Positions 1 through 64,000 of a stretch of 64,000 nucleotides of DNA are shown here, in pieces (the first letter of the stretch is position 1; each line of letters opens with the position of its first letter). Below the pieces are notes generated by a model, which had not been told where the DNA came from, did not search any database, and was given only the letters and a program-made list of their open reading frames with translations. Origin of the DNA: Ruegeria sp. PrR005 (GTDB lineage: Bacteria; Pseudomonadota; Alphaproteobacteria; Rhodobacterales; Rhodobacteraceae); contig NZ_JAAGOX010000056.1 in assembly GCF_010500245.1 (NCBI RefSeq), forward strand, positions 62,001 to 126,000, given 5' to 3'. A program made the position numbers and the translations under genes.

Positions 1-443
1 ACGACAGCAAGGATGCGATCCTGTTCGACATCCTCGAAACCTATCTGCATGACCTGCGCGACCGCATCTGCGGGATCGAAATCGAAGGGCTGAGCGGGCC
101 GCAGCGGTTGCATACCGTGGTGCGAGAGATTCTGCTGGCCTATCAGGGCGTGGATGACGAACACCGGGTGCAGACCAGCGGCATGTCGGCCCTGCCTGCC
201 GAGCAGCAGAAACAGCTGCGCGGCTATCAGCGCGACATGATCGGGTTTCTCAGCAATATCCTGAACGGCATCGCGCCCGAGACCTTTGCCGGCAACCCGG
301 GCAAGCTGCGCGGCGCCACCATGTCGGTCTTTGGCATGCTGAACTGGTATTACATGTGGAATTCCGGCGCCGACACCGCCGCACGCGAGGACTATGCCCG
401 CATGGTCAGCGATTTGACGCTGCACGGCCTCAAGGGGCTTTGA
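1..443 (+). CDS. TetR/AcrR-family regulator, C-terminal part (5' end outside window)
   Basis: The reading frame is open from base 3 and ends with TGA at 441-443, so only about the last 146 residues are present. The visible part begins DSKDAILFDILETYLHDL, the usual helix just after the TetR DNA-binding domain, followed by an all-helical ligand/dimerisation domain. The helix-turn-helix itself is off the window. TetR proteins are usually one-component repressors that release DNA on binding a small molecule. The gene converges on the ompA-like gene. A phenylacetate operon lies a few kb downstream, and PaaR-type TetR proteins control such operons in several bacteria, so a PaaR role is an inference from position only. 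Family confidence is good, specific role low. Confidence 0.75.
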   Translation, partial: DSKDAILFDILETYLHDLRDRICGIEIEGLSGPQRLHTVVREILLAYQGVDDEHRVQTSGMSALPAEQQKQLRGYQRDMIGFLSNILNGIAPETFAGNPGKLRGATMSVFGMLNWYYMWNSGADTAAREDYARMVSDLTLHGLKGL

Positions 444-635
444 CCAGTACATCCCGGTTGCGTTTCAGGTGGTTTCGTTCGCGCATTGGATCATCATGAC
501 GCTCGATTGATGGCGCTTCTGACCCCTTCGCACGCCGGACAAGAAAACCGAGGTGCCAGAGCCCCCCGGTTCAGATGGCTCAACCGTGCTAAGCTGGTTT
601 CCCACCAAGGGTCGAAGCCCGATTGACGTGCTGAT

Positions 636-664
636 GCAACCGGCAGGATCTCCCCGCCGGTTGC
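636..664 (-). terminator. hairpin downstream of ompA-like gene (possible terminator)
   Basis: A perfect 9-bp inverted repeat (GCAACCGGC / GCCGGTTGC) with an 11-nt loop lies 18 bp past the stop codon of the leftward ompA-like gene. There is no T-run after it, so intrinsic termination is not certain. The rest of 444-681 shows no gene. Confidence 0.4.
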
Positions 665-681
665 GCAAGCCTGTATCGGCC

Positions 682-2325
682 CTATCCGTCGGCATATCCC
701 AGCAATTGGGTGATGCGGCGAACGGCGACACGGCGGTTGGCGCGTTCGGCGGCCAGGGTGCTGACGGCCAGATCGCTTTCACCATAGCCTTGGACCACCA
801 TGTTTTCAGGCGGAACGTCAAAATACTCGGTGAGGGCGAGCGCCACGGTCTCGGCCCGACGGTCCGACAGCGCGAGGTTATAGGTCGCAGCCCCGACCGC
901 GTCGGTATGGCCTTCGATCAGGAACACCTCGCTTGGATTGCGATCAATCATCTTGCGCAAAGCGTTGCCCAAAGCCGCGAGTTCCTCGGCCTCTTGCGGA
1001 CGGATCACCGAGGAGCCGGTGTCGAAATTGACCGAATCCACGTTGATCATCGGGGTAAGACGGCGCACCGCGTCGATGTTGCGGATTTGCGCCAGCGAAA
1101 AGCGGCGACCCACGGTCTGGGACTGCTGAGCGGCCAGTGCGGCCGCCAGATCCTCGGCCGAAACTTTGTCGGTGCTGGACACCGCGCGCCGGTTCTTCTG
1201 CACTTGCGGCAGTTCGTCGACAACGACCTTCTCGGCGACTTGCGTATCGTCGAACAAGACCACGCTACGACCGTCCGGCAAAAGTTTGCTGCGGCGCAGG
1301 ACACGCCCGTCGGCGGACCGGATGGTTTCCACCTCAACCCCGTTCTCGCGTGCCACAACCGTCCGGGTCGAGCCGTCCTGGAACTTGTAGGTGGTCACGT
1401 TCGAACCCGGCTGGCGCAGCAACGCGTCGTCGTCCTTGAGAACGCGATACTGACCGTTCTGTTCGATCACGGCGCGGTCGCCCGAGTTGGACACCACCTT
1501 GCCACCATTGTTCAGCAACTGGCCGATGGCCAGCGCGCCGAGGCCGATCAGCGCGTCGCGCTGCCAGTTCGAGTTGTCGCCGCTGCTACCGGAGCTGGTC
1601 TGCGGGGCGCTGACGATCGCCTTGGCGCCGGCGTCGGCCCGTGTTTCGAATTCCTCGTCCGAGCTGCGGGCGGTTTCTTCGGTGATCAGTTCCTTGGTCA
1701 CCTCGGCGTCGCCGTCCGCACCGGTACCAGCGGCCACGGCGGCAGCCGCTGCGACATCGCTTGTGGATTCCGCAAGGGCGTCCGCCTGGGCCTGACTGTC
1801 CTGTTCAACCAGTTCGGGGTTGTCGGTCACGCTGCCGGCAGGCTCTTGAGCCTGGGCAAGGTCCTTGGCGATCTCGGCGGCGCTGGTGCCGGGGTCTGCC
1901 GAACTGCCGGTTGCAGCCGACTGGTCCGATGTTGCCGTGGCCGCGTCTTCGCTGGCCTCAGCCTGTTCCGCCTGTGTGGTTGCAGTCGCCTCTGTACCGG
2001 CGCCGACATCTGCAAGCACGGTTGTCGACCGCATATCTTCGGGCAGGACCTGGTCAAAGACACCGGTCTCGTACGCCATGCAGAACTGGGCGATCTTGCC
2101 ACTCCCCTCATCGGCGTCCTGATCGGTACCCGGTTTCCTTTGCCGTTTTTCAGCGCGCTTCCAGCAGCGATCAATCAAATCGCCAACGTCTTCATTCGGC
2201 ATTTGCATCAGCTGCATGAGTTCAATCTGCTTGTTCCCCTTGCCCTGCGACAGGGCTGGCAGCGGCACCACCAGCGAGATCACTACTGCCAGAGCCGTAG
2301 ATGACTTGAAAATACCCGGTTTCAT
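682..2325 (-). CDS. OmpA-family outer-membrane/peptidoglycan-binding protein
   Basis: A 547-residue exported protein. The chosen ATG (2325) follows GGAAGGAACCGAA and starts a clean signal peptide (MKPGIFKSSTALAVVISLV, ending ALSQ); an in-frame ATG eight codons upstream would spoil it. After the signal comes a charged segment, then a long Ala/Glu/Thr-rich linker of low complexity (about residues 110-220), a middle region with a short hydrophobic stretch (DALIGLGALAIGQLL) and beta-type repeats, and a C-terminal OmpA-like domain (about residues 420-540) with IEGHTDAVG and LSDRRAETV, the motifs that grip diaminopimelate in peptidoglycan. Family knowledge predicts an envelope anchor linking outer membrane and cell wall. 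No eight-stranded OmpA barrel is obvious at the N terminus, so it may be a periplasmic or lipid-free anchor. It is monocistronic with a 355-bp upstream gap. Confidence 0.85.
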   Translation of the reverse strand: MKPGIFKSSTALAVVISLVVPLPALSQGKGNKQIELMQLMQMPNEDVGDLIDRCWKRAEKRQRKPGTDQDADEGSGKIAQFCMAYETGVFDQVLPEDMRSTTVLADVGAGTEATATTQAEQAEASEDAATATSDQSAATGSSADPGTSAAEIAKDLAQAQEPAGSVTDNPELVEQDSQAQADALAESTSDVAAAAAVAAGTGADGDAEVTKELITEETARSSDEEFETRADAGAKAIVSAPQTSSGSSGDNSNWQRDALIGLGALAIGQLLNNGGKVVSNSGDRAVIEQNGQYRVLKDDDALLRQPGSNVTTYKFQDGSTRTVVARENGVEVETIRSADGRVLRRSKLLPDGRSVVLFDDTQVAEKVVVDELPQVQKNRRAVSSTDKVSAEDLAAALAAQQSQTVGRRFSLAQIRNIDAVRRLTPMINVDSVNFDTGSSVIRPQEAEELAALGNALRKMIDRNPSEVFLIEGHTDAVGAATYNLALSDRRAETVALALTEYFDVPPENMVVQGYGESDLAVSTLAAERANRRVAVRRITQLLGYADG

Positions 2326-2681
2326 TTCGGTTCCTTCCTTGTTCGGCATTTGGCCATGGAAGGAGAACTGTCCAGCACGGAAAAAGTTGCGCGCGAAACG
2401 GCAGAAACTATGGGCGCAAACGACAAGGGCGGGCTCGATCCGGCGATTTCCCGCCGGTCAACGCCACACGATAAGCGTCGGATCGCTCAAGACTTGATCA
2501 AAGGATGTCGCAGGGAAACAAAGGTGCGGAACCGATTATGGGGTGGGGCGGCGGATTTCGTTTGCGTGCGCCTGCACCTGTTGCCTGCCCATCGGGCCGC
2601 ATCGTGGTCGGTTTCGGGAACGGCCCACAGGGCCGATCCCGTTTTTCCGCAGCGGGGCGTTCGGGACGCCCCGGCGGGATA
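2326..2681. other. 355-bp intergenic region, ompA-like promoter side
   Basis: No convincing gene is seen; open frames here lack ribosome sites and family resemblance. It should hold the promoter of the leftward ompA-like gene at its left end. At its right end are two GC-rich hairpins (CGGCCC/GGGCCG near 2620 and CGGGGCGT/ACGCCCCG at 2653-2673) that follow the last gene of the paa operon. Confidence 0.5.
2653..2673 (-). terminator. hairpin after the paa operon
   Basis: Stem CGGGGCGT/ACGCCCCG (8 bp, 5-nt loop) begins 9 bp beyond the stop of the PaaC-like gene. No uridine tract follows on the minus strand, so it may act with Rho or as a 3'-end stabiliser. Confidence 0.45.
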
Positions 2682-3440
2682 TCAGGGGCGTTTCAGGCCC
2701 AGGCTTTCAAGCAGGTTGGCGGCCTCGGCCTCCCAGCGGGTGCGCATTTCGGCATTGCCGGTGCGGCGCAGGCCCATGGCGCGCAGTGCCTCGGTCCGCC
2801 CGGCGCTGCCGGTGCCAAAGCTGGCCGCGACGCGCGGCCACCAGTAGTTGGCAGAGGCTTGCAAGGTTTCGGCGCCACCCTCTTCGACCAGCTTTGCCGC
2901 GCCTTCCAGCGCCAGCTCGCCATGCCGGGTCTCGATCGGGGCAATGGTGCGGAACGCCTCGGCCAGCGGCTGGTACGAGATCATGGTGAAATCGGCCAGC
3001 TGCACCACCACGGCGCGTGCCATCAACAGGTTCATCATCACCGCGTCAGCCCAGCCCTGGATAGGGTAGTTGAACACTGCCAGGCGCATGTCCTGCTCGG
3101 TCCGGGCGGCGCCGATATCGGCATCCCGCTCCAGCCGCGCGGTCCACGGGTGATGGTTGGCATAGCGCTGTGTATCGGCCCCGAACTCGCCCATGATCCG
3201 CAGCACGCGGTCGGCATTGTCGGTCTTTTCCAGCACGATCTTGGCGGCGGCGATCCGCTCCTTGATGCCCGGACCCTGGTTGATGATGTCGGCAAACCCC
3301 GCCGCACCGGCCAGTTCGCTGTCCACGAAGGTGGCCATCAGTTTCATCAGCTCGGCGCGATAGCGCGCGGGCACGTTGGTTGGGTTGGTCAGCATCCCGC
3401 CAGCGGCGAGATAGCTGTCGATCGTCATATCTTCGGCCAT
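2682..3440 (-). CDS. PaaA/PaaC-family (ferritin-like) protein, extra paralogue in the paa operon
   Basis: 252 residues, all-helical, of the phenylacetate catabolic (PaaA/PaaC) family. The start at 3440 is preceded by GAGGAGAGAGAC and lies 10 bp past the paaE stop; an ATG 12 codons upstream overlaps paaE and is less likely. It is distinct from the paaA and paaC genes of the same operon. Of the two diiron-ligand pairs seen in PaaA (EAGH and ESFH here), the paralogue keeps one as ETRH (in APIETRHGELALEG), while the region matching the first pair reads KTDNAD, with no ExxH. PaaC shows the same loss, so a structural rather than catalytic role is plausible. Its position as last gene, tightly spaced, says it is co-expressed with the epoxidase. 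It could also be a subunit of a separate monooxygenase. Family call firm, function unknown. Confidence 0.8.
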   Translation of the reverse strand: MAEDMTIDSYLAAGGMLTNPTNVPARYRAELMKLMATFVDSELAGAAGFADIINQGPGIKERIAAAKIVLEKTDNADRVLRIMGEFGADTQRYANHHPWTARLERDADIGAARTEQDMRLAVFNYPIQGWADAVMMNLLMARAVVVQLADFTMISYQPLAEAFRTIAPIETRHGELALEGAAKLVEEGGAETLQASANYWWPRVAASFGTGSAGRTEALRAMGLRRTGNAEMRTRWEAEAANLLESLGLKRP

Positions 3441-3450
3441 GTCTCTCTCC

Positions 3451-4524
3451 TCACTGGTCGTAGTCGACAACGACATTGTCGGTCAGCGGATAGGCCTGAC
3501 AGCTGAGCACATAGCCCTTCTCGACCTCGTAATCCTCAAGCGCGTGGTTGGCGACCATTTCGACCTCGCCTTCCAGCACCCTACAGCGACATGTTGAACA
3601 AACTCCTGCCTTGCAGGCATAGGGCGCATCCAGGCTGTTTTGCAGGGCCGCATCCAGGATCGACATGTCCTTGGGCATGTCAAAGCTCTGGGTCGAGCCG
3701 TCCAGCGTGACGGCGGCGCGGGTCTGGTTGGCACCTGTTGCCGCCTCGGTCGAGACCGCCTTGCGCTTGGCCCGGCCCGGCTGGGCACTGGCAAAGAGTT
3801 CGAACTTGATCTGCGCATCGTTCAGCCCGTGCGAGCGAAGTGCTGCGGCAATGCCCAGCATCATCGGCTCAGGCCCGCAGATAAACGCGGTGTCGACATG
3901 CTGGATGTCGATCCAGTGCTCGAACAGCTGGCCGCATTTCTCTTCGGTCACCAGACCGGTGAACAGCTCGATCTCCTGCGCATCCGTTTCCAGGATATGC
4001 AGCACGTTGAACCGGCCCATGTAGAGGTTCTTGAGATCCTCCAGCTCCTCGCGGAACATGATCGTGTTCACGCCCTTGTTGGCATAGACCAGGGTGAACT
4101 GCGACCGGGGCTCGCGCGCCAGCGTCGTCTTGATGATCGACAGCACCGGCGTGATGCCCGAGCCGCCGGCAAAGCCCAGATACTGTTTCTCGGCACCGGG
4201 ATCGAGTGGGGTGTGAAAGCCCCCCATCGGCGGTATCGCCTGAACAGTATCGCCTACCTTCAGCTCTTCGTTGGCCCATGTCGAGAAGGCGCCGCCATCG
4301 ACGCGCTTGATCCCGATCTGGAGCACACCATCATCCTTGCCCGAACAGATCGAGTAGGAGCGGCGCAGTTCCTCGCCGTCAAACGCGCGGCGAAAGGTCA
4401 GGTATTGGCCTTGGGTGAAATCGAATTCGCTGGCCGCGCCATTGGCGGGTTTCAGCGTGACCACGACAGCGTCGCGGATCGTCTTGTGGATGTCGGTGAC
4501 TTCCAGATCGTGAAAGCGTGCCAT
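3451..4524 (-). CDS. paaE: 1,2-phenylacetyl-CoA epoxidase, reductase subunit PaaE
   Basis: 357 residues, the usual length of PaaE. It passes electrons from NAD(P)H through FAD and a [2Fe-2S] cluster to the diiron subunit PaaA. Domain order is visible: an FAD-binding barrel with RSYS at 55-58, an NAD-binding domain with GGSGITP (120-126) and CGPEPM (216-221), then a C-terminal plant-type ferredoxin domain with cluster cysteines C304, C309, C312 and C342. The ribosome site GAGGAGG precedes the ATG. The gene lies 10 bp after paaD and is followed closely by the PaaC-like paralogue. All key residues are present, so an active reductase is expected in the cytoplasm. Confidence 0.95.
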   Translation of the reverse strand: MARFHDLEVTDIHKTIRDAVVVTLKPANGAASEFDFTQGQYLTFRRAFDGEELRRSYSICSGKDDGVLQIGIKRVDGGAFSTWANEELKVGDTVQAIPPMGGFHTPLDPGAEKQYLGFAGGSGITPVLSIIKTTLAREPRSQFTLVYANKGVNTIMFREELEDLKNLYMGRFNVLHILETDAQEIELFTGLVTEEKCGQLFEHWIDIQHVDTAFICGPEPMMLGIAAALRSHGLNDAQIKFELFASAQPGRAKRKAVSTEAATGANQTRAAVTLDGSTQSFDMPKDMSILDAALQNSLDAPYACKAGVCSTCRCRVLEGEVEMVANHALEDYEVEKGYVLSCQAYPLTDNVVVDYDQ

Positions 4525-4534
4525 CCGGTCCTCC

Positions 4535-4996
4535 TCAGATACATTTGAAATAGTCGAAGGGTTCCAGGCAGTCGGTACAGCGCCAATGGGCCTTGCACGG
4601 GGTCGAGCCGAACTGGCTCACCTTTTCGACCGCCTTGCTGCCGCAGCGCGGACAGCGTTCGGGGCCGCCGGCGGGGCGGGGCGGGGCGATGCCGTATTCC
4701 TCCAGCTTCACCTTGCCCTTGTCGCTCAGCCAGTCGGTGGTCCAGGCGGGGGAAATCTGGGTCTTGACCCGGATATCCCGGATACCCCGGTCGCGCAGCG
4801 CGGTCTCGATATCCATCGAGATGATCGAGGTCGCGGGGCAGCCCGAATAGGTGGGGGTGACGGTCACGGTCAGTGTCTCCCCCTCCCAGGCGACATCGCG
4901 CACGATGCCCAGATCGACGACCGAGATCACGGGGATCTCGGGGTCTGGAACGGCGTCGAGCCAATCCCAGACCTGCTGTTCCGACGGTTGTGCCAT
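4535..4996 (-). CDS. paaD: phenylacetyl-CoA epoxidase assembly protein PaaD
   Basis: 153 residues. The N-terminal two thirds is a DUF59/MIP18-type domain (WDWLDAVPDPEIPVISVVDL) as in SufT and PaaD; the C terminus carries two CxxC pairs (CPRCGSK and CTDC) in a zinc- or iron-binding knuckle ending in FDYFKCI. PaaD is needed for in vivo epoxidase activity and is thought to help mature the Fe centres. The start lies 4 bp after the paaC stop, so translation is probably coupled. Nothing is missing relative to the family. Confidence 0.93.
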   Translation of the reverse strand: MAQPSEQQVWDWLDAVPDPEIPVISVVDLGIVRDVAWEGETLTVTVTPTYSGCPATSIISMDIETALRDRGIRDIRVKTQISPAWTTDWLSDKGKVKLEEYGIAPPRPAGGPERCPRCGSKAVEKVSQFGSTPCKAHWRCTDCLEPFDYFKCI

Positions 4997-5000
4997 GGGC

Positions 5001-5762
5001 TTACCAGCGTGCGCCGGGATAGGCGCGTTGCAGCCATTGCATGCTGGTCAAGAGATGGCCCAGATGCTCGGTATGCATGCGTCCGTCGCGGCCGCCCTTG
5101 TGGGCGAAACCCGATTTCGGGATGCTCAGTGTCGCCTCGGCCATGACCTCGGCCATGATCGCGTCGTAATCGGCGCGCAGGCTGGCCGGATCGGGAGCAA
5201 TGCCCGCCGCGACCATCTCTGCATCCACCGCGTCGCCGGTGAACAGCTCGCCCACGTAAGGCCAGAGGTAATCCAGCGCCTCTTGCATGCGCGCATGGCT
5301 TTCCTCGGTGCCGTCGCCCAGGCCGATCACCGTGTCGCGCGAGCGTTCCACGTGATAGGTGACCTCTTTCACCGCCTTTTCGGCGATGGCGGCGACACGC
5401 TCGTCCGAGGACCCCTTGAGCCGCTCAAGCATCAGCTTGTGCCAGCTGTCGAACAGGAACTGGCGCATAAGGGTGCGGCCGAAATCGCCGTTCGGCACCT
5501 CGACCAGCAGCGCGTTGCGGAAATCCCAGGCGTCGCGGAGAAAGGCCAGGTCGTCGGCGCTCTTGCCTTCGCCCTGAACTTCGCCGGCGAGGGCCAGCCA
5601 CATCTGCGTCTGGCCGATCAGGTCCAGCGCGGTGTTGGCCAGCGCGATATCCTCCTCCAGCACCGGTGCGTGACCGCACCACTCGCTGACCCGGTGGCCA
5701 AGGACCAGGGTGTTGTCACCCATCCTGAGCAAGAATTGCAGGAATGCTTCGTCGCGGGTCAT
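5001..5762 (-). CDS. paaC: 1,2-phenylacetyl-CoA epoxidase, structural subunit PaaC
   Basis: 253 residues. The start codon overlaps the paaB stop by one base (TAATG), which fixes the start despite a longer open frame. PaaC pairs with PaaA in the (AC)2 core of the epoxidase but is catalytically silent. That fits the sequence: the helix matching the first diiron pair reads LDLIGQTQMW without ExxH, while EVTYH is kept in the second. The C terminus (HTEHLGHLLTSMQWLQR) is typical of the family. It is part of the leftward operon pcaF-paaA-B-C-D-E. Confidence 0.95.
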   Translation of the reverse strand: MTRDEAFLQFLLRMGDNTLVLGHRVSEWCGHAPVLEEDIALANTALDLIGQTQMWLALAGEVQGEGKSADDLAFLRDAWDFRNALLVEVPNGDFGRTLMRQFLFDSWHKLMLERLKGSSDERVAAIAEKAVKEVTYHVERSRDTVIGLGDGTEESHARMQEALDYLWPYVGELFTGDAVDAEMVAAGIAPDPASLRADYDAIMAEVMAEATLSIPKSGFAHKGGRDGRMHTEHLGHLLTSMQWLQRAYPGARW

Positions 5763-6046
5763 TACATGGCCCCCACTTCTTCGGGAATGTCGAAGAAGGT
5801 CGGGTGACGATAGACCTTGCTCTCGCTGGGCTCGTAGAGCGGGCCCTTGTCGCTGGGCGAGCTGGCGGCGACATGCTGCGCCTCGACCACCCAGATGCTG
5901 ACGCCTTCGTTGCGGCGGGTATAGACGTCGCGGGCGTTCTTGATCGCCATTGCCGCGTCGGGGGCGTGCAGGCTGCCCACATGGCGGTGGCTCATGCCGT
6001 GCTGGCCGCGGATAAAGATTTCCCACAGGGGCCATTCGTTTTTCAT
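5762..6046 (-). CDS. paaB: 1,2-phenylacetyl-CoA epoxidase subunit PaaB
   Basis: 94 residues, normal for PaaB. The ATG at 6046 follows AGGAGGAGATCGACTG; an upstream in-frame start adds 11 residues with no family resemblance. The sequence MKNEWPLWEIFIRGQHGMSH and the SLHAPDAAMAIKNARDVYTRR segment are characteristic. PaaB bridges the two AC pairs in the epoxidase complex and has no cofactor. Its stop overlaps paaC by one base, so the two are translationally coupled. Confidence 0.95.
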   Translation of the reverse strand: MKNEWPLWEIFIRGQHGMSHRHVGSLHAPDAAMAIKNARDVYTRRNEGVSIWVVEAQHVAASSPSDKGPLYEPSESKVYRHPTFFDIPEEVGAM

Positions 6047-6139
6047 CAGTCGATCTCCTCCTGACTGGGCGCGGGGCAAGAACCCGGTGGCAATATCCCG
6101 GAGCCGCGCGCTGCGATGCTTTGCGTTTTGTCTTCGGTC

Positions 6140-7132
6140 TTACTCGGCCGCCATACGGGCGGCAGCTTTCTTGCGGGAATGGGCCAGCAAGCCGTCGCGC
6201 ACCCATTGGCCGTCGTCCCAGGCCTTGCGGCGGGCCGCCAGGCGGTCGGTGTTGCAGGGGCCGTTGCCCTTGATCACGTTGAAGAATTCCGACCAGTCCG
6301 GATCCGAGAAATCGTAGTGGCCGCGCTCTTCGTTCCATTTGATGCCGGGGTCGGGCAGGTCCAGACCCAGATACAGGATCTGCGGCACCGTCTGATCCAC
6401 GAACTGCTGGCGCAGCTCGTCGTTCGACTTCACCTTGATCTTCCAGGCCATCGACTGTTCCGAGTGGGTCGACTCGCTGTCATTGGGTCCGAACATCATG
6501 ATCGCCGGGAACCACAGGCGGTTGACGGCGTCCTGTGCCATCTTCTTCTGCTCGGGTGTACCAAAGGCCATCGCCATGATCGCGTGATAACCCTGCCGCG
6601 CGTGAAAGCTCTCTTCCTTGCAGATGCGGATCATCGCCCGGCTGTAAGGTCCGTAAGAGGTGCGCTGCAAGGCCACCTGGTTGACGATGGCAGCGCCATC
6701 GACCAGCCAGCCCACCGCACCGATATCGGCCCAGTTCAGCGTCGGATAGTTGAAGATCGAGGAATACTTCATCCGACCTTCGTGCAGCAGGTTGATCAGC
6801 TCGTCCCGGCTTTCGCCCAGGGTCTCGGCCGCAGAGTAGAGGTAGAGCCCGTGGCCCGCCTCGTCCTGCACCTTGGCCAGCAGGATCGCCTTGCGCTCCA
6901 GCGTCGGCGCGCGGGTGATCCAGTTGCCTTCGGGCAGCTGGCCGACAACCTCGGAATGGGCGTGCTGGCCGATCTGGCGGATCAGGGTGCGGCGGTAATC
7001 GTCCGGCATCCAGTCCTTGGGTTCGATCTTGATGTCATTGTCGATCTTGTCCTGGAACGCGCGTTCCTCGTCGGACATGTCCTCGCGGGACTTCACACCA
7101 TCGCTGGCGGTCTTGATCATCTGCGCATACAT
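6140..7132 (-). CDS. paaA: 1,2-phenylacetyl-CoA epoxidase, catalytic subunit PaaA
   Basis: 330 residues. This diiron subunit inserts oxygen into the ring of phenylacetyl-CoA to give the 1,2-epoxide. Diiron-ligand motifs are intact: E61 in [10 protein letters not shown]91/H94 in [13 protein letters not shown], and E174/H177 in [13 protein letters not shown]. The ribosome site GGGAGGAG precedes the ATG, 15 bp after the pcaF stop. The C terminus ends in a basic tail ([12 protein letters not shown]). A 93-bp gap separates it from paaB. Ring opening (PaaZ), isomerisation (PaaG) and phenylacetate-CoA ligase (PaaK) genes are not in this window and probably lie beyond its left edge. Confidence 0.96.
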
Positions 7133-7147
7133 TCGGGTTCTCCTCCC

Positions 7148-8356
7148 TTACACACGTTCCAGGATCAGGGCGGCGCCCTGACCAACTCCGACGCACATGG
7201 TGCAGAGCGCATAGCGTCCGCCGGTGCGTTTCAACTGATAGGCCGCGGTCATCACCAGACGCGCGCCCGACATGCCCAGCGGGTGGCCGATGGCGATGGC
7301 GCCGCCGTTGGGGTTCACATGCGGCGCATCGTCGGCAACCCCCAGCGCCCGCAGGGTGGCAAGTCCCTGCGAAGCGAAGGCTTCGTTCAACTCTATCACA
7401 TCCATCTGCTCGATGGTGAGCCCCGCGCGCGCAAGTACCTTGCGGCTGGCGGGAACCGGCCCGATGCCCATCACGCGCGGCTCGACGCCTGCGACCGACA
7501 TACCCACCACGCGGGCGATGGGGGTCAGGCCGTTCTTGGTGGCCGTAGCCTCGTTGGCCATCAGGATTGCAGCGGCACCGTCATTGACGCCCGAGGCATT
7601 GCCTGCGGTCACACTCTTGTCGGGGCCGTTCACACCCTTCAGCTTGCCCAACTGCTCGGCGCTGGTGCCGGGGCGGGGGTGTTCGTCTGTATCCACCACG
7701 ATGGCATCGCCCTTGCGCTGGGGGATGGTCACGGGGGTGATCTCGTCGCCAAAGACGCCAGCCGCATGGGCAGCCGCCCAGCGGGCCTGGCTGCGGGCGG
7801 CGAATGCGTCCTGATCGGCGCGCGAGATGTCGTAATCCTCGGCCACGTTGTCGGCGGTCTGCGGCATCGAGTCGGTGCCGTACATCTGGTGCATTTTCTT
7901 GTTGATGAAACGCCAGCCGATGGTGGTGTCATAGACCGCGTTATCGCGGGTAAAGGCGCTGGTGGCCTTGGGCATCACGAAAGGGGCCCGGCTCATGCTC
8001 TCGACACCGCCGGCAACGACCATGTCGTAGTCGCCGGCCTTGATGGCGCGGGCGGCCATGCCGACCGCGTCCATGCCGCTGGCGCAGAGGCGGTTCACCG
8101 TGGTGCCGGGCACGTCGACCGGAAGCCCGGCCAGCAGAGCGGCCATACGCGCAACGTTGCGGTTGCTTTCACCGGCCTGGTTGGCATCGCCATAGATCAC
8201 ATCGTCAAGGCTGGCCCAGTCCACCTGCGGGTTGCGCGCGACCAGGGCGGCCAGCGGCACGGCGGCCAGATCGTCGGTGCGTACCTGGCTCAGGGCGCCA
8301 CCATAGCGTCCGATCGGGGTGCGCTGCGCGTCGCAGATGAATGCGTCCATGGTCAT
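7148..8356 (-). CDS. pcaF: 3-oxoadipyl-CoA thiolase (PcaF/PaaJ)
   Basis: 402 residues, a type I thiolase that cleaves 3-oxoadipyl-CoA to succinyl-CoA and acetyl-CoA, the last step shared by the phenylacetate and beta-ketoadipate pathways. The acylated cysteine is C91 (VNRLCASGMD), with H358 (GHPLGMSG) and C388 (CTMCVGVGQG) completing the active site. The fit to PcaF/PaaJ rather than a generic FadA rests on overall sequence and on being the first gene of the paaABCDE operon. The ribosome site GGAGAGAAC precedes the first of two nearby ATGs. It may also serve the adipate-type products of the beta-oxidation operon at 23-32 kb. Confidence 0.92.
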   Translation of the reverse strand: MTMDAFICDAQRTPIGRYGGALSQVRTDDLAAVPLAALVARNPQVDWASLDDVIYGDANQAGESNRNVARMAALLAGLPVDVPGTTVNRLCASGMDAVGMAARAIKAGDYDMVVAGGVESMSRAPFVMPKATSAFTRDNAVYDTTIGWRFINKKMHQMYGTDSMPQTADNVAEDYDISRADQDAFAARSQARWAAAHAAGVFGDEITPVTIPQRKGDAIVVDTDEHPRPGTSAEQLGKLKGVNGPDKSVTAGNASGVNDGAAAILMANEATATKNGLTPIARVVGMSVAGVEPRVMGIGPVPASRKVLARAGLTIEQMDVIELNEAFASQGLATLRALGVADDAPHVNPNGGAIAIGHPLGMSGARLVMTAAYQLKRTGGRYALCTMCVGVGQGAALILERV

Positions 8357-8387
8357 GTTCTCTCCGTCTCCTCCGCCACCATTAGGT

Positions 8388-8399
8388 GACCGCTTGGTC
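8388..8399. promoter_or_regulatory. candidate TetR/PaaR-type operator ahead of pcaF-paa operon
   Basis: A short dyad GACC-N4-GGTC sits about 30 bp upstream of the pcaF start, inside a longer ACCG...CGGGT arrangement reminiscent of the ACCG/CGGT half-sites of PaaR-type operators. The sequence is seen; the protein that binds is inferred. Confidence 0.35.
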
Positions 8400-8486
8400 G
8401 GGTAATACGTGGGAAAATGATTCGCGGCAAGATAAATGTAACGAAAAACCTATCTCTGGGAAAAATCGGTAACATGACTGGGCTTG

Positions 8487-8517
8487 AAAAGGAAAAGGGC
8501 CCGGTGACCGGGCCCTT
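8487..8517 (-). terminator. Rho-independent terminator after the CMD-family gene
   Basis: A perfect 10-bp stem AAGGGCCCGG/CCGGGCCCTT with a 3-nt loop (8495-8517) is followed on the minus strand by TTTTCCTTTT. It lies 20 bp past the stop of the leftward gene at 8537 and separates it from the paa operon. Confidence 0.85.
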
Positions 8518-8536
8518 GCGATGAACGTGTGCCGGA

Positions 8537-8929
8537 TCAGATTTGTCCGGCTTCTTCCAGAACCTTGCGCGCCACCCGGAAACACTCCAGCGCCTGCGGT
8601 ACCCCGCAGTAGATGCCGACAATATGGATGATGGCCCGGATCTCGTCCTTGCTCACCCCGTTGTTCAGCGCGCCCCGGCAATGGATTTCCCATTCGTGCA
8701 TCTTGCCGAGAGCGCCGATCATGGCAAGGTTCATCATCGAGCGGGTCTTGGGCTCAATCACATCGTCACCCCAGCCGAACCCCCAGCACCAGGCGGTCAT
8801 CGCCTCTTGAAACGGGCGGATGAAATCATCGGCGGCGGCAAGATTGCGTTCGACGTAGTCCGCGCCAAGCGTTCCTTTGCGTTGCGCCAGACCTTTGAGG
8901 AACAGGTCCTCATCAAAAATCCCGGACAT
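8537..8929 (-). CDS. carboxymuconolactone decarboxylase family protein (PcaC-like)
   Basis: 130 residues, the length and layout of 4-carboxymuconolactone decarboxylase. It has the conserved CWGFGWGDD, RSMMNLAMIGAL and HEWEIHCRGALNNGV segments but no CxxC redox pair, unlike AhpD. GTTTGGAGGAACTG precedes the ATG. PcaC acts in the protocatechuate branch of the beta-ketoadipate pathway, whose last enzyme is the neighbouring thiolase. The other pca genes are not nearby, so a different decarboxylase/isomerase role in the adjoining Rieske cluster cannot be excluded. A strong terminator isolates it from the paa operon. Confidence 0.8.
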   Translation of the reverse strand: MSGIFDEDLFLKGLAQRKGTLGADYVERNLAAADDFIRPFQEAMTAWCWGFGWGDDVIEPKTRSMMNLAMIGALGKMHEWEIHCRGALNNGVSKDEIRAIIHIVGIYCGVPQALECFRVARKVLEEAGQI

Positions 8930-8991
8930 TCAGTTCCTCCAAACGGTATCTATCAAGCGCCGACCCCAAATTTTTCGAAAAATTTGCCCGC

Positions 8992-10080
8992 TCAACCCTC
9001 GACCGCCTCGCGCATCCAGTGTTGCAGCTTGGCGATCGAATGTTCCGACATTACGCCGCAGGCGGGGTCCAGCACCAGCGGGCCAGGCCGGTAGCCACGC
9101 GATTTCAGTCCGCGATGCACCGACTCGACCAGCCGGATATCCTCCGCGACCGTGGTCTGCCGGTCCTGTATCGCTAGCCGCCGGATCACCACGTCATCGA
9201 CGCCGCCGACCGTGTACCAGCCGCGCCAGACAGTGCAGCGGTCCACTTCCGTGGCCCGCCAGTGATAGGTGTTCAGCACATTGCCCGGATAGCATTGGAA
9301 CGAGAACATCGGCCACAGGAACCACGACCGGTAGTCGCCCGCATGCGGAACGCTCAGGTCGATGGGATAGGTTATCCGGTCCAGGCTCTGGCATTCGGTC
9401 ACATGGCGCAGGACATAGCCGGTCGGCGAGGGCTGGATGTCATAGGTCTCGGGTTTGACGACACCGGTGGCAAAGGTCGGGTGGTTGGTCGGGCAGTGAT
9501 AGCATTCCGAGTAGTTCTCGACCGAGACTTTCCAGTTGCAGGCTTCCGGGATCTCGACCCATTCCAGCGGTTCCAGCGCATCCACATGCGGCACAAAATC
9601 CGCCAGTTCCGCGCGCACACCGGGATACCATTCGTCCATCGGGGCGGCATCGTCGTCGAGATTGACGAAGATGAACCCGTGGAACAGCTCGGTTCGCACC
9701 GGGGTCAGGCAGATCTCGGACCGCTCGAACCCCGGCACCGCCTTGGTGTTCGGCCCGGCGCGCAATTCGCCGGTCAGCTCATAGGTCCAGGCGTGATAGG
9801 GGCAGACCACCACGCGGGTATTGCCGCTGCCGGTGACCATCTCATGCGCCCGGTGCTGGCAGACGTTGTAGAATGTCCGCAGCGCGCCGTCGCGCCCGCG
9901 AATGCAGAAGAGGTTCTCGCCCGCGATCTCGAAGGCAAAGTAATCTCCAGCGTTCCGAACTTGGCTGACATGACCGGCAAATTGCCACGTCCGCGCCAGA
10001 AGCCCCTGCTTCTCCTGAGCATATATCGCCGGGTCGGTATAATAGCGCGCGTCCAGCGAGCGCGTGAGCGGTGCGGTCAT
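8992..10080 (-). CDS. aromatic-ring-hydroxylating/N-demethylating Rieske oxygenase, alpha subunit
   Basis: 362 residues. The N-terminal Rieske [2Fe-2S] domain has C74-x-H76 and C93-x2-H96 (CQHRAHE...CPYHAWTY). The C-terminal domain carries the mononuclear iron site, with E189 then H195 and H200 in ENYSECYHCPTNH, the pattern of the GbcA/CntA/stachydrine-demethylase branch that attacks quaternary amines. The ATG overlaps the RpiR stop as ATGA, so regulator and enzyme are co-translated. No reductase gene adjoins. With the divergent GcvT-type dehydrogenase and betaine-epimerase-like gene, the natural substrate is probably a betaine (glycine, proline or hydroxyproline betaine); this is inference. 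Confidence 0.85.
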   Translation of the reverse strand: MTAPLTRSLDARYYTDPAIYAQEKQGLLARTWQFAGHVSQVRNAGDYFAFEIAGENLFCIRGRDGALRTFYNVCQHRAHEMVTGSGNTRVVVCPYHAWTYELTGELRAGPNTKAVPGFERSEICLTPVRTELFHGFIFVNLDDDAAPMDEWYPGVRAELADFVPHVDALEPLEWVEIPEACNWKVSVENYSECYHCPTNHPTFATGVVKPETYDIQPSPTGYVLRHVTECQSLDRITYPIDLSVPHAGDYRSWFLWPMFSFQCYPGNVLNTYHWRATEVDRCTVWRGWYTVGGVDDVVIRRLAIQDRQTTVAEDIRLVESVHRGLKSRGYRPGPLVLDPACGVMSEHSIAKLQHWMREAVEG

Positions 10081-10964
10081 TCACGATCCTCTGCATAAAG
10101 GCCAAGCCGGTGGCGGCGCAGATGAAACTTCTCGACCCGCTCGACGATCTCGTCGCTTGCCGAAGCGATGACAAAGGACAAGAGCGTCTCGAGCAGGGCG
10201 ATGGTGGAAACCGATGATGGAAAGAACTGTGGCGTATCAGCGGCCACTACAAAGGGGTGATCGGCCATCATGATGACCGGGCTGGCGCGGCTGTCCGAGA
10301 TGCCGATGATGGTCAGCCCCTGATCTCGGGCCAGTTTCACCGCCTCGATCACCTCGGTTCGGTAAGGTTTGCAGGTCATCGCGATCAGCACGTCCTGGCC
10401 ATCAGCCCAGGCCAGATCATCGACCGCGTTCGATCCGGGCTGCGGGATGGCGTGAAACTGCTTCATGCCGGTCGAGGCGAGATAGGTGAAATTGCGCGCA
10501 TTGGCATTCATGACGCCGACACCCAGGGTAAACACCTGCCGGCTGGTCCAGATCATCTCGGCCGCAGCGCGCAGCGCCTCGGCGTCGATCCCGGCAAAGG
10601 TCTCCTCGATATTGCGGATCGCGGAACCTACCATATCGGCATAAAGCCCGCCCAACGCGCCGGATCGGCCGATATCCTGCAACCAGCGCGCCCGGTCGGG
10701 AAAGCTTGCCGTGCCCCGCCGGATCGCGTCGCGGAAGGGGGCGCGGAAATCCTCGTACCCGTCAAAGCCCACCTGTCGCGCCATGCGGACAAAAGTGTTG
10801 GGCTTCACATTGGCCGCCTCGGCAATCTCGCGCACGGTGGACACCCCCACATCGGCCGGGTTTTCCAGCACATAACGCGCGGCCTTCTGCGCCTCTGGCG
10901 TCAGGGCGTCCCATTCTTCGGTCAGGCGGTCCAGAACCGCCGTTGATACATTTGTGTCATTCAT
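10077..10964 (-). CDS. RpiR-family transcriptional regulator
   Basis: 295 residues: an N-terminal HTH_6 domain (VREIAEAANVKPNTFVRMARQVGFDG, about residues 40-65) and a C-terminal SIS fold (about 125-260) normally used to bind a phosphosugar or other metabolite. The ATG at 10964 was chosen because the domain starts there; longer in-frame extensions run into the divergent gene. It is cotranscribed with the Rieske oxygenase through a 4-bp overlap and divergent from the FAD/GcvT gene. An inverted repeat ACATTTGT/ACAAATGT straddles its start and is a likely autoregulatory site. RpiR members control amine and betaine catabolism in several rhodobacteria; the effector here is unknown. Confidence 0.88.
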   Translation of the reverse strand: MNDTNVSTAVLDRLTEEWDALTPEAQKAARYVLENPADVGVSTVREIAEAANVKPNTFVRMARQVGFDGYEDFRAPFRDAIRRGTASFPDRARWLQDIGRSGALGGLYADMVGSAIRNIEETFAGIDAEALRAAAEMIWTSRQVFTLGVGVMNANARNFTYLASTGMKQFHAIPQPGSNAVDDLAWADGQDVLIAMTCKPYRTEVIEAVKLARDQGLTIIGISDSRASPVIMMADHPFVVAADTPQFFPSSVSTIALLETLLSFVIASASDEIVERVEKFHLRRHRLGLYAEDRE

Positions 10965-10985
10965 GATTGACGATGGTACAAATGT
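10948..10985. promoter_or_regulatory. inverted repeat in the RpiR / FAD-GcvT divergent promoter
   Basis: Perfect 8-bp half-sites ACATTTGT (10948-10955) and ACAAATGT (10978-10985) separated by 22 bp. The left half lies within the first codons of the RpiR gene and the right half between the two divergent starts. The placement suits an RpiR dimer-of-dimers repressor site controlling both directions. Confidence 0.5.
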
Positions 10986-11033
10986 GACATTAGCCTGTCG
11001 AGAGAAATCGCGACTCGTGAAGTGGAAAATTTC

Positions 11034-13490
11034 ATGTCCCAGCAGAACCTGCCCACCCATGCGCGTGTGGTCATTGTCGGCGGCGGCGTCATGGGGGTGG
11101 GCCTGGCCTATCACCTGGCGCATGAAGGGTGGGGCGGTGATACCGTCCTGCTGGAAAAGGCCGAGCTGACCAGCGGCAGCACCTGGCACGCGGCGGGGCA
11201 GATCACCCATTCGACCAGCTCGTTCGGTCTGGGCAAATGCGTCGATTACAACATCGGCCTCTATTCAGGAAAGCTCGAGGCCGAGACCGGGCAGGCGGTC
11301 ACCTGGCATGGCTGCGGTTCGTTCCGGCTGGCCTACACGCAAAACGAGATGGACTGGCTGCGCCACACGCTGTCAGTGGGCACCGCGCTGGGCTTCAACA
11401 TCGAGCTGGTCGGGCCGGAGCGGATCGCCGAGCTGCACCCGTTCTACAATCTCGACGGGGTCCTGGGCGCGCTGCACACACCCGATGACGGGCATGTGGA
11501 CCCGACAAACGTGACCATGGCGATGGCGGCGGGGGCGCGACAAAAGGGCGTGCGCATCTTCCGCCACACCCGCGCCACCAACATCACCCAAGGCGCGAAT
11601 GGCGAATGGGTGGTCGAGACCGAAAAGGGTGCGATCACCTGCGAACATGTGGTCAACGCGGGTGGCACCTATGCCCGCCAGATGGGCGAATGGTCGGGCC
11701 TGCAACTGCCGATGACCTCGATGACGCACCACTATTTTGTGACCGAACCGGTGCCCGAGTTCCAGTCGCTGGACCGCGAATTGCCGGTCATCCGCGATGA
11801 CCGCAAGGTCTCGGGCTATATCCGGATGGAGCAGAAACGCGGCCTGATCGGCATCTATGAAAAGGCCAATCCCAATGCCGTCTGGATCGACGAATGCCCC
11901 TGGGATTACGAAAACTGGCTGTTCGATGCCGATTACGACCGGGTCATGCCCTGGCTCGAGGAAAGCCTCAACCGCATGCCGATCTTTGCCAATCTGGGTA
12001 TCCAGCGCGAGGTGCATGGCGCCATCAGCCACCCGCCCGATGGCAACCCGCTCATTGGCCCGGCGCCGGGGGTGCGCAACTACTGGTGCTGCTGCGGCAC
12101 CCAGATCGGCATCGGCTGGGGGCCGGGGCTCAGCCGCGAACTAGCGCGCTGGATCGTGCATGGCGCCGCCGACATCTCGATGCGCGAGTTCGACCCGCGC
12201 CGGTTTGGCACCTATGCCACCAAGGACTGGCAGGTGGTGAAGGCCAAGGAGGACTATTGCCTGCGCCACGAGATCCCGTTTCCGCATTTCAACCGCCTTG
12301 CCGGGCGCCCGGTGAAACCCTCACCGCTTTATGACCGACTCAAGGCCAAGGGCGCGGTGTACGAAGAGGTTTATGGCCACGAACGCCCGCGCTGGTTCGC
12401 GCGCGGGATCGAACAGCGCGATTACTACGGCTTTGGCCGCACGCCAGTGCACGACATGGTCGCGACCGAATGCGCCGCCGTGCGCAGCGCCGCCGGGATC
12501 ATGGATATCTCGGCCTTTACCAAGGTCGAGGTCTCGGGCCCGGACGCAAGCGCGCTGCTCGACCGCCTCTGCGCCAACCGCCTGCCGCTAAAGGTGGGCG
12601 GCATCGCGCTCACCCATATGCTGAACCGGCGGGGCCGGATCGAGCTGGAAACCACCGTGGTGAAGCTGGCCGAAGACCGGTTCTACCTCGTCTGCGCCGC
12701 CTTCTTCGAACAACGCCTGCTGGATCACCTGGCCGCGCATCGGGGCACGGCGAATATCGCGGTCCGCAACCTTTCCACCGACTGGGCCGCGCTGGCCCTG
12801 AACGGCCCGCGCGCGCGCGATATCCTTGCCGCCTGTACCGATGCCGACCTGTCGAACGCGGGTTTCAAATGGCTGACAGCACGGCAGATCACCGTTGCGG
12901 GCCACAGCCTCTGGGCCATGCGCATGTCCTATGCGGGCGAACTGGGGTGGGAACTTCACATCCCCCGCGAACATGCGCTCGCGGTCTATGACGCGCTCTG
13001 GGCGGCGGGCGAGGCCCATGGCCTGTCCGACTATGGCAGTTTCGCGATGAATGCGCTCCGCATGGAAAAGGCGTTCAAGGGCGCGGGCGAGCTGACCAAC
13101 GAGGTGACGCTGGCCGAGGCCGACGTGCTGCGCTTTGCCCGCACAGACAAGGATTATCTGGGCCGGGACAGGACGCTGAACGCGGGCAACCTGCCTTGGG
13201 TCTGCGCCTATCTCGAAATCGAACCCGACGGCCGCCACGACGGCAACGGCGGCGAGGCGGTGCGGCTCCACGGCAAGGTGATAGGCTCCACGGCTTCGGT
13301 GGCCTACGGTCACACCGTCGGCAAGATCCTGGCCTTCGCCTATGTCAAACCTCATGTGAATGTGCCGGGAACCGAGGTCGAGGTGATCATCGCCGGATCC
13401 CCCCGCAAGGGCCGCATCCTCGGCGCGCCCGCCTATGATCCCGACAGCCTGCGCCCCCGGGCCGATCTCCAGACGGAACCGGCGCAATGA
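11034..13490 (+). CDS. FAD-dependent oxidoreductase with GcvT domain (dimethylglycine/sarcosine dehydrogenase-like)
   Basis: About 818 residues. The N-terminal DAO domain has the dinucleotide motif VVIVGGGVMGVG (about 12-23) and the STWHAAGQ segment typical of the covalently flavinylated dimethylglycine/sarcosine dehydrogenases. It is followed by an FAO_M linker (about 375-430) and GcvT N- and C-terminal domains (about 435-810) that hand the released one-carbon unit to tetrahydrofolate. ATG 11034 is preferred to a GTG four codons earlier. It oxidatively removes an N-methyl group, fitting the second step after a Rieske demethylase. A 178-bp gap with an antisense-oriented copy of the intergenic repeat separates it from the epimerase. 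Exact substrate unknown. Confidence 0.87.
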   Translation: MSQQNLPTHARVVIVGGGVMGVGLAYHLAHEGWGGDTVLLEKAELTSGSTWHAAGQITHSTSSFGLGKCVDYNIGLYSGKLEAETGQAVTWHGCGSFRLAYTQNEMDWLRHTLSVGTALGFNIELVGPERIAELHPFYNLDGVLGALHTPDDGHVDPTNVTMAMAAGARQKGVRIFRHTRATNITQGANGEWVVETEKGAITCEHVVNAGGTYARQMGEWSGLQLPMTSMTHHYFVTEPVPEFQSLDRELPVIRDDRKVSGYIRMEQKRGLIGIYEKANPNAVWIDECPWDYENWLFDADYDRVMPWLEESLNRMPIFANLGIQREVHGAISHPPDGNPLIGPAPGVRNYWCCCGTQIGIGWGPGLSRELARWIVHGAADISMREFDPRRFGTYATKDWQVVKAKEDYCLRHEIPFPHFNRLAGRPVKPSPLYDRLKAKGAVYEEVYGHERPRWFARGIEQRDYYGFGRTPVHDMVATECAAVRSAAGIMDISAFTKVEVSGPDASALLDRLCANRLPLKVGGIALTHMLNRRGRIELETTVVKLAEDRFYLVCAAFFEQRLLDHLAAHRGTANIAVRNLSTDWAALALNGPRARDILAACTDADLSNAGFKWLTARQITVAGHSLWAMRMSYAGELGWELHIPREHALAVYDALWAAGEAHGLSDYGSFAMNALRMEKAFKGAGELTNEVTLAEADVLRFARTDKDYLGRDRTLNAGNLPWVCAYLEIEPDGRHDGNGGEAVRLHGKVIGSTASVAYGHTVGKILAFAYVKPHVNVPGTEVEVIIAGSPRKGRILGAPAYDPDSLRPRADLQTEPAQ

Positions 13491-13501
13491 TCGGGCCTGA
13501 T

Positions 13502-13537
13502 CCTTCATCTCGCTGCAAATACTCCCGCCGGAGGCAT
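13502..13537 (-). repeat. dispersed intergenic element, copy 1 (reverse orientation)
   Basis: Read on the minus strand it contains GCCTCCGGCGGGAGTATTTG followed by a diverged tail ending GATGAAGGA. Both neighbouring genes run on the plus strand, so it cannot be the sense terminator of either. Confidence 0.6.
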
Positions 13538-13668
13538 CCGACCTTACCGCCCGGCGCTCCCCTTGCGCAAAAGCCGCATCATCGCCGTCCAACGCGTATT
13601 GCTGCGGATCGCGCAACGTCTCTTTTCCAGCAGATGGCGGCGCTGGGAAAACCTGTGGCGGTGTGCCC

Positions 13669-14775
13669 ATGACACGTATCACCCGCATATCGCTTTGGCA
13701 TCTGCCGTTGACCAGCCATACGGCCTATTACATGGCCGATGGCAAGACCTGTGACACGGTCGAAACAGTGGTTCTGGCGCTTGATACCGATACCGGCCTG
13801 ACGGGCTGGGGCGAGGTCTGCCCGATTCCGCATTACCTGCCCGCTTACGCGCGCGGCGTCGCGCCCGCGCTGACCGAACTGGCCCCGGTCCTGCTGGGCG
13901 CCGATCCGGTTGGCCCCGAGGCGCTGATGGCAACGGCCGACCGGCACCTGCCGGGGCATCCCTATGCCAAATCGGCCATCGACATCGCACTCTGGGACCT
14001 GACCGGGCAGGCTGCAAACCTGCCGCTCCATGCCCTGCTTGGCGGGCGGCAGGCCGAGACCATGCCGCTTTACCACTCGATCACCTGCGTCGCGCCCGAG
14101 GAGATGGCCCGGATCGCCCGCGAAGCTCTGGCAGAGGGCATCACCCAGTTCCAGGTCAAACTGGGCGCCGATGGCGATTGGCAGGCTGATGTGGCGCGTC
14201 TCAGGCTGGTGCGCGAGGCGGTTGGGCCGGGCCCGCTGGTCTATGGAGACTGGAACTGTGGCGCCACTTCGCTGGAGGCCACCCGTGTGGGTCGCGCGGT
14301 GGCGCATCTCGACATCATGCTGGAGCAGCCCTGCGCCACGATCGAGGATTGCGCCCGTGTGCGCGCCGCAACCGGCCTGCCCATGAAACTGGACGAAACC
14401 GCCCATGACACCGGCAGCCTGCTCAAAGGGTACGCGCTGGGCTGCATGGACGCGGTGGCGCTGAAGCTGTCCAAGTTCGGCGGGCTTTCGGCCACCCGCC
14501 GGGCGCGCGACCTGTGCCTGCATCTGGGCGCGAAGATGTGCATCGAGGATACCTGGGGCAGCGACATCACCACCGCCGCTCTGCTGCATCTGGGGGCCGC
14601 CACCGATCCCGCGCGCCTGCTCAATGTCTGCGACCTGTCAGGCTATGTCGCGCCCCGCCTTGCGCCGGATGCGCCGCTGCGCAACGCTGGCCGCATCGCC
14701 CCGCCCGACGGTGCGGGACTTGGCATCGCGCCTGACCGCGACCGCCTTGGCGCACCCGACCTAATCCTGGAATAG
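13669..14775 (+). CDS. enolase-superfamily epimerase (mandelate racemase type; hydroxyproline-betaine 2-epimerase-like)
   Basis: 368 residues from ATG 13669 (a GTG two codons earlier is possible). It has the capping domain followed by the barrel of the muconate-lactonising/mandelate-racemase family. Likely metal ligands are D194 (YGDWN), E219 (LEQP) and D242 (LDET); likely paired acid/base lysines are K164 (FQVKLG) and K266 (ALKLSKFGG), an arrangement suited to 1,1-proton transfer at a carbon alpha to a carboxylate. The segments HPYAKSAIDIALWDLTG and EDTWGSDI resemble HpbD, the hydroxyproline/proline-betaine 2-epimerase, as I recall it. The adjacent Rieske and demethylating dehydrogenase genes support a betaine substrate. 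It may be cotranscribed with the aminotransferase 9 bp downstream. Confidence 0.75.
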   Translation: MTRITRISLWHLPLTSHTAYYMADGKTCDTVETVVLALDTDTGLTGWGEVCPIPHYLPAYARGVAPALTELAPVLLGADPVGPEALMATADRHLPGHPYAKSAIDIALWDLTGQAANLPLHALLGGRQAETMPLYHSITCVAPEEMARIAREALAEGITQFQVKLGADGDWQADVARLRLVREAVGPGPLVYGDWNCGATSLEATRVGRAVAHLDIMLEQPCATIEDCARVRAATGLPMKLDETAHDTGSLLKGYALGCMDAVALKLSKFGGLSATRRARDLCLHLGAKMCIEDTWGSDITTAALLHLGAATDPARLLNVCDLSGYVAPRLAPDAPLRNAGRIAPPDGAGLGIAPDRDRLGAPDLILE

Positions 14776-14784
14776 GAGGCATCC

Positions 14785-16065
14785 ATGCTCACCACGCTCA
14801 ACCAATCCGATTGGGCCGCCCGCGCCCGCGCCGTCCTGCCCTGCGGCGGTTTTGGCAATTTCGACCCCTCGCTCTTTATTCGCGAGGGCCAGGGCAGCCG
14901 GGTTTGGGACGAGGACGGCAAGGAATATGTCGACCTGCTGATCGGTTCCGGTCCCATGCTGCTGGGCCATGGCAACCCCGAGGTGCTGGAGGCCGTGGCC
15001 GAACAGTTGCCGCGCGGCATGACCTTCTTTGCCAACAACGCTGCTGGCGTGGAACTGGCCGAGGAAATCTGTCGCGCCGTGCCTTGCGCCGAGCAGATCC
15101 GCTATGTCTCCTCGGGCGGCGAGGCCGACATGTACGCCATCCGCCTGGCCCGCGCCTTCACCGGCCGCGACCGGATCGTGAAGTTCGAGGGCGGCTATCA
15201 CGGGATGAGCGCCGAGGCGCAGATGAGCCTTGCGCCCGCCCGCATGGTGAATTTTCCGCAAGCCGTGCCCGACAGCGCCGGTATCCCCGAAAGCGTCCGC
15301 TCCGAGATGCTGATCGCGCCATTCAACGACCCTGACTACATCCGTTCGCTGCTGGCCGAGCATGGGCATCAGGTCGCCGCGATCATTGTCGAGCCGTTGC
15401 AGCGGATCATCCCGCCCGAACCGGGGTTCCTGCAATTGTTGCGCGAGGAGGCCGACAGATACGGCATCGTGCTGATCTTTGACGAGATCGTCACCGGGTT
15501 CCGCCTTAGCTATGGCGGCGCACAGGAGCTTTATGGCGTGCGTCCTGACATCGCCACGCTGGGCAAGATCATCGGCGGAGGCTTTCCCCTGGCGGCCATC
15601 GCCGGACGCGCCGACATCATGGCGCATTTCGACAAGGCGGCGGTAGGCGCCGACAAATGGCTGATGCAACTTGGTACGCTGTCGGGCAATCCGGTGGCGG
15701 CGATCGCGGGGCTGAAAACGATGGAAATCCTGCGCCGCGAGGGCCAATACGACCGCCTGCGCGACAATGGCCGACGGCTGATGGCCATGGCTTCGGCCGC
15801 GCTGACGTCGCAGGGGGTGGCCCACCGTGTGGTGGGCGATCCTACGCTCTTCGAGGTGGTGTTCACCAAGGGAGAGGTGCGCGACTATCGCGATGTGTTC
15901 AGCGCCGATACCGCGCGCGGAGCGCAGTTCAACAAGGTGCTGATGCAGGAGGGGTTGTTCAAGTCGCCGGGCAAGACCTATCCGTCATTGGCCCTGACCG
16001 AGGATGACTTTGCCGTGGCCAAGGCCGCCTATGCCAAGGCGGCCGCGGCGATTGCACAAAGCTGA
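14785..16065 (+). CDS. class III aminotransferase (glutamate-1-semialdehyde aminomutase-like)
   Basis: 426 residues, PLP-dependent fold type I. The Schiff-base lysine is K261 (TLGKIIGGGFPLAA) and the pyridine-nitrogen aspartate D233 (IFDEIVTGFR); SSGGEADMYAIRLAR binds the cofactor phosphate. The ribosome site AGGAGG precedes the ATG, 9 bp after the epimerase. Biosynthetic HemL is usually elsewhere and this clustering argues for a catabolic transaminase acting on an amino acid or omega-amine released from the betaine pathway, or on an imported analogue. Annotated family is firm, substrate unknown. A shared terminator follows. Confidence 0.85.
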   Translation: MLTTLNQSDWAARARAVLPCGGFGNFDPSLFIREGQGSRVWDEDGKEYVDLLIGSGPMLLGHGNPEVLEAVAEQLPRGMTFFANNAAGVELAEEICRAVPCAEQIRYVSSGGEADMYAIRLARAFTGRDRIVKFEGGYHGMSAEAQMSLAPARMVNFPQAVPDSAGIPESVRSEMLIAPFNDPDYIRSLLAEHGHQVAAIIVEPLQRIIPPEPGFLQLLREEADRYGIVLIFDEIVTGFRLSYGGAQELYGVRPDIATLGKIIGGGFPLAAIAGRADIMAHFDKAAVGADKWLMQLGTLSGNPVAAIAGLKTMEILRREGQYDRLRDNGRRLMAMASAALTSQGVAHRVVGDPTLFEVVFTKGEVRDYRDVFSADTARGAQFNKVLMQEGLFKSPGKTYPSLALTEDDFAVAKAAYAKAAAAIAQS

Positions 16066-16070
16066 GGGGC

Positions 16071-16087
16071 GGGTCTGGATCAGACCC
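16071..16087. terminator. bidirectional hairpin between aminotransferase and DUF1127 genes
   Basis: Perfect 7-bp stem GGGTCTG/CAGACCC with a 3-nt loop, 5 bp after the aminotransferase stop and overlapping the stop codon region of the convergent small gene. Confidence 0.5.
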
Positions 16088-16298
16088 ACTCACCCATCAC
16101 ACGCCGGATGATGTCCTCGCGGCGCATGCCACGCGCGGCCAGTTCTGCATCGCTGAGCGCGGACAGGGCGTTGATCTGGCGCACCTTGGCGTTAGCCTCG
16201 CCAACGCGCACCAACGCGTCGAAGATGCCGGTGAAAATGTCGGCGACCACGCCAGGCAGGGCAGTCAGCGAGCGGGAGTGAGTGGTGGAAACGGCCAT
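16080..16298 (-). CDS. small DUF1127 protein
   Basis: 72 residues from ATG 16298. The C-terminal half contains the DUF1127 signature (INALSALSDAELAARGMRREDIIRRV), a basic helical motif common in alphaproteobacteria. Some DUF1127 proteins bind RNA or influence phosphate and C1 metabolism and stress responses; nothing here fixes a role. The 246-bp upstream region, shared with the divergent cytochrome gene, should contain its promoter. Confidence 0.85.
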   Translation of the reverse strand: MAVSTTHSRSLTALPGVVADIFTGIFDALVRVGEANAKVRQINALSALSDAELAARGMRREDIIRRVMGEWV

Positions 16299-16544
16299 GG
16301 TGTCCTCGAAACGGAAAGATCTGTGTTGGCCAATATTTATGCTGCGTGTGCAGCATGGACCACCGCCGACAGGGCATAGCTGCCGTGCAGATTCCGCAAA
16401 TCTGTATTTTGCAGGCCGGTTTTGCCCACTGCTCCTCACCGAATTTGACAGAATGTCGCACCCGTGCCATGCTGATACTCCAAAACCTCGGAAAATCAAG
16501 GTTTTGGACATGGTATAGGCCTGACTAAGGGGAGGGAGGCCGGA

Positions 16545-17381
16545 ATGAAATTAATGATACTCGCGGGTATTCTCGCGGCAGCCGCCGGTGTGGCACAGGC
16601 CGCGCCAAGCGTTGAGCGGGGGGAATATCTGGTTCAGGGGCCGATGGGCTGCGGCAATTGCCACACGCCACTGGGGCCACAGGGGCTGGACATGAGCATG
16701 GATCTTGCGGGGCGCGTCGTCGAGGACAACGAGCATTTCACCGCGATATCCGCCAATATCACACCGGCAGGTCGTGTCTCGGGCTGGAGCGATGCCGAAC
16801 TTGCCCGCGCCATCCGCGAATGCATCCGGCCGGACGGGTCGCTGATCGGGCCGCCGATGCCCTGCGCCGTCTATCGCGGCATCGGGGACGAGGATCTGGC
16901 CTCGGTGGTGATGTATCTGCGCACTGTACCCGGGGTGCAGAACGATCCGGGACAGTCCACCTATAACATCCCGTTGCCACCGGCCTATGGCCCACCCATA
17001 GACAGCGTCACTGCGCCCGAGAGGGCGGCGACCGCCGAATACGGTGCCTACCTGGCGGGTCCCATCGCCCATTGCGTCGAATGCCATTCACCGATCGGGC
17101 CGCAGGGACCGATGATGGATGCGGCGCATCTTGGCTCGGGCGGCTATGAATTCGTCGGTCCATGGGGCAGTGTCACTGGCCCGAACATCACCAGCCATGC
17201 CGACGGGCTGGCCGGTTACACCGATGACGAGATCAAGACCATCGTGACCAAAGGCATGCGGCCCGGCAACGCTCCGATGATGCCGCCGATGCCCTATCCT
17301 TATTTCTCGCGGTTCACCGAGACGGATCTGGACGCGCTGGTGGCCTACCTGCGGGTGATGCCGCCGCTGCCGGGTAACTGA
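16545..17381 (+). CDS. exported di-haem cytochrome c
   Basis: 278 residues with an N-terminal signal peptide (MKLMILAGILAAAAGVAQAA). Two haem-binding CxxCH motifs are present: CGNCH near residue 37 and CVECH near residue 179, each in a repeat of about 130 residues, with methionine-rich segments (GPPMPCAVY; MMPPMPYPYF) available as distal ligands. It resembles the cytochrome subunits that accept electrons from periplasmic membrane-bound dehydrogenases. No dehydrogenase gene adjoins; the convergent partner genes are a Tat-exported hydrolase and an AhpD-like protein. GGGGAGGGAGGCCGGA precedes the ATG, so translation should be strong. Confidence 0.88.
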   Translation: MKLMILAGILAAAAGVAQAAPSVERGEYLVQGPMGCGNCHTPLGPQGLDMSMDLAGRVVEDNEHFTAISANITPAGRVSGWSDAELARAIRECIRPDGSLIGPPMPCAVYRGIGDEDLASVVMYLRTVPGVQNDPGQSTYNIPLPPAYGPPIDSVTAPERAATAEYGAYLAGPIAHCVECHSPIGPQGPMMDAAHLGSGGYEFVGPWGSVTGPNITSHADGLAGYTDDEIKTIVTKGMRPGNAPMMPPMPYPYFSRFTETDLDALVAYLRVMPPLPGN

Positions 17382-17391
17382 GCAAACAACA

Positions 17392-17418
17392 GGACCGCCG
17401 CCCACAGGGCGGCTGTCC
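17392..17418. terminator. bidirectional terminator hairpin between cytochrome c and CMD genes
   Basis: Core stem GCCGCCC/GGGCGGC with loop ACA (17397-17413), extended by GGAC/GTCC after one mismatch. It lies in the 39-bp gap between two convergent genes. Confidence 0.65.
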
Positions 17419-17420
17419 CC

Positions 17421-17816
17421 TCAGGCCTTGAACGCGTCGTCCACCGGCACCTGCAATCCGGTGACGATGCCATTGGTCTGCATCGCCATACCGATCACCG
17501 ACAGCAACTCGCCATGCTGCGCTTGGGTCATGCCCTTGGCGCGGGCGGCGGCCGTGTGGGAATGCACGCAGTATTCACAGCCATTGGCGGAGGAGACGGC
17601 GATATAGATCATCTCCTTGACCAGCGGGTCCAGTGTACCGGGGCCCATCACCACTTTCAGCCGCTCCCACGTGGCCCGCAGCAGCGCCGGATCATGGGCC
17701 AGAGCCCGCCAGAAATTGTTGACGTAATCGGTGCCACGGGTGGCGCGGATGTCGTCGAAGACGGCCAGCGCCTCGGCGCTGGCCTCCTCGTCACTCAGCA
17801 GAGGGACAGTCGCCAC
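17421..17816 (-). CDS. carboxymuconolactone decarboxylase / AhpD-like family protein
   Basis: 131 residues. Unlike the PcaC-like gene at 8.5 kb, this one contains CEYCVHSHTAAARAKGM, the CxxC-x2-H signature of AhpD-type peroxidase-reductase proteins. It starts 3 bp after the stop of the cyclase gene and is certainly in the same operon. Possible roles are redox protection or peroxidase-like recycling linked to whatever the exported cyclase handles. The substrate is not predictable from sequence. Confidence 0.85.
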   Translation of the reverse strand: MATVPLLSDEEASAEALAVFDDIRATRGTDYVNNFWRALAHDPALLRATWERLKVVMGPGTLDPLVKEMIYIAVSSANGCEYCVHSHTAAARAKGMTQAQHGELLSVIGMAMQTNGIVTGLQVPVDDAFKA

Positions 17817-17819
17817 GGA

Positions 17820-18638
17820 TCAGACCATGGCAAAGATGCGGGCGGGCCCGCCCGAGCCGCCGCGATGATTGGGCGCGCCCACGATCAGCGTCGCACCGCT
17901 GGCGGGCACCTTGTCGAGATTGGCGAGATTCTCGATGCCATAACGGTTAGTCGGCAGCCAAGCGTAATGAGTGGCGAAATCGGCCGACGGGCCGTGATCG
18001 AGCGACAGCGTATCCACCGCCATTGCCACGGCACCGGTTTCCTCGATCAGCATCTGCGCCGCCTCGACATGGAAGCCGGGGAAATGCATCTTGCCATCGC
18101 TGTCGGCATTGCGGAAGCCGGGACCGCCGGTCTTGCCGCCCCATCCCGAATGCATCGCCACACAGGCACCATCCGGGATCGGGCCATTAGCGCTGATCCA
18201 GGCCTTGAGGTCATCCGGCGTCACCTGGGCATCGGCATCGGCCGCCGCCTTCTCGTGAATATGCACCACACAGAGTGGGCAGATCAGGTTGGCCAGCGGG
18301 ATCTCGTCCACCGACTGGCCATCGGCCGAGAAATGCAGCGGCGCGTCGACATGGGTACCGGTGTGTTCGTTCACACTGAGCGTGAACAGGTTGAACCCGT
18401 GTTCCTTGAAATTGAAATTCTGGGTGGCCTCGATCCCGGGCGCCCCGAAATAGGTTGGAAATTCGGCGTCGTAAATATGGGTCATGTCGACCACGCCGCC
18501 ATGGCCGGCCGCCATCGCCGCAGGCGCCGTGGCGGTTCCCAGTGCCGCTCCGGCCGCCACGGCGGCGCTGGCCTTGAACAGGTCCCGGCGGGACAGCATC
18601 CGCTCCTTGACCGCGTTCATCACGCAAATGTCACACAT
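17820..18638 (-). CDS. Tat-exported cyclase-family hydrolase (kynurenine-formamidase-like)
   Basis: 272 residues from ATG 18638, which follows AGGGAGACGATA. The N terminus holds a twin-arginine signal (SRRDLFKASAAVAAGAAL, about residues 16-33) and an Ala-x-Ala cleavage region, so the protein is exported folded, probably with bound metal. The mature part is a cyclase-family (PF04199-type) domain with the metal-binding motif HTGTHVDAPLHF and a later WGGKTGGPGF and LDHGPSADF segment. Known members hydrolyse formylkynurenine, cyclic amides or isatin; most are cytoplasmic, so a Tat signal is noteworthy. Operon partner: AhpD-like protein. Divergent from a GntR regulator. Confidence 0.85.
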   Translation of the reverse strand: MCDICVMNAVKERMLSRRDLFKASAAVAAGAALGTATAPAAMAAGHGGVVDMTHIYDAEFPTYFGAPGIEATQNFNFKEHGFNLFTLSVNEHTGTHVDAPLHFSADGQSVDEIPLANLICPLCVVHIHEKAAADADAQVTPDDLKAWISANGPIPDGACVAMHSGWGGKTGGPGFRNADSDGKMHFPGFHVEAAQMLIEETGAVAMAVDTLSLDHGPSADFATHYAWLPTNRYGIENLANLDKVPASGATLIVGAPNHRGGSGGPARIFAMV

Positions 18639-18780
18639 TATCGTCTCCCTGATTTGCAGTTTCTGCCGCGATAGGTCCTTCCTGCCTGCGGGCAGCGTAA
18701 CACAGTTGCGTCGAAATCCAGCCATGTCTTTGGTGCGTATCGCAAAACCGGGTCACATCTGCGCGCGCCGTGGCGTTGCG

Positions 18781-18812
18781 CGGCCCGCAGGCAGCGCGTA
18801 ACCTGCGGGCCG
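18781..18812. promoter_or_regulatory. perfect 11-bp inverted repeat upstream of the GntR gene
   Basis: Half-sites CGGCCCGCAGG (18781-18791) and CCTGCGGGCCG (18802-18812) are separated by 10 bp and end 18 bp before the GntR start codon. Either an autoregulatory operator covering the leader or an RNA hairpin. The length and perfection are notable. Confidence 0.55.
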
Positions 18813-18830
18813 ATGCGGGAGGCATGAGCA

Positions 18831-19481
18831 ATGGCGGGACAGACGGAGCAGGTGATCAACGGGGTGCTCGAGGATATCGAGCACGGACGGCTGGGCCCCG
18901 GCGACGTGCTGGAGGAGCCTGCGCTGATCGACCGACACGGCGTGTCGCGCACCCCGGTGCGCGAAGCCTTCATCCAGCTCGAAACCCTGGGCCTCATTCG
19001 CCGGTTGCCGCGCAAGGGGGCTGTGGTGTTCAAGCCGACGCTGGAAGAGTTCCTGGCCATTCTCGAAGTCCATGCCCGGCTCGAAGGGCTGGCGGCGGGG
19101 CTTGCGGCGCGGCGGATGAACGCCACGCAGGCGGCAGAGCTGGAGGCGGTGGTCGCCGCCTGCGAGGCGCACGCCCGCGACAAGGGTGATGGCGACCCGT
19201 TCGGCTATTACCGGCTGAACCTGAAGTTCCACGAAACCGTCGCGCTGGGGTCGGGCAACCCCTATCTGGTCGAGATGATCAAGACCCATGCGCGCAAGCT
19301 GCTGGCCTATTACCGGGCGCGCTACAGCTATCCCGGCTCGATCCCCGCCTCGGCCCGCGAGCATCGCCAGATCGCGACGCTGATCTTCGAGCGTCGACGC
19401 GAGGAGGCGGAAACCGCGATGGCCCGGCATGTGCAGTTCGACCAGGTCACGGTGATGGATCTGCTGGCGGCGCTGGGGTGA
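18831..19481 (+). CDS. GntR-family regulator (FCD/FadR-VanR type)
   Basis: 216 residues. The N-terminal winged helix (about 1-70) contains VSRTPVREAFIQLETLGLIRRLPRKGAVV, the GntR signature. The C-terminal FCD helical domain (about 85-205) has the expected metal/carboxylate-binding pattern (LKFHETVAL, SAREHRQI). Members usually sense small organic acids. It is divergent from the cyclase/AhpD operon (192 bp apart), which is therefore the likely target. A large perfect inverted repeat lies just upstream of its start. Confidence 0.88.
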   Translation: MAGQTEQVINGVLEDIEHGRLGPGDVLEEPALIDRHGVSRTPVREAFIQLETLGLIRRLPRKGAVVFKPTLEEFLAILEVHARLEGLAAGLAARRMNATQAAELEAVVAACEAHARDKGDGDPFGYYRLNLKFHETVALGSGNPYLVEMIKTHARKLLAYYRARYSYPGSIPASAREHRQIATLIFERRREEAETAMARHVQFDQVTVMDLLAALG

Positions 19482-19482
19482 C

Positions 19483-19545
19483 CCCGCCCCGGCCGTTGCG
19501 GCGACCGCGAGGGCGGGATTTGAGTATTTTTGACCAGAAAGAAGC
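19483..19545 (+). terminator. terminator of GntR gene, containing intergenic element copy 2
   Basis: Stem CCCGCCC (19483-19489) / GGGCGGG (19511-19517), then TATTTTTG and the conserved tail CCAGAAAGAAGC. Sense orientation for the upstream GntR gene; the convergent amidotransferase ends 18 bp later. Confidence 0.6.
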
Positions 19546-19562
19546 AGCAGGGGTGGCGTGCC

Positions 19563-20276
19563 TCAGGCCGGGCGCGCCTGTTCGAAAAAGCGCGCGATGC
19601 TTTCGGCAAAGGCGTCCATGTCCGAGCGTTGGGCGAGCGACGCCACTGCCTGCGCATGCACCGCCGCGCCCATGTCGCCTGCCAGTTCCTCGGTCAGGGC
19701 GGTGATGAAGTCGTGCGTCATCTCGGGGTGGTGCTGGGTGGTATAGATGCGATTGCCGAGCGCGAAACCCGAGACCGGGCAATCGGGGCCCTGCATGATC
19801 GGGCGCGCGTCCGGGGGCAGGGCGGTCACCTGTTCCACATGACTGCCATAAAGCCTGACCTCATCGGGCAGGTCGCGGGCCCAGTCGGGCCGGTCCAGCA
19901 TGCGGTTTCGTGTCAGCCCGTGCACCCAGCCGTCCGGGTTGCGCCCGATCTGCCCCCCCAGCGCCAGCGCGATCGCCTGATGCCCGAAACAGGCGCCGAA
20001 CATCGGGATATGACGCGCATGCAGGTCGCGGATCAGCGCCAGCAGCCGCGCGATCCAAGGCGCCGCCCCCAGTACCGATGACGGACTGCCGGTGATCATC
20101 GCGCCGTCGATACCATCGAGCGTCTCTGGGAACTGCTCGTCCTTGACCGCAAAGACCGAAGCCGTCCAACCGGGCCGCACGCGCTGGATCAGGGCAGTGA
20201 ATTTCTCCCCGTCCTTTGGGTGGGCCTGGGCAAAGGCGCTTTCATCCGTATTGGTCATCAGGATCGCCAAGTGCAT
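19563..20276 (-). CDS. class I glutamine amidotransferase-like hydrolase
   Basis: 237 residues. The nucleophile elbow GACFGHQ places the catalytic cysteine at C96; H183 and E185 (QHHPEM) complete the triad. It is a stand-alone amidotransferase domain, related to the type that hydrolyses gamma-glutamyl amides or supplies ammonia to a partner. ATG 20276 gives the canonical N terminus MHLAILMTNTD. It is divergent from a P450 / glutamine-synthetase-like / ferredoxin operon, and a hydrolase that removes a gamma-glutamyl group would pair naturally with the ligase there, as PuuD does with PuuA. Pairing is inferred from position. Confidence 0.85.
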   Translation of the reverse strand: MHLAILMTNTDESAFAQAHPKDGEKFTALIQRVRPGWTASVFAVKDEQFPETLDGIDGAMITGSPSSVLGAAPWIARLLALIRDLHARHIPMFGACFGHQAIALALGGQIGRNPDGWVHGLTRNRMLDRPDWARDLPDEVRLYGSHVEQVTALPPDARPIMQGPDCPVSGFALGNRIYTTQHHPEMTHDFITALTEELAGDMGAAVHAQAVASLAQRSDMDAFAESIARFFEQARPA

Positions 20277-20280
20277 GATC

Positions 20281-20345
20281 TTCCCCAAGAGATTTTCGTT
20301 TACATATTTATGACTTCTTATAATATACACATGTTAACGGAGCGA
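20281..20345. promoter_or_regulatory. AT-rich divergent promoter between amidotransferase and P450
   Basis: This 83-bp gap is sharply more AT-rich than its surroundings and contains a consensus-like TATAAT (20319-20324) on the plus strand and a TTAACA hexamer on the minus strand. It probably carries both promoters; no convincing -35 for the plus direction and no clear operator could be named. Confidence 0.4.
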
Positions 20346-20359
20346 GGAAAGGTAAAATC

Positions 20360-21619
20360 ATGACGGTCTGGACCCCCACGGACGACGGCTATGCCGATCT
20401 GACCAGCCATGACGCCTTTGCCGGGGGGGCGCCGCACAACACCTTTTCCCGCCTGCGCCGCGAGGATCCTCTGCACTGGACCGAATATGCCGATGGTCAG
20501 GATTTCTGGTCGGTCACCCGCCATGCCGACATTGCCGAGATGAACAAGAACACTGCGGTGTTCTCTTCGGCCCGTGGCATCCGGATGGAGGATCAGAGCT
20601 ATGAGGAATACCTGGCCCGCCGCACCTTTCAGGAGACCGACCCGCCCGAGCACAGCCAGACCCGGATGAAGCTGATGAAGGCGTTCTCACGCACCACCAT
20701 GGCGCAGTACGAGGACGACATCCGGGCGATCTGCGTCGATATCCTGGACGAGGTGCTGGACAAGGGCACGTTCGACGCCACCAAGGAGATCGCCCGGCAA
20801 TTGCCGATGCGGATGCTGGGCCGCATCGTCGGCCTGCCCGATGCCGATCTGCCCTGGCTGGTGGAAAAGGGTGACGCGCTGATTGCCAATACCGATCCCG
20901 ATTTCACCACTCATGTGCTGGACAAGCTCGATACAGACGAGTTTCGCATGATGCCCTTCAACTCGCCCGCCGGGGCCGAGCTGTACCTCTATGCCAAGGA
21001 CCTGATGGAGCAGAAGGACAAGGCCGGCGATACCTCGGGCGTGCTGCACATGATTCTGCAACCGTCCAAGGATGGCTCGGTCATCAGCGATACCGAGTTT
21101 CGCAACTTCTTTTGCTTGGTGGTGGCGGCGGGCAACGACACCACGCGCTATTCCATCGCCGCCGGGATTCAGGCCATGTGCCACCAGCCCGAGCTGCTGG
21201 AACAGATGCGGGCGGGCGGCGACATCTGGGAAACCGCCCCGGACGAGATCATCCGCTGGGCCACGCCCGCTCTCTATTTTCGGCGCACCGCGCTTCAGGA
21301 TCACGAGATGCATGGCAAGACGATCCGGGCAGGTGACAAGGTGCTCTACTGGTGGGCCTCGGCCAATCGGGACGAGACGGTGCTCGACGATCCGTTCCGG
21401 GTGAACCTCTACCGCAATCCGAACCGGCATCTGAGTTTCGGTCAGGGCGGCCCGCATGTCTGCCTTGGCATGTGGCTGGCCCGGCTCGAGGTCAAAGTGC
21501 TGTTCCAGGAGCTGGCCAAGCGGTTAAGCTCTATCGAACCGGCCGGACCGCACAAGTTCCTGCGCTCGAACTTCGTGGGCGGGATCAAGGAACTGCCGGT
21601 CACCGTCCGCCGCGCCTGA
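20360..21619 (+). CDS. cytochrome P450
   Basis: 419 residues, soluble bacterial class I type. The haem-thiolate motif is FGQGGPHVCLG (C368); the I-helix oxygen-activation motif is AAGNDTT (256-262); the K-helix ExxR is E296-R299 (EIIRW). RBS and ATG are clear (GGAGCGAGGAAAGGTAAAATC ATG). It is the first gene of an operon with a glutamine-synthetase-like ligase and a [2Fe-2S] ferredoxin that is its probable electron donor; no ferredoxin reductase is adjacent. Mycobacterial loci for piperidine/pyrrolidine use combine a P450 with similar genes, so oxidation of an amine is a reasonable hypothesis. P450 subfamily could not be assigned. Confidence 0.92.
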   Translation: MTVWTPTDDGYADLTSHDAFAGGAPHNTFSRLRREDPLHWTEYADGQDFWSVTRHADIAEMNKNTAVFSSARGIRMEDQSYEEYLARRTFQETDPPEHSQTRMKLMKAFSRTTMAQYEDDIRAICVDILDEVLDKGTFDATKEIARQLPMRMLGRIVGLPDADLPWLVEKGDALIANTDPDFTTHVLDKLDTDEFRMMPFNSPAGAELYLYAKDLMEQKDKAGDTSGVLHMILQPSKDGSVISDTEFRNFFCLVVAAGNDTTRYSIAAGIQAMCHQPELLEQMRAGGDIWETAPDEIIRWATPALYFRRTALQDHEMHGKTIRAGDKVLYWWASANRDETVLDDPFRVNLYRNPNRHLSFGQGGPHVCLGMWLARLEVKVLFQELAKRLSSIEPAGPHKFLRSNFVGGIKELPVTVRRA

Positions 21620-21657
21620 CACCGGACCAAACAGGCTCAACAGGGAGGAGCCCCGAC

Positions 21658-22947
21658 ATGAAAGACAGATTGCGCGCGATGTTCTGCGACCATCTCAGCG
21701 TGATGCGGGGCAAATACCTGCCCAATTCCAAGATCGCCGACAGTTCCACCCGGTTCTGCCGCTCGACCTTTGGCGTGCATTACGACCGCGACCTGCTGGA
21801 CGCGCCCGGCGCGATGATGAAGCAGGGCCTGCCGGATATGGAGCTGAAATGGGTCCATGACGATATCCGCGACAGCTGGCATACTGGCACCAAGGTGGTG
21901 CTGGGCGATCTCTATGACGATCAGGACCAGCCGCTGCCACTCTGCCCGCGCGGGGCGCTGAAACGGGCGGTGGCCGACTGGCAGGCGCGCGGGCTCAACC
22001 CCAAGGTGGGGATCGAGCTGGAATGTTTCGCGCTTCAGGCCGACGACAACGGACGGCTGGTGCCCTATGACGCGCCGGGCGGCGTGGTCTATGGCACCGG
22101 CCCCTTTGCCGACCCGCTGCGGTTCAACGACCGGATCTGGGCGATGGCCGAGGAGATGGGGTTCTCCCTCGACATGATCACCGCCGAGTTTGACAGCCCG
22201 CAGTTCGAATATACGCTGACCTTTGACGATGCGCTCAAGGCGGTGGACGATATCGTGCTGTTCCGCTTGATGGCGCGCGAGATCGCGCTGGAATACGGCA
22301 TCGTGCTGACCTTCATGCCGAAACCGATCGCCGAGGCGGGCGGCTCGGGCATGCATATCAACTTCTCCTTCCAGGATGCGACCGGCGCCAATGCGCTGTC
22401 CTCCGGCCCGCGCGGCGGGCCCGAGCATATGAACGATCTGGCGCGCGGCTGTCTGGCGGGGCTGTTGCACCATCACAAGGGGCTGGCGGGGCTGATCGCG
22501 CCAACCGCCAATTCCTACATGCGGCTGCAACCGGGCTCGCTGTCGGGGTACTGGCAGAACTGGGGCGGCGATCACCGCAACGTCACCACCCGTATCAGCT
22601 CCGAAGGTGGCGCCAAGGCGCGGCTGGAGCACCGGATGGCCGATGCCTCCTCGAACCCCTATACCGCCGTGGCCGCCGTGTTGCAGGCGGCAAGGCTGGG
22701 GGTCGAGAACGGCCATACGCTGCCGCCGATGGAGACCGGCGATGGGTTCGACAGCACCGATGCCAGGGAGGGCACCGCCATCGACCTTGCCGGCGCCGTG
22801 CGCGATCTGGAGCGTGACACCGTGCTGGCCCAGGCCGTTGGCGCCGAGCTGGTCGCCAACCATGTGTTCATGAAAGCCAAGGAAGTGCGCAAGACCCGCG
22901 ATCTCGAAGGCGATGCGCTGCGCGATTTCTATGTCTACTTCATCTGA
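21658..22947 (+). CDS. glutamine synthetase-like ligase (PuuA/gamma-glutamylamide synthetase type)
   Basis: 429 residues from ATG 21658, behind GGGAGGAG. Catalytic GS-fold landmarks are visible: the acidic metal-binding strands GIELECF and AEFDSPQFEY, GGSGMHINFSF, the NSYMRLQPG loop and LEHRMADASSNPYTAVAA near the C terminus. It lacks the adenylylation-site context of housekeeping GlnA and clusters with non-assimilatory ligases that join glutamate to amines. In this operon it could gamma-glutamylate the amine produced or attacked by the P450, with the divergent amidotransferase releasing it. The acceptor is unknown. Confidence 0.87.
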   Translation: MKDRLRAMFCDHLSVMRGKYLPNSKIADSSTRFCRSTFGVHYDRDLLDAPGAMMKQGLPDMELKWVHDDIRDSWHTGTKVVLGDLYDDQDQPLPLCPRGALKRAVADWQARGLNPKVGIELECFALQADDNGRLVPYDAPGGVVYGTGPFADPLRFNDRIWAMAEEMGFSLDMITAEFDSPQFEYTLTFDDALKAVDDIVLFRLMAREIALEYGIVLTFMPKPIAEAGGSGMHINFSFQDATGANALSSGPRGGPEHMNDLARGCLAGLLHHHKGLAGLIAPTANSYMRLQPGSLSGYWQNWGGDHRNVTTRISSEGGAKARLEHRMADASSNPYTAVAAVLQAARLGVENGHTLPPMETGDGFDSTDAREGTAIDLAGAVRDLERDTVLAQAVGAELVANHVFMKAKEVRKTRDLEGDALRDFYVYFI

Positions 22948-22957
22948 GGAGCTTGCC

Positions 22958-23272
22958 ATGCGCGTGACCTGGAAACTGGCCGACGGCCGCGAAATCGCGG
23001 CCGAGGTCGCCCCCGGCCTGTCGCTGATGGAGGCGGCGCAGGCCAATAACGTGCCCGGCGTGATCGGCGAATGCGGCGGCTGCCTGAGCTGCGCCACCTG
23101 CCATGTGGTGGTGGATCCGGCCTGGTCCGACCGGACCGGCGTGCCGGGCGAGTTCGAAGACGCGATGCTGGACATCACCGCCGCCGAGCGCCAGCCGAGG
23201 AGCCGCCTCAGCTGTCAGATCGAGGCGCATCCAGATCTGGACGGGCTGGTGCTGCATGTGCCCGAGGTCTGA
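22958..23272 (+). CDS. [2Fe-2S] ferredoxin (adrenodoxin/putidaredoxin type)
   Basis: 104 residues. Cluster cysteines are C39, C45, C48 and C86 in the C-x5-C-x2-C...C arrangement (CGGCLSCATC and LSCQIE), matching the vertebrate/putidaredoxin group that serves class I P450s. The start lies 10 bp after the ligase stop (GAGGAGCTTGCC ATG). It is the last gene of the operon and is followed by a terminator. A partner NAD(P)H-ferredoxin reductase must be encoded elsewhere. Confidence 0.93.
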   Translation: MRVTWKLADGREIAAEVAPGLSLMEAAQANNVPGVIGECGGCLSCATCHVVVDPAWSDRTGVPGEFEDAMLDITAAERQPRSRLSCQIEAHPDLDGLVLHVPEV

Positions 23273-23288
23273 GGCCAGGTGGTGAGCG

Positions 23289-23340
23289 CCGGGGGCGCTG
23301 CCCCCGGACCCCCAGAGTATTTTCAACCAGAAAGAAGCAG
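23289..23340 (+). terminator. terminator of the P450 operon, intergenic element copy 3
   Basis: Stem CCGGGGGC/GCCCCCGG with loop GCT (23289-23307), then a C-rich spacer, TATTTT and CCAGAAAGAAGCAG. Sense orientation, 16 bp after the ferredoxin stop. Confidence 0.75.
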
Positions 23341-23353
23341 GAGCGCGCCCGGA

Positions 23354-24844
23354 TCAGTCCAACTGCTCCGCGAAATGGTCGAGGAGCTTGTGCTTGAGGA
23401 TCTTGCCGGTGGGGGCCGCGGGCAGGTCCGTGGCGATGATGATCTGGCTGGGGCGCTTGTACCCCGCCAGCCGTTCGGCGGCAAAGGCGCGCAATTCATC
23501 AGGGTCGGGTGCCGCACCGGGCGCGACCTGGACAAAGGCCACCACCTTTTCATCCCCCGCCACCATGCGCCCCACCACGGCCGACTGGATCACCTGCGGA
23601 TGGTCGTTCAGCGCCGCCTCGACCTCGGGCGGGTAGACGTTGAAACCGCCGTGGATGATCAGCTCCTTGCTGCGCCCGGCGATATGCAGGTTGCCCTCGG
23701 CGTCATAGCGACCCAGGTCGCCGGTGCGGAACCAGCCGTCTTGTAACGCGGCCTCGGTCGCCTGCGGGTTGCGGTAATAACCCTTCATCACATGCGGGCC
23801 GCGGGTCAGCACCTCGCCCACCCCATCGCCGCCGCCGGGCACAGCCTCGTCCAGCCGTACCTCGACCTGCGGCAGCGGCTTTCCGACCGAGATATCCGGC
23901 AGGCCGATCGGGTTGCGTGTGGCCGATACACCGGCGGTGGTCTCGGTCAGGCCATAGCCGTTTTGCAGGGCGACGCCATAAAACGCCTCGGCCTTGCGTT
24001 TCCATGCGGGGTCGAGCGGGGCCGCGCCCGAGGAGGTATAGCGCAGCGTGCCGCCCGGAAGGTGGTCATACCCCTGTTCACGCGCATGTTGCATCAACAG
24101 CGCGTGCATCTGCGGCACGGCGGAAAACAGTGTCACGCCCGCGGTCAGCGCCGCATAGCTGCGCGCGGCTGTGAAGCGCGCATCGAGCCGCACGGGGGCG
24201 CCGATACAGGTGGCCGCCGTCACCACCGAGGCGAGGCCAAACACATGGGTGACCGGCAGAACGCCATAGATCACGTCGTCCGGCGTCATGCCGCGCAACT
24301 CGGCCGAGCTGCGGCCGCCGAAGCGCAGGTTGCCATGGGTCAGCATCACCCCCTTGGGCGTGCCGGTGGTGCCGGTGGTGAACAGCATCACCGCCACATC
24401 GCTCAGCACCGGATCGGGGTTGCTGGGGCAGGGTGTGGCCAGATGCATCCGGCCAAAGGCGCCCTCGACCGGCTGCGCGTCCAGCCGCGCGGCATGGGCG
24501 GCGGCATCCGCCGATATGTCCGAGGCGCAGAGGATCGCGGCGGGCTCGGTATGGGCGATGATCTTGTCGACCTCAGGCCCGGTCTGGCGCGCGTTGATCG
24601 GCACCGCGCAGGCCCCCAGCCGCGAGGCGGCAAAGAGCGCGGCCACCACCGCACAGCAATTCTCGGCCAGGATCATCACCCGGTCGTTGGCCTGCACGCC
24701 CTGGGCGGCAAGCACATCCACCAGCGCCGAAATGGCGCGGTCCAGATCGCCATAGCTCCAGTCCGCGCCGCCACTGTCGGAAAACGCGGGCGCGTCGGGG
24801 CCGCTGGCGATCTGCGCGCCGGGGTAGTCGTGCCATTTTTCCAT
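23354..24844 (-). CDS. acyl-CoA synthetase (AMP-forming)
   Basis: 496 residues from ATG 24844. The ANL-superfamily P-loop reads FTTGTTGTPKGV near residue 153, followed by NGYGLTETTAG and the C-terminal hinge region RTGDLGRYDAEG; the catalytic lysine context PTGKILKHKLL is at the C terminus. It activates a carboxylic acid to its CoA ester for the beta-oxidation operon it terminates. By analogy with pim-type operons a dicarboxylate such as pimelate or adipate is possible, but the sequence alone only supports a medium/long acid or aryl acid ligase. A repeat-containing terminator faces it. Confidence 0.9.
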   Translation of the reverse strand: MEKWHDYPGAQIASGPDAPAFSDSGGADWSYGDLDRAISALVDVLAAQGVQANDRVMILAENCCAVVAALFAASRLGACAVPINARQTGPEVDKIIAHTEPAAILCASDISADAAAHAARLDAQPVEGAFGRMHLATPCPSNPDPVLSDVAVMLFTTGTTGTPKGVMLTHGNLRFGGRSSAELRGMTPDDVIYGVLPVTHVFGLASVVTAATCIGAPVRLDARFTAARSYAALTAGVTLFSAVPQMHALLMQHAREQGYDHLPGGTLRYTSSGAAPLDPAWKRKAEAFYGVALQNGYGLTETTAGVSATRNPIGLPDISVGKPLPQVEVRLDEAVPGGGDGVGEVLTRGPHVMKGYYRNPQATEAALQDGWFRTGDLGRYDAEGNLHIAGRSKELIIHGGFNVYPPEVEAALNDHPQVIQSAVVGRMVAGDEKVVAFVQVAPGAAPDPDELRAFAAERLAGYKRPSQIIIATDLPAAPTGKILKHKLLDHFAEQLD

Positions 24845-24866
24845 CGCCTGATCCCCTGTTGCCCGG

Positions 24867-25637
24867 TCAGAACCGGGGCTTGCGCTTGTCCAGAAAGGCC
24901 GCGATCCCTTCGGCGGCCTCGTCCCCGCCCGCCGCGCGGGCCATGGCGTCGCGCTCGGCATCCAGTTGCTGCGCCTCGCTCGCTTCATAAGCCTCCGCCA
25001 CCAGCCGCCGGATCACGCCTTGCGCGTCGCGCGGTCCCTGCGCCAGCGCATCGGCCAGCGCATGGGCCTGCGTCTCGGCCTCGCCCGGCGCGGCCAATTG
25101 ATTGACCACCCCCAGTTCGGCCATGCGCGCAGCACTGACAGGTCGGGCCAGCAGGCACATCTCCATCGCGAGTTGCCGGGGCAGCATCCGTGCCAAGGCC
25201 GAGGTGAGCCCCGCATCGGGCACCAGCCCGGCCTTGACATAGGCGGCGGTGAATTTCGCACCCTCGGCCGCCACCAACAGATCGCAGGCCAGCGCCAGTG
25301 AGGCACCGGCGCCCGCGGCGCCGCCCTCGACCGCTGCGATCACCGGTACCGGGCAGGCGCGGATGGCGCGGATCAGGTCGTGCAACAGATCAACCTTGCC
25401 GCGCCGCTCCGGCTCGCTCAGCTTGCGCCGCTCGATCAGCACGTTCAGGTCGCCACCCGCGCAAAAGAACCCGCCTTCCGACGACAGGATCACCGCGCGA
25501 ATGCGCGGTTCCGCCGCCTTCTCCATTGCTTGCCCGATCGCGGCATACAGATCGGGCGACAAAGCGCCGCGCCGGGCGCTGTTCATGTTGACGACAACCA
25601 GCCGGTCGCCCCGGTCATCCACGCGCGCCAGCGTCAT
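24867..25637 (-). CDS. enoyl-CoA hydratase/isomerase family protein
   Basis: 256 residues, single crotonase domain. The oxyanion-hole segment SSEGGFFCAGGDLN (about 52-65) and the second AVEGGAAGAGASLALACDL (about 104-122) are intact. The second acidic position expected for hydration is less clear (KAGLVPDAG), so isomerase or hydrolase activity is also possible. It overlaps the upstream thioesterase by 4 bp and lies 22 bp before the ligase, inside the beta-oxidation operon that already has a fused hydratase; a second hydratase/isomerase would help with unsaturated or branched intermediates. Confidence 0.88.
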   Translation of the reverse strand: MTLARVDDRGDRLVVVNMNSARRGALSPDLYAAIGQAMEKAAEPRIRAVILSSEGGFFCAGGDLNVLIERRKLSEPERRGKVDLLHDLIRAIRACPVPVIAAVEGGAAGAGASLALACDLLVAAEGAKFTAAYVKAGLVPDAGLTSALARMLPRQLAMEMCLLARPVSAARMAELGVVNQLAAPGEAETQAHALADALAQGPRDAQGVIRRLVAEAYEASEAQQLDAERDAMARAAGGDEAAEGIAAFLDKRKPRF

Positions 25638-26068
25638 GACTTCTTCCTCAGGCTGCCGCGTTTGAACACGCCCGCCGCCGTGGCCAGCAGGCGACCGTCC
25701 TCGTCGCGCAACTCGCCGTTCACATAGGCCAGCGTGCGGCCATTGCCCGACGGGATCCCCACCGCCGTCACCCGGCCGCCCCGTGCGGCCGCCACGAACT
25801 GCACGTTGAGAGAAACGGTGACCACCGGGATCGGATCCTCGGGCCGGAACATCGCCGATGCGGTCTGGCCACAGGCCACGTCCAGCAGCATCGACACCAG
25901 CCCGCCATGCAGGATGCCGTGATAGTTCAGGTGCTGCGGACCAAGGTCCAGGTGACAGGCCCGGCTGACGCCGGTCCGGTCATGGTCCAATTCGTAGCCC
26001 ACCATCGACTGGCAGCCGGATTTCTCGCGCGTCCAGGATGCGGGCAGGTCAGGCGGCGCTGAGGACAA
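25634..26068 (-). CDS. PaaI-type hotdog thioesterase
   Basis: About 144 residues with a single hotdog domain (HLNYHGILHGGLVSMLLDVA), the HGG motif and following aspartate of PaaI-like acyl-CoA thioesterases. Such enzymes free CoA from stalled intermediates. The start is uncertain: a TTG at 26068 has a well-spaced GGAG; an ATG at 26095 has its GGAG too close; an ATG at 26005 would drop the conserved lead-in (TREKSGCQS). The first two overlap the end of the upstream acyl-CoA dehydrogenase gene, so translational coupling is likely. Confidence 0.8.
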   Translation of the reverse strand: MSSAPPDLPASWTREKSGCQSMVGYELDHDRTGVSRACHLDLGPQHLNYHGILHGGLVSMLLDVACGQTASAMFRPEDPIPVVTVSLNVQFVAAARGGRVTAVGIPSGNGRTLAYVNGELRDEDGRLLATAAGVFKRGSLRKKS

Positions 26069-27176
26069 TGAACCGCTCCAGATGGTAATCGGCATCTCCG
26101 AACCGGTGATCGGCCATCACAATGCGCTTGGCGATATGGGCCAGTTCGTATTCCTGCGTCATCGCGATGCCACCATGCATCTGGATCGCCTCTTCGGCCA
26201 CCAGCCGACCCACCCGCGCGATCAGGTTGCGCGCGGCGGCGATCTGGCGGTCGCGGTCGGCGCTGTCCAGATGTCCGCTCGCGTTGATCAGGGCCGAGCG
26301 CGCCTGTTCCAGCTCGATCAGCATGTCGGCAAACCGGTGTTGCAGCGCCTGGAACGTGCCGATGGGGCGACCAAACTGCTTGCGCGTCATCAGATAGCTG
26401 CGTGTCAGTTCCACCGCGCTTTGCATCGCACCCACGCATTCGGCACAAAGCGCCACATTGGCGGCGGCAATCACGTCCATCAGCGGCGCCAGTCCGGCCC
26501 CCGCCGCGCCCAGCCGCGCCGATTGCGGCAGGCGGACATTGTCCAGCATCACCTCGGCGGCGCGTCCTCCGGCCAGCATCGGATAGCCATGCAGCGCCAA
26601 CCCCGGCGTACCCGCAGGCACAAGGAACAGCGAGATACCATCAAGGTCAAAGATCCCGCCGCTTTCGCGGGCCGAGACGATCAGGTGGCCGGCTGTTTCG
26701 GCATTCACCACGACCGCCTTGCGACCATTCAGTACGATCTCGTCGCCGTCAACGCGCGCGGTGGTCTCTACCCGTGTCAGGTCATAGCGGCTGGCGGGTT
26801 CGCCATGGGCCAGCGCCAGATGCGCAGCCCCGCCGATGATCTCCTCCAGCAGCCCGCGCTGGGTATCGTCGCCCAGCGCCGCGATCAGCCGCCCGCCCAG
26901 AATGGCACTGTCCAGCATCGGCTCGACCACGCCCGCGCGGCCCAGCTCTTCGAACACGGTGGCGATGTCGAAACCAGCGCCGCCAAACCCCCCGTCCTCC
27001 TCAGAGAATAGCGCCCCGATCACACCCAGTTCCGCCAGCCCGGCCCAGATCTCGGCGCTCATGCCGCTGTCGCTGTCCAGAATCGTGTTGCGGACGGATG
27101 TCGTGTAACGATCTGCCAGATAGCGGCGCAGGGTGTCCTGCAACATCTGGCGTTCTTCGGTCAGGTTGAAATCCAT
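26049..27176 (-). CDS. acyl-CoA dehydrogenase, small-subunit type (PimD-like)
   Basis: 375 residues. It has the acyl-CoA dehydrogenase fold with FAD-binding and catalytic segments, beginning MDFNLTEERQMLQDTLRRYL and ending with a C-terminal helical domain (MHGGIAMTQEYELAHIAKR). It lies 5 bp downstream of a second, dissimilar acyl-CoA dehydrogenase. Adjacent pairs of this kind form heteromeric enzymes such as pimeloyl-CoA dehydrogenase PimC/PimD and the steroid FadE pairs. Assignment as the small partner rests on resemblance and gene order; the substrate is inferred. Confidence 0.88.
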   Translation of the reverse strand: MDFNLTEERQMLQDTLRRYLADRYTTSVRNTILDSDSGMSAEIWAGLAELGVIGALFSEEDGGFGGAGFDIATVFEELGRAGVVEPMLDSAILGGRLIAALGDDTQRGLLEEIIGGAAHLALAHGEPASRYDLTRVETTARVDGDEIVLNGRKAVVVNAETAGHLIVSARESGGIFDLDGISLFLVPAGTPGLALHGYPMLAGGRAAEVMLDNVRLPQSARLGAAGAGLAPLMDVIAAANVALCAECVGAMQSAVELTRSYLMTRKQFGRPIGTFQALQHRFADMLIELEQARSALINASGHLDSADRDRQIAAARNLIARVGRLVAEEAIQMHGGIAMTQEYELAHIAKRIVMADHRFGDADYHLERFIVLSAA

Positions 27177-27181
27177 ATCCC

Positions 27182-28372
27182 TCAGCCCCCCATCTTGACC
27201 TTGGCGATGATCCCGCGCTGGATCTCGTTCGACCCGCCAAAGATCGACAGTTTGCGGTTGTTGAAATAATGCGCCGCCACCGGCCCGGCATAATCGGGGC
27301 CAATGGGCGCGTTGTCGCCCTCGACCGCTTCCGAGGCGAAGGGCATCGCATAAGGCCCCACCGCGCGACGGGTCAGGTCGTTGATCTCCTGCCGGATGAT
27401 GGTGCCCTTGACCTTGAGCATCGAGCTTTCGACGCCCGGCGCCTGGCCACTGGCGGCCTGGCTGATGATGCGCATATTGGTGGTGGCCATCGCCATCAGG
27501 TCAATCTCGACCTGGGCCAGACGGGCCGCGAAATGCGGGTTCTCGATCAAGGGGCGGCCATTGGCGGTCTCGATCCGGGCGATGCGCTTGACCGCGTCCA
27601 GCCCCGCCTGGCTGAAACCCACGCCTGCGATATTGGTGCGCTCATGGGTCAGTAGATACTTGGCATAGGTCCAGCCCTTGTTCTCCTCGCCCACCAGGTT
27701 TTCCACCGGCACCCGCACGTCGTCAAAGAAGACCTCGTTCACCTCGGGCGTGCCATCCAGCAGCGCGATGGGGCGCACGGTGATGCCCGGCGTGCTCATG
27801 TCGATCAGCAGGAAACTGATCCCCTCCTGCTGCTTGGCTTCCGGGTCGGTGCGCACCAGGCAGAATATCCAGTTGGCGTATTGGCCCAGCGTCGTCCATG
27901 TCTTCTGCCCGTTGACGACATAGTGGTCACCGTCCCGCACCGCGCGGGTTTTCAGCGAGGCCAGGTCGGACCCGGCGCCGGGCTCGGAATAGCCCTGACA
28001 CCACCAGTCGTCGCCCGACAGGATGCGCGGCAGGTAATGGTCCTGCTGTTCCTTGGTGCCGAATTTCTGCAACACCGGCGCCAGCATCGACAGGCCAAAG
28101 GGGACGATGCGGGGCGCATAGGCGGCGGCGCATTCCTCTTCAAAGATGTGCCGCTGCACCGCGTTCCACTCGGCGCCGCCAAATTCGCGCGGCCAGTTAT
28201 AGGCCAGCCAACCGCGCGCATTCAGCGTGGCATGCCATTTCTCATGGCCTTCCTTGCCCAGGCTGATGCCGCGCCGCACCTTGTCCGACACCTCCGCCGG
28301 CAGGTTCTCGGCTAGAAAGGCGCGCACCTCGGCGCGAAACGCCTTTTCCTCGTCGCTGTAATTCAGGTCCAT
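27182..28372 (-). CDS. acyl-CoA dehydrogenase, large-subunit type (PimC-like)
   Basis: 396 residues from ATG 28372 (preceded by GGGAGGAAAGCGGAT). The N terminus MDLNYSDEEKAFRAEVRAFL and the motifs WCQGYSEPGAGSDLASL and KTWTTLGQYANWIFCLVRT are those of the pimeloyl-CoA dehydrogenase large-subunit group; the C terminus SIFGGSNEIQRGIIAK includes the FAD-contacting signature. It is transcribed with the small-subunit-type gene 5 bp away. Function: FAD-dependent alpha,beta-desaturation of an acyl-CoA, passing electrons to ETF. Substrate is inferred from operon resemblance to pimFABCDE. Confidence 0.9.
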   Translation of the reverse strand: MDLNYSDEEKAFRAEVRAFLAENLPAEVSDKVRRGISLGKEGHEKWHATLNARGWLAYNWPREFGGAEWNAVQRHIFEEECAAAYAPRIVPFGLSMLAPVLQKFGTKEQQDHYLPRILSGDDWWCQGYSEPGAGSDLASLKTRAVRDGDHYVVNGQKTWTTLGQYANWIFCLVRTDPEAKQQEGISFLLIDMSTPGITVRPIALLDGTPEVNEVFFDDVRVPVENLVGEENKGWTYAKYLLTHERTNIAGVGFSQAGLDAVKRIARIETANGRPLIENPHFAARLAQVEIDLMAMATTNMRIISQAASGQAPGVESSMLKVKGTIIRQEINDLTRRAVGPYAMPFASEAVEGDNAPIGPDYAGPVAAHYFNNRKLSIFGGSNEIQRGIIAKVKMGG

Positions 28373-28389
28373 ATCCGCTTTCCTCCCTT

Positions 28390-28408
28390 GCCGCCGGTCT
28401 CCGGCGGC
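28390..28408 (-). terminator. intra-operon hairpin between thiolase and acyl-CoA dehydrogenase genes
   Basis: Perfect 8-bp stem GCCGCCGG/CCGGCGGC with loop TCT in a 106-bp gap. No T-run, so it probably tunes read-through or protects the upstream mRNA rather than ending transcription. Confidence 0.4.
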
Positions 28409-28478
28409 CCAGCCCGGCGCTCTGCGTCGGGCCGCGTCCGGGCGGGCCTCGATGGCCCGCGCGGACGCATTCCCCTGC

Positions 28479-29654
28479 TCAGAAGATCTCGAACAGCCCG
28501 GCCGCACCCATGCCGCCGCCGATGCACATGCTGACCACGCCCAGCTTGGCGCCGCGCCGCTTGCCTTCCAGCATCAGATGCCCGGTCATCCGCGCCCCGG
28601 TCATGCCGAACGGATGACCGATTGCGATCGAGCCGCCGTTCACATTGTATTTCTCCGGGTCGATGCCCAGCTTGTCGCGGCTATAGAGACACTGGCTGGC
28701 AAAGGCCTCGTTCAGCTCCCACAGGTCGATATCGTCGACCTTCAGCCCGTGCCGCTCCAGCAGGCGCGGCACCGCAAACACAGGCCCGATGCCCATCTCA
28801 TCCGGTTCGCAACCCGCGACGCAGAACCCCTTGAACGCACCCAGCGGCTCCAGCCCCCGGCGCTCGGCCTCTTTTACCTCCATCAGCACCAGTGCCGCGG
28901 CGCCGTCGCTCAGTTGCGAGGCATTGCCCGCAGTGACGAAGTTGCCCGCACCACGCACCGGCTCCAGCCCCGCCAGACCCTCCAGCGTGGTCGAGGGACG
29001 GTTACATTCATCGCGGTCCACGGTGACCTCGTGCATCGAGATCTCGCCGCTTTCCTTGTCCTTGACCGCCATCTTGGTTTGCATCGGCACGATCTCGTCG
29101 GCGAACTTGCCCTCGGCCTGCGCCGCGGCAATGCGCTGCTGGCTGCGCAGCGAATACTCGTCCTGGTATTCGCGGCTGAGGCCATAGCGCTGCGCCACGA
29201 TATCCGCCGTCTCGATCATCGCCATGTAGATGGCGGGCTTGTGCTCCTGGATCCAGGCCTCGGGAGCCGGGCGCGTCTTGGGCTGCACCATCGAGATGCT
29301 CTCGACCCCGCCCGCCACCATCGGGCCGGAGCCGCCTTCGGTGATCGCCTGCGCCGCCAGGGCAACGGTTTGCAGGCCCGACGAGCAGAACCGGTTCACC
29401 GTCATGCCAGAGGCCGTCACCGGCAGGCCTGCGCGAATGGCGATCTGGCGGCCGATATTGCTGCCGGTCTCGCCCTCCGGGAACCCGCAGCCGATGATGC
29501 AATCCTCGATCTCCGAGCCATCCAGCCCGGCGCGGGACACCGCCGCCTGAACCGCATGACCCCCCATGGTGGCCCCGTGGGTCACGTTGAACGACCCGCG
29601 AAAGGATTTCGCCAGCCCGGTCCGGGCGGTGGATACGATTACGGCTTGTTTCAT
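28479..29654 (-). CDS. acetyl-CoA C-acyltransferase (thiolase)
   Basis: 391 residues. The nucleophilic cysteine is C90 ([10 protein letters not shown]), with the C-terminal [10 protein letters not shown] histidine and [10 protein letters not shown] cysteine. Its ATG overlaps the stop of the fused hydratase/dehydrogenase gene by one base (TAATG), fixing the start and implying coupled translation. It differs clearly from the 402-residue thiolase of the paa operon. Performs the last, thiolytic step of each beta-oxidation round; the matching gene in pim operons is pimB. Confidence 0.93.
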
Positions 29655-31750
29655 TACACGGCTTCCTTGTTCAGATCGTCGAAAGAGCGGCCCTCGGCCA
29701 CCAGTTGTTCCAAAAGCGGCGCGGGTTGCCAGAAATAGGCATCCTCCGCCGCCCAGCGTTTGATATCGGCCAGCAATTCGGGCAAGCCCTGCAAGTCGGC
29801 CCATTTCAGCGGCCCGCCGCGATAGCGCGGAAAGCCGTAGCCGTAGAGCAGGGTCACATCCACGTCGAGCGGCCGGCGCGCGATGCCCTCGCCCACCACC
29901 TTGGCCGCCTCGTTGACCATCGCCGCCATGTACCGGCGCACGATCTCGTCCTTGCTGAACGCACGCGGGGTAATCCCCTGCGCGGCGCGTTCACCCTCGA
30001 TCAGCGGCATCACCTCGGGGTTCGGCACTCGTGCCTTGGCGCCTGCGGCATAGTCGTAATAGCCCTTGCCGGTCTTCTGCCCGAAATGCCCCGCCTCGCA
30101 CAGCTTGTCGGCATAGGCGCTGTCGCGGGCGCGCGGGTCCAGCCCCTCGGCCCGCTTGCGCTTGCGCACCGCCCAACCGATATCCAGCCCCGCCAGGTCG
30201 GCCACGGCAAAGGGCCCCATGGCAAATCCGAACTCTTCCAGCGCTTCGTCGATTTCATAGGGCGATGCCCCGTCCAGGATCATGTGATCGGCACAGGTGC
30301 GATAGACCGACAGGATGCGGTTGCCGATGAACCCGTCACAAACCCCGGCCCGGACCGAGACCTTGCCCAGCCGCTTGCCAAGCGCAAAACCGGTGGCCGC
30401 CACATCGGGCGCGGTCTGGTCGGCAATCACGACCTCCAAAAGCTTCATCACATGCGCGGGCGAGAAGAAATGCAGCCCCAGCACATCCTGCGGACGGCTG
30501 GTCACCGCTGCGATCTGGTTGATGTCGAGATACGAGGTGTTCGAGGCCAGCACCGCGCCCGGCTTGCACACGGCGTCAAGCTTGGTGAACACCTGCTTCT
30601 TGACCTCCATGTCCTCGAACACCGCCTCGATCACCAGATCGACCTCCGAAAGCGCCGCGTAATCGGTGGCCAGCGTCAGCGCCTTGGTGGTCAGGTTGTC
30701 GAACTGCTGCGCCGTCAGCTTGCCGCGTTTCAGCGCGCCCGACAGGTTGCCCTCGATCCGGCCCTTTGCGGCCTCGGCGGCCTCGGGCGTCATCTCCAGC
30801 ATTGTCACCGTCAGCCCCGACAAGAGCGCGGCGGTGGCGATGCCCGCCCCCATGGTGCCGCCGCCGATGACCCCGATCGCGGCCAGCGGGCGCGCTTCCA
30901 CGCCCTCAAGCTCGGGCAGCTTGCCCACTGCGCGGTCGGCGAAGAAAGCATGGATCAGCCCCTCGCGCTGGTCCGAGTTCATGAGTTCCATGAATAAGTC
31001 ACGCTCGCGCTTCAGCCCGGCGGCAAAGCTCTCGGCCTCGCAGGCCGCCTGTACCGCACGCACCGCGGTGGCGGGCGACAACTGGCCACGGCCCTTCTTC
31101 AGCACGGCGGCATAGACCGCGTCGAAATCGACCGGCGCGGGCGCGGGCATCTCGCTGACAGGACGGCGCGGCGCGCCTTCGTCCAGGAGCTCGCGCACAT
31201 AGGCCAGCCCGATCTCGCGCGGATCGCCCTCGACGACCCGGTCGATGACGCCCAGTTTCAGCGCCTCGTCGGCACGCACATGGCGGCCCGTGGTGATCAT
31301 GTCGAGCGCCGCCTCAACCCCCGCCACACGCGGCAGGCGCTGGGTGCCGCCCGCGCCCGGCAGGATGCCCAGATGCACCTCGGGCAGCCCGACCTTGGCC
31401 GAAGGAACGGCGATCCGGTAATGGGTGCCAAGCGCCACCTCCAGCCCGCCACCCAATGCGGTGCCATGAATGGCCGACACGACAAGCAGCGGCGAGGCTT
31501 CGATCCGGTTGCACAGTTCGGGCAGGTGCGGCTCTTTCGGCGGTTTGCCGAATTCGCGGATATCGGCTCCGGCGAAATAGGTCCGCCCGGTGCCATAGAT
31601 CAGGACCGCGCGGGCGCCCTCGGCCTCGGCGCGCGCCATGCCGTCCGCCAACCCCTGCCGCACCGCATGACCCAGCGCGTTGACCGGCGGGTTGTTGGCG
31701 GCCAGAATGGCGATATCTCCATGAAGTTCGTAACCGATGGCCTCGGACAT
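29654..31750 (-). CDS. fused enoyl-CoA hydratase / 3-hydroxyacyl-CoA dehydrogenase (FadJ/PimF-like)
   Basis: 698 residues: an N-terminal crotonase domain (about 1-190), a linker, a Rossmann NAD domain with [13 protein letters not shown] (about 290-305), and two C-terminal dehydrogenase helical domains. The catalytic dyad region [18 protein letters not shown] is present. It performs hydration and NAD-dependent oxidation in one chain. RBS GGGAGGAGG precedes the ATG. First gene of the seven-gene leftward operon; a GCGGAA/TTCCGC dyad lies about 30 bp upstream of its start. Together with the paired dehydrogenases and ligase it mirrors pimF at the head of the pim operon. Confidence 0.93.
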
Positions 31751-31778
31751 GGGTCCTGCCTCCTCCCTGTTTCAACCT

Positions 31779-31795
31779 GCGGAACGGCATTCCGC
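31779..31795. promoter_or_regulatory. dyad GCGGAA-N5-TTCCGC upstream of the beta-oxidation operon
   Basis: Perfect 6-bp half-sites located about 30 bp before the start of the fused hydratase/dehydrogenase gene, in the 163-bp gap after tctA. It may be an operator or part of a tctA-terminating hairpin; no T-run follows. Confidence 0.3.
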
Positions 31796-31913
31796 GTTGG
31801 CCGCAGGGTGATCCGCCAGCCTGTCGAGATCAAGGGGAAAGGCGCAAAGCGACGCAGGGTCCGATTTGGGTTCGCCGCCACCCGAGGGAGAGAGCGGGCG
31901 GCAGCGGCCAGGC

Positions 31914-33533
31914 TTAGAACAGGTCCTTGAACTTGCTCAGGCGTTTTGCGTGGCGGGCCCGGACCCTCTTGAACCGGTCCTTCAGGAAAATCTGCCTGCG
32001 CCGTCCCAGCATGTTGCCGAACCGGTGCGACGATTTCTGCACGCCGCGCTCGGCCGCGCGCAGATCGGCCCGCTCGCGGATCACCCGCCGGAAATGCGAG
32101 GCCAGCACCAGCAGGATCGCCACGAACAGCAGGAACGCCACCGGACGGTCGATGAAATCGAGCGGCTCCTTCACCCGCGCCATACCGGCACGCAGCTTGA
32201 CCTCCATGATGCCGCCCAGAACCATACCCAGGATGATCGGGACCGAGGGCAACGACAGGCGCTTGAGGATATAGCCCAATACCCCGAACAGCGCCGCCAT
32301 CACGCAGTCGGTCGCCGAATTGCGCAGCGAATAGACCCCCACAAAGCTGAGCGTCAGGATGCAAACCCCCAGGAACCGGTTGGGAATGCGCACCACCTGG
32401 ATCAGCGACTTGGTGGCAAAGAGCAGAAAGATCAGGACCAGAATGTTCAGGATCAGCAGCGCGATATAAAGCGCCACCACAAACGGCATGTCGTTCTGGA
32501 ACAGGCCGGGGCCGGGCACAACGTTATGCACGTAGAATACGCTCAGCATCATCGCCGTCAGCGCCTCGCCCGGAATACCCAAGGCCAACAGCGGCACCAT
32601 CGCGGCGGCGGGCACCGCGTTATTTGCGGTCTCGGCAGCGATCAGCCCCTCGGACGAGCCATTGCCGAAGTCCTGCGGCCGTTTTGAGGTGCGTTGCGCA
32701 TAGGTATAGGACATGAACTGTGCGGTGAACTCGCCCACGCCGGGGATCATCCCCATCATCACGCCGAAACTGGCCGACACGGTGGCCACGCGCGGGTGGC
32801 GGCCCAGTTCGCGCAGCCCCTGGAACAGGCCGCCGCGCAGCCGCGTCATGCGGATCTTCTCGTCCTCGGATGTCAGCAGGACAAAGGCCTGGCTCAGCGC
32901 GAACAGGCCCAGCACCACCACGATCAGGTTGATGCCGCTCGACAGGAACGGTTGGTCAAAGGTGTAGCGCGAGGTGTATTTCACCGGTTCCAGCCCAATC
33001 GACTGGATGAATATGCCAAACGCTGCCAAGGCACCGGCGATCAGCGACTGACCGCGATGGGCTACAATCACCAGGATGATACCCAACAGCGCGGCAAGAA
33101 AGATCTCGCGGCTGCCGAACAGCGGCGCCACCTTGGCCAGCACTGGCGCGAACAGGATCAGACAGATGACCGAGAACATGCCGCCAAAGAAACTGGCGGA
33201 ATAGGCCAGGCTCAGCGCCCGGCGCGGCTCGCCCCGCGCGGTCATCGGATACCCGTCATAGGTGGTCAGCGCGTTCACCGCGGTGCCGGGTGTGTTGATC
33301 AGGATCGCCGGTATGGCGCCGCCATACATGGAACTGCCATAGATACCCAAAAGCACGGTCAGCCCCACGATGGGATCCATGGAAAAGGTGGCGGGCAACA
33401 GGATGGCGATGGCGACGGCGGGGCCGACGCCGGGAATGGCACCGATCAGCACACCGCCGACCGATCCGGCCAGAAGCGCCAGCGCCACATCCCAGCGCAT
33501 CAGGATTTCAAGGGCAGATTGAAGCAGGTCCAT
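31914..33533 (-). CDS. tctA: tripartite tricarboxylate transporter, large permease TctA
   Basis: 539 residues, polytopic inner-membrane protein with about 12 hydrophobic helices. The TctA signature GAIPGVGPAVAIAILLPATF (about 31-50) and the repeated MGMIPGVGEFTAQFMSYTYA (about 260-280) mark the two inverted halves that bind the substrate. The basic C-terminal tail is longer than usual and soluble. It starts one base inside the tctB stop (TGATG). Works with TctB and the binding protein TctC to import a carboxylate using ion gradients. The following gene is the beta-oxidation operon, suggesting the imported acid is its substrate. Confidence 0.93.
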   Translation of the reverse strand: MDLLQSALEILMRWDVALALLAGSVGGVLIGAIPGVGPAVAIAILLPATFSMDPIVGLTVLLGIYGSSMYGGAIPAILINTPGTAVNALTTYDGYPMTARGEPRRALSLAYSASFFGGMFSVICLILFAPVLAKVAPLFGSREIFLAALLGIILVIVAHRGQSLIAGALAAFGIFIQSIGLEPVKYTSRYTFDQPFLSSGINLIVVVLGLFALSQAFVLLTSEDEKIRMTRLRGGLFQGLRELGRHPRVATVSASFGVMMGMIPGVGEFTAQFMSYTYAQRTSKRPQDFGNGSSEGLIAAETANNAVPAAAMVPLLALGIPGEALTAMMLSVFYVHNVVPGPGLFQNDMPFVVALYIALLILNILVLIFLLFATKSLIQVVRIPNRFLGVCILTLSFVGVYSLRNSATDCVMAALFGVLGYILKRLSLPSVPIILGMVLGGIMEVKLRAGMARVKEPLDFIDRPVAFLLFVAILLVLASHFRRVIRERADLRAAERGVQKSSHRFGNMLGRRRQIFLKDRFKRVRARHAKRLSKFKDLF

Positions 33534-34063
33534 CAGAGATACAGGATAAAGAAGCTGCGCAGCGCGCCGGGAAGATATTCATAGATCGCGGCACCGGGGA
33601 TCTTGACGCTCAGGAACCCCTTGAACAGCACCACGACCGCGACGGCAAAGCCCACCGAAAGCCACAGCATCCTGGGTTGCCGATAGCCCATGCGCCAGGT
33701 CAAGAGCGGCATGAACGCCATGGTGACAGGCAGGTAGCCGATCAGCGGTACCAGGACGACATAGGCCATGAACCAGACCGCGAATTCCAGCACCTGCGCC
33801 CATTTGCGCAGCTCGGTCACGTCATAGCGGGTGATCCGCCGCCAGGGCATCAGGTACAGATGCACGCCCCCCAGCAGCACCATGCCGCCCAGACCCACCG
33901 CAGGCCAGAACCGGGGCTGGGCGAACAGCTTGGATTTCTCGACCCATTTCGTCTGGCTGCCGATTTGGCTCAGCAACAGGATCGAGACTGCAACAAAGAA
34001 CAGGGCAAAGATCAGCTGACCGCGCCGGGGTCCGACGAAGCGGCGTTCGCGTTCTGTGGGCAT
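33533..34063 (-). CDS. tctB: tripartite tricarboxylate transporter, small permease TctB
   Basis: 176 residues with four predicted membrane spans (for example LIFALFFVAVSILLLSQI and VLFKGFLSVKI region near the C terminus), the standard size and topology of TctB. The sequence is otherwise poorly conserved in this family, so the call relies on size, topology and position between tctC and tctA. It overlaps tctA by one base. A strong hairpin separates it from tctC, probably lowering its expression relative to the binding protein. Confidence 0.88.
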   Translation of the reverse strand: MPTERERRFVGPRRGQLIFALFFVAVSILLLSQIGSQTKWVEKSKLFAQPRFWPAVGLGGMVLLGGVHLYLMPWRRITRYDVTELRKWAQVLEFAVWFMAYVVLVPLIGYLPVTMAFMPLLTWRMGYRQPRMLWLSVGFAVAVVVLFKGFLSVKIPGAAIYEYLPGALRSFFILYL

Positions 34064-34084
34064 GGGGAAGGGTTCCGGCGAAAG

Positions 34085-34109
34085 GGACCGGGGCAGGGCG
34101 CCCCGGTCC
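34085..34109 (-). terminator. attenuating hairpin between tctC and tctB
   Basis: Perfect 10-bp stem GGACCGGGGC/GCCCCGGTCC with a 5-nt loop starting 8 bp after the tctC stop. Only CCCTTT follows, so read-through is expected; it would favour more binding protein than permease. Confidence 0.6.
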
Positions 34110-34117
34110 GGTCACGG

Positions 34118-35062
34118 TTATTCCAGCAGGCCGCCGATACGGGCCATGGTGGCGATGTCATTCTCGATGCGCGCGGCGCTGTCGCCCGCGTCCTGCCAAT
34201 AGACCAGCGCGCCGGTCTCCTTGGCGACGGTCTGGGCACGCTCGCTCATCATCGATTCCTTGGCGACGGCGACGATCTTGTCGCGCACGTCCTGCGGCGT
34301 GTCCTTGGTCACGAAGAGGCCGTTCCACAGCGCGATGTTCAGATCGGGATCAAGCTCGCCGATGGCGGGCGCATCCGGCACCAGCGGGATACGCTGGTCG
34401 GTGATCGAGGTCAGCACCTTGACGCTGTCGAGGCAGGGCAGGATCAGTTGCAGCGTGGTGTTGATCACATCCGCATCGCCCGAGGCCAGCGTGTTGCAGT
34501 CGAGCGCGTCAAAGGCCGCGTCCGAACCCCATTCGAAACCGGCATTCTTGGCGAACGCCTTGGTAACCTGCGTCGGCGTCAGCACATCGCCGAAATGGCC
34601 CAGCGCCACGTCGTTGGATTTGGCGTATTCGGCCAGCTCCGCCATGCTGCTATAGGGCGCGTCGCCCGAGGTGGCGATGACAAAGGGATAGGTCAGGAAA
34701 ATCCCCAGCGGATCGAATTTCGCAGGCGTCAGCGGCGCGATGTCGATCTGGTGGCCCATCACCGGCACCCCGATCACGAAAGATCCGATGGTATAGCCGT
34801 CGGCAGGGGCATTGGCGACCTCGATGGCGCCCGGGAAGGGGCCGCCGCCACCACCGGGCTTGTTCACCACCGCCGCCGCGACACCGTACTTGTTCTGGAA
34901 ATCCTCGGCGATCATGCGGGTCAGCACGTCTTCCAGGTCACCCGGCGGCCAGGGCACGATGAAGTTCACCGGCTTCTCGGGATATTCGGCCAGCGCCGCT
35001 CCGGCGCTCAGCGCGACGGCCGCAGTGGCCAGCGCGCCTGCAATCTTGGTCTTGATCGTCAT
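34118..35062 (-). CDS. tctC: tripartite tricarboxylate transporter substrate-binding protein TctC
   Basis: 314 residues with a signal peptide (MTIKTKIAGALATAAVALSA, cleavage after AALA). The mature protein has the TctC/Bug fold: YPEKPVNFIVPWPPGDLEDV at the N terminus and VVNKPGGGGGPFPGAIEVA, the loop that holds the ligand carboxylate through ordered water. The GGGG run is unusual for that loop. TTT binding proteins take citrate, tartrate, glutarate, adipate, terephthalate and others; the neighbouring dicarboxylate-type beta-oxidation genes suggest a C6-C7 dicarboxylate. Divergent from an IclR regulator. Confidence 0.92.
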   Translation of the reverse strand: MTIKTKIAGALATAAVALSAGAALAEYPEKPVNFIVPWPPGDLEDVLTRMIAEDFQNKYGVAAAVVNKPGGGGGPFPGAIEVANAPADGYTIGSFVIGVPVMGHQIDIAPLTPAKFDPLGIFLTYPFVIATSGDAPYSSMAELAEYAKSNDVALGHFGDVLTPTQVTKAFAKNAGFEWGSDAAFDALDCNTLASGDADVINTTLQLILPCLDSVKVLTSITDQRIPLVPDAPAIGELDPDLNIALWNGLFVTKDTPQDVRDKIVAVAKESMMSERAQTVAKETGALVYWQDAGDSAARIENDIATMARIGGLLE

Positions 35063-35095
35063 GTGGTCCTCCCAGTTCCTATCTTTGTATCTGTC

Positions 35096-35156
35096 GGTTC
35101 ATTATGTGAACCTGTGGTTTAAATACAGATTGACAGGCCGGACTACCATCTGTCAA
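35096..35156. promoter_or_regulatory. two inverted repeats in the tctC / IclR divergent promoter
   Basis: Repeat 1: GGTTCA (35096-35101) / TGAACC (35107-35112), spacer 5. Repeat 2: TTGACAG (35130-35136) / CTGTCAA (35150-35156), spacer 13. The first is about 35 bp upstream of tctC, the second between it and the IclR start. Both are good candidates for IclR binding and control of the tct operon. Confidence 0.5.
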
Positions 35157-35231
35157 CTGTTTCTGCGAAAAGGCGCCCTGAATTTGTGGGGTTGCCCGGA
35201 TCGCGGGCAGGACAGGGGCGGAAAACGGCGG

Positions 35232-35999
35232 ATGGGTACGGTCACCAAGGCATTGTCACTGTTGGGGTTGTTCAGTCACACCCGGCTCGAAATGGGCCTG
35301 AGCGAACTGACCCGCCTGTCCGGCATGAACAAGGCTACCGTCTACCGGATGATGAGTGAATTGCAGGCCGCCGGATTCGTGGAACAGCTCGACGGCGACC
35401 GCGCTTACCGTCTGGGATCGGAACTTTTGCGCCTGGCGGCGCTGCGCGAGGCGGCGGTGCCGCTGCTGTCGGTCTCGCGCGAGGTGCTGCGCCACCTTTG
35501 CGAGGTGACGGGTGAAACCTCGCATATGTCCTTGCAGCGCGACGGCCGCCTGACCACGCTGACTCACGCCTACAGCTCGCGCCACGGCACCCGCGTGGCG
35601 ATGGAGGATGCCGAGATCCTGTCATTCCACGCCACCGGTTCGGGCCTGGCCTATCTCGCCTTCGCCGCGCCGGGCTTCGCCGACGAGGTACTGGCCGGTC
35701 CGCTGACCCGCCATACGCCCGAGACCGAAACCGATCCCGACCGCCTGCGCGCCGCGCTGGACGAGGCGCGCCGGACCGGTATCGCGGAATCGGTGGGCGG
35801 GTTCGAGGCGGACGTGCATTCCCATGCCGCGCCGATATTCGGCCCTGACCAGATCCCGATCGGCGCCCTGGCTGTGGCCGCCCCGGTGTCGCGCATGACG
35901 CCCGAGCTGAAAACGCTGATCCGGGCCGAGGTCAAGTCCTCGGCCCTGGCGCTGACCCAGCGTATCGGCGGGTTCTGCCCGGCGGCCTACCCGGCCTGA
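35232..35999 (+). CDS. IclR-family transcriptional regulator
   Basis: 255 residues from ATG 35232. The N-terminal winged helix (MGLSELTRLSGMNKATVYRMM, about 21-41) and the C-terminal IclR effector domain (about 75-250, with SFHATGSGLAYLAF and PIFGPDQIPIGALAVAAP) are complete. IclR members sense carboxylates and aromatic acids. It is divergent from tctCBA with two palindromes between, so it probably controls transporter and perhaps the downstream beta-oxidation genes. Its 3' end overlaps the convergent FkbM gene by 13 bp. Confidence 0.9.
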   Translation: MGTVTKALSLLGLFSHTRLEMGLSELTRLSGMNKATVYRMMSELQAAGFVEQLDGDRAYRLGSELLRLAALREAAVPLLSVSREVLRHLCEVTGETSHMSLQRDGRLTTLTHAYSSRHGTRVAMEDAEILSFHATGSGLAYLAFAAPGFADEVLAGPLTRHTPETETDPDRLRAALDEARRTGIAESVGGFEADVHSHAAPIFGPDQIPIGALAVAAPVSRMTPELKTLIRAEVKSSALALTQRIGGFCPAAYPA

Positions 36000-36682
36000 C
36001 CGCGCACACAGGTCCAGACGGTGCGGGTCGATTTTTCCTCGACCCGCTGAAATCCCGCCTCGGTCAGGATCGCCTTGCATTCGCGCATCCCCTCGACGCC
36101 ATAGGCCTCGGGGTGAAACTCCAGCACCACGGCGCGGAACTGGCCCAGGTCGGCATGGCGCAACAGCTCCAGCTCGCCACCTTCGATATCCATGATCAGA
36201 ACGGTCGCGCCGGTCTCGCCGCAAACGGCGGCGAAATCGGCGGTGGGCACATCGACCACGGTCGAGGGCCGCGCGGCGGGGTTCAGCAGCGACGAGCCCA
36301 GATAGCTGCTGCGCACGTGAAACGGCATGCTCTCGGGCCGGTCCGGGGCGCTGATCAGGATCTGGTTGCGCAAGGCGATCCGGCCGCCCAGACCGTTGAG
36401 CGCATAAAGCGCCTCGATCTCAGGCACCAGTTCGGGATTGGCCTCGAACGAGGTCACCGCCTGCGGTTTTGCGTTCTGCGCCACCACCGCGCCGACGATG
36501 CCAAGACCCGCGCCAATCTCCAGCACCCGGTCCTCGGCGCCGGTGACGTGCAGCGCGCCCGCGATCTCCTGCCCCTCATAGCGGGCGGCATTGATCCGTT
36601 CGATCCTTGTGTCGTTGAGAAATCGGGATGCGGGCACCTTGACCCCCAGACATTCAGCGGCGACGGAAACTGTATCGGGCAC
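35987..36682 (-). CDS. FkbM-family methyltransferase
   Basis: 231 residues. The SAM-binding motif is VLEIGAGLGIVGAVVA (about 53-68), then SFEANPELVPEIEALYALNG and LIMDIEGGELELLRH, the D-x-E-G-x-E pattern of FkbM proteins. The targets of the family are oxygen atoms on sugars or polyketides, or others; no such biosynthetic genes are near. It converges on the IclR gene with a 13-bp overlap, and its upstream gap contains intergenic element copy 4. Function unassigned beyond the fold. Confidence 0.85.
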   Translation of the reverse strand: MPDTVSVAAECLGVKVPASRFLNDTRIERINAARYEGQEIAGALHVTGAEDRVLEIGAGLGIVGAVVAQNAKPQAVTSFEANPELVPEIEALYALNGLGGRIALRNQILISAPDRPESMPFHVRSSYLGSSLLNPAARPSTVVDVPTADFAAVCGETGATVLIMDIEGGELELLRHADLGQFRAVVLEFHPEAYGVEGMRECKAILTEAGFQRVEEKSTRTVWTCVRGQAG

Positions 36683-36772
36683 TGCCTTGCCTCACTTGTT
36701 ATCTTGTTCAGCCTGTATCCTGAGCAGCGGGCAGCAAAAAGGCAAGGCCCGACCGGCAGCGCCCGCGGCAAG

Positions 36773-36814
36773 GCCGGACGCCTCCGGCGGGAGTATTTTT
36801 GACCAGAAAGAAGC
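36773..36814 (+). repeat. dispersed intergenic element, copy 4, with terminator-like hairpin
   Basis: Stem GCCGGA/TCCGGC (36773-36788), then GGGAGTATTTTTGACCAGAA and the AGAAGC tail. It faces plus although both flanking genes are on the minus strand, so it is not a sense terminator for either. Confidence 0.65.
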
Positions 36815-36846
36815 CTGAAGCGGAAAAAAGTGACCGGGAAGGGTGC

Positions 36847-37734
36847 CTAGCGATAGATCGCGGCATAGCGCGGTGCAAAGAAGCGGACGAAGGTCTTGAC
36901 CTCGGGCCGGGTCCAGGCCTGGGGCGAGACCAGCAGCAGATGCGGCAGCGATAGCTCCTCGATCGGCCCGAAACAGCGGACATAGGCGGGATCGTCGCCC
37001 ACCAGGCGCAGGTTGACCAGGCCCAGCCCGTGCCCGGCGCGGATCGCGGCATGGACAAGGTCGATCTCGGAATGGGTCTGCACGATCTGTTCCGGCGCGA
37101 CATGCCGGGCCAGCCAGTCATGCAGGCGCGGTGGTACCCCCTGCCGTTTGAAGCTGATGAAGCGATGCCCGTGCAGCGCCTCGGGCGATGCGGGCAGACC
37201 GTGTTTCTCGGCATAGGAGGGGGCGCCGAACAGACCCCATTGCGCAGTGCTGATCCGGCGGCAGATCAGATCCGGGTCAGGGTCGCTGAGCGCCAGCCGC
37301 AGCGCGATATCGGCCTCGCCGGTTTTGAGATCCAGCACGCGGACATCCGGCAGGAATTCAAAGGCGATGTCAGGATGCGCCTGCGCATAGGTGCTGAAGA
37401 TGGCGTGAACGCGCGGCGACAGGTTGCCGCCATAGGCGGTGATCCGGATCGGGCGCGGATGCGCCAAGGCGGCGGCCTGCTCGGCCAGGGTATCGACCGC
37501 CGCCTCGACCGCCTCGGCCAGCGGCAGGAGTCTTTGGGCTGCCTGGGTCGGGTGAAAGCCACGCGTGTCGCGGTCGAACAGGATCAGCCCGGTCTCATGT
37601 TCCAGCGCATCTATCCGACGCGCCACCGTCGGCTGCGCCAGGCCCAACTGGCGGGCAGCGGCCAGGGTCGATCCCTGCCGCATGACGGCGAGGAAGACAG
37701 GCAGGTTGGACCAGTCGCGCAAACCGCTCTTCAT
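36847..37734 (-). CDS. LysR-family transcriptional regulator
   Basis: 295 residues from ATG 37734 (a TTG six codons upstream is possible). The N-terminal HTH (VFLAVMRQGSTLAAARQLGLAQPTVARRIDAL, about 13-44) and the periplasmic-binding-like effector domain (about 90-290) are typical of LysR proteins of the single-target group near GcvA-like or YafC-like types. Divergent from a small hypothetical gene 93 bp away. No metabolic neighbour suggests its target, so it may act elsewhere. Confidence 0.88.
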   Translation of the reverse strand: MKSGLRDWSNLPVFLAVMRQGSTLAAARQLGLAQPTVARRIDALEHETGLILFDRDTRGFHPTQAAQRLLPLAEAVEAAVDTLAEQAAALAHPRPIRITAYGGNLSPRVHAIFSTYAQAHPDIAFEFLPDVRVLDLKTGEADIALRLALSDPDPDLICRRISTAQWGLFGAPSYAEKHGLPASPEALHGHRFISFKRQGVPPRLHDWLARHVAPEQIVQTHSEIDLVHAAIRAGHGLGLVNLRLVGDDPAYVRCFGPIEELSLPHLLLVSPQAWTRPEVKTFVRFFAPRYAAIYR

Positions 37735-37827
37735 ATTTGTAGAACAGCACAAAATCGCGCCGGATACCAGCAGAGGGGCAGGGCGGGCTATCCTGATCCC
37801 GTCTTCCGCATCGCAAGGTTCAGGTCT

Positions 37828-38043
37828 ATGATCATCTCCAGCCTTCCCTTCCCCGTTTTCAGAAACCCCCTTTCGGATTGGTTCCGGCGCCCGACGAAAA
37901 CCGGCTCGTCAAAACCGGACAGCGTTCAGGCGCAGCGGTCCCGCAGGGAGTTTCTTGACGAGATGCTGACCCGGTCGCCGGACTCGTTTTCCAGCGCCTA
38001 CGATATCGAGGCGGCAATGCTGATGTTCCCCGACCGTTTCTGA
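37828..38043 (+). CDS. small hypothetical protein (71 aa)
   Basis: 71 residues from ATG 37828, preceded by AAGGTTCAGGTCT. It has no signal or membrane segment. The C-terminal half (REFLDEMLTRSPDSFSSAYDIEAAMLMFPDRF, described here in two parts REFLDEMLTRSPDSFSSA and YDIEAAMLMFPDRF) is acidic and looks conserved in composition with small roseobacter proteins I have seen, but no function is known to me. Divergent from LysR, and followed by two hairpins (38118-38175) suitable as a terminator, which supports it being expressed. Confidence 0.65.
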   Translation: MIISSLPFPVFRNPLSDWFRRPTKTGSSKPDSVQAQRSRREFLDEMLTRSPDSFSSAYDIEAAMLMFPDRF

Positions 38044-38117
38044 CGGTTCCGTCCAGGGTGTTCTCCCGCGCCCGCGCAGGCCCGGCTTTGCCGGACCTGC
38101 GGGCGGCCTTGGGCCGC

Positions 38118-38175
38118 GCGCCGCGCGGATGCGCGGCGCCGGGCCCAACGGGAGGAGGTGTTTTCGTCAGAAAAC
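38118..38175 (+). terminator. paired hairpins after the 71-aa gene
   Basis: Perfect 9-bp stem GCGCCGCGC/GCGCGGCGC (38118-38139) followed by GGGAGGAGG and a second hairpin GTTTTC/GAAAAC (38160-38175). The layout (GC hairpin, GGAG, T-run, AGAAA) echoes the dispersed element but the sequence differs. Confidence 0.45.
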
Positions 38176-38212
38176 ATCGACGACGGGCGGGAGCGCCCGC
38201 TGGCCTGAAGGG

Positions 38213-38902
38213 TCAGGCCCAGACGCCCTCGGCGGCGGCGCGGATTTCGCGGATGTTCTGTCCATAGACGCCCGGATTGTCGACCGAACCGCCCCGGAAC
38301 ACCGCCGATCCCGCCACCAGCACATCGGCCCCGGCCTGCGCCACCAGCGGCGCGGTTTTCGGGTCCACACCGCCGTCGATCTCGATATGCACCGGCCGGT
38401 CGCCGATCATCTCGCGCAGGCGCGCGATCTTGGCGGTCATGTCGATGAATTTCTGCCCGCCAAAGCCGGGGTTCACCGTCATCACGCAGATGAGGTCGGT
38501 GAGATCCAGCAGATGTGCCACCGCCTCGGCCGGGGTGCCGGGGTTCAGCGCCACGCCCGCCTTCATCCCCGCGCCGCGGATCGCCTGCAAGGTGCGGTGG
38601 ATATGCGGCCCGGCCTCGACATGCGCGGTCAGCACATCTGCGCCTGCATCGGCATAGGCGTCGATATAGGGATCGACCGGCGCAATCATCAGATGCACGT
38701 CCATCACCGTCTTCACATGCGGACGGAACGCCTTGACCGCCATCGGGCCAAAGGTCAGGTTCGGCACGAAATGGCCGTCCATCACGTCCACATGCACCCA
38801 GTCGGCGCCCTCGGCCTCGATGGCGCGGATCTCGGCGCCGAAATTGGCGAAATCGGCGGACAGGATCGACGGGGCGATCTTGATCTTGCGGTCAAAGCTC
38901 AT
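38213..38902 (-). CDS. rpe: ribulose-phosphate 3-epimerase
   Basis: 229 residues, (beta/alpha)8 barrel. Active-site motifs are all present: [11 protein letters not shown] (S13-D16 area), [13 protein letters not shown] (metal-binding H/D), [13 protein letters not shown] and [14 protein letters not shown]. It interconverts ribulose-5-phosphate and xylulose-5-phosphate in the pentose phosphate pathway. Monocistronic here and divergent from phnC. Nothing odd. Confidence 0.97.
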
Positions 38903-39003
38903 GGCGGCCTCACGGTGGATTGCAGAGTCGCCCGCCCTATACAGGCTCTGCCCCCCGATGGGTAGGGTCAGGCGCCCAGGGCGGCGCGGGGCGCGTTACA
39001 AAA

Positions 39004-39021
39004 CTTTCACCCCCCTGACAT
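39004..39021 (+). promoter_or_regulatory. Pho-box-like direct repeat upstream of phnC
   Basis: CTTTCAC (39004-39010), four bases, then CTGACAT (39015-39021): two 7-bp direct repeats with 11-bp period, matching the PhoB consensus half-site CTGTCAT at 5 and 6 of 7 positions. It lies about 56 bp upstream of the phnC start and on the correct strand. PhoB would activate the phosphonate transport operon in phosphate starvation. Confidence 0.7.
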
Positions 39022-39076
39022 ATCGGCTTCGTCTGGCAGGCTTAGCAAGCGCCCTCAACAAGACCGGGGGAAAGAC

Positions 39077-39898
39077 GTGCTGCGGATCGACAAACTGACC
39101 AAACGGTTCGGCGACAATATCGCGGTGAATGCCGCGACGCTGGATGTGGACAAGCCCTGCATGATCGGCATCATCGGTCGCTCGGGCGCCGGGAAATCGA
39201 CGCTGTTGCGGATGATCAACCGGCTGAGCGACGCCAGCGACGGCCGCATCCTGTTTCAGGGTCGCGACATCACCCGCCTGCGCGGCGCCGAAAAACGCGC
39301 CTGGCAGGCGCAATGCGCGATGATCTTTCAACAGTTCAACCTGGTGCCGCGCATGGATGTGGTCTCGAACGTGCTGCACGGCACGCTCAATCGCCGCTCG
39401 ACGCTGGCCACCATGTTCAACCTCTACCCGACCGAGGATATCCACCGCGCCATCGACATTCTCGACCGGCTCGGCATCGCCGCCCATGCGGCCAAGCGGG
39501 CCGAGGCGCTGTCGGGCGGCCAGCAACAGCGGGTCGCCATCGCCCGCGCCCTGATGCAGGACCCGGCGATCATCCTGGCCGACGAACCCATCGCCTCGCT
39601 CGACCCGATGAACGCGCAGGTGGTCATGCAGTCCCTGCGCCGCATCCACGAGGAGGACGGCCGCACCGTCATCGCCAACCTGCATACGCTCGATACCGCG
39701 CGCCGCTATTGCGACCGCGTCGTCGGCATGCGCGACGGGCGCATCGTGTTCGACGGCTTGCCCGAACAGCTCACCACCGGCGTCGCGCGCGAGATCTATG
39801 GCGCCGATGCCAGCTTTTCCGAGGCCGCGACCTCGACCGAGATCGACACGCTCGATGCGGCGCAGGACGCCCTCTATCGGGCCGAGGCCGCGATCTGA
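39077..39898 (+). CDS. phnC: phosphonate ABC transporter, ATP-binding protein PhnC
   Basis: 273 residues from a GTG start with GGGGGAAAGAC before it. Walker [10 protein letters not shown] (34-42), signature LSGGQ (145-149) and Walker B IILADEP (165-171) are intact, plus the H-loop in [14 protein letters not shown]. The [17 protein letters not shown] context and length are those of PhnC. It energises uptake of organophosphonates by PhnD/PhnE1/PhnE2. Pho-box-like repeats upstream suggest induction by phosphate limitation. Confidence 0.95.
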
Positions 39899-39959
39899 CC
39901 CTATCCACCGCAATCCCGGCCTTGGGATGGGCCGGACCAACCAACCGGAGAGACCAAAG

Positions 39960-40862
39960 ATGAAAAAGCTTGTTGCCGTCCTGGCGGCCACCACCGCCCT
40001 TGCCACCCCGGCGCTGGCGCAGGAGATCACCGAATTCCGCATCGGCATCCTCGGCGGCGAGAACGCCCAGGACCGTCTGAATTCCAACGAATGCTTGCGC
40101 GAAAAGGCCGAGGATCTGCTGGGCGTCGAGACCAAGCTGTTCGCCCCCGCCGACTATAACGGCGTCATTCAGGGCCTCTTGGGCGGCACCATCGACATGG
40201 CCTGGCTGGGCGCCTCGGGCTATGCCAAGACCTATCTCAGCGACCCCGAAGCGGTCGAGCCGATCCTGGTCAAGGTCAACAATGACGGCGGCTACGGCTA
40301 TTACTCGATCGGGTTCGCCCGCAAGGACAGCGGCATCACCTCGCTGGCGGACATGAAGGGCAAGGTCTTCGGCTTCGGCGATCCGAACTCGACCAGCGGC
40401 TTCCTGATCCCCTCGATCGAGATCCCGCAGGAAACCGGCGCCACCATGACCTCGGGCGATTACTTCGGCGAGGTCAAGTTCACCGGCGGCCACGAACAGA
40501 CCATCGTCGCGGTCAGCAATGGCGAGGTTGACGGCGGCGTGACCTGGGCCGACGGTCTGGGCGCATGGGAAGACGGGTTCAACTCGGGCGCCCTGCGCAA
40601 GGCGGTCGATGCCGGTCTGGTCGACATGAACGACTTGGTGCAGATCTGGCAGTCGAAACCCATCCCCGAAGGCCCGTTTGTCGTCCGCAAGGCGCTGCCT
40701 GCCGACGTCAAGGTCAAGATGACCGGCCTCCTGGCCTCGCTCAAGTCGATGGACGAGGAGTGCGCCTATGGCGTGCTCCAGGGCGATGCCAAGGGCTTCA
40801 TGCCGATCACCCATGACGCCTACGAGGTGATCATCGAGGCGCGCAAGCTCAAGTCGAACTGA
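39960..40862 (+). CDS. phnD: phosphonate ABC transporter, periplasmic binding protein PhnD
   Basis: 300 residues with signal peptide MKKLVAVLAATTALATPALA. Mature sequence contains the PhnD ligand-site segments LGGENAQDR, IDMAWLGASGYAKTY and FGFGDPNSTSGFLIPS. Binds aminoethylphosphonate, methylphosphonate or similar in the periplasm and delivers them to the PhnE permeases. The stop is followed by a hairpin, separating high-level binding-protein expression from the permease genes. No C-P lyase genes are adjacent in this window. Confidence 0.96.
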   Translation: MKKLVAVLAATTALATPALAQEITEFRIGILGGENAQDRLNSNECLREKAEDLLGVETKLFAPADYNGVIQGLLGGTIDMAWLGASGYAKTYLSDPEAVEPILVKVNNDGGYGYYSIGFARKDSGITSLADMKGKVFGFGDPNSTSGFLIPSIEIPQETGATMTSGDYFGEVKFTGGHEQTIVAVSNGEVDGGVTWADGLGAWEDGFNSGALRKAVDAGLVDMNDLVQIWQSKPIPEGPFVVRKALPADVKVKMTGLLASLKSMDEECAYGVLQGDAKGFMPITHDAYEVIIEARKLKSN

Positions 40863-40882
40863 TCCGGGTTCATTACTTCAGG

Positions 40883-40907
40883 CGGGGTCCGCGCCAAGCG
40901 GACCCCG
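40883..40907 (+). terminator. attenuating hairpin between phnD and phnE1
   Basis: Perfect 10-bp stem CGGGGTCCGC/GCGGACCCCG with loop GCCAA, 20 bp after the phnD stop and 22 bp before phnE1. Followed only by TTC, so partial termination or 3' protection of the phnCD message is the likely role. Confidence 0.7.
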
Positions 40908-40928
40908 TTCCTGCATCGGGAGCATTCC

Positions 40929-41810
40929 ATGACAGACCTGACCGCCGGGCAAAGCGACCTGGCACGCATCCGCGAAGACTACACCGCGCTGACCCGGCGC
41001 AAACGGGTCTATGGCGGTATCCTCCTGATCCTCTTCGTGTCCTTGATGGCGGCCGGGTTCCGTACCGCCGACGACCGCAACGCCGGCGGGTTCGTCGACG
41101 GCTGGCGGCGCATCCTCGATTACCCGGCCGAGGTGCTGTCCGAGGCGCTGGAGAAATCGGCGCAACTGCCCGCCCATCTGGTGCATTTCCTGCCCGCGCT
41201 GGTCGAGACGCTGAACATCGCCGCCGCCGCTACCCTGTTGGGCACCCTGGGCGGTACCGTTCTGGCGCTCCTCTCGACACGCGGTCTTGCCTATTGGCCG
41301 CGCCTCATCCCGCTCTTTCGCCGCATCGCCGATATCTGCCGCGCGGTGCCCGAGATCGTCATCGCGCTGGTGCTGATCTTCGTCCTTGGCGGCGGCCCGG
41401 TGCCCGCGATGATCGCCATCGCCATCCACACCGCCGGGGCGCTGGGCAAGCTTTTCTCCGAGGTTGCCGAGAATGTCTCGCTGAAACCGGTCGAGGGGCT
41501 GGAATCCACCGGCGCCAACTGGGCGCAGCGGATGTATCTGGGCGTCATCCCGCAGGTCGGCCCCAATTTCGTCAGCTACGCGCTCCTGCGGTTTGAAATC
41601 AACATCCGCGCCTCGGCCATCCTCGGCTTTGTCGGGGCGGGCGGCATCGGCTATGAGCTGCGCAATGCCATGTCCTGGGGGCAGGGACGCTATGACGAGG
41701 CGGCGGCGATCTTCCTTCTTCTCTTTGTCACCATCGTCGCGGTGGATCAGCTCTCGGACCGCCTGCGCGCCCGGCTGACCCATGGCGCCCGGGCAGGAGC
41801 CACGACATGA
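40929..41810 (+). CDS. phnE: phosphonate ABC transporter, permease PhnE1
   Basis: 293 residues, about six membrane helices, with the EAA-type coupling loop GALGKLFSEVAENVSLKPVE. The N-terminal cytoplasmic leader of about 35 residues is normal for this group. Its 3' end overlaps phnE2 by 4 bp (ATGA), so the two permeases are made together and presumably form a heterodimer channel. Confidence 0.93.
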   Translation: MTDLTAGQSDLARIREDYTALTRRKRVYGGILLILFVSLMAAGFRTADDRNAGGFVDGWRRILDYPAEVLSEALEKSAQLPAHLVHFLPALVETLNIAAAATLLGTLGGTVLALLSTRGLAYWPRLIPLFRRIADICRAVPEIVIALVLIFVLGGGPVPAMIAIAIHTAGALGKLFSEVAENVSLKPVEGLESTGANWAQRMYLGVIPQVGPNFVSYALLRFEINIRASAILGFVGAGGIGYELRNAMSWGQGRYDEAAAIFLLLFVTIVAVDQLSDRLRARLTHGARAGATT

Positions 41811-43177
41811 GCACCGCCACTACCGATCTGGACCTGATCCACCTGAAACATCAGGCCGACCGTCTTTTCACCCGCAAGCGGCTGCTGGGCTTTGGCCTGC
41901 CTGCGCTGGTGCTGGCCTATCTGGCCTATATCGTTTTCGCCTTCGACGTGCTGGGGCTGGCGGCGCGCGCGAACTGGGACAACGGCCGCACGCTGGTTGC
42001 CGACAGCTACAGCTACAAGACCCATGTCACCCGCGACAACCGCACGGGCGCGGTGTCCGTCGCGGTCGAGGGCGAGCGCAAGGGCATATGGCCCGAAGGG
42101 CAGGCGCCTGACTGGGTCAGGCTGGGCGAGACCACGGTGATCGACCTCACGGGCGGCCATATCGTCCGCTTCGGGCCTGAAACGGTGGAATACGATATCC
42201 CCGGCTATGGCACCCTGCGCGCCGCCCCGACCCGAGGGCAGGGCGTGGTCACCGAACTGCCGCCGGGCGATCTGCCCGACTGGATCAACCAGTCGAATAA
42301 CCGCATCACCGTCACCACCGAGGCCGGGCGCCTGACCGTGACCCGCAACCGGTCCGAAGTCTTCCGCTACTTCGCCGGGTGGGAACTGTTCTGGTTCACC
42401 CTCGACAGCCCCTATCACGGTCTGTCCCCCGCCGAGCTGGCCCGCCGCGCGGCACAGGGCGAGGCGGGCGCGATCTGGCACGATTTCTGGAACAATACCA
42501 TGTGGCGGCACGGCGACGTGGCCTGGGCCATTGGCGAGACCATCCTGATGGCTTTTCTCGGCACATTTGGTGCCACCATCATCGCCCTGCCACTGGCCTT
42601 TCTTGCCGCGCGCAACTTCAACTCGCTGGCGCCGGTCCGCTTTGCGGTGCGCCGCGTCTTCGACTTCGTGCGCGGAGTTGACGCGCTGATCTGGACCGTG
42701 GTGCTGGCCCGCGCCTTCGGCCCCGGCCCGCTGACCGGCGCGCTGGCGATCCTGGTCACCGACAGCGGCACCTTCGGCAAGATCTTCTCCGAGGCGCTGG
42801 AAAACGTCGATGCCAAGCAGATCGAGGGCGTGCAATCCACCGGCGCCAATGCCGCGCAGCGCTACCGCTTTGGCGTGATCCCGCAGATCACCCCGGTGCT
42901 GCTCAGCCAGGTGCTCTATTTCCTCGAATCCAACACCCGCAGCGCCACCATCATCGGCGCCATCACCGGCGGCGGCATCGGCCTTCTCCTGACCCAGGCG
43001 ATCATCACCCAGAAGGACTGGGAAGAGGTCGCCTATTACATCCTGCTCATCGTGCTAATGGTCATGCTGATGGACTGGTTTTCGGGCTGGCTGCGCGCCC
43101 GCCTGATCCGGGGCCAGACGGCAAAGCCGCGCAAACCGCGCGGCAATCCTGAACCCGAACCGTTCTTCCTGCCGTGA
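41807..43177 (+). CDS. phnE: phosphonate ABC transporter, permease PhnE2 with large extracytoplasmic insertion
   Basis: 456 residues, far longer than a usual PhnE (about 270). One membrane span near residues 25-45 is followed by about 190 residues of soluble, beta-rich sequence (with SYSYKTHVTRDNRTGAVSVA and GHIVRFGPETVEYDIPGYG), then the usual five or so spans with the EAA loop GTFGKIFSEALENVDAKQIE. The insertion would face the periplasm and may help dock PhnD. Such long second permeases are known in some rhodobacterial phn operons. Overlaps the next gene by 4 bp. Confidence 0.9.
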   Translation: MSTATTDLDLIHLKHQADRLFTRKRLLGFGLPALVLAYLAYIVFAFDVLGLAARANWDNGRTLVADSYSYKTHVTRDNRTGAVSVAVEGERKGIWPEGQAPDWVRLGETTVIDLTGGHIVRFGPETVEYDIPGYGTLRAAPTRGQGVVTELPPGDLPDWINQSNNRITVTTEAGRLTVTRNRSEVFRYFAGWELFWFTLDSPYHGLSPAELARRAAQGEAGAIWHDFWNNTMWRHGDVAWAIGETILMAFLGTFGATIIALPLAFLAARNFNSLAPVRFAVRRVFDFVRGVDALIWTVVLARAFGPGPLTGALAILVTDSGTFGKIFSEALENVDAKQIEGVQSTGANAAQRYRFGVIPQITPVLLSQVLYFLESNTRSATIIGAITGGGIGLLLTQAIITQKDWEEVAYYILLIVLMVMLMDWFSGWLRARLIRGQTAKPRKPRGNPEPEPFFLP

Positions 43178-43812
43178 ACCGCCGGAGTGCCCGCAACATA
43201 GCCCGTCTCAGCGCCGACACCCCCTATCTGCATCCCGGTTGCCAGATCACCGGCAGCCGCTTTGGCGCCTATGTCGAGATCGGCGCCGATACCCGCCTGA
43301 CCAACACCACATGGGGCGATTACAGCTATTGCGACCGCACCTGCGACATCGCCAATGCCCGCATCGGCAAGTTCGCCAATATCGCCAGCTTCACCCGCAT
43401 CGGTGCCACCGATCATCCGATGGAAAAGGCCTCGCTGCACCATTTCCTCTATCGCTCGGCCGATTACTGGGACGATGCCGAGCGCGATGCCGACTGGTTC
43501 GCCCATCGCGCCGGTCGCATCGCCACCATCGGCCATGATACCTGGATCGGTCATGCCGCGATCATCAAGCCCGAGGTCACCATCGGCCATGGCGCAGTCG
43601 TCGGCTCGGGCAGTGTCGTGACCAGGGATGTGGCGCCCTATACGATTGTCGGCGGCAATTCCGCGCGACTGATCCGCCGCCGTTTCCCCGAGGATGTAAC
43701 CGAACGAATGATGGCGCTGGCCTGGTGGGACTGGGACCATGCCCGCCTGCGCGCCGCGCTGCCCGATTTCCGCAGCCTGCGGGCCGAGGCATTTCTGGAG
43801 AAACACGCCTGA
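43174..43812 (+). CDS. hexapeptide-repeat acetyltransferase of phosphonate operons
   Basis: 212 residues starting at GTG 43174, which overlaps the phnE2 stop as GTGA. Left-handed beta-helix hexapeptides are visible (GARIG-type repeats: VEIGADTRLTNTTWGD, ARIGKFANIASFTRIG, VTIGHGAVVGSGSVVTRDV). It belongs to the DapH/DapD/GlmU-related group that is repeatedly found in phn operons and is thought to acetylate an intermediate or aminophosphonate, parallel to PhnO. The tight overlap shows it is expressed with the transporter. Substrate is not established by sequence. Confidence 0.85.
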   Translation: MNRRSARNIARLSADTPYLHPGCQITGSRFGAYVEIGADTRLTNTTWGDYSYCDRTCDIANARIGKFANIASFTRIGATDHPMEKASLHHFLYRSADYWDDAERDADWFAHRAGRIATIGHDTWIGHAAIIKPEVTIGHGAVVGSGSVVTRDVAPYTIVGGNSARLIRRRFPEDVTERMMALAWWDWDHARLRAALPDFRSLRAEAFLEKHA

Positions 43813-43911
43813 TCCGCTGACGCGGGCCGCTCTCACAAACGCGTGACCTGCGCCCGCTATTGCGGCACACTCGGATCAACGCCCCGTGCGGCGCGTCCAT
43901 CCGGGAGAGAC

Positions 43912-44916
43912 ATGCTCAGACCCTTCATCTCGTCGCGCACGCTGCATGGCCTTGACGCAGGGCTGGCGCAGAATATCGGTCGCGCCACCGCCCGGCGCGC
44001 ACTGGCGGAATGCGACCTGCCCGCCGACGCACTCGACAATCCACGCTTCTATGTCTGCCAACTGAAGGTAATGCGTTACCTCGACCGAATTTCCCGGCTA
44101 TCCGGCGATGACAATGCGCTGTTTGCGCTGGGACCGTTCGCCAGTGTTGGCAGCTACGGGCTTTTCGGCGACTACGTAACCTCAGCTACCACCTTTGGCG
44201 AGGCCCTGCGCCTGACCCGCGATCTGATGCAATATCACGTCTCGCTGGACCGGCTGTCCATGGGGCAAACCTGCGAAGGGTTCCGCATCACCTATCACGC
44301 CGCCATCCGAAACGCCGAAAGCTATTGGCACTACGCCCCGCTTGCCTTGGGCGTTGTCCTCAGCATCGCGGCCCCCTACATCGGCAACCGCTACCGCCGG
44401 GCCGTGTTGCTGAACCTCCCGAAACCGCGCAAAGTCACGCCTTACGAGGCGTACTTCGGCTGTGATGTTCTGTTCGATCAGCCCGAACTGGTTCTGCTAT
44501 TGGAGCCCGAGGCCGAATATGCCCGGCGGCCCCGCCCCTTGACCAGCGCCGTTACGCTGGCCGATGTCGCGCGCGACGCCTTTGGCTCGGCGCCACAGAC
44601 TCTTGTCGAGACGGTCCGGGCGCTGGTGCGTGCGAATCTGACGGATGACCCCGGGATTGACCGGATAGCGCAACAGCTCGACATGTCCACCCGCACGCTT
44701 CGCCGCCGTATCGAGGAACAGGGGACCAGTTTCCGCGATCTTGCCCGCGTGGTGAGGGTGGAAATGGCGCAGGATCTGATCCTGGGTTCGGGGCTGGATC
44801 TGGCCGAAATCTCGCAACGGGTCGGCTATTCCCACAGCTCCCATCTGGGTCGCGCCTTTCGCCAGGTTACCGGCATGACCCCATCCGAGGCGCGGGCGGT
44901 GCGACCTGACGGGTGA
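43912..44916 (+). CDS. AraC-family transcriptional regulator
   Basis: 334 residues from ATG 43912 (CGGGAGAGAC before it). The N-terminal two thirds is the arabinose-binding-like domain of the OruR/ArgR-like AraC group; the C-terminal HTH pair contains IDRIAQQLDMSTRTLRRRIEEQG and ISQRVGYSHSSHLGRAFRQVTG. It precedes, in the same direction, a DUF1254 protein and an outer-membrane protein that may be its targets. Confidence 0.88.
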   Translation: MLRPFISSRTLHGLDAGLAQNIGRATARRALAECDLPADALDNPRFYVCQLKVMRYLDRISRLSGDDNALFALGPFASVGSYGLFGDYVTSATTFGEALRLTRDLMQYHVSLDRLSMGQTCEGFRITYHAAIRNAESYWHYAPLALGVVLSIAAPYIGNRYRRAVLLNLPKPRKVTPYEAYFGCDVLFDQPELVLLLEPEAEYARRPRPLTSAVTLADVARDAFGSAPQTLVETVRALVRANLTDDPGIDRIAQQLDMSTRTLRRRIEEQGTSFRDLARVVRVEMAQDLILGSGLDLAEISQRVGYSHSSHLGRAFRQVTGMTPSEARAVRPDG

Positions 44917-44999
44917 TCCGATTGAACTTGGCCGGAAATGGTTACCGGTTGAGGCGCTTTGGTGGCTAGTCTTTCGCCAAACGCAAAGGGAGTACGTTC

Positions 45000-46010
45000 A
45001 TGCCGTTTTCCAAACTGGCCATCGCCGCTGCACTGACTTGTATCGGGGCCGCAACAGCGGTGTTTGCCGAATCCGTGCCGGTTACCGTCGACAATTTCGC
45101 GCGTGCTGAAACCAACGAGATCATGAAATCTTATGTCGATGCAGTCGGCATCGGAGAATGGGCCCACAACCGGGTGCCGACGCCGCTGGATCAACAGCCG
45201 GTGGTGCGGATGAACCGTGACACGCTTTACTCCGCTGCGGTGGTCGACATGAGCACCCCGGTCACCATCGTCAAACCCGACAGCGACCGCTTTCAGTCGA
45301 TGCTGCTGATCAACGAAGACCATTCGATGATGCCGGCCGTGCACGAGGACGGCACCTTCACCATTCCGCCTTCGCTGGTTGGCACCCGCTATCTGATTGT
45401 GGTGATCCGGACCTTTGTCAATCCCAACGACCCCGAGGACGTCAAGGCCGCCAACGCGCTCCAGGACCAGTTGCAGATCGTCCAGCCCGACAAGGGATCA
45501 TTCGAGATCCCCGACTGGGATCCCGAAAGCCTGGCCCGCGTCCGCGACGCGATCAAGGTGCTGGGCAGCACCCGCACCGACACCAACCCCTATTTCGGGC
45601 AAAAGAGGCTCTTGAACCCGCTCTATCACCTGATCGGCACCGCTCTCGGCTGGGGCGGCAATCCGCCCGAAGCCGCAGTCTACAAAACGGTCTTCATCGA
45701 GCAAAACGACGGAACGCCCTATACCGTTACGGTCAAGGACGTTCCGGTCGACGGCTTCTGGTCGATCACCGTTTATAATGCCGAGGGCTTCATGGAACCC
45801 AACGACCTTGGTGTGAACTCCTATAACAACGTCACCGCAACGCCCAACCAGGACGGTGGCTATACGATCAATTTCGGTGGCTGCGAGGACGGGCGCATCA
45901 ACTGCATCCCGATCATGCCGGGGTGGAACGCGGTAATCCGCCAGTACCAGCCCCGCCCCGAACTCATCGACGGCAGCTGGCAGTTCCCCGATTTCCAGCC
46001 TGCGGGCTGA
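45000..46010 (+). CDS. exported DUF1254/DUF1214 protein
   Basis: 336 residues with signal peptide MPFSKLAIAAALTCIGAATA (cleavage after VFA). It shows the DUF1254 segment near VVRMNRDTLYSAAVVD and the DUF1214 segment near DVPVDGFWSITVYNAEGF. Proteins of this pair of domains are periplasmic, widespread in proteobacteria and of unknown biochemical activity; some are induced by stress or in biofilms. RBS AAGGGAGTACGTTC is good. Next gene is an outer-membrane barrel. Confidence 0.85.
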   Translation: MPFSKLAIAAALTCIGAATAVFAESVPVTVDNFARAETNEIMKSYVDAVGIGEWAHNRVPTPLDQQPVVRMNRDTLYSAAVVDMSTPVTIVKPDSDRFQSMLLINEDHSMMPAVHEDGTFTIPPSLVGTRYLIVVIRTFVNPNDPEDVKAANALQDQLQIVQPDKGSFEIPDWDPESLARVRDAIKVLGSTRTDTNPYFGQKRLLNPLYHLIGTALGWGGNPPEAAVYKTVFIEQNDGTPYTVTVKDVPVDGFWSITVYNAEGFMEPNDLGVNSYNNVTATPNQDGGYTINFGGCEDGRINCIPIMPGWNAVIRQYQPRPELIDGSWQFPDFQPAG

Positions 46011-46016
46011 TCCGGC

Positions 46017-46044
46017 GCACCCCGTGGCGCTTGCTTCGGGGTGC
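46017..46044 (+). terminator. hairpin after the DUF1254 gene
   Basis: Perfect 8-bp stem GCACCCCG/CGGGGTGC with a 12-nt loop, 7 bp after the stop. No T-run. Confidence 0.4.
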
Positions 46045-46094
46045 CTCATATGCGACGGTTGGAATGGAACGCCATCGCTTCCCCGGAGACGATC

Positions 46095-46835
46095 ATGAAA
46101 CCACTGCCTTCCACAGCTTTTGCGCTGGCTTTTGCGGCGGCAACGCCGCTCGCGGCCCAACAATCCAACTGGCAATACGAGGCGACGGTCTATCTCTTCA
46201 CCGCCGAGACCGAGACCGGCGTCACCACGCCCACCGGCACCATCGAGGGCACCCTCAGCTTCAAGGACGCGCTCGACAATCTCGACTTCGCCTTCATGGG
46301 CGCGTTCGGCGCCAGCAACGGCCAGTGGAGCTTTCTGGCCGATTACATGCTGACCGACATCTCCTTTGGCAACCCGACGCCGGGCGGTGCCTTTTCGGGC
46401 ATCAACACGGCGGCCAAGACGCAGGTGCTGAACGCCTATGCCGCCTACCGCGTGCACCAGACGCCCGATCTCGCCGTCGACCTTGCCGCCGGTCTGCGCT
46501 GGTTCGACACCCGCACCACGCTGACGGCACTGCCAGGGATCCTGCCGGGGCGTACCGTTGTGGCCAACGACAACTGGGTCGACCCGGTGATCGGCCTGCG
46601 CGCCCAGGTCCGGATGTCCGACAAGTGGAGCGGCATCGCCTTCTTCGACTATGGCGGCTTCCAGAGCGACAGCGAAAGCTGGCAGGCGCTGCTCACCGCC
46701 GACTACCAGTTGAACGACAACTGGCGGCTGCGGTTCGGTTATCGCCATCTGTCGGTCGATCACACGCTGTCGAACGGCAACGACTACTCGTTCACCCAGT
46801 CCGGCCCGGTCTTCGGCGCCACCTACCGGTTCTGA
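46095..46835 (+). CDS. outer-membrane beta-barrel protein
   Basis: 246 residues from ATG 46095, with signal peptide MKPLPSTAFALAFAAATPLAA. The mature protein alternates hydrophobic and polar residues in many strands and ends in ATYRF with a terminal phenylalanine, the Bam recognition signal. It has no plug or conserved enzyme site. It resembles small unknown barrels annotated in roseobacters. It lies downstream of the DUF1254 gene with a hairpin between. Confidence 0.8.
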   Translation: MKPLPSTAFALAFAAATPLAAQQSNWQYEATVYLFTAETETGVTTPTGTIEGTLSFKDALDNLDFAFMGAFGASNGQWSFLADYMLTDISFGNPTPGGAFSGINTAAKTQVLNAYAAYRVHQTPDLAVDLAAGLRWFDTRTTLTALPGILPGRTVVANDNWVDPVIGLRAQVRMSDKWSGIAFFDYGGFQSDSESWQALLTADYQLNDNWRLRFGYRHLSVDHTLSNGNDYSFTQSGPVFGATYRF

Positions 46836-46894
46836 CCCGGCTTGGCGCCGCCGCCCGGCTGCCGTAAGAACGGTGTTTTCAGCCGGAGACCGAC

Positions 46895-47749
46895 ATGACC
46901 AGCGACTGGATTGCCCTCGACTGGACCACCACGCGCCGCCGCCTCTGGGTGATGCGCGGCCGCGACGTGCTAGACGAGGCCGTCGATGACGGCCCGCGCC
47001 CCGCCGATGCCGCCTCGATCCTCGCACTTGTGGCCGGACGGCACGCGGGGCAGGGGGTGCCGGTCGTAGCCTGTGGTCCGCTTGGCCCGGTGCGCGACAC
47101 CGTGCCCTGCATCCCGCTTGCGGGCAGCCTCTGGCAGATCGACCTCGGCGACCCGCGCGTGGCGCTGCATGCGGTGCCGGGGCTGAGACAGGCGCAGCCC
47201 GCCGACATGATGCAGGGCGACGAAACCCGCGTTGCCGGGTTCCTGGCGCTGAACCCCGGCTGGGACGGGGTGATCTGCCTGGTGGGCGAAACCAGCCGCT
47301 GGGTGCATGTCAGCGCCGGTGAAGTCGTCAGTTTCCGCAGCTTCCTGTTCGGCGCGCTGATCTCGGCGGTGACCGCCGGCACCCAGCTCGGCCGTTGGCT
47401 CACCACCTCCGATCTCGACGGCGCCGCCTTTACCGACGCGGTCGCCGATGGCCTCTCGCGTCCCGAACAGGTGCTGGCGCGACTCTGGTCCGCCCATGCC
47501 GACGCCACGCTCAGCGCCCTGCCGCCCGAGGTGGCGCGGGCGCGGATCCTCGGCGGCCTGATCGGGGCCGAGCTGGCGGCGACGCGCCCCTTCTGGCTGG
47601 GTCAGCAACTGGCGGTGCTGGGCGAAGGCGAGATGCCGCGCCTGCATGTCGACGCGCTGGCCGCCCAGGGGGCGCCCGCTACCCTAGGCGACGCCCCCCG
47701 CATGACCCGCGAAGGGCTGATTGCCGCATGGAAGTCGCTGGCGTCTTGA
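46895..47749 (+). CDS. dgoK: 2-dehydro-3-deoxygalactonokinase (DgoK-like)
   Basis: 284 residues. WIALDWTTTRRRLWVM matches the N-terminal phosphate-binding loop of DgoK (W-I-A-x-D-W-G-T-T-x-x-R), and VPGLRQAQPADMMQGDETRVAGFL its conserved middle. The usual Gly of DWGTT is Thr (DWTTT), a notable change. It phosphorylates 2-dehydro-3-deoxygalactonate before aldolase cleavage. The DgoA aldolase and galactonate dehydratase normally found beside it are absent here. Mono- or bicistronic with the thioesterase 54 bp on. Confidence 0.8.
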   Translation: MTSDWIALDWTTTRRRLWVMRGRDVLDEAVDDGPRPADAASILALVAGRHAGQGVPVVACGPLGPVRDTVPCIPLAGSLWQIDLGDPRVALHAVPGLRQAQPADMMQGDETRVAGFLALNPGWDGVICLVGETSRWVHVSAGEVVSFRSFLFGALISAVTAGTQLGRWLTTSDLDGAAFTDAVADGLSRPEQVLARLWSAHADATLSALPPEVARARILGGLIGAELAATRPFWLGQQLAVLGEGEMPRLHVDALAAQGAPATLGDAPRMTREGLIAAWKSLAS

Positions 47750-47803
47750 GCCCCGGCAGCGATAGGGGCAAGAGAGACAGATAACCGTCACAAAGGGCGA
47801 CAG

Positions 47804-48208
47804 ATGAGCTTTACCACCGAAATCGAAGTCCGGTTCAAGCATTGCGATCCGGCCGGCATCGTGTTCTTCCCACGCTATTTCGAAATGATAAACGACGTGG
47901 TCGAAGACTGGTTCGCCACCGATCTGGACCTGCCGTTTCACGAGTTGGTCAAGGAAAACGGCGCTCCCACGGCGCAGATCCAGGCCACTTTCACCGCGCC
48001 CTCGCTGCATGGTGATGTGCTCACCTTTCGGCTGACGCCCACCCGGATCGGCAATTCAAGCCTCGATTACGAGCTGACCGCTCATTGCGGCGACGAGTTG
48101 CGCCTGCGGGCCAACGCCACGCTGGTGCATGTGGCCCGGCTGGGCCGCTCGCTGGCCTGGCCCCAGGCCATCCGCGAGCGGGTCTCGGCTCAGATCGCCA
48201 GCGCCTGA
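47804..48208 (+). CDS. acyl-CoA thioesterase, 4-hydroxybenzoyl-CoA thioesterase type
   Basis: 134 residues, single hotdog domain. FKHCDPAGIVFFPRYFE carries the catalytic aspartate (D15) in the arrangement of Pseudomonas 4-hydroxybenzoyl-CoA thioesterase. The physiological thioester is unknown; related proteins hydrolyse several aryl and acyl-CoAs. It overlaps the convergent gph gene by 19 bp. Confidence 0.88.
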   Translation: MSFTTEIEVRFKHCDPAGIVFFPRYFEMINDVVEDWFATDLDLPFHELVKENGAPTAQIQATFTAPSLHGDVLTFRLTPTRIGNSSLDYELTAHCGDELRLRANATLVHVARLGRSLAWPQAIRERVSAQIASA

Positions 48209-48846
48209 GCGACCAGTCCCGGCAGGTCGGCAAAGGCGTCAAAGGCGGCCCGGTGCGGCAGCGCTGAGACCGGGCTCTTGCGATAGCCTTCGGTGTAGAG
48301 CAGGAACGGCACGCCCGCATTCTGCGCGGTCTCGGCATCCACCTCGCTGTCGCCGACATAAAGGCGCGGCAGATCCGGCAGGGCGGCAAAACTGGCGTGG
48401 AGCATGCCCGGTTCCGGCTTGCGCGTCGGTAGGCTGTCACCGCCGATCACCACGTCAAAGAACCGCGCCAGCCCCAGATCGGCCAGCACCTGTCGCGCCG
48501 GTCCTTCGGGTTTGTTGGTGCAGATCCCCAGCGCCGCGCCGTCCCCGGCAAGCCGTTCCAGCGCCGCGACCACCCCGGGATAGGGCACGGTCAGGCTGGA
48601 GTTCGAGCGATTGTACTCCTCCAGCGTCGCCGCCGTCAGTTCCGCATGCCGCCCCATGTCGAGCCCGACACGCCCGATCACCTGCGCCACCAGGTTCGGC
48701 AACCCCTTGCCGACGAAAGAGGTCACCGTCGCCAGGTCGAGTGGCCCGTGCCCCTCGGCCGCCAGCATCCGGTTGACGGCGGCGGTGATGTCCGGGGCGC
48801 TGTCGATCAGCGTGCCGTCCAGGTCGAAAACGATGGCTGCGGTCAT
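48190..48846 (-). CDS. gph: phosphoglycolate phosphatase
   Basis: 218 residues from ATG 48846 (GGAGAATGCC before it). HAD-family motifs: FDLDGTLIDSAPD (nucleophile D9, D11), the cap domain, CTNKPEG, KPEPGML (motif III lysine) and VGDSEVDAETA (acidic motif IV). PDITAAVN and the length fit Gph, which hydrolyses 2-phosphoglycolate from oxygenation or DNA repair. A second HAD substrate cannot be excluded. Confidence 0.9.
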   Translation of the reverse strand: MTAAIVFDLDGTLIDSAPDITAAVNRMLAAEGHGPLDLATVTSFVGKGLPNLVAQVIGRVGLDMGRHAELTAATLEEYNRSNSSLTVPYPGVVAALERLAGDGAALGICTNKPEGPARQVLADLGLARFFDVVIGGDSLPTRKPEPGMLHASFAALPDLPRLYVGDSEVDAETAQNAGVPFLLYTEGYRKSPVSALPHRAAFDAFADLPGLVAQALAI

Positions 48847-48931
48847 GGCATTCTCCGGTTGCGATTGCCGATCCCTGCCTGCTTGGTCCGCGTTGCGCAA
48901 CCCCTATGTGCGACCCTCGCGGGCCGCACAT

Positions 48932-48967
48932 GCCTCCGGCGGGAGTACTTTGGACCAGAAAGAAGCC
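48932..48967 (+). repeat. dispersed intergenic element, copy 5 (plus orientation)
   Basis: GCCTCCGGCGGGAGTACTTT then GGACCAGAAAGAAGCC. Both neighbours (gph start, oxidoreductase end) are minus-strand genes, so the element is antisense to them. Confidence 0.65.
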
Positions 48968-48979
48968 ACAAGCCGTTAC

Positions 48980-49032
48980 TGCTTCTTTCTGGTGGAAAAC
49001 ACTCCGGGGGGTCTGGGGGGCTGGCCCCCCAG
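48980..49032 (-). repeat. dispersed intergenic element, copy 6 (minus orientation), terminator of the oxidoreductase gene
   Basis: On the minus strand: stem GGGGGG/CCCCCC with loop CCAG (49015-49030), then GTGTTTTCC and ACCAGAAAGAAGC. Sense to the large oxidoreductase ending at 49047. With copy 5 it forms a 13-bp perfect inverted repeat (48954-48966 / 48981-48993). Confidence 0.65.
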
Positions 49033-49046
49033 CGGTCAGTGCGGGA

Positions 49047-52000
49047 TCAGCGGGTGCCTAGCAGGCGGGCCGCCTCGGCTCTCGCGCGCTGGGCCGAGGC
49101 GATGCGCACGGGGCCGTAGCCGCGGATCTCGTCGGCGGATTCGAGTGCCGCAAGCGCCGTTTCGGGGTCTGTACAAAACGGCACATTCGCCATCAGATCG
49201 CTGTACCAAACGGTCAATTCGCGGTGCAATCTGGCCTCGGCGTGATAGCCGAACGGATTGAACCGCGACCCGCGCAGTCCCTTCATCCGCGCAAGTCCCC
49301 GCAAGACAGGCGTCATCCAAGGACCAAACGCACGCTTTGCCGGCCGCCCGCGCGCATCGGTTTTCCGGCTCAGAAGCGGCGGCGCCATGTGGTATTTCAC
49401 CGTGAAATCGCCGTCGAATTTGTCGGCCAGTTCGCGGGTAAACAGATCGGCGGTCATCAGCCGGGCCACTTCGAATTCATCCTTGTAAGCCAACAGCTTG
49501 AAGAGGTTTCTTGCGGCCGCGTGCAGCATCTCCTCGCTGGCCTGCGGCATCGCCGCGCGAAAGCTTTGCAACTGGTCGGTGTAGCGCTTGGCATAGGCCG
49601 CGTCCTGATACTCGGCCAGAAACGCGGCCCGGCGGGCAACCATTTGATCATAAGTCTCTTTTTCCGACTCAGCCTCGCCGTATCCGTCCAGTCGCGTTGG
49701 GTCCGAGGCCATCGCCCGACCCACCGCAAAAGCCAGGCGGTTCTTTTCCACCGCCACGCCATTGAGCAGGATCGCCTGACCCAGAGCGGTCAGGCTGACG
49801 GGCACCAACCCCTGCTGCCAGGCGTAGCCCAGCATCATGACATTGGCGAAAACCGCGTCGCCCAGGAGTGTTTCCGCTGCCTCGTTGGCATTGAAACCAT
49901 TGACATTTTCTGACCCGACCACGGCGGAAATTGCCGTCTCGCGCGTGTCGATCTTCAATTGTGCGTCGCGATGCAGCACCAGATCGCCGGTCGGCATCTC
50001 GGCCCGGTTCAGCACAATCTTTGTGCCGTTGCGGTAATGCGCCGAGGCCTTGGGCGCGGAGCTGACCACCATGTCACAGCCGATCACCGCATCCGCGCCA
50101 CCGGTGTCGATACGCACCTGATTGAGCGCGTCCGGGCGGGCGCCCAGACGTATGTAACTGAGAACAGTGCCGAATTTCTGCGCAAACCCGGTGAAATCCA
50201 GCACAGATGCGCCCAGCCCTTCGAGATGGGCGGCCATGGTGATCAGCGCGCCCACGGTAACAACGCCGGTGCCGCCGACCCCGGTGACCAGCAGGTCAAA
50301 AGGGTCGGACAGCGCGGGCAGGGTGGGCATGGGCAGGCCGCTTTCCAACTGCTCCAGATCCAGTTTGACCGCGCGCTTGCGCCGGGTGGCGCCCTCGACG
50401 GTGACGAAGCTGGGGCAGAATCCGTTCAGGCAGGAGAAATCCTTGTTGCAGGAGCTGAGGTTGATCTTGCGCTTGCGGCCCAGCGGGGTCTCGCGTGGCT
50501 CGACGCTGAGACAGTTCGAAGCGACCGAGCAGTCGCCGCAGCCCTCGCAGACCAGATCGTTGATCCAGGCAAAGCGCTTGGGGTCTTCGATCTTGCCACG
50601 CTTGCGGCGGCGGCGCTTTTCGGTGGCACAGGTCTGTTCGTAGATCAGCACGGTGACGCCCTTGATCTCGCGCAGCTCTTTTTGCACCGGCATCAGCTCG
50701 GCCCGGTCGTGGAACGTGGTGCCGGCGGGGAAATCGGCGCGCGAGAATTTCTCGATGTCGTCCGAGACCAGCGCGATGCGCGCGACCCCCTCGGCGCGGC
50801 AGGTCTGGGCGATGCCCGAGACGCTGACCGGCCCGTCGACCGGCTGGCCGCCGGTCATCGCAACCGCATCGTTATAGAGGATCTTGTAGGTGATGTTGGT
50901 GCCTGCCGCGACAGCCTGCCGGATCGCGAGCGAGCCGGAGTGATACCAGGTGCCTTCGCCCAGGTTCTGGAAAATATGCTTGCCGCCGTTGAACTTGGAC
51001 GCCACCACATGCGGCACACCCTCGCCGCCCATCTGGGCGTATCCGTCGGTGTCGCGGTTCATCCAACTGGCCATCACGTGACAGCCGATGCCGCTGTTGG
51101 CGCGCGAGCCTTCGGGCACCTTGGTCGAGGTATTGTGCGGACATCCCGAGCAGAAATAGGGGGTGCGGGTGGCACCCGGCACCGCGATCACGGGGGGCGG
51201 CGTTTCGGTCAGCGCGCGGGCGCGGGAGGGCAGGTTCTCCTCAGGGAAGAACGCATCCAGACGCGCGGCCACCACGGGGGCCAGCATCAGCGGGCTCAGC
51301 TCGCCGGTCCAGGGGATCAGCGGCTCGCCTTGTTCGTCGTATTTGCCGACCATCCGGTGCGGTTTGTCGCCCGGCCAGTCATAGAAATACTCCTTGAACT
51401 GGCTCTCGATGATGCCGCGCTTTTCCTCGACCACCAGCACCTCCTGCTTGCCGCGCACAAAGCGCAGGGCGTTGCGGCGGGCCAGCGGCCAGACCATGCC
51501 GACCTTGTAGATGTCGATGCCAAGCGCGCGGCATTTGGCCTCTTCCAGACCCAAGAGGCGCAGCGCCTCCATCAGGTCGAGATGCCCCTTGCCGGTGGTG
51601 ACAAAGCCGAAGCGGGCGTTGGGAAGGTCATAGATGCGCCGGTCGATCGGGTTTTCCTCGGCAAAGGCGCGCACGGCGCGCAGCTTGGCTTGGATGCGGA
51701 TCTCGATCTCGGGGCTGGGCAGGTCGGCGCGTCGGACGTGCAGGCCACCGGCGGGTAGGTCGATCTGCGGCAGGGTGAACTGACGATCCGGGCGCAGCTC
51801 GACCGAGCGGCCGCTTTCCACTGTTTCGCTGATCGCCTTGAACCCGACCCAGGTGCCCGAGAAGCGCGACAGCGCCAGGCCATATTCGCCGAATTCCAGG
51901 TATTCCTCGACTGAGGCGGGGTTCAGCGTTGGCATGAACCAGGCCATGAAAGCCACGTCGGACTGGTGTGGCATCGAGCTGGAGACGCAGCCGTGGTCGT

Positions 52001-52451
52001 CGCCCGCCACCACCAGCACACCGCCCTTGGGTGCGCTGCCATAGGCGTTGCCGTGTTTCAGCGCATCGCCCGAGCGGTCCACCCCCGGCCCCTTGCCGTA
52101 CCACATCGAGAAGATGCCCTCGTGCTGGCAATCGGGGTCCAGCACCGCCTGTTGTGCCCCCAGAACGGCGGTGGCGCCCAGATCCTCGTTCACCGCGGGC
52201 ATGAAGGTGATGCGATCCTGCTCCAGCCGTGCCTTGGCGCGCCACATTTCCAGATCCAGTCCGCCCAGCGGCGAGCCCCGGTATCCCGAGACGAAGCCCG
52301 CGGTGTTCAGCCCGGCGGCGCGGTCGCGGCGGGCCTGATCCATCATGATCCGCACCAGCGCCTGGGTTCCGGTCAAAAACACCCGGCCGGTGATCTGGTC
52401 GTAACGGTCCTCCAGCGCATAGCTGCGCAGGGCGGGGGCGGGATGGGTCAT
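49047..52451 (-). CDS. indolepyruvate:ferredoxin oxidoreductase (fused IorA-IorB type)
   Basis: 1134 residues, one chain containing what archaea split into IorA and IorB. The N-terminal pyruvate-oxidoreductase-like domain comes first, then the TPP-binding domain with FCSGCPHNTSTKVPEG, a ferredoxin-like cysteine cluster near residues 630-680 (VCEGCGDCS, then CLSVEPRETPL and SSCNKDFSCLNGFCPSF), and the C-terminal gamma-type domain (TGVGGTGVVTVGALITMAAH). It oxidatively decarboxylates aryl-pyruvates from aromatic amino-acid transamination to aryl-acetyl-CoA. Phenylpyruvate would give phenylacetyl-CoA, the substrate of the paa operon in the same window. Divergent from an Lrp/AsnC regulator. Confidence 0.92.
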   Translation of the reverse strand: MTHPAPALRSYALEDRYDQITGRVFLTGTQALVRIMMDQARRDRAAGLNTAGFVSGYRGSPLGGLDLEMWRAKARLEQDRITFMPAVNEDLGATAVLGAQQAVLDPDCQHEGIFSMWYGKGPGVDRSGDALKHGNAYGSAPKGGVLVVAGDDHGCVSSSMPHQSDVAFMAWFMPTLNPASVEEYLEFGEYGLALSRFSGTWVGFKAISETVESGRSVELRPDRQFTLPQIDLPAGGLHVRRADLPSPEIEIRIQAKLRAVRAFAEENPIDRRIYDLPNARFGFVTTGKGHLDLMEALRLLGLEEAKCRALGIDIYKVGMVWPLARRNALRFVRGKQEVLVVEEKRGIIESQFKEYFYDWPGDKPHRMVGKYDEQGEPLIPWTGELSPLMLAPVVAARLDAFFPEENLPSRARALTETPPPVIAVPGATRTPYFCSGCPHNTSTKVPEGSRANSGIGCHVMASWMNRDTDGYAQMGGEGVPHVVASKFNGGKHIFQNLGEGTWYHSGSLAIRQAVAAGTNITYKILYNDAVAMTGGQPVDGPVSVSGIAQTCRAEGVARIALVSDDIEKFSRADFPAGTTFHDRAELMPVQKELREIKGVTVLIYEQTCATEKRRRRKRGKIEDPKRFAWINDLVCEGCGDCSVASNCLSVEPRETPLGRKRKINLSSCNKDFSCLNGFCPSFVTVEGATRRKRAVKLDLEQLESGLPMPTLPALSDPFDLLVTGVGGTGVVTVGALITMAAHLEGLGASVLDFTGFAQKFGTVLSYIRLGARPDALNQVRIDTGGADAVIGCDMVVSSAPKASAHYRNGTKIVLNRAEMPTGDLVLHRDAQLKIDTRETAISAVVGSENVNGFNANEAAETLLGDAVFANVMMLGYAWQQGLVPVSLTALGQAILLNGVAVEKNRLAFAVGRAMASDPTRLDGYGEAESEKETYDQMVARRAAFLAEYQDAAYAKRYTDQLQSFRAAMPQASEEMLHAAARNLFKLLAYKDEFEVARLMTADLFTRELADKFDGDFTVKYHMAPPLLSRKTDARGRPAKRAFGPWMTPVLRGLARMKGLRGSRFNPFGYHAEARLHRELTVWYSDLMANVPFCTDPETALAALESADEIRGYGPVRIASAQRARAEAARLLGTR

Positions 52452-52542
52452 CGCGAAATCCTGAAAGAGAGAGGCAAGCGGTAGAATAAGCCCGTCATTT
52501 TGAAAATTCTTGCCAGAATGAACTGCATACTCTCGACATGAT

Positions 52543-52586
52543 GGTTATTTTTTCCGATTATTAGCTGAAAATCGAAGGGAATAACC
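52543..52586. promoter_or_regulatory. inverted repeat in the Ior / Lrp divergent promoter
   Basis: GGTTATT (52543-52549) and AATAACC (52580-52586), spacer 30 bp, in an AT-rich stretch directly before the Lrp start. Plausible Lrp/AsnC self-regulation and ior control site. Confidence 0.4.
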
Positions 52587-52590
52587 AATT

Positions 52591-53049
52591 TTGCATCTGG
52601 ATGACCGGGATCGCCGCATTCTGACCCTGTTGCAACAGGACAGCCGAATCTCGAATTCCGACCTTGCCGAAGCGGTCGGCATGTCAGCCTCGGCGCTTTG
52701 GCGCAGGGTTCGCGCATTGGAAGATACGGGGGTGATCGAACGTTATGGCGCGGTGGTGAACACGGCCGAAATGGGGTTGACCTTTGAGGCGATTGTTCAC
52801 GTTCACCTGACCCGTCACGACCCGGACCGCATCGTAGAGTTCATCCGCGCGATAGACACCTGTCCAGAGGTACAGGATTGTTATGCCACGACGGGGCAGG
52901 CCGACTATCACCTGCGGGTCCTGTGCCGTGATCTTGCGGCCTATAACGTGTTTCTCGAAGGGTTTCTGTTCCGGTTGTCTGCGGTGGCGAGCGCGCAGAC
53001 GAATGTCGTCTTGAGGACCGTCAAACGGAACCGGCCGGTCGCCGTCTGA
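52591..53049 (+). CDS. Lrp/AsnC-family transcriptional regulator
   Basis: 152 residues, TTG start (LHLDDRDRRILTLLQQD). The N-terminal HTH (ISNSDLAEAVGMSASALWRRVRALE, about 20-44) and the C-terminal RAM effector domain (about 65-145) are complete. Located 139 bp from, and divergent to, the indolepyruvate oxidoreductase gene, as with other Lrp-type activators of aromatic amino-acid catabolism. Effector probably an aromatic amino acid; inferred. Confidence 0.9.
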   Translation: MHLDDRDRRILTLLQQDSRISNSDLAEAVGMSASALWRRVRALEDTGVIERYGAVVNTAEMGLTFEAIVHVHLTRHDPDRIVEFIRAIDTCPEVQDCYATTGQADYHLRVLCRDLAAYNVFLEGFLFRLSAVASAQTNVVLRTVKRNRPVAV

Positions 53050-53081
53050 AACGTTTATCGTTTCTAATCTCACAACAGATT

Positions 53082-53109
53082 TTGGAATCCGAATGAATTG
53101 AGGTACTAT
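53082..53109 (+). promoter_or_regulatory. possible sigma-70 promoter for the LysM/FecR-PKD-cyclase genes
   Basis: TTGGAA (53082-53087), 16-bp spacer, TACTAT (53104-53109), in an AT-rich 181-bp gap upstream of the LysM/FecR gene. Hexamers are 4/6 matches; seen only by eye. Confidence 0.35.
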
Positions 53110-53230
53110 AGACGTATATTTTTTGAAAACTTTGAGCAGGGGTCGATTTTTGCTTGAGTGACGAGGGGGTCCGATCCGAGCATAGTTAACGACGCCTGAA
53201 CAAAAGGCTCCGCGAGGGGGCGGACAAGGA

Positions 53231-55576
53231 ATGGCACAGACCCGATTATCGGCGCGTCTCACAGTGGGAATGCGGCGGATTATCATCGGTATTGTTTTGA
53301 TGATGCCAACGGCCGTGGTTTCGGCAACTCAGACCGATGCGCTCGACGCACCGATGGAAATCGTGACTTTTGGTCCCGATGACACCATTCGTGGCGTGGT
53401 CGAAAAATATCTGCGCGATCCGGACCTTTGGCCGACCATTCTGGCCCTGAACGGCATTGCGTCGCCCGCCGACCTGCGCCCGGGCGCCAAGTTGCAGCTG
53501 CCGGTGCGCCAGGTGTTCGCGGCGGACGAAGCGCTTTTGGGGTCGCTTCAGGCGATTCAAAAGGCAAACTCCGAAGGCGCACGCATTTTTGCCCCCGTCG
53601 AGATCGGCGAGGCGATCCGCAACCGGGATGAGGCGGTGCAGCAGCGCGAGGTCGGCGAATGGCGCCAGGTCGTCAGCTTTGCCGACGTTGCCACAGTCAT
53701 TGCCCTGGAGGCGCTGGATATTTCCATCGCCCAACGGGATCGCTCGGCCGAAGCGGTCGTGTCGGATGTTCAGGGTGATGTCGAAGGGCGTGCGCCGATC
53801 GAACCAAGCTGGTCGGATCGTGAACTGAACGACGTGCTGGTCGAATTCGAGCGGGTCAGAACCCTGTCGTCGAGCACGACGCAGATCACGTTTCGCGACC
53901 TGAGCCGTCTGCGTCTGAACCCGAATTCCAACGCCACGATCCAGCGGATGCGTTCCGATCCCCTGACCGGGGGCGAGGTGACCAAGGTGTCGCTGGCAGA
54001 GGGCGATTTCTATGCGCTCCTGAACCAGCTGTCCGAAAAGACCACATTCGAAATCGAGGTTCCGGGGATCGCGACCAAGACGAACTCGGCCGATTTCTGG
54101 ATCAAGAACGACCAGTCGGGGGCGCGGTTCGTGAACTACGATCAACCCGGGCTGGAGATCGAGGAGAACGGACGCAAGATCGACGTCGGTCAGGGAGAGG
54201 GTGTGGTGATCACCGGGGCGGGCGCGCAGCGGGCAACAGTGCTCAACAGCCCGCGGCTAAGCACGCCGGACCTGGGGGCGATCCTCTACACCCGAACCGC
54301 CGATCTGGACTGGGACAGTTTTGATGGGGCCGAGGCCTATTGGCTTGAGATCGCCGCCGATCCCGGTTTCAACCAGATGCAGGTGTCCGAATGGGGCATT
54401 CGCGATACCGCGTTTCAGGTCGAGCTTGCGCCTGCCCGGTACCATTGGCGCGTTGCGGCCCTGGATCGGCTGGGGTTGCCGGGGGCCTGGAGCACGCCGC
54501 GCGATTTCACCGTGCGTCTGGACGATACACCGCCTTTCCTTACGCTGCTGTCACCCGCGCCCGATGCAATGGTGACGGAACCCAAGATCGAGGTTCTTGG
54601 TGCGACCGAGCTTGATGCTGCGCTGATCCTGAACGGAAAGCCGTTGCAACAGGCGGCGGATGGCAGCTTTGTCCTCCAGGTATCGCTGGTACCGGGGCGC
54701 AATACGCTGAGCGTCTTTGCGACCGATCCGGCAGGGAACACCAGCACCCGTAGCCAGACCGTGATCTATCGGCCGGCCGCATCCGTCGAAATCACTCTGG
54801 CCGAGGATATCCCCCGGGTCGGCGCGGCGCTGGCGACGCGGTCGGATCAGCTGTCGGTCAATGCGCGCACGACAGCCGAACCGGGGGCGCCGGTCGCGGT
54901 ACGCGACGCCGAGAGCAACGAGATTCTGCGGACCGGTGTCGAACCCGGAGGGCGGATCAGCTTTACCGTTCCGGTCGGGGCGCAGGAGACAGCCTTTCGT
55001 ATCGAGATTCTGGCACCGGATGGCTCGGTCGAGGGCTCGACCGAGTTCGCGGCGCTGCGCGACCAGGTGCCGCCAGAGCTTGCCCTGGACGTTCCACCAC
55101 CGCGTGCAACGGCCGAAACGCTGATGGATCTGACCGGCGACGCCGGGGATGCGCAGTCGCTGACCTTCAACGGTACCGCCGTGCCCCTCACCGAGGGCCG
55201 GTTTGATCTGTCGGTCACGCTGACTCCTGGGGTAAACGCGTTCGAACTGGTTGCGGCCGATGCCGTGGGCAACGTTACGGTCCGGCGGCTCGAGACGCTT
55301 CTGGACATCGAGCCGCCGGTGATCCTGGAGGTTGCCGTCACCCGGCCGCAGGGCGAGGACGGACCGATCACAATCGAAGCTCGGGCCGAGGATGCGTCAG
55401 GCTTGCGTCAGGCCGCGCCTTTCGTGCTGCGGGTCGATGCGGACGAGATCGAAGGGTTCTTGAGATGCGACGCGGCGACCGGTGTCTGCCGGACATCCCT
55501 GCCGCCTCAGGCAGGTGAGTTGGACCTGATCGAACTGATGATCGAAGACTACGCTGGCAACGCCGCGTTTCAATGA
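53231..55576 (+). CDS. exported LysM / FecR / Ig-like domain protein
   Basis: 781 residues; ATG 53231 has AAGGA close by, and an ATG 13 codons in would give a cleaner signal (MRRIIIGIVLMMPTAVVSA). After the signal, about residues 45-95 form a LysM-type peptidoglycan-binding unit (DDTIRGVVEKYLRDPDLW), about 185-340 a FecR domain (TQITFRDLSRLRLNPNSN and KVSLAEGDFYALL), then a fibronectin/Ig-like set (about 345-775) including APARYHWRVAALDRLG and several PxGxNxF-type beta-sandwiches. No cytoplasmic part is predicted, unlike classic FecR. Followed by a giant PKD protein and an adenylate cyclase in the same direction. Confidence 0.82.
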   Translation: MAQTRLSARLTVGMRRIIIGIVLMMPTAVVSATQTDALDAPMEIVTFGPDDTIRGVVEKYLRDPDLWPTILALNGIASPADLRPGAKLQLPVRQVFAADEALLGSLQAIQKANSEGARIFAPVEIGEAIRNRDEAVQQREVGEWRQVVSFADVATVIALEALDISIAQRDRSAEAVVSDVQGDVEGRAPIEPSWSDRELNDVLVEFERVRTLSSSTTQITFRDLSRLRLNPNSNATIQRMRSDPLTGGEVTKVSLAEGDFYALLNQLSEKTTFEIEVPGIATKTNSADFWIKNDQSGARFVNYDQPGLEIEENGRKIDVGQGEGVVITGAGAQRATVLNSPRLSTPDLGAILYTRTADLDWDSFDGAEAYWLEIAADPGFNQMQVSEWGIRDTAFQVELAPARYHWRVAALDRLGLPGAWSTPRDFTVRLDDTPPFLTLLSPAPDAMVTEPKIEVLGATELDAALILNGKPLQQAADGSFVLQVSLVPGRNTLSVFATDPAGNTSTRSQTVIYRPAASVEITLAEDIPRVGAALATRSDQLSVNARTTAEPGAPVAVRDAESNEILRTGVEPGGRISFTVPVGAQETAFRIEILAPDGSVEGSTEFAALRDQVPPELALDVPPPRATAETLMDLTGDAGDAQSLTFNGTAVPLTEGRFDLSVTLTPGVNAFELVAADAVGNVTVRRLETLLDIEPPVILEVAVTRPQGEDGPITIEARAEDASGLRQAAPFVLRVDADEIEGFLRCDAATGVCRTSLPPQAGELDLIELMIEDYAGNAAFQ

Positions 55577-55623
55577 AATACGGCCGGTTTGGGGGCGCCG
55601 GATCGGCTATGGAGGGAAGGAAC

Positions 55624-58600
55624 ATGGGAGTGGTACGGAACGGAGCAGCGGTGACGCTGGCAGTTGTCTTGTCGGCCATTTCAACGAGCGTTCCCGCGCA
55701 GGTTGAGACCACCGAGGGGCTGCTTGTGGTCTATGGCCCCCAGGCCCCAAGCCGGGAGGGGGACACCGATCGCCGCGAGCAGGTGTTCTTTTCCTTGCCT
55801 GCGGGGCTGAAGGACCGGGTCTACGTTCGGGTCTTCGATCCCGAGACCGGCGGATCGGGCGATTTCACCTATGGTGGCGCGGGCGACTCGGAAACCACGT
55901 TTCGCCTGTTTGGAGGCGAGGGCGCCTTTAGCCGCGCCGACCGCCCGGAACCCATCAGCGACGGCGCGCGCGAACCGCGCCTGATCCCTTATGACCCGGT
56001 GACGCAACCGGGAACGATCATCCGCGAGGAGACCTGGGGCAGCGACAAGTCCACCGATGGCCGCTGGGTTTCGCTGGCGGCGGTTCGGGCCAATCAGGGC
56101 GAGGTCGTCGGCGACCGCGCCTATTTCCGGATCGACGTGCAGGGCAGCCGGGGTAACGACGGCAATAGCTTCTCCCTTGGGGTCAGCCTGGCCCGGGATC
56201 GGGACCGGGCGCCCGAGGGGCTGGAGATGTTCTCGTATCGCCCGACCGTCCGGTGGTCGGCTGGCAGCCCGGCCACACAGGTCTGGTTCCAGGCCCCGGC
56301 GCCGGGGGCATTGACAGTGCAGACATTCGACGGCGCCAATGGCGAGCTGGCGCTTGTGACCGACTATCGCGATCTGCCCTTGCGCATATCGGGACAGGAT
56401 TTCTGGACCTCGGACGAGGTGGAGACCGATGAAACCAACCTGGCTGTCAGCCTGCTGGGCGGGTTCGAGACGCCAAACGACGTGACCCTGGCCGTTTTCG
56501 ACGCCGAAGGCCGGCCTTTGCCGCTGTCGATGCCGCCGACACGCGCTCCGGAACCGCCACGTCCGACCGCGGTCGGAACCGGCCAGCCGCTGGCCGATTG
56601 CCGCTCGGTCGCTTTCGACGCCAGCGCCTCGACCGGGCTCACTCCGCTTGCCTATCTGTGGGACTTTGGCGACGGTAACCGCTCGACCGAACCGGTGATC
56701 GCGCATCGCTATGCCAATCCGGGGCGTTACGTGGCGCGGCTGAGCCTGTTGGAGCCGGGCAACCGGCCCGGGCGCGGCGACCGGATCGAGGTGCCGGTTC
56801 ATGTGCGCAACGCCCCCGCAGCGGTTCCCGGCAGCGATATCGTGGTTGCGCCGGGACAGGTGGTGGAGTTCGACGGATCTGCCTCGCAACCCTCGGACAG
56901 CCCGATCACCGCGTTCCGCTGGACCTTTGGGGATGGCGGCGTGGCACAGGGGCCGCGCGCGCAGCATGTGTATGCGCAACCGGGCCAGTATCGCGCGGTT
57001 TTGCGGGTTCAGGACGAGGCGCAGCATCCCTGCAACTTTGGCACTGCCGTGCGTCGGGTTGTGGTCAACTTCCCCCCGGTCGCCGAGGCGGGCACGGATC
57101 AGACCGCGATCATCGGCCAGTCGGTGACCCTGTCGGGTGCGGCCAGCTATGACGTGGATGGCGCCATCGTGAATTATCGCTGGAGCATGGGGGACGGCAC
57201 CGTGCTGGAGGGCGAAACGGTCACCCACCGCTACACCAGTTCGGGCAGCTATCAGGTTCTGCTGACGGTGACCGATGACAGCGGGGTGATCAACAAGATC
57301 GCCACCGATGGCATGCGGGTCGAGGTCAACGCCCCGCCCGAGCCGAGTTTCTCGATCCCCTCCCGTCCGGTGTCGGTGTCCGAGGTCGCGGTACTTGACG
57401 CCTCCGCCTCGATCGACGCGGACGGTCAGATCCTCAGCTATATCTGGGACTTTGGCGATGGGGCGATGGGCGAAGGTCCCATCGCCAGCTATGCCTGGAC
57501 CCGGTCGGGCGAGTTTTCCGTCACGCTGACGGTCGAGGATGACAGCGGCACCGCCTCGGCGCTGCAATCGGTCACCCGGATCGTGCGGGTCGACGCCGCC
57601 CCGGTCGCGGATGCGGGGCCGGACCAGTACGTCACCGCAAGCGATGTGCGCTTCGACGGCGGCGGATCGGTCGATCCGGATGGCAAGGTGACGGAATGGC
57701 TGTGGGAGTTTGGCGATGGTGCGACGGCCAGCGGTCAGGGCGTGAGCCATGCCTATCTGCGACCGGGCCGGTACGAGGTCGCGCTTACAGTGCGGGACAA
57801 CAGCGGTGCGCCGCTGAATACACATCGCGACACGATGTGGTTGACCATCAACACAACACCCATCGCGGATGCGGGACCGACCCAGACGGTGGCGCCGGGC
57901 GAGGAGTTTGTTCTGTCCGGGCGCGCCTCTGTCGATCCCGATGGCGAGATTTCCGACTATGTCTGGAGCTTCCCGGATGGCCAGCAGAAGCCCGGTCAGC
58001 GGGTTGCGCATGTGTTCGACGCACCCGGTCTTTATCCTGTCCGCCTGACGGTGGCCGACAATTTTGTCGGCGGCCCGGCCCAGGACGAGGCCGAAGTCCT
58101 GATTACCGTCAACGAGGCCCCGGTGGCCGTTGCCGGGCGTGATCTGCTGGTCGCCCCGGGTGAAACGGTGGTGTTCGATGCCGGGCAGAGCTTTGACCCC
58201 GACGGGCGGTTGACCTCGTTCCGGTGGGAGTTCGAAGACCTCGGCGCACCGCTGGAGGCCAGGATGGTCGAGCGTGCCTATGACTCGCCTGGTGTCTGGA
58301 GCGCCCAGTTGGTGGTTGCCGATGACAGCGGCGTGCTGAATTCCACGGCGACCGACGATCTGACGATCCGGGTGAACCATGCACCGGTCGCCGAGGCGGG
58401 ACAGCCTGTGGTCACGGATCAGCTGTATGTGACCTTTGACGGATCGGGGTCTAGCGATGGCGACGGCGATCCGCTGGTGCATCGCTGGGATTTTGGCGAT
58501 GGCTCGCCCCCGGTTCTGGGTGAAACCGTGACCCATGTTTATGCGCGTCCGGGGATTTTCCCCGTCACGCTCCGGGTCGATGATGGGACCGGCCTGTCCA

Positions 58601-60480
58601 ACGCCCGTTCGATCGATGCCACCACGGTCACCATCAAATCGCGTCCGCTGGCCGTGGCCGGTGGCAACCGCGAGGTCTGCTCGGGCGAGCCGATCCTGTT
58701 TGACGCGTCGGGCAGTTCCGATCCCGACGGCGGGTTGCTGGCCTATGAGTGGAGTTTCGGCGACGGGTCGGAATCCGACCTGATCAACCCGACCAAGACC
58801 TATGAGTTCCCGGGCGTTTATCCGGTGACGCTGAGAGTACGCAACGAGACAGGCACCGAATATGGCACCGCCGTCGATCGAATTGCCGCGCTGGTGCGCG
58901 AAGGTCCGATCGCCGATGCCGGACCGGACCGGACGGTTTGTTCCAACAGCCAGGTTCGGTTCGACGGGTCCGGCTCGACCGACGCGGATGGCGCGGTCAA
59001 CGCCTTTGCCTGGACCTTCGGCGATGGCGGCAACGGCAGCGGTGCGACACCGCAGCACGTATTCAAGACGCCGGGGACATATTCGGTCACTCTGACGATC
59101 ACCGGTGATGCACGTGGCGCATGTAGCCCCCTGGATACGGACACTGCGGAAATCACGGTGGTCGCTGCGCCGGAACTGAGCATTCTGGGCAAGGGTCGCG
59201 CCGCGGCCGGTATGCCCGCGACCTTCTCGGCCGGTCTCGACAAGCTGGGTGGCGCCGAAGCCACCGGATTTTCGTGGTCGACGTCGGATGGCGGCAGCTA
59301 TGAAGGCCGGGACATCTCGCATGTGTTTGCGGAGCCGGGAGATTATCTGGTGACGCTGCGGACCAGCCTGTCCGGCGGAACTGAGGCGTGCCGCGAATTG
59401 GAAGTTCAACGCAGGATCATCGTGAACGCGGCACCCGACCCCAAGATTCAGGCACCTGAACGGGTGTCGGTCGGACAATCCGTGCGCTTTGATGGGGGCG
59501 AGACAGCCGATAGCGACGGTGCGATCTCGGACTTCAGCTGGGATTTCGGCGATGGTGGCCGCGCACAGGGGGTGCAATCGGTTCACATCTTCGAAACCCC
59601 CGGAAGCTTTGACGTGACGCTGACGGTGACCGATGACGCAGGTGTTGGCAACAGCGTGCAGACAGCGGTTCACCGGGTTCTGGTTGCCCCATCCCCGGTT
59701 GCGGGACTTGAAGCGCGCGGCGCGGTCTGTCCCGGTGTCACCTTGCCTTGGGCGGTTGGGCCGGGGGCCGAGACGGCGGTCGCCTGGGCTTTTGGCGACG
59801 GCACGGTGATGGAGGGAGAAGAGGTTCAGCACGGGTTCGCGAAACCGGGCCTGATGCCGGTGCAGGTCACGCTCGACGACGGGCTCGGGCTGCCGGGCAG
59901 CCGCCGCGCCGAGGAAATCTATGTGCGGGTGAACGCGCAGCCGACAGCGCTGGCCGGGCCGGATCGGGTGGTGTGCCCGGGCGAGACCGTCTTGTTCGAT
60001 GCCGGTGGGTCCGGGGACTTGGACGGCGACCTGACCAAGTGGATCTGGAAGTTCTCGGATGGAGTCACGCTTGAAGGCGCGCGGGTTGAACGGGCCTTTG
60101 ACGGGGCTGCCGACCTAACCGTGGAGCTGAGCGTGCAGGACAACAGCGGTGCGCAGGGGTGTGACGTTGGGACCGACACCGCGCGGGTGCTGGTGAATGG
60201 CACACCGGTTGTGGACGCGGGGCCGGACCTGGAGGTGCCGGTTGGGGCGGCGCATGACGTGGTGCGGTTCGATGCAACCGGCGCAACCGACCCGGACGGG
60301 CACGGGCTGCGGCTGAGCTGGTCATTTGGTGATGGCGCCGAGGCGACCGGCGCCATTGCTCGCCACCGCTTTGCCAATCCCGGTACCTATACCGTGACCG
60401 TGCGGGCGCAGGACAGCACCGGGCTGGTTTGCGGCATAGGCCGCGACACGGCAACCATCACCGCCGTGCCGCGAGAGTGA
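55624..60480 (+). CDS. giant exported PKD-repeat protein
   Basis: About 1618 residues from ATG 55624, which follows GGAGGGAAGGAAC and starts a signal peptide (MGVVRNGAAVTLAVVLSAIS, cleavage after PAQ). An ATG 17 codons earlier overlaps the previous gene's stop (ATGA) but has no ribosome site. The first 310 residues form an unassigned beta-rich domain. The rest is about fifteen PKD domains of 85-90 residues, recognised by W-x-F-G-D-G repeats (YLWDFGDG, FRWTFGDG, YIWDFGDG and so on), four of them degenerate (SFPDG, EFEDL, STSDG, KFSDG). No anchor is seen at the C terminus. Probably a long periplasmic or surface rod that binds protein or polysaccharide. Confidence 0.9.
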   Translation: MGVVRNGAAVTLAVVLSAISTSVPAQVETTEGLLVVYGPQAPSREGDTDRREQVFFSLPAGLKDRVYVRVFDPETGGSGDFTYGGAGDSETTFRLFGGEGAFSRADRPEPISDGAREPRLIPYDPVTQPGTIIREETWGSDKSTDGRWVSLAAVRANQGEVVGDRAYFRIDVQGSRGNDGNSFSLGVSLARDRDRAPEGLEMFSYRPTVRWSAGSPATQVWFQAPAPGALTVQTFDGANGELALVTDYRDLPLRISGQDFWTSDEVETDETNLAVSLLGGFETPNDVTLAVFDAEGRPLPLSMPPTRAPEPPRPTAVGTGQPLADCRSVAFDASASTGLTPLAYLWDFGDGNRSTEPVIAHRYANPGRYVARLSLLEPGNRPGRGDRIEVPVHVRNAPAAVPGSDIVVAPGQVVEFDGSASQPSDSPITAFRWTFGDGGVAQGPRAQHVYAQPGQYRAVLRVQDEAQHPCNFGTAVRRVVVNFPPVAEAGTDQTAIIGQSVTLSGAASYDVDGAIVNYRWSMGDGTVLEGETVTHRYTSSGSYQVLLTVTDDSGVINKIATDGMRVEVNAPPEPSFSIPSRPVSVSEVAVLDASASIDADGQILSYIWDFGDGAMGEGPIASYAWTRSGEFSVTLTVEDDSGTASALQSVTRIVRVDAAPVADAGPDQYVTASDVRFDGGGSVDPDGKVTEWLWEFGDGATASGQGVSHAYLRPGRYEVALTVRDNSGAPLNTHRDTMWLTINTTPIADAGPTQTVAPGEEFVLSGRASVDPDGEISDYVWSFPDGQQKPGQRVAHVFDAPGLYPVRLTVADNFVGGPAQDEAEVLITVNEAPVAVAGRDLLVAPGETVVFDAGQSFDPDGRLTSFRWEFEDLGAPLEARMVERAYDSPGVWSAQLVVADDSGVLNSTATDDLTIRVNHAPVAEAGQPVVTDQLYVTFDGSGSSDGDGDPLVHRWDFGDGSPPVLGETVTHVYARPGIFPVTLRVDDGTGLSNARSIDATTVTIKSRPLAVAGGNREVCSGEPILFDASGSSDPDGGLLAYEWSFGDGSESDLINPTKTYEFPGVYPVTLRVRNETGTEYGTAVDRIAALVREGPIADAGPDRTVCSNSQVRFDGSGSTDADGAVNAFAWTFGDGGNGSGATPQHVFKTPGTYSVTLTITGDARGACSPLDTDTAEITVVAAPELSILGKGRAAAGMPATFSAGLDKLGGAEATGFSWSTSDGGSYEGRDISHVFAEPGDYLVTLRTSLSGGTEACRELEVQRRIIVNAAPDPKIQAPERVSVGQSVRFDGGETADSDGAISDFSWDFGDGGRAQGVQSVHIFETPGSFDVTLTVTDDAGVGNSVQTAVHRVLVAPSPVAGLEARGAVCPGVTLPWAVGPGAETAVAWAFGDGTVMEGEEVQHGFAKPGLMPVQVTLDDGLGLPGSRRAEEIYVRVNAQPTALAGPDRVVCPGETVLFDAGGSGDLDGDLTKWIWKFSDGVTLEGARVERAFDGAADLTVELSVQDNSGAQGCDVGTDTARVLVNGTPVVDAGPDLEVPVGAAHDVVRFDATGATDPDGHGLRLSWSFGDGAEATGAIARHRFANPGTYTVTVRAQDSTGLVCGIGRDTATITAVPRE

Positions 60481-60482
60481 GC

Positions 60483-60517
60483 GCGGTGCGCCCCGGAAAA
60501 CGTCCGGGGCGTACCGC
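60483..60517 (+). terminator. long hairpin between PKD and cyclase genes
   Basis: 15-bp near-perfect stem (GCGGTGCGCCCCGGA / TCCGGGGCGTACCGC) with a 5-nt loop directly after the PKD stop. No T-run; likely an mRNA-end stabiliser or attenuator limiting cyclase expression. Confidence 0.55.
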
Positions 60518-60566
60518 TGCCTGATTTGGCGCGACTGTTAACAGGTATTGCGATAGGCTGCGCAAA

Positions 60567-62324
60567 ATGAGATTCCCGCTGCGCCTGAAATTCTTTGTGT
60601 TTGCAGTCCTGCTGGCCGTGGGTCCGCTGGCCTTGGTGGGGCAGAACCTCACCCAACTCAGCCGCGATGAACTCAAAAGCGCCGCCAACGAGGATTTGAC
60701 AACGGTCGCGGCCGAGTTGCGCGGAACCTTCGACAATACGTTTCAGGGCCGGTGGTTGACGCCGCTGATGGTGATCCGCAACGCGGTCGACAGTGCTGAA
60801 CTGGGCGTGCCGCAGAAGATTTCGCTGCTGACGCTGGGTTTGCAGGAACTCGGCCAGGTGGCGGCCCTGCAATTGTCGGTCGAAGGGTCCGACCTGCCGA
60901 TCATGGTAACCAATGAGGGGTTTGCGAACAAACTGGTGGTGGCCGGGCTGGACCCGGTACAGGTGCTGGCCACGCCACCCGATCTGATCAAGGCGATCGC
61001 TGAGACCGGGCAATTCGGCCGCCCGGTCATCTCGCGACTGGAGGCCACAGGTGATTGGATGGCCACCCTGGCTCTGCCGCTCAACAGCAAGATCGCTGGC
61101 CGTCAGGTCACGATGGCCGCCAAGATCGACCTGTCTCTGCTGTCTGAGACCGTTCAAAGACATCCCTTCGCACAGCGCGGCGAGATCACGGTGGTGGATC
61201 AGGCCGGGCGCAGGGTTCTGACCGATACGCCTGAGCTTTTGATCCAGCGCGGGATCGTTGCTTCGACCCTTCCGCTGATCGTCGCCGGGGCACGGGCGGA
61301 TGCGCTGGAACCCTATGTGCGTCCTGATGGAACCGCGATGCTGGGGGCCTATGCCTTTCCCGACTGGTTCCCCTGGGCCGTGATCACCGAACTGAGCGAA
61401 GACAATGCCTATGCTGTCGTCAATGCGATTACCCGCCAGATCCTGATGGTGGGCCTGATCGGTTTCGCGGCCGCGACCGCTGGTGCGCTGATCTTTGCCC
61501 GTCGGCTGAGCCGGCCGATCCTGCGGATCGGGCAGGTGGCACAAAAGGTCGGCGAAGGCGATTTCGGCGCCCGGGTCGAGGATGTGCGGTCGCGCGACGA
61601 GATCGGGGACCTTGCCCAGCGGTTCAACCGGATGATCGCACATCTGGGCGAACGGGTCGAATTGATGAAGTTCGTCTCTCACAGCACCATGTCAGCCATC
61701 CAGAGCGCCGAGCGGACAGGCATGGAGCGTGGCGGTCGCCGCCGTCGCGTATCGGTGATCTTTACCGATATCCGGGGCTATACCGAATTCTCCGAGCGGG
61801 TGCCGCCAGAGACGGTGATCGAAGTGTTGAACAGCTATTTCGATGTGCAGACCGAGCTTGTCGAACGTTTCAAGGGCGATGTCGACAAGTTCGTGGGAGA
61901 TGCCCTGGTCGCCGTGTTCGAAGGCGAGGGGATGGAAGGTCGCGCGGTGGAATGCTCGGTCGGTATCGCCGAAGCCATGGTGCAGTTGCTGGAACAGCAT
62001 CCCGAACACGGTTTGCATGTGGGGATCGGGGTCGCCTCGGGCGAGGTCGTCATGGGGGCGATGGGCGCCCGAGACCGGATGGATTTCACGGTGCTGGGGT
62101 CGACGGTCAACCTGTCGGCACGGCTGTGTTCCAAGGCGGCGCCGGATCAGGTGCTGGTCGATCGCGAAACCCGGGACGCCGCCGGGCTGGACGGTTTTGT
62201 CTATGATCCGCTGGAGCCGATTGCACTGAAAGGCTATGCCGCCCCTGTGCCGGCCTTTGCCGCGCGGCGGATTGCGGTTCTGGCTGAGGCGACTGCAAAC
62301 CCAACGCCCGCCCAAATCGACTGA
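60567..62324 (+). CDS. membrane class III adenylate cyclase with periplasmic sensor and HAMP
   Basis: 585 residues. One span near the N terminus (RFPLRLKFFVFAVLLAVGP), a periplasmic sensor of about 255 residues, a second span (about 290-310), HAMP (about 310-360) and a class III cyclase domain from about 393. Metal aspartates are D401 (FTDIRGY) and D445 (FVGD); the adenine-specifying K441 and D506 and the transition-state N515 and R519 are all present, so it should make cAMP from ATP. The gene lies 86 bp after the PKD gene, separated only by a hairpin. The extracytoplasmic sensor has no family I can name. Sensing coupled to the LysM/FecR and PKD proteins is an inference from order. Confidence 0.9.
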   Translation: MRFPLRLKFFVFAVLLAVGPLALVGQNLTQLSRDELKSAANEDLTTVAAELRGTFDNTFQGRWLTPLMVIRNAVDSAELGVPQKISLLTLGLQELGQVAALQLSVEGSDLPIMVTNEGFANKLVVAGLDPVQVLATPPDLIKAIAETGQFGRPVISRLEATGDWMATLALPLNSKIAGRQVTMAAKIDLSLLSETVQRHPFAQRGEITVVDQAGRRVLTDTPELLIQRGIVASTLPLIVAGARADALEPYVRPDGTAMLGAYAFPDWFPWAVITELSEDNAYAVVNAITRQILMVGLIGFAAATAGALIFARRLSRPILRIGQVAQKVGEGDFGARVEDVRSRDEIGDLAQRFNRMIAHLGERVELMKFVSHSTMSAIQSAERTGMERGGRRRRVSVIFTDIRGYTEFSERVPPETVIEVLNSYFDVQTELVERFKGDVDKFVGDALVAVFEGEGMEGRAVECSVGIAEAMVQLLEQHPEHGLHVGIGVASGEVVMGAMGARDRMDFTVLGSTVNLSARLCSKAAPDQVLVDRETRDAAGLDGFVYDPLEPIALKGYAAPVPAFAARRIAVLAEATANPTPAQID

Positions 62325-62453
62325 AGACTTTCTTGAGGTGCAGTGTGGCGCGAGGGCAGGTTGAACCCGAGCGGGTTACATTCCACGGTTGCCCGGTCGT
62401 TGGGCGCTGAACTATCCGGATGCCGGTTGAGCGATCCAATTCATGGCGCAGGG

Positions 62454-62834
62454 TCAATACGCGAAACTGGTCCAGGCCCAAGCCATGAAGATATAGGTCA
62501 ACTGGTGCAGGAACTGGTCAAATCCCATCGCATGCCAGTATTTTGCCTGATTGGGCTGCAACGCTTTTCGGTCTGAATAGAAGCCCTTACCGAAATCAAT
62601 ATGGAAATGCGCAATCCACTCCAGGGCGACAATCACCCCGATGAAACCCAGCGGCGCCCCCATGATGACAAAAACGATAATTGATCCCAGCGCATGCACC
62701 GATGCGTGTTGTGCCCGGCCCATATGCCAGTAGCTGCACCGCCCGGCCAGCATCTTGGGCGTTTGCAGGAAGAAGTCGGCGAACATGTGCTTTACCTGCA
62801 AAAGGCAAAGCAACAGCAAAACAGTGCCGATCAT
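62454..62834 (-). CDS. small membrane protein, DUF3307-like
   Basis: 126 residues from ATG 62834. About three to four hydrophobic segments (IGTVLLLLCLLQVKHMFADF, GSIIVFVIMGAPLGFIGVIV, FLHQLTYIFMAWAWTSF). The HMFADFFLQTPKML and HFHIDFGKGF motifs, with the paired histidine and aspartate near membrane helices, match DUF3307. Function unknown. The longer in-frame start lacks the domain start. Convergent with the cyclase gene. Confidence 0.75.
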   Translation of the reverse strand: MIGTVLLLLCLLQVKHMFADFFLQTPKMLAGRCSYWHMGRAQHASVHALGSIIVFVIMGAPLGFIGVIVALEWIAHFHIDFGKGFYSDRKALQPNQAKYWHAMGFDQFLHQLTYIFMAWAWTSFAY

Positions 62835-63021
62835 TACTGGCAACAGACCTTCCTCCTTTTCATCCCCGGGGAGAAGCTTAGCGCAATATTCCCGCGCTGC
62901 AAAATGAACTCGTTCACATTCCAAGCTGCTTTTTTCGCCGTGAAATCCGTTGCAAGTCGATGAGCGGGCGCGCTAGCCTTGGGAACGCTCGCGGCGGCCG
63001 CGCACTGCCGAGACAAATTTT

Positions 63022-64000
63022 TTGCGACGCTTTCTGGGGGGCGGAGCCATAGAACGTACATTGTTTCAATTTATCTGGAAGCACTCGAAGCGCGACCAAC
63101 TGATTCTGTTGGCCGTGACATCGACCTTGTTTCCACTTTTGTATCTGACGCTGGAACTGCCCAAACGGATCATCAACGATGCCATTGGCGCGGCGTCTTC
63201 GACGATCGAGGTCTGGGGCTATACCTTCGATCAGGTTACCTATCTGGCCATCCTCTGCGCGGCATTCCTGATATCGGTGTTGGCCCACGGGCTGATGAAG
63301 ATGAAGATCAACACGATGAAAGGCGTGATGTCCGAACGGATGCTGCGCCGTTTCCGGTATCTGTTGATCACACGGATTCTAAGGTTCCCTCAGCCCTATT
63401 TCGAACGTGTCAGTCAGGGTGAACTGGTGTCGATGGTCACCGCCGAGAGCGAGCCAATGGGCGGGTTGATGGGGGATATGATCAGCCAGCCGGTCCTTCA
63501 GGCCGGCCAGATGATCACCATTTTGTCGTTCCTCTTCCTGCAAAGCTTCTGGTTCGGGTTGGCGGCCGTTGCGCTGATCCCGTTGCAGGCCTGGCTGATT
63601 CCGCGCATGCAACGACAGATCAACCTGCTCAACAAGAAACGCATACAAGAGGTCCGGATCCTGGCCGCCCAGATCGGTGAAAACGCCTCGGGTGCCGCAA
63701 CGCTCCGGGCCAATGCCGGTTGGCCGTGGCGGATGAGCATGCTCAGCTATCAGCTGGGTCGTCTCTATCTGATCCGCTTCGATATTTACCAAAAGAAGTT
63801 CTTCATGAAGTTCGTGAACAACTTCATTGGCCAACTCACGCCGTTCTTCTTCTATTCGATCGGCGGCTTTCTTGTTCTCCAGGGGCAAGTGTCGCTTGGG
63901 GCTCTCGTCGCCGCGCTGGCCGCTTACAAGGATCTTTCGAGCCCGTGGAAGGAATTGCTGGCCTATTACAATCAGGCGCAGGACATGTCCTTGCGCTGGG
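63022..64000 (+). CDS. ABC exporter, transmembrane domain (3' end outside window)
   Basis: Open frame from 62977 to the window end, without stop. The sequence has the helices of an ABC exporter transmembrane domain: LFQFIWKHSKRDQLILL, a first helix pair, LPKRIINDAIGAASS, MKMKINTMKGVMSERMLRRF and FPQPYFERVSQGEL (coupling-helix region), then QMITILSFLFLQSFWFGL. The ATP-binding domain lies beyond 64000. No ATG fits: a TTG at 63022 gives LRRFLGGGAIERTLF; the homologous start suggests ERTLF should be preceded directly by the initiator, where the codon is ATA (63049). A TTG at 63061 would truncate. Start uncertain; family firm. Confidence 0.75.
   Translation, partial: MRRFLGGGAIERTLFQFIWKHSKRDQLILLAVTSTLFPLLYLTLELPKRIINDAIGAASSTIEVWGYTFDQVTYLAILCAAFLISVLAHGLMKMKINTMKGVMSERMLRRFRYLLITRILRFPQPYFERVSQGELVSMVTAESEPMGGLMGDMISQPVLQAGQMITILSFLFLQSFWFGLAAVALIPLQAWLIPRMQRQINLLNKKRIQEVRILAAQIGENASGAATLRANAGWPWRMSMLSYQLGRLYLIRFDIYQKKFFMKFVNNFIGQLTPFFFYSIGGFLVLQGQVSLGALVAALAAYKDLSSPWKELLAYYNQAQDMSLRW

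Follow-up and report, generated by a model that had tools for sequence, protein, structure and literature searches.

Three co-directional genes in a 64,000-nucleotide stretch of the Ruegeria sp. PrR005 genome (hereafter the window) form a real trio that behaves as one unit: a LysM-like/FecR/Ig protein (gene 1), a long protein of PKD repeats (gene 2) and a predicted membrane class III adenylate cyclase (gene 3). The reading that we favour, with a probability of roughly 57%, is that the trio constitutes a single envelope-to-cytoplasm signalling unit, in which a FecR/PKD assembly sets the activity of the membrane cyclase. The coordinates, strand and frames given for the three genes in a preliminary description agree with the window sequence (Table 1). 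That description regarded the trio as having no described function, and our search of the open-access literature likewise found nothing on a FecR/PKD/cyclase trio.

Table 1. Positions of the trio genes and their main regions, counted from the first base of the window
Feature	Position	Strand	Basis
Gene 1, LysM-like/FecR/FN3-like/Ig protein, predicted exported, 781 aa	53231..55576	+	ORF, Pfam
FecR region of gene 1, residues 201-300	53831..54130	+	Identity and dN/dS
Gene 2, PKD protein, predicted exported, 1635 aa	55573..60480	+	ORF, PKD_4, colinear repeats
Beta-rich N-terminal region of gene 2 (residues 45-335)	55705..56577	+	AlphaFold2 model
PKD array (residues 340-1625), 15 repeats with a period of about 87 residues	56590..60447	+	Motif positions, indel counts (42 sequences)
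Gene 3, predicted membrane class III adenylate cyclase, dCache-like sensor and HAMP, 585 aa	60567..62324	+	Pfam, solved relatives, model, fold search, catalytic residues
Periplasmic sensor of gene 3, residues 30-285, dCache-like (predicted)	60654..61421	+	dCache_1 matches, model
Class III cyclase catalytic domain, residues 391-560	61737..62246	+	PF00211; fold match CyaB 3r5g

Occurrence and co-inheritance

Genes 1 and 2 overlap by four bases in the window, and genes 2 and 3 do so in 4 of 8 genomes. Among 148 genomes of the order, relatives of gene 1 (protein query, E <= 1e-10) occur in eight, and profiles of the gene 2 N-terminal region and of the gene 3 sensor match in the identical eight; none of the three genes was found in the other 140. 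Named genomes, all of roseobacter type, gave 44 loci, of which 41 hold the full trio in conserved order and strand; the 44 are a lower bound, as the peptide-pattern scan detects only relatives bearing its patterns. Rare co-location, which the preliminary description named as a refuting outcome, is the opposite of what the all-or-none distribution and the intact loci show. A class-level search of 289 genomes with the gene 1 profile gave two matches at E <= 1e-10 (the window's own genome and G001), and a phylum-level search of 398 genomes with the sensor profile gave three, the third (G607) being a partial match at 7.8e-4.

Each trio gene has a single match per genome in all eight carriers, so that one cyclase stands with two candidate partners. 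In several bacterial groups, membrane cyclases have FecR-domain proteins as neighbours, and the accounts consulted leave open what bearing the FecR partner has on the cyclase. The trio is a clean form of this pairing in marine bacteria; it thereby makes the gating of a cyclase by envelope proteins testable, and the fixed-length rod does the same for the idea of distance sensing.

All three genes are under purifying selection, with dN/dS of 0.045-0.076 against locus L025 and 0.10-0.16 against locus L096, and the distances of the three proteins correlate beyond those of a neighbouring control gene (partial correlations of 0.49-0.74 over 23 loci). Because of the co-occurrence and the dN/dS values, the trio goes beyond chance. 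A chance neighbourhood preserved by common descent alone would accommodate the downstream DUF3307 and ABC genes, which are also syntenic in the window's group (25 and 24 of the 44 loci, respectively), but it is hard to credit given the joint absence of all three genes from the non-carriers and the fact that 16 of the 18 loci whose fetched flanks lack Lrp, DUF3307 and ABC genes (L036, with no 3' flank, among them) still hold the full trio.

Two incomplete loci bear on a further alternative: a tether or spacer from the wall to the outer membrane, built by genes 1 and 2, beside which the cyclase would have an independent role. In L065, a deletion has taken out the rod together with most of the Ig part but left a 570-aa cyclase frame open, and in L064 the middle of the operon is lost and cyclase pieces are kept; decay or an assembly error could account for these loci, or they may hint that the cyclase works without the rod. 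The LysM-like, Ig and PKD domains and the fixed rod length would also suit a structural role. We nevertheless consider such a scaffold improbable, since the sensor was not found without genes 1 and 2 in the 148 genomes, the trio is intact in nearly all loci, and the FecR domains of the order accompany periplasmic sensors.

The two predicted exported proteins

Gene 1 had been described as an exported, peptidoglycan-binding FecR protein. The FecR assignment holds (34.1 bits against a cut-off of 24) and is joined by Glucodextran_B (64 bits) and Ig-type domains, whereas the export signal is predicted by eye and the LysM domain is marginal, scoring 15.5 bits in the whole protein against a cut-off of 20.9. 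At E <= 0.1, LysM is matched in 2 of 8 whole gene 1 sequences. When the 59-residue LysM piece is scanned alone, 10 of 21 pieces match at E <= 1 (20.5 bits for that of the window), and a profile of the 21 pieces finds as its top match the LysM of TsaP (PDB 3jc8, E = 0.0013). Gene 1 thus probably contains a LysM domain at the edge of detection, and peptidoglycan binding is putative. The FecR region has the highest mean pairwise identity of eight regions compared (0.84, 42 sequences), contains no indels and shows dN/dS of 0.021 and 0.046 in two comparisons.

The protein of about 1,600 residues and fifteen PKD repeats foreseen for gene 2 is borne out by tandem PKD_4 matches in 15 stretches (1031.5 bits, cut-off 27) and by 15 WxFGDG-type motifs spaced 82-91 residues apart. 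PMC4809877 lists R. pomeroyi SPO0571 as a 'PKD domain-containing protein', which makes it a candidate orthologue. An export signal ahead of the repeats is predicted by eye, and the actual start may lie 12 or 17 codons further downstream, at M13 or M18. In the window protein, the roughly 290 residues between the signal and the array match no Pfam family up to E = 1. An AlphaFold2 model of residues 41-335 has a mean pLDDT of 89.3 and strands throughout; fold searches gave five Foldseek rows at E <= 0.001 with TM <= 0.20 and a best VIA Z of 7.5, with TM no higher than 0.24 over all fold matches. These scores are at the level of common beta-sandwiches and therefore uninformative, and we name no fold family.

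The 15 repeats are colinear in 42 sequences and almost free of indels, down to about 55% identity. This constancy raises the idea of a length-gauged sensor, in which the rod would act as a ruler or tension link between the wall-bound LysM-FecR protein and a distant point in the envelope, so that spacing or load would set cAMP. Averaged per repeat, orthologous copies share 44-70% identity across 8 of the 42 sequences, whereas the repeats of a single protein share 33-36% on average and 51% at most. Repeats less alike within a protein than between orthologues make slippage unexpected, so that the constancy of their number is suggestive at most. Indels are rarer still in the LysM and linker, FecR and sensor regions, at 0.00 per 100 residues compared with 0.14 in the PKD array. 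Repeat number as proof of a ruler was therefore dropped, and we regard the length gauge as a rather unlikely refinement.

The cyclase and its sensor

Gene 3 matches HAMP (60.0 bits) and Guanylate_cyc (PF00211, 77.4 bits), and its catalytic domain superimposes on Pseudomonas aeruginosa CyaB (PDB 3r5g) with Z 26.2 and an rmsd of 1.9 over 181 aligned residues at 29% identity. The preliminary description of a cyclase with a large periplasmic sensor and intact catalytic residues stands: D401, K441, D445, D506, N515 and R519, which we take to have metal-binding, adenine-specifying and transition-state roles, are present in the window, and long helices (5-74 and 283-329) flank the sensor in the model, the membrane parts being assigned by eye. 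Of 42 sequences, that of the window among them, 40 have all six residues, the exceptions being L046 (at D401 and N515) and L043 (at N515). By its catalytic domain, residues and fold, gene 3 is a class III adenylate cyclase of predicted activity, and the conserved K441/D506 pair presumably selects ATP as substrate.

Of 16 sensor sequences, 14 match dCache_1 at E <= 1, the best at 1.8e-6, and the window sensor scores 18.4 bits, under the cut-off of 45. In the model of gene 3, the sensor consists of two alpha/beta modules behind a long helix; this order of elements agrees with that of dCache sensors, in which two PAS-like modules come after a long N-terminal helix and before a membrane helix and HAMP. 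CHASE2 has no match in the gene 3 protein up to E = 0.1, and a search of solved sequences with the sensor profile gave no match up to E = 10. Foldseek with the gene 3 model lists chemoreceptor models in rows 11-12, but at a TMq of 0.44 and an rmsd of 37.6.

Proposed mechanism

In our proposal, gene 3 would be an inner-membrane cyclase whose dCache-like periplasmic domain acts through HAMP on a catalytic dimer. Its partners in the periplasm would be the gene 1 protein, held near the wall, and the gene 2 protein as a rod of fixed length. The conserved FecR domain would most likely contact the cyclase sensor, or else the rod, and the rod may couple this contact to a distant point in the envelope. 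The signal sensed would be the state of the envelope, which would alter cAMP output by activation or, perhaps, by release of a brake that the sensor exerts on the enzyme. Of the possible envelope-to-cAMP module put forward earlier, the co-location and the link between FecR domains and cyclase sensors are upheld by the 148 genomes, the 44 loci and the order-wide survey described below; the transmission of contact or load by a rod spanning to the wall or surface, and the flow of information from envelope to cAMP, keep their status as proposals.

The direction of this flow may also be the reverse. The dCache-like domain of the cyclase could sense a small ligand, and the products of genes 1 and 2 would then be an envelope structure whose assembly or function cAMP controls, co-encoded for co-regulation. 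Small ligands are common binding partners of dCache domains. Such an output arrangement is also favoured by the pairwise dN/dS values, which in both cases are higher for the sensor (0.038 for L025, 0.143 for L096) than for the catalytic domain (0.005 and 0.059). Against it, the sensor is conserved like the catalytic domain across 42 sequences (mean pairwise identity 0.69 and 0.68) and is free of indels, although its faster change in the close comparisons weakens this argument from deep conservation and slightly lowers our confidence in the signalling unit.

In Sinorhizobium meliloti, cyaD1 (SMc02176) lies near the FecR gene smc02177, whose product was reported to be dispensable for perception of the plant signal tested and which Clr, the cAMP regulator, activates outside the plant (PMC5498481); FecR partners may therefore be outputs. 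The same source reports constitutive cAMP production by CyaD1 without CHASE2, so a sensor in the periplasm is able to restrain its enzyme. In the window, on the other hand, no E. coli-type CRP site with <=2 mismatches lies between the Lrp-type gene and gene 1, and the nine matches in the window do not exceed the chance level (mean of 15.5 in shuffles); a CRP-type site upstream of the operon was thus rejected, for the E. coli-type pattern only. Co-regulation of a target alone also does not explain why FecR domains across the order lie beside periplasmic sensors. On balance, we hold the output arrangement to be possible, at well under even odds, and retain the signalling unit as our preferred reading.

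Two side observations concern the surroundings and the cyclase itself. An ABC transporter with a cyclic-nucleotide-binding tail, encoded two genes downstream, has a match (E <= 1e-50) in all eight trio genomes and in 33 of the 140 others. This association (hypergeometric 2e-5) is confounded by kinship and the gene adjoins the trio in 3 of 8 genomes, so that its role as cAMP effector is kept as a lead and the transporter is not counted in the unit. PADLOC, run on the cyclase and gene 1, matches the cyclase to Pycsar cyclase models (best 3.2e-23) and gene 1 to no model; a role in defence was set aside, as the envelope domains favour signalling.

FecR-cyclase pairing and known systems

That FecR domains lie near class III cyclases in other bacteria, as stated in the preliminary description, is matched by the survey of the order. 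Of 58 FecR domains in the 148 genomes, 46 lie less than 5 kb from a CHASE2 domain, eight belong to the trio and four lie elsewhere; a class III cyclase domain is encoded in 13 of the 15 CHASE2 loci examined (of 46). Class III cyclases have 45 matches in the genome of the window, but FecR domains number only two, both beside a cyclase: one is that of the trio, where the PKD gene separates the FecR and cyclase genes, and the second adjoins the sole CHASE2 of the genome (G000:C13). This C13 FecR domain sits in an adhesin-like protein of cadherin/Ig repeats, next to genes that by eye resemble TolC, ABC and HlyD parts, a setting that would suit FecR proteins as outputs of the cyclase.

Several known systems share parts of the trio. 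CyaB-type cyclases resemble gene 3 in catalytic fold and residues, but their membrane and sensor parts are different ones. FecI/FecR/FecA sigma-factor signalling shares the name-giving FecR domain, which in the trio is part of an exported multi-domain protein; no ECF sigma factor or TonB receptor was found by Pfam among the window neighbours (Lrp-type, DUF3307 and the ABC-cNMP orthologue). The BiofilmReg operon of Burkholderia (PMC5192318) likewise encodes an exported LysM and FecR protein beside a membrane sensor, and a mutant with an interrupted operon formed no biofilm; unlike the trio, it has a CHASE2 histidine kinase with a response regulator as output and no PKD protein.

The closest known systems are the FecR/CHASE2-cyclase pairs, in which, as in the trio, a FecR-domain envelope protein is encoded next to a class III membrane cyclase that carries a large periplasmic sensor. 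In Campylobacterota, such genes occur in clusters with TPR and phosphodiesterase genes (PMC9239204), and in S. meliloti they are associated with Clr, whereas the trio's neighbours in the window are Lrp-type, DUF3307 and ABC-cNMP genes. Taken together, a FecR protein beside a cyclase is a known arrangement; here, a dCache-like sensor with HAMP replaces CHASE2, and a rod of 15 PKD domains is added as a third member.

Gene make-up and co-occurrence

Open reading frames and Pfam domains bear out the three co-directional genes of the preliminary description, which together form the trio. Gene 1 (781 residues) carries a FecR domain and Ig-type domains by Pfam. A putative export signal (judged by eye) is followed by a region resembling LysM, FecR, an FN3-like stretch, named from a weak profile match to PDB 5j7k (E = 0.037), and the Ig-type domains. 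Its LysM is marginal on sequence grounds: it falls under the Pfam cut-off when the entire protein is scanned and is matched in 2/8 whole gene 1 sequences and in 10/21 pieces scanned individually, and a profile of the 21 LysM-like pieces has the LysM of TsaP as its top match (E = 0.0013). Gene 2 (1635 residues) starts within the final codons of gene 1 and encodes a putative export signal (by eye), a beta-rich region of about 290 residues and, up to the C-terminal end, PKD repeats, estimated earlier at about fifteen and counted here as 15 from Pfam and motif positions. Gene 3 (585 residues) comprises two long helices with hydrophobic starts around a periplasmic region (the sensor, residues 30-285), followed by HAMP and then a class III cyclase domain. 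The six catalytic residues (D401, K441, D445, D506, N515, R519) are present here, and 40 of 42 sequences (window plus 41 relatives) keep all of them. Two Tateyamaria cyclases, altered at D401 and N515 (locus L046) and at N515 (L043), may have lost or altered output.

Coordinates of the trio and surrounding features in the window
Feature	Position	Strand	Remarks
1134-aa gene	49047-52451		Divergent from Lrp/AsnC-type gene; resembles indolepyruvate ferredoxin oxidoreductase (by eye)
Lrp/AsnC-type regulator	52591-53049	+	Pfam; directly upstream of trio
Trio	53231-62324	one direction	Three genes (ORF reading)
Gene 1, FecR protein	53231-55576		
Gene 2, PKD protein	55573-60480		
1383-aa open frame	55681-59832	-	Antisense to gene 2; taken as by-product of base composition
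Gene 3, cyclase	60567-62324		
DUF3307 membrane protein	62454-62924	-	41.7 bits; convergent to cyclase
ABC_membrane protein	63022-64000	+	Extends past window; full length in locus L017, 1283-4354 (-)

Co-location of the three genes is upheld by a gene-neighbourhood survey. In a set of 148 genomes from the order, the same eight each give a single match to gene 1 (protein query, E <= 1e-10), to the gene 2 N-terminal profile and to the sensor profile (both E <= 0.001), and at these thresholds the other 140 contain none of the three. Trio order is identical at all eight loci, and the flanks vary among genus groups (by eye). A scan of named genome contigs yielded 44 loci, titled Ruegeria, Falsiruegeria, Tropicibacter, Antarcticimicrobium, Seohaeicola, Phaeobacter, Pseudophaeobacter, Pseudodonghicola, Marinibacterium, Tateyamaria, Sulfitobacter, Aestuariivita, Thiosulfatihalobacter, Shimia, Salinihabitans or just Rhodobacteraceae, presumably all of the roseobacter group; 41 hold the complete trio in the same order on a single strand, including L059, with a stop within the PKD frame. 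At L036 a contig end falls in gene 2; L064 is missing the middle, from within gene 1 into gene 3, and has broken frames; and L065 (10001-13092, a Shimia isolate) shows a deletion, either a natural loss or an assembly error, that starts where the FN3-like part of gene 1 ends and reaches down to the final 88 residues of gene 2, the cyclase frame still being open (570 residues). The window's genus contributes an additional trio, L096, and has gene 2 in 3/5 genomes; gene 1 occurs in 2/289 class genomes (the window's own and G001), and the sensor in 3/398 phylum genomes, the third match being weak.

Sensor, rod and conservation

We call the sensor dCache-like, as judged from sequence and model. The window's sensor matches dCache_1 (Pfam) at 18.4 bits, below the cut-off of 45; at E <= 1, 14/16 sensor sequences match (best 1.8e-6). 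The gene 3 model (42 sequences; mean pLDDT 80.2, pTM 0.48) predicts a long first helix, two alpha/beta modules and then the second membrane helix, and dCache receptors have such a helix and two such modules ahead of their second membrane helix. Foldseek with this model returned two chemoreceptor models among its matches, at rmsd > 37.

The PKD array keeps its length: compared with the window's protein, no relative has more than 7 residues inserted or 14 missing over about 1300, and where 14 are missing (two cases) the match may simply have ended early. In eight sequences, identity is 44-70% between orthologous repeats and 33-36% on average between repeats inside one protein. An extended rod of 15 PKD-type domains would be on the order of 60 nm long; because this exceeds the depth of the periplasm, the rod would have to run along the envelope, be bent or extend out of the periplasm.

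Conservation of genes and regions: mean pairwise identity (42 sequences), indel events per 100 residues, and dN/dS (own Nei-Gojobori script) of the window against L025, a relative at 94-96% identity, and L096 (dS 0.8-1.0)
Region	Identity	Indels	dN/dS L025	dN/dS L096
Gene 1			0.076	0.159
Gene 2			0.063	0.124
Gene 3			0.045	0.099
LysM plus linker	0.63	0.00		
FecR region	0.84	0.00	0.021	0.046
FN3/Ig part	0.53	0.28		
Gene 2 N-terminal region	0.59	0.50		
PKD array	0.62	0.14		
Sensor	0.69	0.00	0.038	0.143
HAMP region	0.66	0.24		
Catalytic domain	0.68	0.45	0.005	0.059

In dN/dS, the catalytic domain lies below the FecR region with L025 and above it with L096. Distances of genes 1-3 correlate beyond a control, the downstream ABC gene (partial 0.74, 0.49 and 0.52; 23 loci), which fits co-evolution but shared rates as well. 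At close range the sensor exceeds the catalytic domain in dN/dS, which runs against its high mean identity over the 42 sequences. This faster change slightly lowers, to roughly 0.57, the probability of our best explanation, namely that genes 1-3 form one unit with both exported proteins bearing on the cyclase. It slightly raises the main alternative, still less likely, that genes 1 and 2 are a cAMP-controlled output, a reading favoured by Sinorhizobium meliloti data (PMC5498481): the FecR gene SMc02177, which adjoins smc02178 and, by locus numbers, also CyaD1 (SMc02176), is under positive control by Clr outside the plant, and its loss leads to hyperinfection with plant-signal perception retained. 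The same source describes constitutive cAMP production by CyaD1 without CHASE2.

In the preferred reading of a single unit, the two putatively exported proteins would act on the cyclase, with the FecR domain and the sensor as natural contact faces and load, spacing, rod occupancy or ligand as candidate switches. Downstream, the ABC_membrane protein (about 1000 residues) is possibly a cAMP-responsive transporter, given the C-terminal cNMP_binding domain of its L017 orthologue (57.9 bits, cut-off 27.5). Its gene is the second one downstream of the cyclase at 24/44 loci; the DUF3307 gene adjoins the trio in 25/44, and the Lrp/AsnC-type gene is kept upstream in 10/44.

FecR domains, cyclases and known systems

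Against 45 class III cyclase matches, the window's genome contains one CHASE2 domain and two FecR domains, one in gene 1 and the other adjoining the sole CHASE2 cyclase. There, on contig C13 (locus L090, 1484-11467), the cyclase gene is oriented divergently to that of a FecR-containing cadherin/Ig-repeat protein, whose frame is open at the contig end, beside genes resembling TolC, ABC and HlyD parts (by eye), possibly a cyclase-linked secreted adhesin. The 148 genomes total 58 FecR and 51 CHASE2 domains: 46 FecR domains lie within 5 kb of CHASE2 (46/51 CHASE2 domains have such a neighbour), eight are the trio's own and four lie elsewhere (three in genome G140). Most FecR domains of the order therefore have a periplasmic-sensor protein as neighbour, the trio being the only CHASE2-free arrangement that recurs among these genomes. 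Fifteen of the 46 FecR/CHASE2 loci were checked by tblastn; 13 have a class III cyclase domain, some on weak matches (E about 1e-7), and two have none. The proposed envelope-to-cAMP sensing module is thus supported in part, as a unit (co-occurrence, gene order) and in the FecR-cyclase link within the order.

An open-access literature search joining PKD with FecR or adenylate cyclase listed no paper apparently dealing with such an operon. Known systems come close: Campylobacterota have FecR beside a CHASE2 cyclase, in most cases accompanied by TPR and phosphodiesterase genes (PMC9239204), and a Burkholderia operon pairs a LysM-FecR protein with a CHASE2 kinase, its interruption coinciding with biofilm loss (PMC5192318). 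The trio would work like FecR-partnered sensor cyclases, but it lacks CHASE2 and is therefore not a member of the FecR/CHASE2-cyclase pair. Taken together, FecR-cyclase pairing is already known, and the trio differs by its CHASE2-less form of sensor.
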